Origin: a virus
Length of the DNA stretch: 33,483 nt
Reading direction: 5' to 3' (one strand)
Virus record (IMG/VR): IMGVR_UViG_3300007734_000597
Coordinates: 1-33,483 of that record
Part shown: positions 1 to 33,483 of the stretch, piece after piece
How positions within the stretch are numbered: position 1 is the stretch's first letter
How the letters are laid out: every line of letters begins with the position of its first letter
Notes under the pieces: generated by a model
Told to the model about the DNA's origin: nothing
Databases searched by the model: none
The model's input: the letters and a program-made list of their open reading frames with translations, nothing else
Made by a program: the position numbers and the translations under genes

Positions 1-66
1 AGCCTATGCGTGCAAGGTCAGGTTTTCGGGTTTGGATCTGAAACAAAAATAGATCGGAGTTGAACG
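1..66. other. Leader upstream of terminase genes (window start)
   Basis: No gene is seen here. The stretch holds the ribosome-binding site of TerS (GGAG at 56-59, 7 nt before the ATG at 67) and a short A-rich run. I see no convincing -35/-10 pair. If the molecule is circular or permuted, this stretch joins the last 23 bases of the window and forms the spacer between the HNH nuclease and TerS genes. Confidence 0.5.
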
Positions 67-555
67 ATGGGACAGCGTGGGCCAGCACCTCAGCCGACTC
101 GGTTGAAGCTGCTGCGTGGCGAAACGCGCCCAAGCCGCGTCAACTACCAGGAGCCGCTACCGGCTCGCACAACTTTCAGCCCTCCAGCTGATCTGAACGC
201 GGAGGCCCGCCAGATCTGGAACGAGGTGGTTGAGGCGGTCGCCCACACGGGGATGTTGACTGCCGCTGACCTGCATACGCTTCGCCTCTATTGCGAGGCA
301 GCGGTGCGCTACAAGGAGGCTGACCGGCTCTATGCCGAGACTGGCCCGCTCACGCGGGGACAGGCTGGCGAGTTGGTAAAGAATCCTTTACATCAGATCG
401 TTCGCGACAATGCGACCCTGATGCTCCAGCTCGCTGGGAAACTGGGCCTCACACCGGCTGCACGAAGCGGCCTGACAGGAGACCTAGATGCCCAAGCGAA
501 CTCGGCGGCAGCGAAACTGGACGCCCTCATCTCAGCAGCCCGCACCTCAAAATAG
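67..555 (+). CDS. terS: Terminase small subunit, P27 family
   Basis: A 162-residue protein resembling the P27-type small terminase subunit, which recognises phage DNA and hands it to the large subunit for packaging. The N-terminus is basic and low in complexity. The middle (about residues 40-110) is helical with a pattern usual for P27 proteins (ARQIWNEVVEAVAHTGMLT, then LRLYCEA). Near the end, the segment around LAGKLGLTPAARSGL matches the conserved C-terminal motif of the family. GGAG lies 7 nt before the ATG. It overlaps the large subunit gene by 68 nt, which supports coupled translation. The HNH nuclease at the other end of the window fits the usual HNH-TerS-TerL order if the ends are joined. 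Confidence 0.85.
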   Translation: MGQRGPAPQPTRLKLLRGETRPSRVNYQEPLPARTTFSPPADLNAEARQIWNEVVEAVAHTGMLTAADLHTLRLYCEAAVRYKEADRLYAETGPLTRGQAGELVKNPLHQIVRDNATLMLQLAGKLGLTPAARSGLTGDLDAQANSAAAKLDALISAARTSK

Positions 556-1987
556 CCAGGGGTCACAGGTCGCGGCGTTTATTGAGAACTTTTGCCGCTT
601 GACCAAAGGCGACGATGCTGGCAAGCAGATCGTCCTCAGGCAATGGCAGAAAGACCTCCTGACTGATCTCTACGAGCTGGACGAGAACGGGCTTCGGAAG
701 CATCGGCGTGCCCTGATTGGGCTGCCCCGTAAAAACTCCAAGTCGCTGCTCGGCGCTGGTATCGCCCTCTTCGGCCTTGTCGTGGATGAGGTCGGAGCCG
801 AGGTCTACGCCGTTGCGGGCGATCGCGCTCAGGCGCGGATCGTCTTCCGCGAGGCGGCTCGGATGGTAGAGCTAGACCCGATCCTCAGCCAGAGGTTGCG
901 CGTGATGCGCGATGTGATTGAGATGCCGAGCACCGGCTCCGTCTTTCGCGTCCTCTCAGCCGACGCCTCCCGAGCTGAAGGCTTGAACCCGAGCACGGTC
1001 GTCTTTGACGAGGTGCATATTCAGCCTGACGATCGGCTCTGGAACACGATGAACCTCGGTTCTGGTACACGAAAGCAGCCGCTGATCGTTGGCATCACGA
1101 CGGCTGGCAGCCGCACCGATAGTCGCGGGCAAGACACGGTGTGCTACAAACTTTGGCAATACGGGATGCGGATCAAAGCAGGCGAGATCGCAGACCCAAC
1201 CTTCTTCTTCCGTTGGCACGGAGCCGCAGACGGAGCCGATCATCGCGATCCTGCGGTGTGGGCGTCTGCCAATCCAGCCTTCGGCGACTTCCTCCATCCG
1301 TCCGACTTTGAGTCGGCGGTGCTCAGCATCCCTGAGGCCGAGTTCCGAACCAAGCGCTTGAACCAATGGGTGACCGCTGCGACTGGATGGCTGCCTAACG
1401 GGGCGTGGGATCGGCTCGCAGGCGAGCGCCAGATCCAAGATGGCGAGCAGATCGTGATCGGCTTTGACGGCTCGTTCAGCGGGGACTGTACCGCGATGGT
1501 CGCCTGCACGATGGACGGCTTTATCCAACCACTCGCCCTCTGGGAGCGCCCGCTTGACGACCCGCATTGGCAAGTGCCAATGGACGAGGTTGAGGCGAAG
1601 ATGTATGAGCTCTGCAAGCGCTACCAAGTGCGCGAGATCAGCGCCGACCCTTATCGCTGGGCACGCACGCTGCAAAAGTGGGAGACAGACGGCTTGCCCG
1701 TCGTGCTCTACCCGCAATCGCCGGCGCGTATGGTGCCAGCCTGTGCCGCCTTCTACGAGGCGGTCACGCAGGACACCCTCAGCCACAACGGGGACGCGGC
1801 AATGAGCCGCCACCTAGACAACTGCTCCGTCAAGGTTGACCGCTTCGGCCCTCGCATCGTCAAGGAGCACCGAGGCTCGCCTCGGAAGATTGACCTCGCG
1901 GTCTGCGCGGTAATGGCGTATGATCGCGCGAGATTCCACGCACAGGCACCAGCGGCACCTAAAGCAGCGGAGTTCATCACCCTATGA
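488..1987 (+). CDS. terL: Terminase large subunit (ATPase and nuclease)
   Basis: A 499-residue packaging motor. The ATPase half has a Walker A variant at residues 78-86 (GLPRKNSKS), Walker B with catalytic Glu at 171-175 (VVFDE) and a coupling motif at 202-208 (GITTAGS). The C-terminal RNase H-like nuclease shows acidic residues D327 and D333 (FDGSFSGD), D387 (ADPYRW) and D469/D479 near the end, as expected for cutting concatemers. Length is normal for HK97-type TerL. The start at 488 lies inside TerS; the first 25 or so residues are basic and low in complexity, so a downstream start is possible, but no better ATG is seen before the conserved region. The stop overlaps the next ATG (ATGA). Confidence 0.95.
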   Translation: MPKRTRRQRNWTPSSQQPAPQNSQGSQVAAFIENFCRLTKGDDAGKQIVLRQWQKDLLTDLYELDENGLRKHRRALIGLPRKNSKSLLGAGIALFGLVVDEVGAEVYAVAGDRAQARIVFREAARMVELDPILSQRLRVMRDVIEMPSTGSVFRVLSADASRAEGLNPSTVVFDEVHIQPDDRLWNTMNLGSGTRKQPLIVGITTAGSRTDSRGQDTVCYKLWQYGMRIKAGEIADPTFFFRWHGAADGADHRDPAVWASANPAFGDFLHPSDFESAVLSIPEAEFRTKRLNQWVTAATGWLPNGAWDRLAGERQIQDGEQIVIGFDGSFSGDCTAMVACTMDGFIQPLALWERPLDDPHWQVPMDEVEAKMYELCKRYQVREISADPYRWARTLQKWETDGLPVVLYPQSPARMVPACAAFYEAVTQDTLSHNGDAAMSRHLDNCSVKVDRFGPRIVKEHRGSPRKIDLAVCAVMAYDRARFHAQAPAAPKAAEFITL

Positions 1988-2121
1988 AATCAACCATCCT
2001 AGAGCTGGCGGGCGTCGCCGCGATCATCACGGGCTTGCTGCTCATTGAGCCGCTGAGCCTGATCGTGTTCGCGGGCATTGTGCTCGTTTCTCTCGGCTAC
2101 ACCCGAGGAGTGACTAAGTGA
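1984..2121 (+). CDS. Small two-segment membrane protein between TerL and portal
   Basis: A 45-residue ORF, easily missed. ATG at 1984 overlaps the TerL stop (ATGA), and its own TGA overlaps the portal GTG (GTGA at 2118), so both junctions are translationally coupled. The protein is almost entirely hydrophobic: MKSTILELAGVAAIITGLLL, then the break IEP, then a second hydrophobic stretch of about 18 residues ending in a short basic tail. This suggests a hairpin of two membrane helices. I do not recognise a family. It fills an otherwise empty 130-nt gap exactly. Similar tiny membrane proteins occur beside the portal gene in other actinophages, but the role is unknown. Confidence 0.7.
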   Translation: MKSTILELAGVAAIITGLLLIEPLSLIVFAGIVLVSLGYTRGVTK

Positions 2122-3575
2122 GCATCCTTCGCCGCGTATTCAATGGACAAGAGCAGCGCGCCCTGACGCTTCAGAACCTCACGCCTCTGGCGTTTGACAA
2201 GGTTCCATTCTTGGGCGAGCGCGAGGTAGATCAAAAGGCAGCGCTCGGACTTGCAGCGGCCTACGCCAGCGTCCGACTACTCGCCGATGTGGTCTCCTCA
2301 TTCCCCGTAGACGCCTATCGCCGCGACAACGGCATCCGACGCCCATATCGTCCAGGCGGCACGAAGCCTTCGTGGATGCTCACGCCAATCCCTGACGAGC
2401 CGACCTATACGATCAACCAGCTCATCAGCGAAACCGTGGTGTCTCTCTACACAGACGGCAACGCCTTCCTATACGCGCCACGCGATGAGCGAGGCGAAGT
2501 GCTTGAAGTGCGAGCCATTGACCCACGCCGCGTGGAGATCTATCGCGAAGGTCGCGAAGTCAAATACAAGGTGCACTCTGGACGCGGCGAGCCGACGGCG
2601 GTGTTCGGGCAAGAGACAATCCTGCACATCCCGCTTATCGCAATGCCAGGCGAACTGCGCGGTATCAACCCAATCCATCAGTTGCGCGTATCGCTCGCGC
2701 TCGGTCTGACGCTTGAGGACTATGCTGCCAACTTCTTCCGCACCGGCAGCACGCCGACGGGCATCATTGAGGTGCCTCACGACCTGACCAAAGAGCAGGG
2801 AGAGGCGCTCAAGGCTGGCTGGGCACGGCATCACAGCGGGCAGAATATTCACACGCCAGGCGTTCTCACAGGCGGCGCGACCTTCAAGGCGCTCACCTTC
2901 CGCCCTGAAGACGCGCAGCTGCTCGCCTCGCGACAGTTCACGACCGAGGAGATCGCCCGCATCTTCCGCATTCCGCCGAATCTCTTGCAGGTCACCACGC
3001 CAGGCGCGATGTCCTACAACAGCGTTGAGCAGCAGAACCTTGCCTTCGTGCAATACACGCTGCGACCGCTCGTGGAGATGATTGAGCGACCGCTGAGCAC
3101 GCTCATCCTCTTGCCAGATGCCTTCGTCAAGTTCTCAATGGATTCCATCCTGCGAGGCACGACAAAGGATCGCTACGACACCTACCGCGTCGGGCTTCAA
3201 GAGGGCTGGCTCAATGTCAATGACATTCGCAAGTTTGAGGACTTCAGTCCGATTGACTCTGGCGACTCGTACCGAATGCCACTCAACGAGGCCGATGCCG
3301 AGACTGCGATGCTCTCCACAAAGGTGGACATCGTTGCGAAGCTCGTGCAGGCGGGCTTCCTGCCAGAGCAGGCGGCACGACTCGTCGGAATCAAGGTTGG
3401 ACACAGCGGCGCAGCGCCGGTCACCGTTCAACAACAGAACGCAGCGGAAGATGACAGCGAAAAGCGCGAGGTCATTCAGCCGATTATAAATGTCACCGTT
3501 CCGACGCCAGAGGCGCGCACGCGCCGAGTAGAGCGCGACGAGAGCGGCAATATCACCGCAATCGTAGAGGAGTGA
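2118..3575 (+). CDS. Portal protein (HK97 family)
   Basis: A 485-residue portal protein forming the dodecameric ring at the capsid vertex through which DNA enters and leaves. Family features: an N-terminal segment followed by AAYASVRLLADVVSSFPVDA (about residues 46-65), a central NAFLY region, the IHQLRVSLALGLTLEDYAANFF helix and FFRTGSTPTGIIEVP, and the late motif around FRIPPNLLQ with MSYNSVEQQNLAF. These are characteristic of HK97-type portals. The C-terminal ~70 residues are charged and variable. Start is GTG overlapping the previous stop. The gene follows TerL as expected; the protease comes three genes later rather than next. Confidence 0.95.
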   Translation: MSILRRVFNGQEQRALTLQNLTPLAFDKVPFLGEREVDQKAALGLAAAYASVRLLADVVSSFPVDAYRRDNGIRRPYRPGGTKPSWMLTPIPDEPTYTINQLISETVVSLYTDGNAFLYAPRDERGEVLEVRAIDPRRVEIYREGREVKYKVHSGRGEPTAVFGQETILHIPLIAMPGELRGINPIHQLRVSLALGLTLEDYAANFFRTGSTPTGIIEVPHDLTKEQGEALKAGWARHHSGQNIHTPGVLTGGATFKALTFRPEDAQLLASRQFTTEEIARIFRIPPNLLQVTTPGAMSYNSVEQQNLAFVQYTLRPLVEMIERPLSTLILLPDAFVKFSMDSILRGTTKDRYDTYRVGLQEGWLNVNDIRKFEDFSPIDSGDSYRMPLNEADAETAMLSTKVDIVAKLVQAGFLPEQAARLVGIKVGHSGAAPVTVQQQNAAEDDSEKREVIQPIINVTVPTPEARTRRVERDESGNITAIVEE

Positions 3576-3579
3576 ACTG

Positions 3580-3933
3580 ATGGCCTTGACCGCAACTACC
3601 CGCAACACGATGCTTGGAACGATCACTAGCAATGTGACCTACTTCAGCTTGCACACCGCCGATCCAGGCGCGTCAGGCACGGCAGAGGTCAGCGGCGCTC
3701 CCTACACGCGCGAATCTGCTTCGTGGGCATCAGCCTCAGGCGGCACCGTCGCGACGAACGCTGAGGTTGTCTTTGATGTGCCTGGCTCTACGACGATCAC
3801 GCACATCGGCTATTGGTCTGCCTCCTCTGGCGGCACCTTCTACGGCAGCCGAGCACTTGACGCATCGCAGACCTATGCAACGACGGGAACCTACACGCTC
3901 GCGAGCGGGAACATCACCGAATCTCTGACCTAA
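3580..3933 (+). CDS. Small structural protein, tail-fibre-like beta domain
   Basis: A 117-residue protein rich in Thr, Ser, Ala and Gly. The early segment TYFSLHTADPGASGT and the later HIGYWSASSGG and GSRALDASQ resemble a small beta-sandwich family annotated as phage tail-fibre or structural protein, in which a 'SLHTADPG' signature is followed by an expression like 'GxWSAxSGGTFxG'. Lying between portal and protease, it is more likely a virion head or neck accessory than a true fibre. ATG lies just after the portal stop, with GGAG inside the portal end. Function is inferred from family resemblance only. Confidence 0.6.
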   Translation: MALTATTRNTMLGTITSNVTYFSLHTADPGASGTAEVSGAPYTRESASWASASGGTVATNAEVVFDVPGSTTITHIGYWSASSGGTFYGSRALDASQTYATTGTYTLASGNITESLT

Positions 3934-3936
3934 CCA

Positions 3937-4506
3937 ATGGCGACGGGCCGTTGGCAACCGAGCGCCACCAAAGGCGCGATCTGGGATCAGTTTGATTGGG
4001 GTCTAGGGCCTGAGTTTGACGGCAGCGTCGCTGGCGTCACCACAAGCGCAGGATCTGCAACGGGGCGTGAGAACGATCTCGGCGTCATCACGGGGATCAC
4101 GACAAGTTCGGCGAGCGTCCTCGGCGTGCTGCACATCAGCGCGACGATCGCAGGCATCACCGCGAGCACGGGCACCGCGCAGGGAAGTAAGCCCGCTGCG
4201 CCATCTCGCCCAGGCTTCTACCCACAGCGCCCAGCGCCAGCCTTCAAGCCGCAACCAATCGCCTTCAAGGGCGAGGTCTACGCATACAGCTTTTCCCGAG
4301 GAGCCGCACGCGGCGTGCAGGGGTTCTCTGGGCGCGCAATCAGTGCGCCGATCAGCGCCGAAGGCCGCGCCGCACGCTCCTCGTGGGGCTACGCAGGGCG
4401 TGTCAAGGCAGCGAGCCACACCAAAGAGTTGCGGGTTAGAGGATGGGGCCGCACGCACGAAGAGCGACGACACGAGGAAGATCTCCTCGTGCTGAACTTG
4501 AGGTGA
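3937..4506 (+). CDS. Structural protein with internal Ser/Thr/Gly repeats
   Basis: A 189-residue protein not assigned to a known family. Residues about 28-85 contain three degenerate copies of a ~20-26-residue unit centred on GVTTSAGSATG, GITTSSASVLG and GITASTGTAQG, a beta-rich pattern seen in virion fibres and decoration proteins. A proline/lysine/arginine-rich half follows (about 86-170), ending in a charged tail. It starts three nucleotides after the preceding stop without a clear Shine-Dalgarno site, implying coupled translation. Position suggests a virion component, perhaps a head decoration or fibre protein. Confidence 0.55.
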   Translation: MATGRWQPSATKGAIWDQFDWGLGPEFDGSVAGVTTSAGSATGRENDLGVITGITTSSASVLGVLHISATIAGITASTGTAQGSKPAAPSRPGFYPQRPAPAFKPQPIAFKGEVYAYSFSRGAARGVQGFSGRAISAPISAEGRAARSSWGYAGRVKAASHTKELRVRGWGRTHEERRHEEDLLVLNLR

Positions 4507-4510
4507 TCAG

Positions 4511-4780
4511 ATGACTTTCCGAGCACAGCAATACAGCATCGGCACGGCAGCGGCGGCAATCGCCACTGCGACGGCAAAAAATACGCACGAGATCTCAATG
4601 GAACTTGGCGCAAATAAGAATATCTGGGTTGGCGGGTCAGCGGTGACATCCATCACGGGCTTTGAGATTGTCAAGGGCGGCGTGACCACACTGAAGATCG
4701 GCAATGGGGATGTTCTCTACGCAATCTCTGACGCTGCCGACACCGTGCTAGATGTCTATGACTTTCAGGTTGATCCGTAA
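4511..4780 (+). CDS. Small beta-rich structural protein
   Basis: An 89-residue hypothetical protein. The sequence is mostly beta-prone with alternating hydrophobic residues (KNIWVGGSAVTSITGFEIV, then TTLKIGNGDVLYAI), preceded by an Ala/Thr-rich stretch. Size and position between portal and protease suggest a head decoration or accessory protein, but I do not recognise a family. Its TAA overlaps the ATG of the next gene (TAATG). Confidence 0.55.
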   Translation: MTFRAQQYSIGTAAAAIATATAKNTHEISMELGANKNIWVGGSAVTSITGFEIVKGGVTTLKIGNGDVLYAISDAADTVLDVYDFQVDP

Positions 4781-6666
4781 TGCCGTATTTCATTACCGAT
4801 CAGAGCGAGCAGTGCAGCGGCTGGGCAGTCGTCAAGCAGGACGGCGAAGTGATGGGCTGCCACACGACCAAACAGGACGCCATCTCACAAATGGTTGCGA
4901 TCTCGCAGGCTGAAGGCATTGAGCCTGGCGGCGAGCGCGCCTTGCCGGACAACTACCGCCCTGCACTCGCCGAGGATGTGCCCGAGGGTCGTGCCTGCGG
5001 CAACTGCCACTTCTACAACGAAGATATGGTTCAGGGCGACAAGGCATATTGCGAAAAGTGGGAAGCCTATGTCAGCGGCGCATACTATTGCAATGCGTGG
5101 CAGCCTCACGAGGAAGAGGATGAGGGCTACGGCTACGACGACGAAGACTACGACGACGAAGATGAGGATGACTACGACGACCGCGCTGACGCGCCCGCTC
5201 CGCCAAAGGATCAGATCACAGGCAGCGATGAGAACGATCCAGGCTCAGCTGGAGGCAAGACTGGCGACATCACGCTAACCGAGGCGACCGAGACTGCGCT
5301 CCAGAACAAGGCCGACACGCACAACGAAGAGATGGGGAAGCAGGATCGCCCGAACTGGACGAGGGTGCGCGTCGGATCGCTGCGCTCCGTCTACCGCCGA
5401 GGGTCTGGAGCATACTCAGTCAGCCATCGCCCAGGCGTCAGCCGAGCGGCGTGGTCAATGGCGCGAGTCAACGCCTTTCTCTACCTAGCACGCACGGGTG
5501 CACCGAAGAACTCTGCCTATGTCGGCGACAATGATCTGCTTCACCCAGATCATCCGCGCTATCGCAACGAAGAGCGCGCTCCGATCAACCCAGACGGCTA
5601 CAAGCCGACCGAGGCAATGCAGGCAGAGGCGCAGCGCGGTCTAGATTGGCGCGCTGAGTTTGGACGCGGCGGCACCCTCGTGGGCGTAGCTCGCGCCCGC
5701 GACATCGTGAATGGGCGCAACCTCCCGTTTGACACGGTGGTCAGGATGCGCTCCTACTTCGCACGACACGAGGTGGATAAGCAAGGGCAAGGATTTAACA
5801 CCGGCGAAGACGGCTATCCGTCCGCTGGCAGGATCGCGTGGGCGCTTTGGGGCGGCGACGCGGGTAAGCGGTGGGCGGACAACATCGTCCAAAACGCCGA
5901 GCGTAAGGAGAAACCGAAGATGGCGATTGAGTACCGACAGTTTCAGACGGAGATCCGCGCTGAAGGCGACGGACATACCTTCACGGGATATGCCGCCATC
6001 TTCAACTCCGAGGCCGAGGGCCTGAGCACGCGAGAAATCATCAAGCCAGGCGCGTTCTCTAAGAGCGTCGCCGCCGCTGAGCGCGGTGAGTGGGAAGTCA
6101 AGGCGCTTCAGGATCACGATCCTAAGTATTTCCTCGGCTCAACCAAGACAGGCACGCTTGATCTTGAAGAGGACGATCGCGGCCTCAAGGTGCGCGTCTC
6201 CCTCAATCCAGAGGTGACCTTCGCCTCCGACCTCGCCGCAATGTTGCGACGAGACGGTGCTGCAATGGGAATGAGCTTTGGCTTCTCCGTGCCAAACAAA
6301 GGCGATGCCTACGATGATAAAGGCGTGCGTGAACTTCGGAATGTCCGCCTGCACGAAGTGAGCCTCCTCACGGGCAACCAGCCCGCATATCCAGCGACCA
6401 TCGGCTTGGGCGCAGTCCGTTCGCTCTCTGAGCGCACCGAGATTGACGCCTCAACCCTGATGCGCGCATTTGATTCACTCCTCGCGGGAGCACCCGATGC
6501 GGATTCAGCCGCAACGCTTGACCTCGCAATCCGCAAGATCAGCCCTGATCTGCGGCCTGAACCTGAGACTACAACGGAGCCAGAGGAAGCCGATACTCGG
6601 CTCGTACCTCTCTCTGTTCGTGAGCGCCAGCTGGCACTCGCCAAGCTGGAAGCGCCGATTCGCTAG
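4780..6666 (+). CDS. Prohead protease with long four-Cys/acidic N-terminal region
   Basis: A 628-residue fusion. Residues 1-135: a domain with MVAISQAEGIEPGGERALP, then four cysteines (C73, C76, C91, C104) spaced like a small metal or HiPIP-like site, then a run of Asp/Glu/Tyr (about 111-135). Residues about 190-370: a conserved unknown phage domain ending in GYPSAGRIAWALWGGDAGKR. Residues 381-628: an HK97-type (U35/S78) prohead maturation protease with catalytic candidates H446 (QDHDPKYFLG) and S499 (MGMSFGFS). It cleaves the capsid scaffold during head maturation. Normal proteases of this family are about 200 residues; the extra 380 residues are the oddity. An internal in-frame ATG at 5920 with its own AAGGAG may give the protease alone. 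Confidence 0.85.
   Translation: MPYFITDQSEQCSGWAVVKQDGEVMGCHTTKQDAISQMVAISQAEGIEPGGERALPDNYRPALAEDVPEGRACGNCHFYNEDMVQGDKAYCEKWEAYVSGAYYCNAWQPHEEEDEGYGYDDEDYDDEDEDDYDDRADAPAPPKDQITGSDENDPGSAGGKTGDITLTEATETALQNKADTHNEEMGKQDRPNWTRVRVGSLRSVYRRGSGAYSVSHRPGVSRAAWSMARVNAFLYLARTGAPKNSAYVGDNDLLHPDHPRYRNEERAPINPDGYKPTEAMQAEAQRGLDWRAEFGRGGTLVGVARARDIVNGRNLPFDTVVRMRSYFARHEVDKQGQGFNTGEDGYPSAGRIAWALWGGDAGKRWADNIVQNAERKEKPKMAIEYRQFQTEIRAEGDGHTFTGYAAIFNSEAEGLSTREIIKPGAFSKSVAAAERGEWEVKALQDHDPKYFLGSTKTGTLDLEEDDRGLKVRVSLNPEVTFASDLAAMLRRDGAAMGMSFGFSVPNKGDAYDDKGVRELRNVRLHEVSLLTGNQPAYPATIGLGAVRSLSERTEIDASTLMRAFDSLLAGAPDADSAATLDLAIRKISPDLRPEPETTTEPEEADTRLVPLSVRERQLALAKLEAPIR
5920..6666 (+). CDS. Internal-start product: prohead protease alone (candidate)
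   Basis: ATG at 5920 is in frame with the 4780 gene (codon 381) and has AAGGAG at 5905-5910, 9 nt upstream. That is a much stronger ribosome-binding site than the one for the full-length start, which is coupled to the previous stop. The product would be a 248-residue protease, the normal size for the HK97 family, starting exactly at the protease domain (MAIEYRQFQTEI). The AAGGAG is also coding (Lys-Glu), so chance is possible. I rate dual products as likely but unproven. Confidence 0.5.
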   Translation: MAIEYRQFQTEIRAEGDGHTFTGYAAIFNSEAEGLSTREIIKPGAFSKSVAAAERGEWEVKALQDHDPKYFLGSTKTGTLDLEEDDRGLKVRVSLNPEVTFASDLAAMLRRDGAAMGMSFGFSVPNKGDAYDDKGVRELRNVRLHEVSLLTGNQPAYPATIGLGAVRSLSERTEIDASTLMRAFDSLLAGAPDADSAATLDLAIRKISPDLRPEPETTTEPEEADTRLVPLSVRERQLALAKLEAPIR

Positions 6667-6761
6667 GACGCAGCGCGAGGGCCTTGACGGCACCACCGCT
6701 GGACGCACCACCGAAGAAGCAATCAACCAATCAACCCAGAAGCACAAAGGAGTCAGACAAA
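6667..6761. promoter_or_regulatory. Spacer before capsid gene with strong ribosome-binding site
   Basis: A 95-nt spacer with no gene. It contains AAAGGAG at 6746-6752, 9 nt before the capsid ATG at 6762, which decides that start over an in-frame TTG at 6684 that would add 26 Pro/Lys-rich residues. Two short GCACCACCG repeats occur near 6690-6712. No convincing promoter was seen. Confidence 0.55.
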
Positions 6762-7937
6762 ATGTCCGACATCACCAAGTCGCTTCACGAGCAGTACCGC
6801 AACGACTGGGAAGAGGCTAAGTCCCTTCTCGCTCGTGCGGCTGACGAGAAGCGCGAACTTTCCGCAGAGGAAGAGCAGCGATGGGATGCACTCAACGCCG
6901 CTATGTCCGACCGCAAGAAGAAGATGGATCAGGTTGCCGAAGCCGAGTCCCGCGCCGAGAAGATCGGTGCACTCGCTGAGCGCGCCCTGAAGGTTGAGCA
7001 CTCGGTCAAGGCCGACAACGATGCTGATGTTCTCCGCGCAATCGCCACAGGCGAGAAGCGCCGAGCTCAGTTTGAGGTTCGCGCCCTTGCCTCGGGCACC
7101 GCAACTGTTCCGGTCACCTTCGCCGACTTCGTAGTTGTCGCCCTCACGGAAGGCAACCCGATTTATGACGGAGCGACCAAGATTCGCACGACCTCGGGCG
7201 AGCAGATCACTGTTCCGCGAGTGACCGCAAATCAGGCTGCAGCCTTCGTCAGCGAAGGCTCAACGATCACTCCAGCCGATCCAACGATTTCGTCAATCAC
7301 CCTCTATGCAAACAAGATCGCCAGCCTGACGCTTTTGTCAGCTGAACTTGTCCGCGACGCGGGCTTTGACATTCTTGGAACGGTTGGCCGACAGGCTGGT
7401 GCACAGATTGCCTATGTCGCTGGGTCAGCGATGACAATCGGCACGGGCACCGTTCTGCCACAGGGCTTCGTCTCTGGGGCAACAGGGCTTTCAACCGCGA
7501 CAAAGGCGGGCACCGTCACGGCGACCTTCTTTGACGCACTTGACCTTGCAACGGTTCTTTACGCGCTCACCCCTTCGTACCGCAATGCCAATACTGTTTG
7601 GCACGCGAGCACGACTGCGGTGAGCAAGCTCCGCAAGCTCCAGGATCTCAACGGGCAGTTCGTCTTCCAGCCTGCTATGGCAGCTGGTCAGCCTGACACC
7701 CTGATGGGATACCGCTTGAAGGAGAATGTCCATATGGCAGCGGTGGCTTCGGCCTCCAAGTCTGTGGCGATCATTCACGAGCCTTCGTACTATGTACGAG
7801 AGCTCCCGATTGAGGTTGCGTCCTCAACGGATTACCTGTTCAACACGAATCAGGTTGCGATCCGCACCCTGTACGGTGTTGACGGAAACATCCCAGATCT
7901 GAACGCAGTGAAGGTTCTCGTTTCCGCGACTTCGTAA
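6762..7937 (+). CDS. Major capsid protein (HK97 fold)
   Basis: A 391-residue capsid subunit. Residues about 1-90 are a charged, coiled-coil delta domain (EEAKSLLARAADEKRELS, then KKKMDQVAEAESRAEKIG) that acts as internal scaffold and is removed by the upstream protease in this family. The HK97-fold body follows from about residue 110, with the usual TSGEQITVPR, ASLTLLSAELVRDAGFDI and late YYVRELPIEV segments. Start ATG 6762 is chosen for its AAAGGAG. It sits after the protease and is followed by a strong hairpin and then, unusually, by sugar-modifying genes. Confidence 0.95.
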   Translation: MSDITKSLHEQYRNDWEEAKSLLARAADEKRELSAEEEQRWDALNAAMSDRKKKMDQVAEAESRAEKIGALAERALKVEHSVKADNDADVLRAIATGEKRRAQFEVRALASGTATVPVTFADFVVVALTEGNPIYDGATKIRTTSGEQITVPRVTANQAAAFVSEGSTITPADPTISSITLYANKIASLTLLSAELVRDAGFDILGTVGRQAGAQIAYVAGSAMTIGTGTVLPQGFVSGATGLSTATKAGTVTATFFDALDLATVLYALTPSYRNANTVWHASTTAVSKLRKLQDLNGQFVFQPAMAAGQPDTLMGYRLKENVHMAAVASASKSVAIIHEPSYYVRELPIEVASSTDYLFNTNQVAIRTLYGVDGNIPDLNAVKVLVSATS

Positions 7938-7957
7938 TCTAGCGATCTAGATTGAAC

Positions 7958-7987
7958 CCTCCCGTCGGGCTTCGGCTCGGCGGGAGG
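7958..7987 (+). terminator. 13-bp hairpin with UUCG tetraloop after capsid gene
   Basis: Arms 7958-7970 and 7975-7987 pair over 13 bp (two G-U pairs) around a C(UUCG)G loop at 7971-7974, one of the most stable RNA tetraloops. No U-tract follows, so it may be a partial or non-canonical terminator, or an mRNA 3' stabiliser that raises capsid expression over downstream genes. It lies 20 nt after the capsid stop and 25 nt before the next start. Confidence 0.75.
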
Positions 7988-8012
7988 ACAAATAACAGGA
8001 GGAGGCAGCACC

Positions 8013-9245
8013 GTGAGAATCGGTTGGACATCTAACGCGCCGTGGGCACCCACGGGATATGGCACTCAGACCAATGAGATCGTGCCGCGCCTTGCAGCCG
8101 ATGGGCACAAGATCGCGATAATGGCGAACTACGGCTTCGCCGGCTCCACAATGGAGTGGCGACCAGGCATCCCCGTGATGGGGCAAGGGCTGGACGCTTA
8201 TAGCAACGACATCACGCCTGCACAGATCGGCAACTGGATCAATCAGACGACCGAAGATGGCCCAGGACTGGGCATCTCGCTCTACGATGTCTGGGTTTAC
8301 AAGTCGCCGCAGTGGGACGAGATCCCGATGGCATCGTGGACGCCTGTTGACCATAGCGTCGTGCCTGAAGAGGTCAAGGCGTGGTTCAATCGCAGGGGCG
8401 CAGGTAAATGGGCGATCGCAATGTCTCGTTTCGGCGAGCGCGAACTTCTAGAGGCTGGCGTTGAGCGCGAGAGGCTATTTTACGCTCCACATAGCATTGA
8501 CCTGAATATATTCAAGCCCACACCCTCAAATATTCGCGCCGACCTGAATATTCCAGCTGACGCGCACCTCACGATCTGCCCACAGGCAAACAAGGGATTG
8601 ACGCCAATCCGAAAGGCGTGGCCTGAACTCCTACTAGCGTGGGCGCAGTTCGCGAATCGGCATCAGGATGCCTACCTCTACCTCCACACCGAGATGTTCG
8701 GTCTCGCCAACGGCGTCAAGTTGGAGCGGCTGCTCAAGGCGGTCAACGCTCCGATGGATCGGGTGCGTGCCGTGCCGCAGTTCGCCTATCGTCAGGGACT
8801 GGATCAGACCGTGCTCGCCAAGTGCTACACGGCAGCCGATGTGCTTCTTCAGCCCAGCAAAGGCGAAGGCTTTGGCATCCCGACGATTGAGTCACAGGCG
8901 TGCGGAACGCCCGTCATCGTCACGAACTGGACGGCAATGCCTGAACTCGTGGGCGCTGGCTGGAAGGTCGGCGGTCAACCTGAGTGGGACGAGCTGCAGA
9001 CCGGCTGGTGGATGACTCCAAATGTGGAGGAGATTCTAGACGCGCTGGAGCAGTCCTATTCGCTCAAGGGAGACACGGAGAAGGCAAAGGCAGCATCAGA
9101 GGCGGCGGTTGCCTTCGCATCCAACTACAGCACCGAGAAGATCTACGCGGAGAACTGGCGTCCAATCCTCAAGACGATTGAGGCGCAACTTCCGAAGGCA
9201 GGCGGCTTGAATCGCGAACAGCGACGAGCCGCTAAGCGCAAATGA
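8013..9245 (+). CDS. GT-B glycosyltransferase (GT4-like)
   Basis: A 410-residue glycosyltransferase. The C-terminal Rossmann half carries the GT4-type nucleotide-sugar motif at about residues 283-305: KGEGFGIPTIESQACGTPVI, with the EX7E pair that contacts the donor sugar phosphate. The N-terminal half contains WTSNAPWAPTGYGTQTNEI, the usual acceptor-side opening. Start GTG has AGGAGGAGG at 7997-8005. It begins a cassette of three overlapping genes inserted between the capsid and connector genes, so its substrate may be a virion protein. The C-terminal tail NREQRRAAKRK is basic. Confidence 0.85.
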   Translation: MRIGWTSNAPWAPTGYGTQTNEIVPRLAADGHKIAIMANYGFAGSTMEWRPGIPVMGQGLDAYSNDITPAQIGNWINQTTEDGPGLGISLYDVWVYKSPQWDEIPMASWTPVDHSVVPEEVKAWFNRRGAGKWAIAMSRFGERELLEAGVERERLFYAPHSIDLNIFKPTPSNIRADLNIPADAHLTICPQANKGLTPIRKAWPELLLAWAQFANRHQDAYLYLHTEMFGLANGVKLERLLKAVNAPMDRVRAVPQFAYRQGLDQTVLAKCYTAADVLLQPSKGEGFGIPTIESQACGTPVIVTNWTAMPELVGAGWKVGGQPEWDELQTGWWMTPNVEEILDALEQSYSLKGDTEKAKAASEAAVAFASNYSTEKIYAENWRPILKTIEAQLPKAGGLNREQRRAAKRK

Positions 9246-9784
9246 GCGTCACGGTCGTCACGCCAACGCTACCTGAGCGGGAGGATTTCCTGCTTCGTGC
9301 CGTGACCTCGGTGCGACGACAAACGCTACGCCCACAGGCGCATCTCATCGGCTATGACTACTCCAAGCGTGGTGGGGCCGCGATGAAGAATGATCTCTGC
9401 TTCGCGGCAGAGGGCAAATGGATCGCGCTGCTTGATGACGACGATTACTTCTATCCCGATCACCTCGCCTCGCTGGTAGAGGCTGCCGAGGCTAATGGTG
9501 CCGATGTCGCCTACTCGTGGTGCGATGTCAGCGGGGCTAACCCGTGGCTCGGCTATAACCAGCCGTTCAGCGCGGATGCGCTGCGACAGACTTCGGTCGT
9601 CAGCCACAATGCGCTTGTCCGAACTGATCTCTTCGTAGAACTCGGCGGCTTCAAGCAGGTGAAGGGCTATGACTGGCTCCTCTGGGTGGCAGCGCTACAA
9701 ACTGGCGCGAAGTTCACCTGCGTGGAGCGCAAGACCTGGCACTACGATCTCTCTGAGACGCATCCTCACGAGAGCCGACCGTGA
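9242..9784 (+). CDS. GT-A glycosyltransferase (GT2-like)
   Basis: A 180-residue family-2-type glycosyltransferase. The N-terminus SVTVVTPTLPERE begins the GT-A fold, VRRQTLRPQ follows as in GT2 enzymes, and the metal-binding DXD motif is LLDDDDYFYPDHL (Asp 65-68). A late region with GGFKQVKGYDWLLWVAAL matches the acceptor-side/catalytic segment of GT2 proteins. It is short but apparently complete, soluble, without membrane helices. ATGA overlap with the previous gene and GTGA overlap with the next show coupled expression in the cassette. Confidence 0.85.
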   Translation: MSVTVVTPTLPEREDFLLRAVTSVRRQTLRPQAHLIGYDYSKRGGAAMKNDLCFAAEGKWIALLDDDDYFYPDHLASLVEAAEANGADVAYSWCDVSGANPWLGYNQPFSADALRQTSVVSHNALVRTDLFVELGGFKQVKGYDWLLWVAALQTGAKFTCVERKTWHYDLSETHPHESRP

Positions 9785-10401
9785 TCGTCATCCTTGCCGC
9801 TGGCAAATCAACGCGGCTAGGCGGCACGAATAAGCTGCTCGTGGAGGCAGCAGGCGTGCCGGTGCACGAGTGGCATCGGCGAGCGGCGGGCGATGAGGAG
9901 ACCTATGCGGTCGTCCGACCTGAAGACGAGAAGGCGGTTCTAAGCGCCGCTCCGTGGCTGGCTGGGGTCATTCCCCACGCTGAGGCAGACGGCCCGTCTG
10001 GGGCGCTCCTGAGTGCCTCTACGAGCCTTCCACACGGCCCACTCACGGTGCTCTTCGCGGATACCCTGCTTTCGCAGGTGCCGACGCAGTATGGCGACTG
10101 GGTAGGCGTCGCTCCAGCGCCGTGGCGTGTCTGGGATTACTACGAACACGCCGAAGGCGGCTGGACGAGAGGCGTGCCTCAAGTTCTTGTATGCTGCGGC
10201 GTCTACCGCTTCACGAATCGCGAACTCCTCAACGATGTGTGCTACGACCTCAAACTCGCCTCAACCTCTGAAGTTCATATGGCGCAGGTTTTGAGGTCGT
10301 ATGCTCCGCACCAGCCGCTCACCGAACTTGTGGTGCGCGGATGGCAAGATGCTGGCGACCCTGATGCGCTCACGCGCGTCCAACCGATCAAGGAGACCTG
10401 A
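9781..10401 (+). CDS. Nucleotidyltransferase-like protein (sugar-activating candidate)
   Basis: A 206-residue protein of the MobA/GlmU-like nucleotidyltransferase superfamily. The N-terminal signature ILAAGKSTRLGGTNKLL (residues 4-20) is the NTP-binding loop followed by the conserved Lys. A later VLFADTLL segment could supply the metal-binding Asp. Beside two glycosyltransferases, it most simply makes an activated sugar (NDP-sugar) for them. GTG start overlaps the previous stop; the stop overlaps the connector ATG (TGATG), joining the cassette to the structural operon. The substrate cannot be read from sequence. Confidence 0.75.
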   Translation: MIVILAAGKSTRLGGTNKLLVEAAGVPVHEWHRRAAGDEETYAVVRPEDEKAVLSAAPWLAGVIPHAEADGPSGALLSASTSLPHGPLTVLFADTLLSQVPTQYGDWVGVAPAPWRVWDYYEHAEGGWTRGVPQVLVCCGVYRFTNRELLNDVCYDLKLASTSEVHMAQVLRSYAPHQPLTELVVRGWQDAGDPDALTRVQPIKET

Positions 10402-11003
10402 TGGCAATCACGAACGGCTACACGACAGGCAGCGCCGTCAAGACCGCGCTCGGCATCATTGACGCCACCTCGGACACCGAGCTGGAACTCGTCATTGAAT
10501 CCGTGAGCCGACTGATTGACGATTACACAGGACGATTCTTCTACCAATCCGCTGCGAGCACGGCGTTTTATACCGCCGATGATTATCTCAGCCAGCCGAT
10601 TGACGACTTCGTATCCATTGGCACAGTCGCAACCGATCTCAATGCAGACGGCACCTACGCGACGGTCTGGACAGCGAACACGGACTACGCGCTTGCACCA
10701 TTCAATGCGGCTACAACTGGGCGACCATATACAGAGATCGTGGCGTTGACGGAGGGGGCAAACACCTTCCCCGTAGCGATCGTCAAGGGCGTCAAGATTG
10801 TCGGCACTCGTGGTTGGCCTTCCATCCCCAAGCCGGTAGAGATGAGCTGCATCATCCAGAGCGGTCGTATTTTCAACCGCCGGAACACCCCGTTCGGTAT
10901 CGCTTCAGCGCCCGAAGTGGGCCAGATGCGCCTTCTCGCGCGACTTGATCCTGATGTGGAGCAGATGCTGCGCGCCTATCGCATTCCCGCACAGGCGGTC
11001 TAA
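10401..11003 (+). CDS. Head-tail connector (HK97 gp6-like)
   Basis: A 200-residue connector protein of the gp6-like family, which forms a ring under the portal. Family features are the N-terminal helix ELVIESVSRLIDDYTGRFFY, the mixed beta middle and the C-terminal helix around KPVEMSCIIQSGRIFNRRN. In HK97-like genomes this gene normally follows the capsid gene directly; here three glycosylation genes intervene. Confidence 0.8.
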   Translation: MAITNGYTTGSAVKTALGIIDATSDTELELVIESVSRLIDDYTGRFFYQSAASTAFYTADDYLSQPIDDFVSIGTVATDLNADGTYATVWTANTDYALAPFNAATTGRPYTEIVALTEGANTFPVAIVKGVKIVGTRGWPSIPKPVEMSCIIQSGRIFNRRNTPFGIASAPEVGQMRLLARLDPDVEQMLRAYRIPAQAV

Positions 11004-11462
11004 ATGGCGCTCAACACCTACGCCATCGGCACGGCACTCGCCGACCGCTTCTCGGCGGCGAATACGACGCCGCCTACAGGCTATGACGAGGTGCGTTTGG
11101 CGACTGCGCTGCCACCTGATATGATCTCCGTGTTTCCGTCCGTGGTGGTCTTTCCCCCTTCCACCACGGCGGAATACGGCCCCAACCGCCTTGTGCGACA
11201 GATCCACCGCTTTCCTGTCCGCTTCTATGTGGCGAAGGCATCGGGAACTGATCGCGTGATCAAGGCGCTCTATGCGTGGCGAGATGTGCTCGTTGAGCAG
11301 GTCGTCTCCAAGATGGAGCTCGGCTTGCCGACTGTGGTGGTAAAGGCACTCGTGCCAGACATCCGTATGGGAGAATCAGAATACGGCGGCGAGATGTTCG
11401 CCGTGATTGAGATGCAGGTGGAAGTGACGACTCGCGAAGTATTGGGCACGATCGCACCGTAA
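11004..11462 (+). CDS. Neck / tail terminator-like protein
   Basis: A 152-residue neck protein. Position (connector, this gene, HK97 gp10-like, major tail protein) and the mixed alpha/beta sequence with FPVRFYVAKASGTDRVIKAL and the late beta strand FAVIEMQVEVTTREVL fit a tail terminator or head-closure protein. The family match is weak by eye. ATG follows the previous stop directly, and its stop overlaps the next ATG (TAATG). Confidence 0.6.
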   Translation: MALNTYAIGTALADRFSAANTTPPTGYDEVRLATALPPDMISVFPSVVVFPPSTTAEYGPNRLVRQIHRFPVRFYVAKASGTDRVIKALYAWRDVLVEQVVSKMELGLPTVVVKALVPDIRMGESEYGGEMFAVIEMQVEVTTREVLGTIAP

Positions 11463-11968
11463 TGGCGCAGACATCATTCAGCCTCAAGTACGAGACCGAG
11501 TTCACTGAACGATATGCCTCGCAGTTCTACGAAGGCCCCATTGAGAAACTGCTAGAAGAGATGCGCGACGCCGCTGGTAAGGCGATGCGTGGCGTGATCC
11601 AGCAGTTCTACATCACGCAGGGCGTCGGACGAAAGACCGGCAATCTCTATAAGTCCATCAACGCGAAGAAGATTCGCAGGCAAGCGGGCACGATCGGTGT
11701 GATCGCCGCTGCGATGGGCAAAGGCAGCAACCATCGTCACCTCATTGAGTACGGCACGAAGCCGCACCTGATCCGCCCGCGCAATGCAAGCGCGTTGAAG
11801 ATTGGGCTAGGATACGCCGCGCTCTCTGAGCATTCTGGCGCTGGAGCCAAGCCGTTCGTCACGCCGTCAACGGAGACGGCACAAAACGCAGGTCAGCAGG
11901 CGGCTGACGATGTTCTAGGCAAATACATTGAGCGGGCGAACAGCCTGAACTCAGTAGAAGCAGCATAA
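11462..11968 (+). CDS. HK97 gp10-like neck/tail component
   Basis: A 168-residue protein of the HK97 gp10-like family. The signature includes KTGNLYKSINAKKI, then HLIEYGTKPHLIRPR (about residues 93-107), and a late AKPFVTPSTETAQ segment; these are typical of the family found between connector and major tail protein genes. It likely joins the tail tube to the head or finishes the tail. It overlaps the previous stop, and an AAGGAG beginning in its stop codon (11967-11972) serves the major tail protein gene. Confidence 0.8.
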   Translation: MAQTSFSLKYETEFTERYASQFYEGPIEKLLEEMRDAAGKAMRGVIQQFYITQGVGRKTGNLYKSINAKKIRRQAGTIGVIAAAMGKGSNHRHLIEYGTKPHLIRPRNASALKIGLGYAALSEHSGAGAKPFVTPSTETAQNAGQQAADDVLGKYIERANSLNSVEAA

Positions 11969-11978
11969 GGAGTTCCGA

Positions 11979-12962
11979 ATGGCAGTCAATCAGCTACTCA
12001 AACTCGTGGGAGCGCTTGAATCAACGGCTGGTTCCGCTGCCACCGCAACGCGCGTCCTCTATGTGAACGAGGCAACGCCTTCGCAGGAAGTCACGAGCAT
12101 CGCGAATACGACGCTTCGTGGCAACTTCTTTGAGGCGTATGAGATCAACCCTGGCGTTGAGCGCAACGGACTGAATGTTTCTGGCCCTGTTCTCTACAAT
12201 CAGATCCCATTCTGGCTTGAGAGCAGCGTCAAGGGCGGCGTGAGCGCCTCTGGCACCGTAGCCCCATACACTTGGGCATACACGCCAAACAGCGGCACCG
12301 CGAACGCCCCAAAGACCTTCACGGCTGAATGGGGCTGGGCAGACGGCGGCACGGTCGTGCCAACCTACCTGCTCGCGGGATGTGCGACGGATGAGCTGAG
12401 CATCTCCTATGTCAAGGACGAGGCGGTCACCTTCTCGGCGACCACCATCGCCGCAGGCACGGTCGCGCTCGGCACGGCATACAGCGCCAGCCCAGCCGAT
12501 ACGACCCAGATCAGCGTGCTCGGCGTAGACGCAGCCGTCTACATTGACGCGACGACGATCGGCTCAACCGCCGACACCTCGGTGCAAGAGGCGACCTTCA
12601 CGCTCACGCGCGGCCTTGTCCGACGCGAAGTGCTGGATGGCACCTCGGCAGCCGTGGATACGGTGGCTCCTGTTGCGCGACAGGCGCGACTTGAGATTGT
12701 CCGATACTTCACCAATCGCAACGAGCTGGATAAGTTCCTGCTCAAGAGCGAGCGCAAGATCCGCATCGCGGTGACTGGGCCAACGCTCGGAGCGGGCAAC
12801 TATGAGTTCACGCTTGACTTCTACGGTGTGGCAGACACGCACGAGGTTGCAGAGGTGGATGGCGTCATCGTGGCGAACATCACCTATCGCGGCATCGTGG
12901 ACTCGTCCGCTTCAACGGACTTCTCCATCACCGTAAAGAATAATCTCTCAGCGATTTCCTAA
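11979..12962 (+). CDS. Major tail (tube) protein
   Basis: A 327-residue major tail protein forming the tail tube. It is beta-rich with alternating Thr/Ser/Val and contains GVERNGLNVSGPVLYNQIPFW and the late LDFYGVADTHEV, resembling actinophage tube proteins. It lies directly before the frameshifted tail-assembly chaperone and tape measure, the fixed order in siphoviruses. AAGGAG at 11967-11972 sits 6 nt before the ATG, suggesting high expression. Confidence 0.85.
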   Translation: MAVNQLLKLVGALESTAGSAATATRVLYVNEATPSQEVTSIANTTLRGNFFEAYEINPGVERNGLNVSGPVLYNQIPFWLESSVKGGVSASGTVAPYTWAYTPNSGTANAPKTFTAEWGWADGGTVVPTYLLAGCATDELSISYVKDEAVTFSATTIAAGTVALGTAYSASPADTTQISVLGVDAAVYIDATTIGSTADTSVQEATFTLTRGLVRREVLDGTSAAVDTVAPVARQARLEIVRYFTNRNELDKFLLKSERKIRIAVTGPTLGAGNYEFTLDFYGVADTHEVAEVDGVIVANITYRGIVDSSASTDFSITVKNNLSAIS

Positions 12963-12980
12963 GCAGGATAAGGAGGCAGA

Positions 12981-13286
12981 ATGCTAAAGGCGAAGACGAC
13001 CAAACTTGAGTTGACCGGCGATCTCGCTGGTCACTGGGTTGAAGTTAGAGAGTTTACTTGGGGAGAAATCAAGGCTATTCGCGCCGCAGACGCGAGCGAA
13101 GAGGAGAGCACCGATCGGCTGCTCTCTCTCATTGCGTCGCACAATCTCGGCGTGGATAGTCTTGACGATCTCCCGCTCAGCGCCCTGATCGTGATTGCGA
13201 ACAGGATGCGCGACTGGATTGAGGAACTTACACTCCCAAAAGAGCAGGGCAGCAACTCCGCACAGCCCTCGCCAGAACAGCGATAA
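12981..13286 (+). CDS. Tail assembly chaperone, short (G-like) product
   Basis: A 101-residue unshifted product of the tail assembly chaperone gene. Its N-terminus LELTGDLAGHWVEVREFTWG begins like other tail assembly chaperones and continues as a helical domain. AAGGAGG at 12970-12976 lies 4 nt upstream. Near its end, the slippery heptamer CCCAAAA at 13235-13241 is read C-CCA-AAA in frame, the X_XXY_YYZ pattern of programmed -1 frameshifting. Unshifted ribosomes stop at 13284-13286; shifted ones make the long product described next. Confidence 0.85.
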   Translation: MLKAKTTKLELTGDLAGHWVEVREFTWGEIKAIRAADASEEESTDRLLSLIASHNLGVDSLDDLPLSALIVIANRMRDWIEELTLPKEQGSNSAQPSPEQR

Positions 13287-13462
13287 ACCCAGACGCGAAG
13301 GCTCCCGTGCCGCTAGAGTACGCGCTTGACGCGCTGGCTCAGCGGTGGGGCGTCGCGCCGTGGGAACTGGAAGAGGCTCCAGGCGAGTGGGTGCTGCGTG
13401 GTCTTGAGTTTATGCGGATTGAATCGTCAGTGACGACGAGAAAGGCGGGTAAGCGTGGCTGA
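12981..13462 (+). CDS. Tail assembly chaperone, -1 frameshifted (G-T-like) product
   Basis: Shifting by -1 at CCCAAAA (13235-13241) joins codons 1-87 of the short product to an open -1 frame running to a TGA at 13460-13462, giving 160 residues. The added part includes VPLEYALDALAQRWGVAPWE, then WVLRGLEFMRIES, a pattern shared with the T part of other chaperones. The -1 frame is fully open over the 169-nt stretch between the unshifted stop and the tape measure GTG at 13455, which is otherwise empty. The GT product normally coats the tape measure and recruits tube subunits. I translated the shift by hand; the fold is inferred. Confidence 0.85.
13235..13241 (+). promoter_or_regulatory. Programmed -1 frameshift site (CCCAAAA)
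   Basis: The heptamer reads C CCA AAA in the chaperone frame and CCC AAA A after slipping by one base, the canonical X_XXY_YYZ form. It lies in the chaperone gene just before the tape measure, where lambda-like phages carry their G-T frameshift. Confidence 0.85.
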
Positions 13463-15167
13463 ACGGACGACGACACTCGCCTTTATTCTCAAGGATTCAG
13501 CATCCAAAGGGATGCGCGAACTCAATAAGCAGGCGCGCGCGGTTGGTAAAACTGCGAGCACGCTCAACGCTCCATTCGCGGCAGCTGCGAAGGGCTTCGC
13601 CATTGCAGCGGGAGCAGCCGTTGCGGTCGGCGGCGCAATGTTCGCAGCGGCTAAGGCCGCCGCTGAAGAGGACGCCTCAATCGCGCGGCTCAATGCCGCG
13701 ATTACCGCCAACACCAAGCTCACCGATGAGCAGGCAAAGCAAATGGATGCGGCGATTGAGTCGCGCCAGAATCTTGCCTTCAGCGATGACGCCCTCCGTG
13801 ATTCGCTCTCCCGCCTCGTGCCGCGCACGAAGGATGTCAGCAAGGCGATTGAACTTCAGGCGATCGCGATGGACTTCGCCCGCCTGCGTGGGGTTGACCT
13901 CAGCACGGCATCCGATCTCGTCGGCAAGGTCTTCAGCGGCAATACCTCCATCCTCAGCCGCTACGGATTCACGGTAGAGAAGGGCACAACGGCGACGCAG
14001 GCACTGGCAATGATCCAGAAGGCCGCAGCCGGACAAGCCGAAGCCTACGGGCAGACCACGCAGGGTGCGCTTGAGAGCATCCAGATCTCCATTGACAACA
14101 CCGTGGAAGACATTGGGCGCGTCGTGCTGCCAATCTTGGCAGAGGTGCTGACCACCTTCCGCGACGAGATTATGCCGCGCATCAAGGAGTTCGGCATCGC
14201 CTTCGCCAACGCCTTCACGCAGGCCATTGACAAGCTGCGACCATTTATTACCACGATGGTCACGCAGGTGCTCCCTGCGGTCATCGCCGTTGGCGGTGCC
14301 ATCATCGGCACGCTCGTCGCAGCGCTGAGCGAACTCGGTAGTTTTATCGGCGATAATACTGGGTTGGTTCTCGCAGCCGCTGCCGCTTATACCGCGTTCA
14401 CCGTTGTCATCAACGGAGCAGCAGCTGCACTTCGCGCAAAAGTAGCGATTATGGGCTTACTGAATATTTCTATCTCAGCACTTGGTGGCCCAATCACTGT
14501 GGCTGTGGCGGTCATCGCGGCGCTCATTGCAGGACTTGTCGTCGCATATAACTCCAGCAAAGAGTTCCGAGACATCGTGGATGCGCTCTTCAAGGCGATT
14601 CAACCGCTCATCAAGGTTGTGGTTGACCTTGCCCTGTTCATTGGGACGAACATCGTCCGCGCCTTTGGGCTGGCGGTCACGGTCGTCAGCGAACTCGCCA
14701 AGATCCTCTGGGGAGACGGGAACGGGCCGCTCGCGATCGCGCTCAACGCGATTGGCAAGGTCTTTGACGCGATCACCGCACCGATCCGCTTCTTTATCGG
14801 GCTGGTTGAAGGCGCGATTCGCATCGTGCAGACTCTCATCAACCTCGCCAACAATCTGCCATTCATCGGCGGCTTCTTGCCTGCACAGGGCACGCGCACA
14901 AGCCGTGAGCGCCAACGAGCTGCTGGCGGCCCCGTCACCGGCGGTGAGCCGTATATCGTGGGCGAGCGTGGCCCTGAACTCTTCGTGCCAAATCGCTCTG
15001 GCAACATCGTGCCAAATAACGCCCTCGGCGGTCAGGTCAATGTGACGGTCTCGGCGGGTGCCTTCCTCGGCTCCGCAGACGATGCTCGCGAGTTCGCTCG
15101 CCGTATCTACGGCGCGCTCAATGACGAAGCCAAGCGCCGAGGCAGCGTCCTCGGAGGTGCCCGATGA
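13455..15167 (+). CDS. Tape measure protein
   Basis: A 570-residue tail length-measuring protein. The N-terminus LAFILKDSASKGMRELNKQ and the Ala-rich helical first third are typical. Several strongly hydrophobic segments occur between about residues 265 and 400. The C-terminal part has the familiar AAGGPVTGGEPYIVGERGPE region, then ELFVPNRSGNIVP. At about 0.15 nm per residue the tail would be roughly 85 nm, short for a siphovirus. Start GTG overlaps the end of the frameshifted chaperone (13455-13462). No lytic transglycosylase or peptidase domain was recognised. Confidence 0.9.
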   Translation: MAERTTTLAFILKDSASKGMRELNKQARAVGKTASTLNAPFAAAAKGFAIAAGAAVAVGGAMFAAAKAAAEEDASIARLNAAITANTKLTDEQAKQMDAAIESRQNLAFSDDALRDSLSRLVPRTKDVSKAIELQAIAMDFARLRGVDLSTASDLVGKVFSGNTSILSRYGFTVEKGTTATQALAMIQKAAAGQAEAYGQTTQGALESIQISIDNTVEDIGRVVLPILAEVLTTFRDEIMPRIKEFGIAFANAFTQAIDKLRPFITTMVTQVLPAVIAVGGAIIGTLVAALSELGSFIGDNTGLVLAAAAAYTAFTVVINGAAAALRAKVAIMGLLNISISALGGPITVAVAVIAALIAGLVVAYNSSKEFRDIVDALFKAIQPLIKVVVDLALFIGTNIVRAFGLAVTVVSELAKILWGDGNGPLAIALNAIGKVFDAITAPIRFFIGLVEGAIRIVQTLINLANNLPFIGGFLPAQGTRTSRERQRAAGGPVTGGEPYIVGERGPELFVPNRSGNIVPNNALGGQVNVTVSAGAFLGSADDAREFARRIYGALNDEAKRRGSVLGGAR

Positions 15168-15568
15168 GCGTGAGCCAGCCTGTTCTCTCATCTGGCGCGA
15201 CAACCATCACGCTGCCGTATCCCGTCCGCAATAGTTCGGTCAAGCTTGAGTTCAGCACGGTCGGCGGGAGCCGCCTGACTGTCAACGGCTCAATCCGATC
15301 GTGGTCTGTCGGCTATCGCTACTCGTACACGCTCGCATTTGAGTACGAGAATATCGCGACCTATGACGCGCTCGTTGACCTCTACTGGGCGAATGTCAGC
15401 AATCAGCAGACGACAACCTTCACCTGGTCGGGCGGCCCGTGGACTGACGCGCAGTCTGGCGTGATCGTCCGCATTGACTCAATCAGCGATCTGGTGACGA
15501 CCTACCCCGATGTGACAAAGGGCGACTACCAGATCACGCTCGTTGAGGTTGACGCCCGCACAAGTTAG
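15164..15568 (+). CDS. Minor tail protein, distal-tail-like
   Basis: A 134-residue beta-rich protein placed just after the tape measure, where the distal tail protein is found. It shows alternating beta strands (LPYPVRNSSVKLEFSTVGGS, then SWSVGYRYSYTLAFEYEN), and the pattern resembles the N-terminal ring domain of Dit-type proteins. ATGA overlap with the tape measure gene. Assignment rests on position and strand pattern. Confidence 0.6.
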   Translation: MSVSQPVLSSGATTITLPYPVRNSSVKLEFSTVGGSRLTVNGSIRSWSVGYRYSYTLAFEYENIATYDALVDLYWANVSNQQTTTFTWSGGPWTDAQSGVIVRIDSISDLVTTYPDVTKGDYQITLVEVDARTS

Positions 15569-15577
15569 GAGGCGACC

Positions 15578-17377
15578 GTGGCACTAAGCGCGAACCTAAT
15601 CGCCGCGATCGCCGATAAGCAGCACCGCCCCGTCCTCAAGCTTGAGATTGACTGGGATGGCGATGGCGTATACGACGATGAGACCGGCTATGTCCTAGAC
15701 GCCGCTGGCGTGGAATCCTTTGATCCTGATACGGGCGCGCTTCAGCCAGGCGAGTGCAATCTCACGCTGGACAACCTCAACCAGAGGTTCAGCGCCGAGA
15801 ACGAGAACAGCCCGATCTACGCCTATCTTCAGGGCGCATTCTTGAGCACGAAGGCGAAGGTCAGCCTCGGCTACTACTACAACGGTGCGGCGCAACTTCG
15901 TCAGCTCGGCACCTACATCGTGAGATCAGTCGTACCCCGCGAGCAGGCGCGGGTGGCGCAGGTGCGCCTTCTTGATATCTCTGCGCGCTTTGCGACCACG
16001 CCGACCTACTACGGCCCTCGTGCCAATGTGGCACTTGACACGGTATTCACCGCGTTCGCAGACAAGGCGGGGCTTGGAACAGCATCCTACTCAGCCGTTG
16101 GAACAGCCTTCGGCACCGCGCAGTTCGCAGCTGCAACCGGCGAGCCACTCGGCACCGAACTCGGACTTCTCGCAATCGCTGAGGGCGGGCGCATCTTCGT
16201 GGACGAGGATGGCGTGTTGACCTTCAACGATCGCACGACGCATCAGGCAGCCCTGCAAGCGCCGTTGATTACTTTGGATAAGGAGTCTTATCCATTTGAG
16301 ATCAGCATCCTTCGCAATACAGAGACCGCGATCAACCGCGCCTTGCTTGAGTACGAGGATCGCGCCAGCGCGGTCAGCGACGAGACGGTCTTCCAAGTCA
16401 CGACTCCGATCACGATCCCAGCGGCTGGATCGGCAGACGGCTTCTTCGTGCCTGGCGAGATCACCCTGAGCATTGAGGCGCAGGATAAGACTCGCTGGAT
16501 TGACTACACGCCCGTGACTTGGGCGTCAGTTGGAACGGCTGGAGGTAATAACCCCAGCGCCGCGACTGCGGCCTCTGCGCCCACAGGCGGGACAGCGATC
16601 CCGATGGTGCAGGGCGATCCAGCATCTCTTGAGACTCTTGATGGCAACCTCTACTACACCCTCACGGTGGGCGGCACGGCAACCGGCGACGGCAACCGCG
16701 CCAGCGTCACCTTCAAGAATCTTGCAGGCACGGCTGCGGTCTATGTCACCGCCTTTACCCTGATCGGCAAGCCCGCCCGCCTCTCATCGCTCTACGCGAC
16801 GCAGGCAGACGACATTGACGGGCAAGAGCTACTCGGCGGTCAGATCCTCCCGCTCAGCCTGAAGAATCCGTATCTTCCGAGCACGGACAAGGCATACACG
16901 CGGGCGCTTGACCTGCTCTACTTCCGCAGCGTTCGGCGACTTCGCATCTCCGTTGATTCGGCTCCAGGCGTGCCGCTCAAGGCGGGCGAAGTCTTCGGCG
17001 TGCTAGATGCAGCCAAGAGTAAGACCTACTTGCAACAGGTTGCCAACATCAGCTGGCGCTTCAACGCGCAGAGCGGCTATGAGTGCGGCATTGAAGGATT
17101 GCCCGCGCTGCCAGGGCCGCTGCAACTACAGCTCGGCGATGTCATTGCAACGCCAACCGATGTGATCACGACGGCACTCAACGAGGGGCCGTGGTACTGG
17201 GCACCAGCGAACCCAGGCGATAGCGCGCTCACTTGGGACAACAGCCTATGGGGGCCGCTGTCATCGCCGACACCTGTGGGCGATTCTGTGGGAGCCATTA
17301 GCGATACAATCACGACAAGCGTAGTCCAAGTCCTTACCTGGGATTCTGGGTATTGGGATGTGAATCCGTGGGGTTGA
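15578..17377 (+). CDS. Minor tail protein (tail hub-like)
   Basis: A 599-residue minor tail protein. Start GTG has AGGAGG at 15567-15572. Its opening LKLEIDWDGDGVYDDETGYV, followed by GALQPGECNLTLDN, is shared by baseplate or tail-tip hub proteins of actinophages. The middle (about 210-300) has FVDEDGVLTFNDRTTHQ, also usual in this family. The last ~70 residues, with WYWAPANPGDSALTWDNSLW, may contact the host or next tail protein. It probably forms the tail tip where DNA exits. No peptidoglycan hydrolase motif seen. Confidence 0.75.
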   Translation: MALSANLIAAIADKQHRPVLKLEIDWDGDGVYDDETGYVLDAAGVESFDPDTGALQPGECNLTLDNLNQRFSAENENSPIYAYLQGAFLSTKAKVSLGYYYNGAAQLRQLGTYIVRSVVPREQARVAQVRLLDISARFATTPTYYGPRANVALDTVFTAFADKAGLGTASYSAVGTAFGTAQFAAATGEPLGTELGLLAIAEGGRIFVDEDGVLTFNDRTTHQAALQAPLITLDKESYPFEISILRNTETAINRALLEYEDRASAVSDETVFQVTTPITIPAAGSADGFFVPGEITLSIEAQDKTRWIDYTPVTWASVGTAGGNNPSAATAASAPTGGTAIPMVQGDPASLETLDGNLYYTLTVGGTATGDGNRASVTFKNLAGTAAVYVTAFTLIGKPARLSSLYATQADDIDGQELLGGQILPLSLKNPYLPSTDKAYTRALDLLYFRSVRRLRISVDSAPGVPLKAGEVFGVLDAAKSKTYLQQVANISWRFNAQSGYECGIEGLPALPGPLQLQLGDVIATPTDVITTALNEGPWYWAPANPGDSALTWDNSLWGPLSSPTPVGDSVGAISDTITTSVVQVLTWDSGYWDVNPWG

Positions 17378-17380
17378 TAA

Positions 17381-18307
17381 ATGTTTGATTCTATCTGGAA
17401 GCCAACTGGGGTCGTCACCGTCCGACTGATGCGAGCAGACGGCACGCTCATCAGCGAGCAGGTACAGAACAACACCTTCACGCTCGCAGGGGCGACGCGC
17501 ATCGCCGCGAAGCTCGCAGGCGAGGCTGGTACGATCACCTGCACTGATATTCAATCTTCGTCAGGCGGCACGAGGATCTACGACTTTGACTCCATCACCG
17601 GCTTCTCAGGCACAGCCACGCTTGAGACCACGATTTACCGTCAGGGCGCTGGAGCCTTCAAGATTGAGGCTGCGGCCTCTGGCACGCAGTATGTCTACGA
17701 CGCGACGACGATCACCTCATCTACGGCGGTCACAGGCTCATCCATTGAGGTCAGCCTGCGCTTCACGACGCTCGCTAATGTGAATAAATCCAGCACCGAG
17801 CTACGGATCTTCACAGGCGGCAACTCCTCCAACTATTACGGGATCAGCGTCACCAGCATTGAGTCTGCGCTCGGCGCATTCGCCGACGCGACTTGGAAGA
17901 TTTGCCGCATCCCGATCTCCTCGTTCAATGTGACGGGCGGCGCGCCTTCGTGGAACGCCGTCACCGGCATCGGCCTCAATCTTGTGGCTGGCACGGCTGG
18001 CACTGCGACGGCGTACATTGACAACGCCTTTGTGGTCAACGGCAACAATGACATCACCTCGGCTGCTTCATCCGTCCCTGCGGTCTATGACACGCAGAGC
18101 GTGACGGCGAGCCGCGTGACCCGCACGGTCACCTCAGTCGCAACTTGGGGCTTGAACACGGCGGTTGGCGAGACTTTCTATATCTTCGGGCTTCGGGATC
18201 ACGGCACCAATCTGCTCGCGATCACGGGGTACGGAGCGGGATCTGGGATCTACAAGGAGCCAAACTCAATCCTCACGGTCAGCTGGGCGCTGACCACAAC
18301 AGCCTAA
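17381..18307 (+). CDS. Minor tail protein with carbohydrate-binding-like domain
   Basis: A 308-residue tail protein. Residues about 65-230 look like a beta jelly-roll of carbohydrate-binding/lectin type: DFDSITGFSGTATLETT, then QGAGAFKIEA, SIEVSLRFTTLANVN and the late GIGLNLVAGTAGTATAYIDN, a layout common in CBM-like domains. The flanking N- and C-terminal parts resemble phage tail connectors (VRLMRADGTLISEQVQNNTF and YIFGLRDHG). It may bind host wall sugars. ATG follows the previous stop by three bases. Confidence 0.6.
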   Translation: MFDSIWKPTGVVTVRLMRADGTLISEQVQNNTFTLAGATRIAAKLAGEAGTITCTDIQSSSGGTRIYDFDSITGFSGTATLETTIYRQGAGAFKIEAAASGTQYVYDATTITSSTAVTGSSIEVSLRFTTLANVNKSSTELRIFTGGNSSNYYGISVTSIESALGAFADATWKICRIPISSFNVTGGAPSWNAVTGIGLNLVAGTAGTATAYIDNAFVVNGNNDITSAASSVPAVYDTQSVTASRVTRTVTSVATWGLNTAVGETFYIFGLRDHGTNLLAITGYGAGSGIYKEPNSILTVSWALTTTA

Positions 18308-18319
18308 AAGGAGGCTTCA

Positions 18320-19510
18320 ATGCCAAACAGCGGTACGGTCACAGCAGGCAGCGCGGCGCTGGCCTCGCAATACAACAATCTTCGCGCCGATGTGCTGAAT
18401 ACCAGCACAGGGCATACGCATACTGGCGCGTCCGAAAATGGCGCGAAGGTCGCGGCGACTGGCATCTCATCTGGCACGGCTGCCAATGGCGCAGTCTTGA
18501 CCGCCGATGGGTCTGGCGCATCTGCATTCTTGGCTGCCGCTGCTTCAGGCGGAATCCTCAAGTATCAGCAGTTCACTTCTTCTGGATCGTTCGTCATTCC
18601 AAGCAATGCGTCGTCAAGCGCAATCATTGTGCTTGAAGTCATCGGCGCTGGCGCAGGTGGCGGCGGCGGTGGTAAGCACACAACGCTTGGCTCAACTGCT
18701 CGCGGTGGTGATGGTGGCGCAGGCGGTGGGTATGGCGTATTTACATATCTTGCATCCACATTTGGCAGCGCAGCAGGAACAGTCACAGTGACTATTGGTG
18801 CTGGCGGTGCAGGAGGTACGGGAACTGCAACGACCGCAACGACTGGGCCACTCGGTGCGAATGGCGGTGTGACAAGTTTTGGCACCGCTAACTTTGCAGG
18901 AGCATTTGCTGGAAGAGGAGGGGCTGGCGCACAAGCAGTTCCTTTTGGGGCATCAGTCGTATCGCAAACCGCCCTCAGCGGTGTTGAGACTTATAGCACT
19001 ACCGCTGGGTCTGCCGTTGTGCCTGCAACTAGTTTGGGAACCGCCGTTGGAGACCTGCTAAAAAATCACGGCGGTCACGGAGCGATTCGTGGCATCGCCG
19101 GTGGCCCTGCTGGTGGACGCGGATTTGATTCTGGTCTGCTCGGTGCGGGAGGAGGCGGTGGCGGCGCAGCCGATTCAAGCACTTATCCAGGCGGTCGTGC
19201 TGGCAAGCGTTATGGATTTGATGGAGCAGAAGTTGTCTATGGTTCACCAAGTGAACCTGTTATCTACATTACGCAAGGGAATGGCTCAACAGGCGGAACT
19301 GCAAGTGGAGGTGCTGGAGTTGCTGGCGCAAACGCTGGGGATGGTGGTTCTGGCGGGGGTGGCGCACGCGATGGAACTGGAGGCGCAGGTGGCGCTGGCG
19401 CTCAGCCAGGTGGCGGCGGCGGCGGTGGTGGTGGATCAAGTGGCACGGGCACTTCAGGAGCAGGTGGAGCAGGCGGCGGTGGTCGCGTAAGGGTATGGGT
19501 GATTGGATGA
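18320..19510 (+). CDS. Glycine-rich tail adhesin / receptor-binding protein
   Basis: A 396-residue tail fibre. Residues 1-80 contain GTVTAGSAALASQYNNLRAD and HTHTGASENGAKV, a fibre repeat found in many phages. From about residue 85 (SGSFVIPSNASSSAIIVLEV) the protein becomes glycine-rich to its end, with long GGAGG-type tracts, as in adhesins whose parallel polyglycine helices display variable loops (the S16 gp38 type). The final VRVWVIG strand closes this fold in many tail proteins. AAAGGAGG precedes the ATG. Codon use in the glycine part favours A/T-ending codons more than in neighbouring genes, suggesting recent exchange. It likely decides host range. Confidence 0.75.
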   Translation: MPNSGTVTAGSAALASQYNNLRADVLNTSTGHTHTGASENGAKVAATGISSGTAANGAVLTADGSGASAFLAAAASGGILKYQQFTSSGSFVIPSNASSSAIIVLEVIGAGAGGGGGGKHTTLGSTARGGDGGAGGGYGVFTYLASTFGSAAGTVTVTIGAGGAGGTGTATTATTGPLGANGGVTSFGTANFAGAFAGRGGAGAQAVPFGASVVSQTALSGVETYSTTAGSAVVPATSLGTAVGDLLKNHGGHGAIRGIAGGPAGGRGFDSGLLGAGGGGGGAADSSTYPGGRAGKRYGFDGAEVVYGSPSEPVIYITQGNGSTGGTASGGAGVAGANAGDGGSGGGGARDGTGGAGGAGAQPGGGGGGGGGSSGTGTSGAGGAGGGGRVRVWVIG

Positions 19511-19773
19511 GCACTTATCTTGTAATCAAGGACAATAAAGTCATCAACGCGGTCGTCTGGGACGGCGAGTCCGACTGGACAGCGCCTGAAGGCACGACCA
19601 CAGTGATCGCGCCCGCAGGCGTGGGAATCGGCTGGACAAAGAGCGGCAGCAACTGGATCGCACCAGAGCCTCCGCCTGCGCCAGCGCCAGATCCGAACAA
19701 GGTCAGCGCACGAGCCAAACTCGCCGCGCTTGGTCTGACCGAAGACGAGATCATCGCGCTCCTCGGAGCGTAA
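19507..19773 (+). CDS. Small tail-associated protein
   Basis: An 88-residue protein. I place the start at ATG 19507, which overlaps the adhesin stop (ATGA); an in-frame ATG at 19495 is possible. Segments: a beta-rich N-terminus (LVIKDNKVINAVVWDGESDW), a Pro/Ala linker (APEPPPAPAPDPN) and a helical C-terminus LTEDEIIALLGA. The pattern is common in small proteins after phage tail fibres and may help fibre assembly or attachment. No defined family assigned. Confidence 0.6.
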   Translation: MSTYLVIKDNKVINAVVWDGESDWTAPEGTTTVIAPAGVGIGWTKSGSNWIAPEPPPAPAPDPNKVSARAKLAALGLTEDEIIALLGA

Positions 19774-19774
19774 G

Positions 19775-19957
19775 GTGACGAAGAGCCAAGTTGACGCGAT
19801 CCTTGAGCGGCTTGATCGGATTGAATCCGATCTTGCCTGCGTGCGCGTTGAGATGGCAGAGACCCGAGGAGCCTACCGATTGGCGAAGTTCGTCATCGCG
19901 CTGCTCGGACTAAGCGGGCTGGGAGGCCTGACAGCCTGGCTATCTAACAGTAAGTGA
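19775..19957 (+). CDS. XhlA-like small membrane protein (lysis block)
   Basis: A 60-residue protein with an N-terminal coiled coil ([20 protein letters not shown]) and one C-terminal membrane helix ([18 protein letters not shown]). This is the layout of haemolysin XhlA-type and phage holin-associated proteins. GTG start, AAGG before it at the previous stop; its end overlaps the next GTG (GTGA). The position at the start of the lysis/secretion block fits a holin partner. Family assignment is by architecture. Confidence 0.65.
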
Positions 19958-21048
19958 ACCGCCGCCTTGTCGCTCTCGTAGCGGCGGCGGCGGTTTTCTT
20001 GCCGTTCGCGCAGGTCTACGCGCTTGATGAGCTGGACGAGTGGGATTTTGCCACGGACTCCAACGGCACGGTCGTGCTCAACGAGGACGGCTCCGTCACG
20101 CTCGGCGGCGCGAATGATCCGCTGCCGCAGCAACCGCGCTGGAACGCGAGCACGAGCCTGACCGATCTTGCAACCGAAGCGCAGACCGTCGGCTACCAAT
20201 GGCTCTTCTCCACGACCGATTCGTCGTGGTACGACAAGCCGCAATACCTGCTCGCAGGCAACTGGGTCAACCTGACGGAGCAGATCGTCCAACAGGCCAG
20301 CGGCTATCTTGAAGTCACGCTTGCAGCGGGCGACCTCTTCGGCTTCCGCGTGCTCAGCACGGACTCGTGCTGTGGCATCGGCTATCTCACGATCGCCGTA
20401 GGCAGCCCTACGCCGTCGCCTGAGCCGACCCCTGAGCCGACCCCGACACCTACCCCAGAACCGAGCGTAGAGCCGTCTCCGACGCCTACGCCCGAACCTA
20501 CACCCGAGCCAACCCCGCAGCCAACCCCTGAGCCGTCGCCGGAGCCGTCACCTGAGCCAACGCCAGAGCCGACCCCAGAGCTGACGCCAGCGCCAAGCGA
20601 GGAGCCATCCAATGAGCCAACACCTACAGCCACGCCACCAAACGAGACTGCCTCACCAGAGCCGACGCCCGCTCCATCCGAAGAGCCGTCGGAGTCTCCT
20701 GTGGTATCTCCTGATCCCACTAGCATTCCTACTCCTGAGCCAACACAGCCCGCTCTGCCAGATCTAGGCGAGGCCGCTGAAGCGGTCGCCGAGGTTGCAG
20801 GCGCAGCCGTCGCTGCGGTCGCCGATACGCTCGGTGACCTTGCCGCGATCGGCGAGATCGGCAAAGACCTTGACGCAACTGAGAAAGAAGAAGCGCAACC
20901 AATGGCGGTTGCCGTTGTCTCCAGCCAGATTGCCAGCGTCGCAGCTGCGGCAGCCAATGCCGCACGCACGACCGGCGGATCAGGCGGCGGAGGTGGCGGT
21001 GGCGGAGGCGGCGAAATGGGCGCTCGTAGTAGAAGGAGCCGCCGCTAA
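19954..21048 (+). CDS. Secreted Pro/Thr/Glu-repeat protein
   Basis: A 364-residue protein of unknown function with host-surface style. Residues 1-23 are a typical signal peptide ending in a cleavable AQVYA. Residues about 30-150 form a compact beta-rich domain with [20 protein letters not shown], a possible Cys pair (CC near the end) and [17 protein letters not shown]. Residues about 152-266 are a PTPEP-type repeat resembling cell-wall-spanning linkers. The rest has two Ala-rich helices, a glycine run and a basic tail (RSRRSRR). No LPXTG motif. It could be displayed on or through the host wall, for example for superinfection exclusion, or be a lysis factor. GTG overlap with the previous gene. 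Confidence 0.75.
20406..20746 (+). repeat. PTPEP-encoding repeat tract
   Basis: A low-complexity stretch of 6-12-bp units (CCTGAGCCGACC-like) encoding alternating Pro, Thr, Ser and Glu. Third positions vary (CCT/CCG/CCC/CCA), so the peptide pattern rather than a simple DNA microsatellite is kept, pointing to selection on the protein linker. Confidence 0.8.
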
Positions 21049-21218
21049 TGTTTAGAAATATTATCCTTGATCTCATCGGAGGGGCGTGGACGATCCTCGG
21101 CCTCCTCTTCGCCGTTGTCGTGCTCCCCGAGGGGCAGACCCAGAGCACGATGGCAGCGCTATTTATCCTGTTGACGATCGTCTGGATCGCCACAGGGCCA
21201 CTTCGCTGGAGGGACTAA
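21048..21218 (+). CDS. Small two-helix membrane protein, holin candidate
   Basis: A 56-residue ORF. ATG at 21048 overlaps the preceding stop (TAATG) and its stop abuts the next ATG at 21219. Two hydrophobic helices (WTILGLLFAVVVLP and MAALFILLTIVWIA) are separated by a short polar turn (EGQTQST) and followed by a charged tail (RWRD). Size, topology and position upstream of a cell-wall peptidase fit a small holin or antiholin. It sits next to the secreted repeat protein and could also help its export. No sequence family recognised. Confidence 0.7.
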   Translation: MFRNIILDLIGGAWTILGLLFAVVVLPEGQTQSTMAALFILLTIVWIATGPLRWRD

Positions 21219-21476
21219 ATGGGACGCAGCACGGATCACATTGACGACATCCACGAGCAGGGCTGGACGCGAGTTGATACCGCGCCAGGCGAGTGGGTTG
21301 CCCTCGTTCCGAATGAGGACAACAGCGCCTTCGGCGGCACGCTCTGGAAGCGTGGCGAGGATGGCACTGACTACAGCGAAGGCTGCACGGCGGGTCATCC
21401 TGTTAGCGCCGCGAAGGGCTTTGAGGAGGCAGCTCGTGCCGTTGCCGTGATCGTGAAGCAGGAGAACCCATCGTGA
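21219..21476 (+). CDS. Hypothetical small acidic protein
   Basis: An 85-residue protein not assigned to a family. It is hydrophilic with acidic and aromatic residues (DDIHEQGWTRVDTAPGEWVA), has one Cys (SEGCTAG) and a helical C-terminal segment (EEAARAVAVIV). It is soluble by appearance. It lies between a small membrane protein and the C39-like peptidase, and its stop overlaps the peptidase GTG, so it is probably co-expressed with lysis genes. Confidence 0.6.
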   Translation: MGRSTDHIDDIHEQGWTRVDTAPGEWVALVPNEDNSAFGGTLWKRGEDGTDYSEGCTAGHPVSAAKGFEEAARAVAVIVKQENPS

Positions 21477-22099
21477 AAATGCGGATCAAGTCGCAGCTCT
21501 ACTCTGACGCTGAGGCGCAGAAAAAGGTCGGCGCGATCCTAGATGACTGCGGCCCGAGCAGCGCGGCTGCGGCGGTCGCCTATGTCAACGGCTATAACCC
21601 TGACCTCAAGGCGTCCGACGGCGTAGCAGCGAAGGCACGCGCCACCGGCTTCGTAGAGAAGCAGGGCGTGAGCGATAATGGCTCCAGCCTTCCTGAGTTG
21701 ATGAAGACCGTGCGCGAGCTGGGCGGCAAGGCTCGTCCAGCCGACACCTTCGCCGAGGCGGTAGAGGCGGCAAAGGCGGGCGCAGCCCTGATCGTGTGGG
21801 TGCAAGCCCCGATCGGCTACCCGAAGCAGGCGCTCTCCAAGTGGCATCGCAACTGGGCTAAATACTGGGAGAAGAAAGATCCGAAGGTTATCGCCGCAGG
21901 GTATGGGCATATGACCTCCGCGTCCTATGACGCCGACGCCAAGACTTTTCAGTTCGCTGACCCGACCTTTGATGACAAAGATCCGAAGGAGCAGTTCGCG
22001 GTGGCGATCACCGAGGCTGACCTGAAGGCCATCGCATCGGGCAAGCCAGGCTCGCCCGCATCACACATCGTCATCGTGACGAAGAAGGAGACCGTATGA
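21473..22099 (+). CDS. Putative endolysin, C39-like cysteine peptidase
   Basis: A 208-residue protein with the plan of papain-like C39-family peptidases. Candidate triad: C26 in AILDDCGPSSAAAAVAY, H146 in AAGYGHMTSAS, and D163 in FQFADPTF; Q8 or Q16 upstream could form the oxyanion hole. The D-C-G-P/S core and the later 'GHM...ADPT' spacing match the family. C39-like enzymes act as peptidoglycan peptidases in several phage lysins, so with adjacent holin candidates this is the likely endolysin. No signal peptide and no separate wall-binding domain are seen. GTG start overlaps the previous stop. Confidence 0.7.
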   Translation: MKMRIKSQLYSDAEAQKKVGAILDDCGPSSAAAAVAYVNGYNPDLKASDGVAAKARATGFVEKQGVSDNGSSLPELMKTVRELGGKARPADTFAEAVEAAKAGAALIVWVQAPIGYPKQALSKWHRNWAKYWEKKDPKVIAAGYGHMTSASYDADAKTFQFADPTFDDKDPKEQFAVAITEADLKAIASGKPGSPASHIVIVTKKETV

Positions 22100-22344
22100 G
22101 CAAGTTCAAGGCATTCCTAGATACGACCTCGGTGGACGAGGCAATCGTTGACTTCCTCCGCACCGGCTTGAGCACGGCGATCGCCGTCAGCCTCGGCTTG
22201 GGCATCCCGCTGATGGACATCTCTGGCGGCGACTTCCGCACGATCATCAGCGCCTCGCTCGCCGCAGGGCTTCAGGTGCTCCAGACATACCTTGACCCGT
22301 CCAACGATCGCTACGGTCTCAAGGCAAAGAATCCCAAGAAGTAG
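22096..22344 (+). CDS. Holin-like membrane protein
   Basis: An 82-residue protein with two hydrophobic segments, LRTGLSTAIAVSLGLGIPLM and FRTIISASLAAGLQVLQTYL, and a charged C-terminus ending in KNPKK. The pattern is common for holins next to actinophage and Firmicutes-phage lysins. ATGA overlap with the peptidase gene. It likely forms the membrane lesion that times lysis. It is the stronger of the two holin candidates. Confidence 0.7.
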   Translation: MSKFKAFLDTTSVDEAIVDFLRTGLSTAIAVSLGLGIPLMDISGGDFRTIISASLAAGLQVLQTYLDPSNDRYGLKAKNPKK

Positions 22345-22420
22345 TGCCAGACACTTGGCATAGGTAGGACTGTATGTTGGTGATCGCGGCACAAGCCGCT
22401 TGTGGAAGGAGGCAATCACC
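22345..22420 (+). promoter_or_regulatory. Leader with nested inverted repeats and sandwiched ribosome-binding site
   Basis: A 76-nt spacer with TGCCA (22345-22349)/TGGCA (22356-22360), a hairpin GCGGC-ACAA-GCCGC (22386-22399), and an outer pair GGTGAT (22379-22384)/ATCACC (22415-22420) that encloses the ribosome-binding site GGAAGGAGG (22404-22412). The outer helix would abut the GTG at 22421 and could modulate translation. TTGGCA at 22355 could be a -35 box but no matching -10 was found. Confidence 0.4.
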
Positions 22421-22663
22421 GTGTCTAAGCTCGCGGCTGCTCTTGAAGCAGCAACGCCAACGAAGAAGGGGCCGCAGTGTTCAGTCGCTGGGCTTCTCGC
22501 CTCGGTGGATCAAGACGAACGAAAAGCGCTGGTGGCAGCGCTTGCAGATCAGACTCGCAACCGGCGCATCCTCGCCGAAGCGATCAGGACTGCCTACAAG
22601 ATAGAGATCGCTCAGGAGACATTGGCCCGCCATATGCGCGGCTATTGTAAGTGCCCAAGATGA
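22421..22663 (+). CDS. Small HTH-like protein
   Basis: An 80-residue protein. GTG at 22421 is chosen for GGAAGGAGG 8 nt upstream; an upstream TTG at 22400 is a poorer start. Segments include KGPQCSVAGLLASVDQDERK and a helix-turn-helix-like end (IRTAYKIEIAQETLARHMRG) with final cysteines (CKCP). Similar small proteins with a GPxCSVxxLLxxL core and a RRHRRGECxC end occur in many actinophages before nuclease genes. DNA binding is likely but unproven. ATGA overlap with the next gene suggests joint function. Confidence 0.65.
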   Translation: MSKLAAALEAATPTKKGPQCSVAGLLASVDQDERKALVAALADQTRNRRILAEAIRTAYKIEIAQETLARHMRGYCKCPR

Positions 22664-23712
22664 GCGACCTAGACAAAGCCATTGCGGAAACGCAGGCATA
22701 CGAGGAGTTGCGAGCGGCGCACAATCGTGCGCTGCGGGCGCTCTCCAAGCGTGAGGCAGATCAGGCGGAACTGACCGAAGCGGTCTACCGCGCGGCAAAG
22801 GATGCGGCACTCGGGATGAGAATCCCGCCTGTGCCAACGCCGAAGCCGTCTGGCAAGAAGGGCACGCCAGAGACGCTAACTTGCCTGCTTGGTGACTGGC
22901 AGCTGGGCAAGCAGTCCGAGACTTACAACATTGAGATCGCGAAGCAGCGCATTGACCTTCTCGCGAAGAAGGTCGCACGGTTGATTGAGTTGCACGGCGT
23001 GCCGGTCAACGAGATCCAATGCGCGCTGCTCGGCGATTTCGTGGAGTCCGACGGCAACATCTTCCCAAGCCAAGCCTACGAGGTTGAGCAGGGCGGCCTG
23101 TATGTGCAGATCTTTGAGGGCGCAGCGATGCTCGCGCAGTTCGTGCGCGCAATGGCGGCACTCGCACCGAAGGTCACCGTTCGCGGTGCCATCGGCAACC
23201 ACGGTCGGCTTGGACGCTACGGCGATCACAGCAACGAATCAAATGCCGACGCCATCCTGTATCGCGTCGCGCGTGAGCTCGTCAAAGACGAGAAGCGCAT
23301 CGGCTGGAAAGAATCGCTCACGATGGGTGGACGACATTGGTACGACACGCTGGATCTCCCAGGCGGTCAGGTTGCGATGCTGGTACACGGCGATCAGTTC
23401 CGAGGCGGAGCCTTTGGGCTGCCCTACTACGCCATCGCGAAGCGGGCGCAGGGATGGAATCTCAGCGTTCAGCCTTTTTCGGTGCTTTTCTACGGGCACT
23501 GGCATACGCCAGCCAGACTCGTGTTGAGCGATGGAGCGCATACGGTGTGGGGCAATGCCAGCATTGAGTCCAGCAATCGCTACGCACAAGAGTGGCTCGC
23601 TGCCTCTGGGACGCCCGCGCAATGGGCGATTTTCTTCGGCAAGGATGGCCCCACGGCAGAATATCTAGTGCGGCTAGACGATGGTCACGGTCGCAAAGCG
23701 CCGCGATCCTGA
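22660..23712 (+). CDS. Calcineurin-like metallophosphoesterase (exonuclease-like)
   Basis: A 350-residue protein starting at ATG 22660, which overlaps the previous stop; an in-frame GTG at 22651 would add three residues. Metallophosphoesterase motifs appear in order: GDWQ (78-81, replacing GDxH), GDFVES (125-130), GNHGR (179-183), HGDQ (243-246) and GHWH (279-282). The first 70 residues are a charged helix and Pro/Lys linker. The fold suits a nuclease of SbcD/Mre11 type or a phage DNA-metabolism phosphatase. The GDWQ variation of motif I may alter metal binding. It follows the HTH-like protein in a two-gene unit. Confidence 0.75.
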   Translation: MSDLDKAIAETQAYEELRAAHNRALRALSKREADQAELTEAVYRAAKDAALGMRIPPVPTPKPSGKKGTPETLTCLLGDWQLGKQSETYNIEIAKQRIDLLAKKVARLIELHGVPVNEIQCALLGDFVESDGNIFPSQAYEVEQGGLYVQIFEGAAMLAQFVRAMAALAPKVTVRGAIGNHGRLGRYGDHSNESNADAILYRVARELVKDEKRIGWKESLTMGGRHWYDTLDLPGGQVAMLVHGDQFRGGAFGLPYYAIAKRAQGWNLSVQPFSVLFYGHWHTPARLVLSDGAHTVWGNASIESSNRYAQEWLAASGTPAQWAIFFGKDGPTAEYLVRLDDGHGRKAPRS

Positions 23713-23881
23713 GTTCTGCGATGTCTGCGATGAGGCAGCGGAGAGGGTTTACGCCTTCGGCGCAGTCATCCTCGGACTAGACCTCCGCACCGGCGATCAG
23801 GTCGTCACCGAGCATAAGATCTGCATCGGCTGCCTCGGCGTCCTCGTCCAGCTCGTTCTAGACGATCAACTACCCCAATGA
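23681..23881 (+). CDS. Small zinc-ribbon protein
   Basis: A 66-residue protein with CDVC near residues 13-16 and CIGC near 48-51, a four-cysteine zinc ribbon. Its ATG lies 32 nt inside the preceding gene in another frame, and the Cys pattern argues that it is real. It is the last gene before the hairpin cluster and promoter region. Function unknown; it might bind nucleic acid or a protein partner. Confidence 0.6.
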   Translation: MVTVAKRRDPEFCDVCDEAAERVYAFGAVILGLDLRTGDQVVTEHKICIGCLGVLVQLVLDDQLPQ

Positions 23882-23891
23882 CTATGCCGTT

Positions 23892-23905
23892 CCGCCTTCG
23901 GGCGG
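23892..23905 (+). terminator. Short GC hairpin with UUCG loop
   Basis: CCGCC (23892-23896), TTCG loop, GGCGG (23901-23905). A stable C(UUCG)G hairpin 11 nt after the last stop of the late half. No U-tract follows. Confidence 0.55.
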
Positions 23906-23913
23906 GCGGCCCA

Positions 23914-23963
23914 GGGCTGGAGGGGAGCGGGCGCGAGCCTCCCGCGACCCTCTCCTCCAGCCC
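23914..23963 (+). terminator. Large hairpin, probable end of the late transcript
   Basis: Arms 23914-23927 and 23950-23963 pair over 14 bp with one G-U pair; inner CGGG/CCCG may add 4 bp. No U-tract follows, as is common in high-GC bacteria. Together with the neighbouring hairpins it forms the strongest terminator-like cluster in the window. Confidence 0.7.
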
Positions 23964-23970
23964 GCCAAGA

Positions 23971-23996
23971 CCCCTATTTCGTGCGTGAAATAGGGG
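23971..23996. promoter_or_regulatory. 10-bp perfect dyad abutting the early promoter
   Basis: CCCCTATTTC (23971-23980), six-base spacer GTGCGT, GAAATAGGGG (23987-23996). It ends one base before the -35 box at 23998. It could be a third terminator hairpin or an operator bound by a dimeric regulator; the position favours an operator. Candidate binders encoded here are the winged-helix protein at 28218 and the HTH protein at 29698. Confidence 0.6.
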
Positions 23997-23997
23997 G

Positions 23998-24026
23998 TTG
24001 ACAGGGGGAGGGTACGGGCGTATCTT
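23998..24026 (+). promoter_or_regulatory. Early-operon promoter TTGACA-17-TATCTT
   Basis: Perfect -35 TTGACA at 23998-24003, 17-bp spacer, -10 TATCTT at 24021-24026. It is the best vegetative-sigma promoter I see in the window, placed right before the replication-side operon and right after the late-side terminators. Predicted start of RNA near 24032-24035. Confidence 0.8.
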
Positions 24027-24045
24027 ATGGGCATAGGGAGACCAA

Positions 24046-24516
24046 ATGGACTCCCGGGAAGGGGGGCTTATGAACGAAGCAGAGCAGTTTGCAAGGCTTC
24101 ATACGATGAGCAAAGCTGAACTAATCAAGTGGCAAAAGTATTTGGCAAAAAACATTGCTGAGATTGAAAGCTCTATTGCCGACACGGATAAGTGGAGCGA
24201 ACGAAATCCGGAGTGGAAAGATTGCAACGAGGCCACCAACCACAGGCGTCGCGCGCGGATGGCAACACGCCGCCGCCGACTAGCACAGATTGAGCGCAGG
24301 ATTGCAGAGATTGAGTCCGGCGCAGCGATCTCAACCGAGCCCGTGGCTGAAGACAAAGAGGCTAAGCGAGTGTGGCGCCGGCTCGTGGCACAAAAGCGTG
24401 AAGCATTCCTTTACGCAGAATACTCACGAAAACACGGACTTCGCTCTGAAGGTTTTGAGAAGCGCATCGCTGAGATTGAGGCAGAAATGAAGGCTATTGC
24501 AGGAGGACAAAAGTGA
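24046..24516 (+). CDS. Early coiled-coil protein of unknown function
   Basis: The first gene of the early operon, 156 residues from ATG 24046 (GGGAG 5 nt upstream) or 148 from ATG 24070 (AAGG 7 nt upstream); I cannot decide between them. The protein is highly charged and helical (KAELIKWQKYLAKNIAEIE, then RRRRLAQIERRIAEIE, then EKRIAEIEAEMKAI) with a repeated IAEIE heptad-like motif, so a coiled coil is likely. Codons are more A/T-ended than in late genes. First-expressed phage genes often target host functions; this one is a candidate on position only. Confidence 0.7.
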   Translation: MDSREGGLMNEAEQFARLHTMSKAELIKWQKYLAKNIAEIESSIADTDKWSERNPEWKDCNEATNHRRRARMATRRRRLAQIERRIAEIESGAAISTEPVAEDKEAKRVWRRLVAQKREAFLYAEYSRKHGLRSEGFEKRIAEIEAEMKAIAGGQK

Positions 24517-24599
24517 AGACAATGATCTTGGACGCACTCGCACTCGCAACATTCATCGCGGCGATGATTCTGCTGTTGGCAGCGGGGTCAATGCGATGA
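24513..24599 (+). CDS. 28-residue single-helix membrane peptide
   Basis: GTG at 24513 overlaps the preceding stop and has AGGAGG at 24501-24506, 6 nt upstream. The peptide is one hydrophobic helix, from LDALALATFIAAMILLLAAG to a short SMR tail. Its stop overlaps the next ATG (ATGA at 24596). The strong ribosome-binding site and two-sided coupling argue that it is translated despite its size. Function unknown. Confidence 0.55.
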   Translation: MKTMILDALALATFIAAMILLLAAGSMR

Positions 24600-24757
24600 G
24601 GATCAACCGAAAGACGCAGCCCGTCGTATACCGGCGCGTTGCAATCAAGACAAACATCCTTGAAGCCGAGCGCAGGCGCGCAGCTGCGCTGATGGATCTT
24701 GCCATTGGAATCTGGGGATTCGCCTTCGTCGTATTCCTATTCGCGGTGTTGGGCTAA
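24596..24757 (+). CDS. Small membrane-anchored basic protein
   Basis: A 53-residue protein starting at ATG 24596, which overlaps the previous stop. An in-frame upstream start at 24497 would run through the previous two genes' sequence and is rejected. The N-terminal half is basic (MRINRKTQPVVYRRVAIK), and the C-terminus is one membrane helix (DLAIGIWGFAFVVFLFAVLG). Stop overlaps the next ATG (TAATG). Two adjacent tiny membrane proteins in the early region may act on the host envelope. Confidence 0.6.
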   Translation: MRINRKTQPVVYRRVAIKTNILEAERRRAAALMDLAIGIWGFAFVVFLFAVLG

Positions 24758-24948
24758 TGCCGGTCTACGAGTATCGCTGCGGGGATTGTGGCGCACGCGA
24801 AGAGCACACGCACTCAATGAAAGAGATCTACAACCCGCGTTGCGCGAAGTGCGGTCGCTGGATGCGGATGGTTTACACGCCAGCCGCATCCGTGTTCGTG
24901 GGCGATGGGTGGGCCAAGAAGGATCGGCAAAAGAAGGAGGGCAAATGA
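24757..24948 (+). CDS. FmdB-like zinc-ribbon protein
   Basis: A 63-residue protein with the N-terminus MPVYEYRCGDCG and the second knuckle RCAKCGRWMRMVYTPA, exactly the layout of FmdB-family putative regulatory zinc ribbons (CxxC about 25 residues before CxxC). The short Lys-rich tail is normal. Homologues occur in bacteria and phages; their role is uncertain, probably in regulation or nucleic-acid contact. It overlaps genes on both sides. Confidence 0.85.
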   Translation: MPVYEYRCGDCGAREEHTHSMKEIYNPRCAKCGRWMRMVYTPAASVFVGDGWAKKDRQKKEGK

Positions 24949-25907
24949 GCAAGAGGTTTGAGTTCGTCAAGGCAGAGCAGCGCAGCCCAGAGTGGTTTGC
25001 GCTTCGGCACGATGGGATCACGGCGACGGAGGCGGCGGTCATTGCCGGTCTCTCGCCGTACAAGACTCCCTATCAACTGTGGGCGGAGAAGCGCGGAGCC
25101 TACACGCCAGATCCTGTCGGGCCAGCCGCCGTGCGCGGCATTCTGCTTGAGAGCACGGTGGCAGAGTTTTATCAGATGGAGACAGGGCGTGAGCTGCGAC
25201 GAAGCAACGGCATCGTGCGGCTCAAGGACATCCCGTGGGTAATGGCATCGCTGGATCGCACCATCGTGGGCGAGGATGGGCTGGTTGAGATCAAGACGAG
25301 CACCTCGCCGCGCTGGAGCCTGTATCCCGTACCGCCTGAGGTAGAAGCCCAAGTGCAGTGGCAGATGTTCGTGACGGGCGCACCGTGGGTGGATGTCGCA
25401 GCCCTCTTGGGCGGCCTCGTCTTCCGCATTGAGCGCGTGGTTGAGGACTTTGAGTTTCAGACGCGGCTCTACCAAAAGGCAATCGCCTTCAGGGATTGCG
25501 TGATGAACGGCACGCCACCGGCGCTGCAAGGCGAGGACTCGGACGCGCTGGCTGCGGTCATCCCGTGGTCGGGCACCGATGAGTTGGCGCAGGCGAATGA
25601 AGGCATTGAGCGCGTGGCTGCGCTCTACGCTGAGAAGCAGTACGAGTCCAAGCTTCTGGATCAGGAGTTGCAGAATCTCGCGATCTCGCTCAAGGAGGCG
25701 ATCGGCGAGAAGGCAGGCGTCTACGGCGAAGGCTGGCAGGCGACTTGGAAGCAGAACAAGCCGACCGTCAAGACGGATTGGGAGGCAGTGGCGCAGATTG
25801 CAAAGGCGGTCGCGCCAGAAACCTACGAGTTGGCGCTCAAGACGCACACCGTAGAAAAGCTTGGGGCACGGGTCTTCAGGTTCAAGACAGAGGAGGTGGA
25901 CAAGTGA
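24945..25907 (+). CDS. YqaJ-type exonuclease (lambda Exo-like recombinase)
   Basis: A 320-residue nuclease. Start ATG 24945 has AAGGAGG at 24934-24940 and overlaps the previous stop; a longer in-frame ORF upstream is not supported. The YqaJ signature RSPEWFALRHDGITATEAAV begins at residue 13. Catalytic candidates of the PD-(D/E)XK fold: E69 (GILLES), D104 (ASLDR), E115 and K117 (VEIKTST), Q136/Q140 (VQWQMF). It resects double-stranded DNA to give 3' ends for the Rad52-type annealing protein encoded two genes on. A charged helical region (about 210-290) follows. Confidence 0.9.
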   Translation: MSKRFEFVKAEQRSPEWFALRHDGITATEAAVIAGLSPYKTPYQLWAEKRGAYTPDPVGPAAVRGILLESTVAEFYQMETGRELRRSNGIVRLKDIPWVMASLDRTIVGEDGLVEIKTSTSPRWSLYPVPPEVEAQVQWQMFVTGAPWVDVAALLGGLVFRIERVVEDFEFQTRLYQKAIAFRDCVMNGTPPALQGEDSDALAAVIPWSGTDELAQANEGIERVAALYAEKQYESKLLDQELQNLAISLKEAIGEKAGVYGEGWQATWKQNKPTVKTDWEAVAQIAKAVAPETYELALKTHTVEKLGARVFRFKTEEVDK

Positions 25908-26578
25908 GTGGCGCTTGCTTGTATTGCGGCCAACCCGTCCAGCCGGTTGCAGATGGCCGCGGGCGCCGCAAAATATATTGCAGTTCACAATGCCGTACAA
26001 AGTTTTATTGGGCTAAGTGCAGCGATGAAGAAAGGCAATCAAAACTAGCAGCAAGGCGGGACAGATACAGGGCCAAGCTCGCACAGGAGACCGATGAACA
26101 GCGTGACTTGAGACGAAAACGAGAGAGCGAAAAGAGCCGACGGTGGCGCGAGAAAAATCCAGAAACATCTAGGTTGATGTATAGAGCTTTTTACGCTCGG
26201 ATGAAAGCCGATCCAGAAAGATACGCGAAGGCTCAACAAAAAGACAAAGAGAGAAGCCCCAACAGGCGAGCGGCTAAATATGGCCTATCGGTTGAAAAGA
26301 TGAATGATCTTTTGGCTGCTGGTTGTTATGCGCCGATGTGTAGTGAAAAAAGAGAACAGTTTTTGCACATAGATCACGATCATTCCTGCTGCCCTGGGGA
26401 AACCAGCTGCGGTAAATGCGTAAGAGGCGCAATGTGCGTCCCGCACAATGTTTTACTCGGGAAACTTGAAAAAGACCCACTATTTGCGATCTGGGTTCTT
26501 TATAATCCAGCGTTTATGTTGAAGGAGGTACGACCAAGTGAGCAAGCAAATCTCAGCGGCGCTGGCAGCGCCATTTGA
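25904..26578 (+). CDS. Endonuclease VII-like HNH protein with N-terminal zinc finger
   Basis: A 224-residue protein. GTG 25904 overlaps the previous stop with AGGAGG 7 nt upstream. N-terminal zinc finger: C5, C8, C26, C30. Middle: long basic helix. C-terminal His-Me nuclease: KYGLSVEKMNDLL, C141/C146, HIDHDH (155-160), C169/C172 and CVPHNVLLG with H181/N182, as in recombination endonuclease VII. Such enzymes resolve branched DNA; stand-alone copies with A/T-richer DNA often behave as mobile (homing-type) genes. This gene is clearly A/T-richer than its neighbours and splits the exonuclease-annealase pair. Its last 14 codons overlap the next gene. Confidence 0.85.
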   Translation: MSGACLYCGQPVQPVADGRGRRKIYCSSQCRTKFYWAKCSDEERQSKLAARRDRYRAKLAQETDEQRDLRRKRESEKSRRWREKNPETSRLMYRAFYARMKADPERYAKAQQKDKERSPNRRAAKYGLSVEKMNDLLAAGCYAPMCSEKREQFLHIDHDHSCCPGETSCGKCVRGAMCVPHNVLLGKLEKDPLFAIWVLYNPAFMLKEVRPSEQANLSGAGSAI

Positions 26579-27251
26579 CGCAAAGGATCTCAAGACGCGC
26601 CCTGGGCGGGCGGGGATGACCTTCACATACGCAGACGCTCGGGCCGTCGCCCAGCGGCTAGACGATGTGCTCGGGTTGACCGGCTGGCAGTTTGAGGTGG
26701 ATGTAGCTGATCTTGCTCGCGGCGTCGTGAAGGGTAGCCTCGCGATCGTCGTAGAGGGCAAGACGGTCATCCACGAAGACTTCGGCTATCCGAATAGCAC
26801 TTCAGACGACGAGCCGCTCAAGAGCGCGGCATCGGACGCCCTGAGGCGCTGCGCGGCTCAAATCGGCGTTGGAAGGAGCCTCTACAGCCCAGAAAAGGGT
26901 ATGCAGACCCCAGCCCGAGCACAAACGCCCGTTAGAAGCCCGCAAATCGGCAAATCCGAGGCATTGAGCACGCCCTCTGACGACGACATTCTCGCGGCGA
27001 AGGCAGCGATGATCTTCGCGCAGACGGCAAGCGAGGATGCGTGCAGCCACGGCGAGGCGTGGAGCCTGAAGCCAGGCGGCATCTCAAAGGCAAGCGGCAA
27101 GCCGTATAACCCGTTCTGGGCGGCCTCGCACAAGGCACCTGACGGCTCGTGGTGCAGGGAGAAGCCGAGCGCGAAGTGGGTTGCAGCTCAGAGCGCGCCG
27201 GCTCCGACCAAGCTCGTGCCTGAGGACACGCTTGAGGAGTTGCCGTTCTGA
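26538..27251 (+). CDS. Rad52/Rad22-type single-strand annealing protein
   Basis: A 237-residue annealing protein. The N-terminal 125 residues carry the Rad52/22 pattern: MTFTYADARAVAQRLDDVLG, then WQFEV, DEPLKSAASDALRRCAAQIG and GVGRSLY. The C-terminal half is a linker plus a Cys/His-containing segment (DACSHGEAWSLKPGG) with NPFWAASH and WCREK, perhaps a metal site. The last residues EDTLEELPF form an acidic-hydrophobic tip like that of SSB proteins. GTG has AAGGAGG 9 nt upstream. It pairs with the YqaJ exonuclease in recombination-dependent replication or repair. Confidence 0.85.
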   Translation: MSKQISAALAAPFDAKDLKTRPGRAGMTFTYADARAVAQRLDDVLGLTGWQFEVDVADLARGVVKGSLAIVVEGKTVIHEDFGYPNSTSDDEPLKSAASDALRRCAAQIGVGRSLYSPEKGMQTPARAQTPVRSPQIGKSEALSTPSDDDILAAKAAMIFAQTASEDACSHGEAWSLKPGGISKASGKPYNPFWAASHKAPDGSWCREKPSAKWVAAQSAPAPTKLVPEDTLEELPF

Positions 27252-27760
27252 TGCTGGACACGCGGCTACACGCGAGAATGGCGAGCGGGCACAGCTGGAA
27301 TCAGCGCGTTGGGGATTATCTGCGCGAGCAGGGCATCCCCTGCGAGGTGCCTGATCTGCAGTATGCGACCACCGAAGAGGAGATCGCACGCTTCAGCGCG
27401 GAGGAGAAAGACATCATCCTGTGGGATGGCTCGGTTCTGGAGGTGAAGTCGCAGAGTCGCGAGTTCGGCTCTGAGCCAAGCCAATACCCGTGGGATGACT
27501 TTATCGTGGATACGGTTGGCTACTACCTCAAGCGGGTCAAGCCAATCGCCTATGTCTTCGTCTCTAAGCCAACAGGCGCGATGCTCGCCCTGAACACCAA
27601 TACGGAAGCCTCGTGGTGGGAGCAGACGATCACGGACGGGCGCGATGGCATCCCGTCCAAATCGCTCATCTCCTCAAAGGCGAACCTGCGAACGATGGCA
27701 GCACTCATCGCGCACCTGCGAGGCCGCTACGAGGCGAGCCTCGGCAACCAGCCGTTCTAG
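27251..27760 (+). CDS. PD-(D/E)XK nuclease-like protein
   Basis: A 169-residue protein with a restriction-endonuclease-like core: D54 or D59 in KDIILWDG, then E64-V-K66 (LEVKSQSR). An N-terminal helix (NQRVGDYLREQG) precedes the core and an alpha/beta region with YVFVSKPTGAMLALN follows. Size and context (after the annealing protein) suit a resolvase or DNA-end nuclease, but no exact family is named. TGATG overlap with the previous gene. Confidence 0.7.
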   Translation: MLDTRLHARMASGHSWNQRVGDYLREQGIPCEVPDLQYATTEEEIARFSAEEKDIILWDGSVLEVKSQSREFGSEPSQYPWDDFIVDTVGYYLKRVKPIAYVFVSKPTGAMLALNTNTEASWWEQTITDGRDGIPSKSLISSKANLRTMAALIAHLRGRYEASLGNQPF

Positions 27761-27768
27761 GAGGCTCA

Positions 27769-28221
27769 ATGGCGTGGATCAAGAAAGACACCGGCACCCT
27801 GAAAGACCCAAAGATCGTGGAGCTACTCGCCCAGCCAAAGGGGGCTGAGGCGTATGTGCTCTGGGATGCGGCGCTCTTTGAGGCGTACCACCAGACCCCG
27901 AAGGGACGCTTTGAGAATGAGGCGCACTTCGGGGCGTGCGTAGGAGGGGTCGCCGATGTGCGGCACCTCAAGCGCCTCGTGACACTCGGGCTGCTCACGC
28001 GGGGAGACGATGGCTCCATCAGTGTGACAAACTGGGGCAAGCATCAGTCAGACCCGACAGCGGCAGCCAGGAAGGAACGCTATCGGAACGCACACGGAAC
28101 GGGATCTGAACGAAATCAGAACGCTCTAGATAAGAATAGAGTAGAACAGAATAGAAAAGATTCTTTTACTAATACGCCAATGAGCATTGGAGAGATCATT
28201 CGGCGGGGAGGATCGCGATGA
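27769..28221 (+). CDS. DnaD-like replication initiator/helicase-loader candidate
   Basis: A 150-residue protein starting at ATG 27769 with TAGGAGG just upstream; a longer in-frame ORF from 27613 overlaps the previous gene and is rejected. The N-terminal winged-helix pattern (WIKKDTGTLKDPKIVELLAQ, then AYVLWDAALFEAYHQTPKG and LKRLVTLGLLTRGDDGSISV) resembles phage replisome organiser/DnaD N-terminal domains. It ends in a basic, Asn-rich tail (KERYRNAHGTGSERNQNALD), common in such proteins. It probably marks the phage origin, perhaps within the A/T-rich stretch at 28100-28200. No DnaB-type helicase is encoded here. Confidence 0.65.
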   Translation: MAWIKKDTGTLKDPKIVELLAQPKGAEAYVLWDAALFEAYHQTPKGRFENEAHFGACVGGVADVRHLKRLVTLGLLTRGDDGSISVTNWGKHQSDPTAAARKERYRNAHGTGSERNQNALDKNRVEQNRKDSFTNTPMSIGEIIRRGGSR

Positions 28222-28421
28222 CAAGCAAGGAGGAGATGTTGATTCTGGCAATCAGATCCTATGTTGCAGAGCACGGATTTGCTCCGACGGTGAGGGAAAT
28301 CGCAGAGATTCTGGGCGTGGGGCACGGCACCGCGCAACGAGCATTGGAAGATCTCGCCCGCAAGGGTAGGATTGAGAAGAAAGAGCGGGTAGCCCGTGGC
28401 TACCGCCTAAGGGGGATGTGA
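28218..28421 (+). CDS. LexA-type winged-helix DNA-binding protein
   Basis: A 67-residue protein matching the LexA N-terminal DNA-binding domain: IRSYVAEHGFAPTVREIAEI (residues 12-31), then LGVGHGTAQRALEDLARKGR and IEKKERVARGYRL. It has no C-terminal S24 peptidase domain, so it cannot self-cleave like LexA. It could repress or activate the early promoter or mimic host LexA operator binding. ATGA overlap with the previous gene. Confidence 0.85.
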   Translation: MTSKEEMLILAIRSYVAEHGFAPTVREIAEILGVGHGTAQRALEDLARKGRIEKKERVARGYRLRGM

Positions 28422-28663
28422 TGGCATTCACGGACTTGGTGCAATGGGCCGCAATGTGCGGCTACGAATACAAGCAGATCCTCAAGACTGAGCACGATAC
28501 CTGGGTCGTTGTCATCGCCGACCGCGATGGCAGCGAGATCAGCTGCGAAGCTGATACGCAGCAGGATGCCGTTGAGGGTATGATCCACCGGCTAAGCGCG
28601 ATGCTGGAAGGAGGGATGCACAATGTCAGCGAAGAAGGCACCTGCAAAGACTGCGGCAACTAA
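28421..28663 (+). CDS. Hypothetical protein with C-terminal CxxC
   Basis: An 80-residue protein (ATG at 28421, TGATG overlap; a GTG at 28418 is an alternative). The middle is alpha/beta (WVVVIADRDGSEISCEADTQ, then AVEGMIHRLSAML) and the end is GTCKDCGN, a half zinc site. No known family. The last 41 nt overlap the next gene, whose ribosome-binding site lies inside it. Confidence 0.6.
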   Translation: MAFTDLVQWAAMCGYEYKQILKTEHDTWVVVIADRDGSEISCEADTQQDAVEGMIHRLSAMLEGGMHNVSEEGTCKDCGN

Positions 28664-28811
28664 GGGCAGCGGCGCTCGGTGGTCATCGGCTCCCTGCTTC
28701 ATCTGCTCAGGGATGATCGCTGAGGGAAAGCAGGCGCTGCGTGTCCAGCGCATTGACTATGCCGTTGACCGCAAGTGGTATTCGTGGGCGCACCGTGGGT
28801 GCTGGAAGTGA
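28623..28811 (+). CDS. Small zinc-finger-like protein
   Basis: A 62-residue protein with GGAAGGAGGG at 28606-28614 about 8 nt before the ATG. A Lys/Ala-rich tail (KKAPAKTAATKG) precedes CFICSG and a late H-x2-C (WAHRGCWK), which could bind one zinc. Small Zn proteins like this are common in actinophage replication regions. GTGA overlap with the next gene. Confidence 0.6.
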   Translation: MSAKKAPAKTAATKGSGARWSSAPCFICSGMIAEGKQALRVQRIDYAVDRKWYSWAHRGCWK

Positions 28812-29218
28812 GCTACCACAGCGACCTTGACATCCAAGAGCAGAACGCGGCGAAGTCGCGGCGAGGCCGCAATGCACGACAGCGCGGCAATGCGTTTGAG
28901 CGCGAGGTCGCAAAGCGGCTCGGGGCGAACCGCGTTGGGCAGTTCGGCGGCAAGCAGGATGTCGCAAATGACTGGATCGCGGTTCAATGCAAAGTGGGTA
29001 AATCTTATCCAGAGCGGCTGGACGGTTGGCTTCGCAGCATCCCCGTCAAGGGCGATCAGCTCGCAGCCCTCGTGGTCGGCGACTCTCCAGGCGCAGGCGG
29101 GAGGCGACGCACGATGATCGTGCTGGACTTGGATGACTTCGTGCAGTGGTTTGGCAAGGATCAGCCGGCGATTGAGCAGGCGGTCGTCAAGCGAAAGATT
29201 GAGACCCGCCGACGATGA
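28808..29218 (+). CDS. Holliday-junction-resolvase-like nuclease
   Basis: A 136-residue protein starting at GTG 28808, which overlaps the previous stop. The fold cues are KSRRGRNARQRGNAFEREVA at residues 17-36 (first acidic residues E31/E33), then GGKQDVANDWIAVQCKVGKS with D51/D55 and the Q60-C-K62 core. These are the motifs of archaeal-type Hjc and related PD-(D/E)XK resolvases. It likely cuts recombination or replication junctions. It is the second PD-(D/E)XK nuclease in the operon besides the exonuclease. Confidence 0.75.
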   Translation: MSYHSDLDIQEQNAAKSRRGRNARQRGNAFEREVAKRLGANRVGQFGGKQDVANDWIAVQCKVGKSYPERLDGWLRSIPVKGDQLAALVVGDSPGAGGRRRTMIVLDLDDFVQWFGKDQPAIEQAVVKRKIETRRR

Positions 29219-29679
29219 GGCGAGCCGTCTGGCTTTGGGTGCTCACCGCGATCATCGCGACGGCGATCGTGTTGACGATGCCGGTGGCAGAGCAGGTGCT
29301 GCGGGACTCTCGTGCTCCAGAGCCGACGCCCGCCCCAACGCTTGAGATCACGAGCACGATTGGGAAGGCAACTTGGTACGACGCGACCAAGAACAGCGCG
29401 TGGTACACGCGCGGCGATAAGCCCACGCTCTTCTACGCGGCGGCTGGGCCTGCGCTGCGGCAGATCAAGGATTTCCGTTGGGGCAAGAAGCCGTACCGCA
29501 TCATCGTGGAGAACCTCAAGAACGGCAAAGCAATCGTCGCGTGGGTGGTGGATTGGTGCCAATGCCGAGGTCAGACAAACAACGAAAAGCTCGTGGATCT
29601 CAGCCCAGCGGCGTTTGAGGCACTGGGCGTGCCGCTCAAGAATGGAGTGCAGAAAGTCAGGGTCACAGTCCTGCCATAG
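29215..29679 (+). CDS. Membrane-anchored RlpA/expansin-like beta-barrel protein
   Basis: A 154-residue protein. One N-terminal helix (AVWLWVLTAIIATAIVLTMP) as signal or anchor, a short Pro/Thr linker (APEPTPAPT) and then a double-psi beta-barrel of RlpA type: IGKATWYDATKN, AAAGPALR, GKAIVAWVVDWCQCRG and VDLSPAAFEALGV. RlpA proteins bind or cut peptidoglycan glycan strands. The conserved His of lytic RlpA proteins is not visible, so it may bind rather than cut. Its place in the replication region instead of the lysis block is odd. ATGA overlap with the previous gene. Confidence 0.8.
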   Translation: MRRAVWLWVLTAIIATAIVLTMPVAEQVLRDSRAPEPTPAPTLEITSTIGKATWYDATKNSAWYTRGDKPTLFYAAAGPALRQIKDFRWGKKPYRIIVENLKNGKAIVAWVVDWCQCRGQTNNEKLVDLSPAAFEALGVPLKNGVQKVRVTVLP

Positions 29680-29697
29680 CAGGAGAAGGAGGCGTTC

Positions 29698-30255
29698 GTG
29701 ATTCAAGTTCGCAGCGTAAACGGCGCGCACCTCAAGCACATTCTCTCGGTGAACTACCCACGGCTCTATGCCGTTGCAATCCCGCAGATGGCACGCGCGC
29801 TTGGCATCAGTAAACGCACGCTCTACGCCTACATCCAAGAGGAGCGGCGAGTCCCTGAGTATGTTGAAGAGCGGATCATCAACCTTTACGGCGAGATCCC
29901 GCCGAGCGGCTGGCGCACGGTTGAAGCGCGAGGGCTACATACGATCACTCCTCCCGAGTCCGTAGAGACCGCGCAACCACAGGCACTTGAGCTGAGCGTG
30001 AGCGCAGATGCCAACTGGGTTGAGATCGCGCAGGCCAGCGTAATGGCGGTAGCCGAGAGGCTGCACGGGCACAAGATGGGCGAGTGGGTCGGCAACCCAG
30101 AGATGCTGGATGTTGACGGCAATCCGCTGGATCTCGTGACCGAATGTGGGCGCTGCGGGATGCTCGTGGCGATTGACGCCGGTCTCAAGGAGGTCAACGG
30201 CTTTGCGTGGCGCGCATTTTGCGGCTCAGACAACCTCTGGAGGGGCGCACGATGA
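29698..30255 (+). CDS. HTH protein with C-terminal zinc-site domain
   Basis: A 185-residue protein. GTG has AAGGAGG 5 nt upstream. Residues about 28-60 look like a helix-turn-helix (IPQMARALGISKRTLYAYIQ, then EERRVPEYVEERI). The second half carries CGRCG (about residues 150-154) and a later Cys (FCGS), perhaps a zinc site. It could be a regulator of the phage operon or bind replication DNA. Confidence 0.65.
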   Translation: MIQVRSVNGAHLKHILSVNYPRLYAVAIPQMARALGISKRTLYAYIQEERRVPEYVEERIINLYGEIPPSGWRTVEARGLHTITPPESVETAQPQALELSVSADANWVEIAQASVMAVAERLHGHKMGEWVGNPEMLDVDGNPLDLVTECGRCGMLVAIDAGLKEVNGFAWRAFCGSDNLWRGAR

Positions 30256-30542
30256 GCGCGCAAATCTGCCTCAAGTGCCTTGCCGACGGCGTTTTTATGC
30301 CGCTCAATAACTGCCGCACGCATAATCTTGAGGCAGCGCCGCGCAAAGAGGATCCAATAACCTTGAGGAGAGCGCGCAATGCGCGTGCCTATTATCGCAA
30401 CCGCGCGAGCAGGATGCAGCGGATGCGCGAATACTATGAAGCGCATAAGGAGCAACAACAGGCGCGGTTCAAGAAATGGTATGCAGCCAATAGTGAGGCG
30501 CTGCTAGAACGCAGGCGAGCGCAGAGGAGGCAGGCACAATGA
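30252..30542 (+). CDS. Zinc-finger/basic-helix protein (possible endonuclease VII-type fragment)
   Basis: A 96-residue protein from ATG 30252 (ATGA overlap). The N-terminus has CLKC and a second C-x2-H (NCRTH), a likely zinc finger. The rest is a long basic helix with YYRNRASRMQRMREYYEAHK and FKKWYAANSEALLERRRAQ. This zinc finger plus basic helix resembles the N-terminal halves of HNH endonuclease VII proteins such as the one at 25904, without the nuclease domain. It may be a remnant or an independent DNA-binding protein. Confidence 0.6.
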   Translation: MSAQICLKCLADGVFMPLNNCRTHNLEAAPRKEDPITLRRARNARAYYRNRASRMQRMREYYEAHKEQQQARFKKWYAANSEALLERRRAQRRQAQ

Positions 30543-31945
30543 TCCTTGCAGGCGACTGCATTGAGCAGATGAGGACGCTGGAGGCAGACAGCGTAGATGC
30601 CATTGTGACTGACCCGCCATACGGCCTTGAGTTTATGGGGAAGGACTGGGACGGCTTTGGTACTCCGCTCGGCTTCCAGACTTGGACGGAGCAGTGGGCG
30701 CGTGAGGCGCTGCGCGTGCTGAAGCCAGGCGGACACCTGCTCGCCTTCGGCGGCACGCGGATGTATCACCGCCTCGCCGCTGGGATTGAGGATGCTGGCT
30801 TTGAGATTCGTGACACGCTGATGTGGCTCTACGGCTCAGGCTTCCCCAAGAGCCTAGATGTGAGTAAGGCGATTGACAAGGTGAACGGACAAACTGGGCG
30901 GCTGTTCAAGTTTACTGGCTGGATGAGAACAACTGGGCTGACCGCTCGCCAAATAAACGAAGCAACTGGAACGCATATGGGCAGCCACTATCTTACGCAT
31001 TTAACACAGCCTGCTATCCCAACACCAGAAATCTGGGCAACATTGCGGCCATTGTGCTCAGATGTTCCTGCGTGGGTTGATGAGTTGGTGGCAAGGATTG
31101 CCGCCGAGCGCGAAGTGACTGGCGTGCGCGATGGAAACCTTCTGGCGGTTGCGCCAGGGCAAAACAATGAGCGAAGCGCAACCGCGCTCAACATCACCGC
31201 ACCTTCAACCGAAGCAGCCAAGAAGTGGCAAGGCTGGGGAACCGCACTCAAGCCAGCCGTTGAGCCAATCGTGCTGGCGCGCAAGCCGCTCATTGGCACG
31301 GTTGCAGAGAATGTGCTGACGCACGGCACTGGCGCGCTGAACATTGACGCAAGCAGGATTGGAACGGACGGCGAATCTTTACACAGCGGCACCCCAGCAG
31401 GAACGAACAACACCGTGCTTGGCTCAGGGTTGGGCATAAGTTCTGGCAAATCACAAGCACTTGGTGGACGCTGGCCAGCCAACATCCTGCTGGATGAAGC
31501 AGCCGCTGCATTGCTGGATGAGCAGAGCGGCGTGAGCGAATCAACAATGCACGCCCGCGCGAGGGTAGGGACGATGCCAGGGTATGAAGGAGGGTGGAAG
31601 CCTGATGTAAATAACAGAGGACTGAGCGACTTCGGCGGCGCTTCACGCTTCTTCTATGTTGCAAAGGCAAGCCGCTCAGAGCGCAACAAGGGGCTAAATG
31701 AGCGCAACATCCACCCAACCGTGAAGCCGGTTGACCTGATGCGCTACCTCATCAGGCTCGTCACGCCAAAGGGCGGCACCGTGCTTGACCCCTTCCTCGG
31801 ATCAGGCACCACCGCAGTGGCAGCCATTGAGGAAGGCGTGGCGTGGATCGGCTGCGAGCGTGAGCCTGAGTACCTTCAGATCATTGAGGCACGAGTAGCA
31901 GCCGCTCAGCCTGGGATGGGCTTGGCGCTAGAGGAGCAGATATGA
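30539..31945 (+). CDS. Orphan DNA methyltransferase (N4/N6, beta-like)
   Basis: A 468-residue methyltransferase. Motif IV DPPY at residues 25-28 (VTDPPYGLEF) comes first and the SAM-binding motif I LDPFLGSGTTAVAA near residue 415 comes last, the order of beta-class amino-methyltransferases. The long middle part, from about residue 115, probably recognises the target sequence; its DNA is A/T-richer around 30930-31100. ATG has GAGGAGG 8 nt upstream. No restriction partner is encoded nearby, so it is an orphan, probably protecting or marking phage DNA. The target motif cannot be read from sequence. Confidence 0.9.
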   Translation: MILAGDCIEQMRTLEADSVDAIVTDPPYGLEFMGKDWDGFGTPLGFQTWTEQWAREALRVLKPGGHLLAFGGTRMYHRLAAGIEDAGFEIRDTLMWLYGSGFPKSLDVSKAIDKVNGQTGRLFKFTGWMRTTGLTARQINEATGTHMGSHYLTHLTQPAIPTPEIWATLRPLCSDVPAWVDELVARIAAEREVTGVRDGNLLAVAPGQNNERSATALNITAPSTEAAKKWQGWGTALKPAVEPIVLARKPLIGTVAENVLTHGTGALNIDASRIGTDGESLHSGTPAGTNNTVLGSGLGISSGKSQALGGRWPANILLDEAAAALLDEQSGVSESTMHARARVGTMPGYEGGWKPDVNNRGLSDFGGASRFFYVAKASRSERNKGLNERNIHPTVKPVDLMRYLIRLVTPKGGTVLDPFLGSGTTAVAAIEEGVAWIGCEREPEYLQIIEARVAAAQPGMGLALEEQI

Positions 31946-32481
31946 GACTAGACAGCCTCGTCACCTGGTTCAGAGAGCATCAAGATACGCTCCCGATCGT
32001 GATCCATCAGATCAACCAAATGGACGACGGCGGGGTGCCGAAGTGGACGGGGGACTTCGCCACCTACCTCAACGCCGCAGCTCACGCCACCTTCTCGGAG
32101 CAGGAGGAACGCAGGGTGCACGAGGGCACGCAGGCGGAGCAGGCCACGCTGATGCAAGTGACCGTCCAGCGCTACAAGTACCCAATGCACGCGGCCCTGC
32201 ATACCCTCAAGCGCTGCCGAGGCAGGGCGGGCGAACCGAAGCCTCACGAGATCGGCACGATGCTCATCGCCACCAGAGGCAATCTGACCGCTGCCCAAGA
32301 GTGGCTGATGCGGAAGTATCCCCTGATGCTGCATCGCGAGATCTGGCTTGAGGCAGCGGAGCGCACGCTCAATCTCCTGCACGAGCGATACACGGAGACT
32401 CCGCGTGCTATTGTGCGCGGCAAGTCCGAAGCCCAACTGAATGCCGAGGTGACCGATGCCCAAGCACCCGACAAAGCCTGA
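31942..32481 (+). CDS. Hypothetical helical protein
   Basis: A 179-residue protein of unknown family, mostly helical and soluble. It begins LDSLVTWFREHQDTLPIVIH, has a Cys/Arg-rich patch in the middle (LKRCRGRAGEPK) and a C-terminal helical stretch with WLMRKYPLMLHREIWLEAAE. ATGA overlap with the methyltransferase and 26-nt overlap with the next gene place it firmly in the operon. No metal or catalytic motif recognised. Confidence 0.65.
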   Translation: MRLDSLVTWFREHQDTLPIVIHQINQMDDGGVPKWTGDFATYLNAAAHATFSEQEERRVHEGTQAEQATLMQVTVQRYKYPMHAALHTLKRCRGRAGEPKPHEIGTMLIATRGNLTAAQEWLMRKYPLMLHREIWLEAAERTLNLLHERYTETPRAIVRGKSEAQLNAEVTDAQAPDKA

Positions 32482-32863
32482 CAAGTACGCGGCTCTGGAG
32501 GCGTATGTAGCCTCCTGTTTGCCCCTCCTTCGGCTTGAGAACTGGAAGATCACGATCCTGAACGATGTTGCACCTGAGGATCGCTACGCCGACATTGAGC
32601 CGAACGATCAGGCACAGACCGCCAACCTTCGCGTCGGCAACCTATTCTGGGCGCAGAAACCGCACGAGCAGCGCCTGACGATCGCCCACGAGCTCGTCCA
32701 TCTGCACCTGTGCCGACTAGATCAGGCCGTAGATCGGCTTGAGCCGGTGCTCGGCTCAGCTGCGTGGGCACCGTGGGCTGGCGTCTACGAGGATGCCTAC
32801 GAGCGCGCAACAGACGCAATCGCTGATGTTCTCGCGCCGCAGATCCCCGAGCCAAATCTCTAA
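32456..32863 (+). CDS. ImmA/SprT-like zinc metallopeptidase
   Basis: A 135-residue protein with the zinc motif HELVH at residues 78-82 (LTIAHELVHLHLC), with E79 as general base and E116 (YEDAYERATDAIAD) as a likely third ligand. The pattern fits ImmA/IrrE-type or SprT-like peptidases. ImmA enzymes cut phage repressors after DNA damage, but no repressor gene is seen here, so a host target or host-derived repressor is possible. It is the last gene of the early operon. Confidence 0.75.
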   Translation: MPKHPTKPDKYAALEAYVASCLPLLRLENWKITILNDVAPEDRYADIEPNDQAQTANLRVGNLFWAQKPHEQRLTIAHELVHLHLCRLDQAVDRLEPVLGSAAWAPWAGVYEDAYERATDAIADVLAPQIPEPNL

Positions 32864-33126
32864 CACAAGATCTGGCACAGATTCGGTAAATAAACCGCAA
32901 CATCGTGTATAGTCGCGCACAAGGCGCGACCGCAGCAGGACGCACGCGCTGGGCATAAGACTCGGCAGATGGAGTCGCCCTGAAATACAATCTGCCCGCG
33001 AGCCTTGTATTGGCTCGCCCTTTGGCTACATCGCGGGACGGTGCACAGTTCACGCGGTTAGGCGCTAGTACCTGATGCTAGTCGGCGGCACGGCACCGTA
33101 AGGTCGCCTTGACGGAGGTAGACCCC
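32864..33126 (+). ncRNA. Gene-free stretch with dense complementary segments (candidate structured RNA)
   Basis: No ORF is supported in these 263 nt. Perfect 7-bp complements: 32912-32918 with 32924-32930; 32964-32970 with 32990-32996; 32984-32990 with 33005-33011; 32998-33004 with 33012-33018; 32995-33001 with 33031-33037; 33038-33044 with 33093-33099. The second pairs the loop of the hairpin 32959-32963/32972-32976 with a downstream strand, and the third pairs the loop of 32998-33018 with an upstream strand, so both are pseudoknot-like. TATAGT at 32908-32913 resembles a -10 box but no good -35 was seen. RNA function is not proven; cis-acting packaging DNA is the main alternative. Confidence 0.5.
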
Positions 33127-33450
33127 GTGCTCAAACCTTGCCTGACTTGTGGCGTTCCAACAGGGGCCACCCGTTGCCCAGCCCACACCCTACCCAAGCA
33201 GGATCGCCTCAACAGACCGAGCCGGCAAGCGCGCGGCTACGACGCTGCGTGGCAGCGACTGAGCACCCAGCTCCGAGTGGAGCGACCGTGGTGCGAGATG
33301 TGCGGACGCAGCCAGACGCGCCTGACCGTTGACCACATCGTTCCGATGTCGCTGGGCGGCAGCAACGATCGCAGCAACCTGCGCGTTCTCTGCCTTGATT
33401 GCCACAATCGCTACGGCGCAACGAAGAGGCACCCCAGCATACTGGGGTAG
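33127..33450 (+). CDS. HNH endonuclease (terminase-associated)
   Basis: A 107-residue HNH nuclease. GTG at 33127 is chosen for GGAGGT at 33114-33119, 7 nt upstream; a TTG at 33109 is an alternative. N-terminal Cys/His knuckle C5, C8, C17, H20; then HNH: CEMCG (C56, C59), VDHIVPMSLGG (D69, H70), N84, and CLDCHN (C89, C92, H93, N94). Small HNH proteins beside TerS-TerL are needed for cleavage or packaging in many HK97-like phages. If the window ends are joined, it lies just upstream of TerS. Confidence 0.9.
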   Translation: MLKPCLTCGVPTGATRCPAHTLPKQDRLNRPSRQARGYDAAWQRLSTQLRVERPWCEMCGRSQTRLTVDHIVPMSLGGSNDRSNLRVLCLDCHNRYGATKRHPSILG

Positions 33451-33460
33451 GGTATTTTTT
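33431..33460 (+). terminator. Rho-independent terminator at end of HNH gene
   Basis: ACCCCAG (33431-33437), CATA loop, CTGGGGT (33442-33448): a perfect 7-bp hairpin overlapping the HNH stop codon, followed six bases later by six T (33455-33460). It would end transcription between HNH and TerS. Confidence 0.7.
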
Positions 33461-33483
33461 CTCAGAGGCTGCAAATAAAGCAC

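Follow-up and report, generated by a model that had tools for sequence, protein, structure and literature searches.

Near the right end of a viral genome of 33,483 nucleotides (IMG/VR record IMGVR_UViG_3300007734_000597, analysed at full length and referred to as the window), a stretch without genes precedes the gene of an HNH endonuclease, and the question was whether it encodes a functional RNA and, if so, what that RNA does. An original prediction, made from the letters of the window, had read it as a structured RNA with two chained pseudoknots that might switch through a competing helix, and had proposed a part in packaging (as RNA or as a cos/pac DNA site), control of terminase expression or an independent small RNA. 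The gene-free stretch is real, extending on the + strand from 32864 up to the HNH start. The predicted surplus of perfect 7-bp complements was confirmed, with the count corrected from six to eight in 263 nt (dinucleotide shuffles 1.8 ± 1.3, n = 500, 0/500 reaching eight). The minimum folding energy of the region was ordinary (z −0.6 to −1.2), so that comparative data, not energy, had to decide the case for a structured RNA. By these data, the locus holds a structured + strand RNA of about 180 nt (32920–33098), which forms a new family and is maintained by selection in two phage clades.

Relatives and sequence conservation

Homologues were searched for in viral contigs, using the HNH protein, DNA patterns and TerL as queries. 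The searches gave 14 distinct core sequences from uncultured freshwater actinophage-type contigs in two clades: clade 1 with the window, L002–L005, L029, L034 and L035, and clade 2 with L063, L066, L069, L092, L094 and L100, the TerL of clade 2 being about 75% identical where comparison was possible. The core (32949–33098, 150 nt in the window) was nearly constant in length among relatives, at about 149–150 nt, and was 91–94% identical in L029 and L034 versus 67–68% for HNH (L029: core 94%, HNH 67%, upstream gene 74%). At every complete locus HNH follows the RNA immediately, and the loci searched yielded neither a second copy nor one standing by itself.

The RNA was absent from phiPsal1, from phiC31 and from L084 (TerL 59%), in which HNH is present. 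Since the nearest outside relatives (L084, phiPsal1) have HNH and terminase without the RNA, late operons of this sort can in general do without it. Weak pattern-selected matches in L097, L112 and L105 (12–14 bits versus at least 137 for intact members) were discarded as chance, a pattern search of host genomes returned a single chance match only, and annotated phage records held no similar DNA for either clade.

Secondary structure and covariation

From 5′ to 3′, the RNA consists of hairpin P1, an H-type pseudoknot (P2/P3), hairpins P4, P5 and P6 and a conserved tail (Table 1). Alignment A3 was scored for P2–P6, including the pseudoknot helix P3, against 500 shuffles and a slid-partner control. 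Paired cells amounted to 93.8% (shuffled mean 81.4%; partners slid, 33–42%), 14 pairs showed two-sided change, with 70 such cells versus 24 in shuffles, and the covariation score was 0.391 versus 0.170; 0/500 shuffles reached any observed value. On a tree built from the neighbouring upstream gene, 21 two-sided compensatory events were counted (P1 4, P2 2, P3 7, P5 3, P6 5) and only two breaking changes, both in P5; P4 was excluded on account of its one-base shift in register between the clades. P1 came to light when every stacked pair of columns was scanned without bias, P6, P3, P1 and P5 ranking on top, and was then checked by hand. Read as + strand, the helices contained about 50 G-U cells; A-C cells, which are G-U on the other strand, numbered 7, and the RNA is therefore read in the direction of HNH. 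With this many compensatory changes across relatives the fold is strongly supported: that it is real we hold to be virtually certain, and its assignment to the + strand is very highly probable.

Table 1 Features of the RNA locus and of the adjoining genes (positions in the window)
Feature	Position	Strand	Description
−10 element TATAGT	32908–32913	+	TANNNT in all relatives; putative promoter
Probable transcription start	32919–32920	+	6–7 nt past the −10 in all sequences, just before [CT]AAGG/P1
P1 hairpin	32923–32950	+	32924–32928 with 32945–32949, plus G32923-U32950
P2, pseudoknot stem 1	32951–32980	+	32951–32954 with 32977–32980; 32959–32963 with 32972–32976
P3, H-type pseudoknot	32964–32996	+	loop 32964–32970 with 32990–32996
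P4 hairpin	32998–33018	+	32998–33004 with 33012–33018
P5 hairpin	33030–33058	+	33030–33035 with 33053–33058; 33036–33039 with 33048–33051; bulge 33052
P5 apical loop	33040–33047	+	GGUGCACA, self-complementary centre GUGCAC
P6 hairpin	33064–33082	+	33064–33070 with 33076–33082, loop CCUNA
3′ tail	33087–33098	+	GGCACGGCACCG, conserved in alignment A3, without supported partner
Linker	33099–33126	+	28 nt, holds HNH Shine-Dalgarno GGAGG 33114–33118
HNH endonuclease, 107 aa	33127–33450	+	Pfam HNH 2.2e-14; PHROG 144 (longer 33109 reading)
Terminase small subunit TerS	67–555	+	PHROG 83, 4.9e-33; joined to HNH via cos
Terminase large subunit TerL	488–1987	+	PHROG 9, 1.1e-116

P1 appears as GGCGCG/CGCGCU, GGCAGA/UCUGCU and GACAGA/UCUGUU, with four pairs changed on both sides and none broken. 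The outer four base pairs of P2 are invariant, GACUC/GAGUC is replaced by AGCU/AGCU and GCCU/AGGC, and clade 2 has C-A in place of the closing C-G pair. P3, with GGCAGAU/AUCUGCC exchanged for GGCAGGU/ACCUGCC, GGCAAGU/ACUUGCC or GCGACAU/AUGUCGC, is 100% paired, without a break on the tree. A hairpin loop thus pairs with a downstream single strand and both stems, P2 and P3, covary, as in an H-type pseudoknot, the A-rich loop 3 (UGAAAUACA) lying between the two. P4 is a hairpin in both clades (GCGAGCC/GGCUCGC in clade 1; GGGAC/GUCCC, register shifted by one base, in clade 2), P5 keeps its bulge in all sequences, and P6 is 100% paired as CUAGUA/UGCUAG, ACUAGCG/CGCUAGU, ACUGCGA/UCGCAGU or GCUGACG/UGUCAGC.

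The three pairings named in the original prediction are all exact complements in the window, and they fared differently among the relatives. The loop-closing pseudoknot, which is P3, was paired in 14/14 sequences with 4/7 pairs changed on both sides, so that a structured RNA with one pseudoknot stands. The second, chained pseudoknot (33005–33011 with 32984–32990) falls away, with 55% of cells paired and zero compensatory change, and so does the competing helix (32995–33001 with 33031–33037; 68% and zero). Clade 2 lacks both, and some or most members of clade 1 break them, which leaves the switching idea unsupported; judged from the alignments, they are chance complements restricted to the window or to part of one clade. 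Three further pairings were rejected: 33038–33044 with 33093–33099, which fails comparison with the relatives; the hairpin 32912–32918/32924–32930, whose 5′ arm overlaps the −10, which occurs in clade 1 only and which excludes the covarying P1; and 32920–32926 with 33105–33111, which, judged by eye, is not kept in clade 2.

Genome organisation

By TerL, the nearest known phages are Pontimonas phage phiPsal1 (46%) and the phiC31 group, which makes an actinobacterial host likely. Many relatives' contigs begin at base 1 of the window, others end at its last base (33483), and joint-spanning contigs carry 11 extra bases (CCGCGCGCCCC in L005, CCGCGCCGAAA in L063); on these grounds the window is taken as a complete genome, cos to cos, and the 11 bases are probably a 3′ overhang lost in sequencing or library preparation. 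It follows that the RNA and HNH at the right end adjoin TerS-TerL at the left end only after circularisation. The predicted position next to HNH-TerS-TerL hence holds directly for HNH and, for the terminase genes, in the circular form, the HNH-TerS junction across cos being seen in L005 and L063. In some relatives only (L002, L004, L029 and L034), HNH and TerS are separated by insertions of about 0.9–2 kb that carry extra ORFs.

The early genes run from a TTGACA/TATCTT promoter near 24000 to the gene preceding the RNA, which is thereby placed where late transcription should begin. The intergenic stretch 23860–24046, with a strong hairpin followed by this promoter (TTGACA-17-TATCTT, 23998–24026), is the probable late terminator and early promoter. 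The gene preceding the RNA (32456–32863) codes for a 135-aa protein that has a HELVHLH zinc-peptidase-like motif and matches nothing in Pfam or PHROG; both clades preserve the synteny of gene and RNA. A terminator-like hairpin at 33431–33448 overlaps the HNH stop codon; it is absent in clade 2, unlike the T-rich stretch beside cos, which both clades keep.

Putative promoter, linker and HNH start

TANNNT is the actinobacterial −10 pattern. An element of this form occurs in all relatives (TATAGT, TAGACT, TAATCT, TATTCT or TATCCT in 15 hand-aligned sequences), always 8–9 nt ahead of P1 and with all three middle letters varying; no −35 element was recognisable upstream of it. The transcription start was put near 32920 because of this conserved −10 at fixed distance. 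Clade 2 loci (L066 and others) have a dyad, GTGAAGA-N13-TCTTCAC, just upstream of the RNA and overlapping the −10 region, which shows a compensatory change of its own (AAGA/TCTT to AAGG/CCTT) and is possibly the operator of a late regulator.

The most likely start codon of HNH is GTG 33127; the alternative TTG 33109 was rejected, as clade 2 has no such codon. The distance from the core to the GTG is 28 nt in both clades despite a linker identity of 32–52%, and the diverged linkers align across clades with no gap, or at most a compensated one. In L029 and L034 the linker with its Shine-Dalgarno sequence is 93% conserved where HNH is at 67–68%. No terminator was found between core and HNH, and no ligand-like or Shine-Dalgarno-sequestering helix was conserved among the relatives.

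Candidate functions

Among the roles originally proposed, control of HNH/terminase expression and an independent RNA are the live options. Fold, strand and conserved linkage are observed, and we infer a promoter, a late-leader role and action in cis: the late HNH-cos-TerS-TerL transcript would have this structured RNA as its 5′ leader, a reading based on sequence comparison to which we give an even chance. It is favoured because the distances to the promoter and to HNH are both held and the RNA was never found alone. Transcription would start at the −35-less actinobacterial-type TANNNT promoter at the boundary between early operon and HNH and would yield the RNA first, then HNH, the closed cos site, TerS, TerL and the structural genes. 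The nascent fold would act in cis on late-operon expression. It may do so by engaging RNA polymerase, in the manner of a put or Q-leader elongation/antitermination element, or by governing how readily ribosomes or a phage protein reach the HNH start, which lies 28 nt further on. No conserved terminator or second element for the leader to act on was found, the hairpin at 33431–33448 being rejected as an antitermination target since clade 2 lacks it. HK97 gp74, an HNH protein, stimulates cos cleavage (PMC9410871), for which reason HNH dose and timing could merit control.

Chance complementarity in GC-rich sequence would agree with the ordinary folding energy and does account for the second pseudoknot and the switch helix; it is refuted for P1–P3, P5 and P6, where 0/500 shuffles match the covariation and pairing drops sharply with slid partners, and for the RNA as a whole it can be neglected. 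Scarcely more credible is a DNA element, whether cos/pac or operator repeats: the genome terminus maps 385 bp away and the clade 2 dyad overlaps the −10, but the terminus lies across the HNH gene, an insertion of about 0.9 kb parts the element from cos in L004, and the pseudoknot covariation and the G-U pairs on one strand are signals of RNA, which leaves the proposed cos/pac DNA site unsupported. A packaging RNA working with HNH, TerS or TerL at cos, like phi29 pRNA, would suit a cos phage with an 11-nt overhang and an RNA adjoining the gene of an HNH endonuclease, given the activity of gp74. This role is improbable, as the RNA is missing from other phages whose terminase belongs to this family, and protein alone suffices for in vitro packaging by the HK97-type motor (PMC9410871). 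The model of phi29-type pRNA (RF00044) matched neither this genome nor any control genome.

A somewhat stronger candidate, still unlikely, is an independent phage RNA that acts in trans, its 3′ end being formed near 33098 by processing or termination, and that is possibly a homodimer through the P5 loop. Known trans-acting RNAs are no more elaborate than this core, but no terminator follows the core and its linkage to HNH at 28 nt is strict. All 14 sequences have a P5 loop with a self-complementary centre, which occurs in three variants (UGCA, GCGC and, with G-U, GCGU); the palindrome sits at the exact middle of the 8-nt loop, the best of all positions scanned. In the window it is GUGCAC, the same palindrome as in the HIV-1 DIS (PMC7357161), and the phage RNAs ROOL and GOLLD form homo-oligomers (PMC12286853). 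Compared with its sister L004, L005 has exchanged the greater part of its eight loop bases and kept the stem intact, and the new loop is again self-complementary (GGCGUC with two G-U pairs); the change has the appearance of a local replacement, or of strong selection acting on the loop. The palindrome comprises 6 bp in the seven GUGCAC sequences and in L005 (two of them G-U), but clade 2 keeps only 4 strong pairs. As it was noticed post hoc (rough chance estimate about 1%), the palindrome serves as a lead only, and from these sequences a kissing dimer of the P5 loop is possible. A new class of phage RNA that dimerises via this loop and acts in trans, within the HNH/terminase apparatus for cos cleavage and packaging or as an RNA scaffold, is improbable as well; it would concern cos phages, for which an RNA part had not been suspected.

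Relation to known RNAs

Rfam release 15 gave no match at gathering score and none at E ≤ 10 for 32850–33200, and no tRNA or tmRNA was found. The family is new, and its general type, that of structured phage leaders or noncoding RNAs, is a known one. In T4 gene 32, an mRNA leader with an H-type pseudoknot stands upstream of the gene of a nucleic-acid-binding protein. The cis leader proposed here resembles it as a phage mRNA leader with such a pseudoknot upstream of a gene, and differs in its extra helices, in the distance of about 130 nt from the pseudoknot to the start codon and in showing no sign that HNH binds its own leader.

HK022 put RNA is likewise a phage leader at or near the transcription start, and the proposed cis action on late-operon transcription recalls it. 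The put RNAs comprise about 70 nt in two stem-loops, lie in early operons and act on E. coli RNA polymerase (PMC9378689), whereas the present RNA, with P1–P6 over about 180 nt and an H-type pseudoknot, stands at the early/late boundary of an actinophage and shows no positive sequence likeness; its size and shape do not fit a put-type antiterminator, a class that suppresses termination through the β′ zinc-binding domain. Phi29 prohead RNA, which associates with the prohead/ATPase ring, is also encoded near packaging genes and a genome end and has loop-loop potential, but it uses two non-palindromic complementary loops (PMC7357161) and another fold. ROOL and GOLLD are ornate RNAs that are likewise phage-encoded, pseudoknotted and covarying, but their length is several hundred nt and their place is close to tRNA islands (PMC12286853). 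A type III toxin-antitoxin RNA, with tandem pseudoknotted repeats ahead of a ToxN-like toxin, was rejected, there being no tandem repeats here and, downstream, a packaging-type HNH; an IscB/HEARO omega-RNA system was rejected because the 107-aa protein has the HNH domain only, without RuvC and PLMP.

Absent from Rfam, the RNA offers a candidate promoter, a fold and a pseudoknot at the head of the presumed late transcript, beside a cos-cleavage nuclease. To our knowledge, few structured RNAs in phages are supported by covariation, and we know of no earlier RNA part in an HK97-type cos system. If the RNA joins packaging, it would be the first such part; should it control elongation, actinophages would have in it a late switch made of RNA only.
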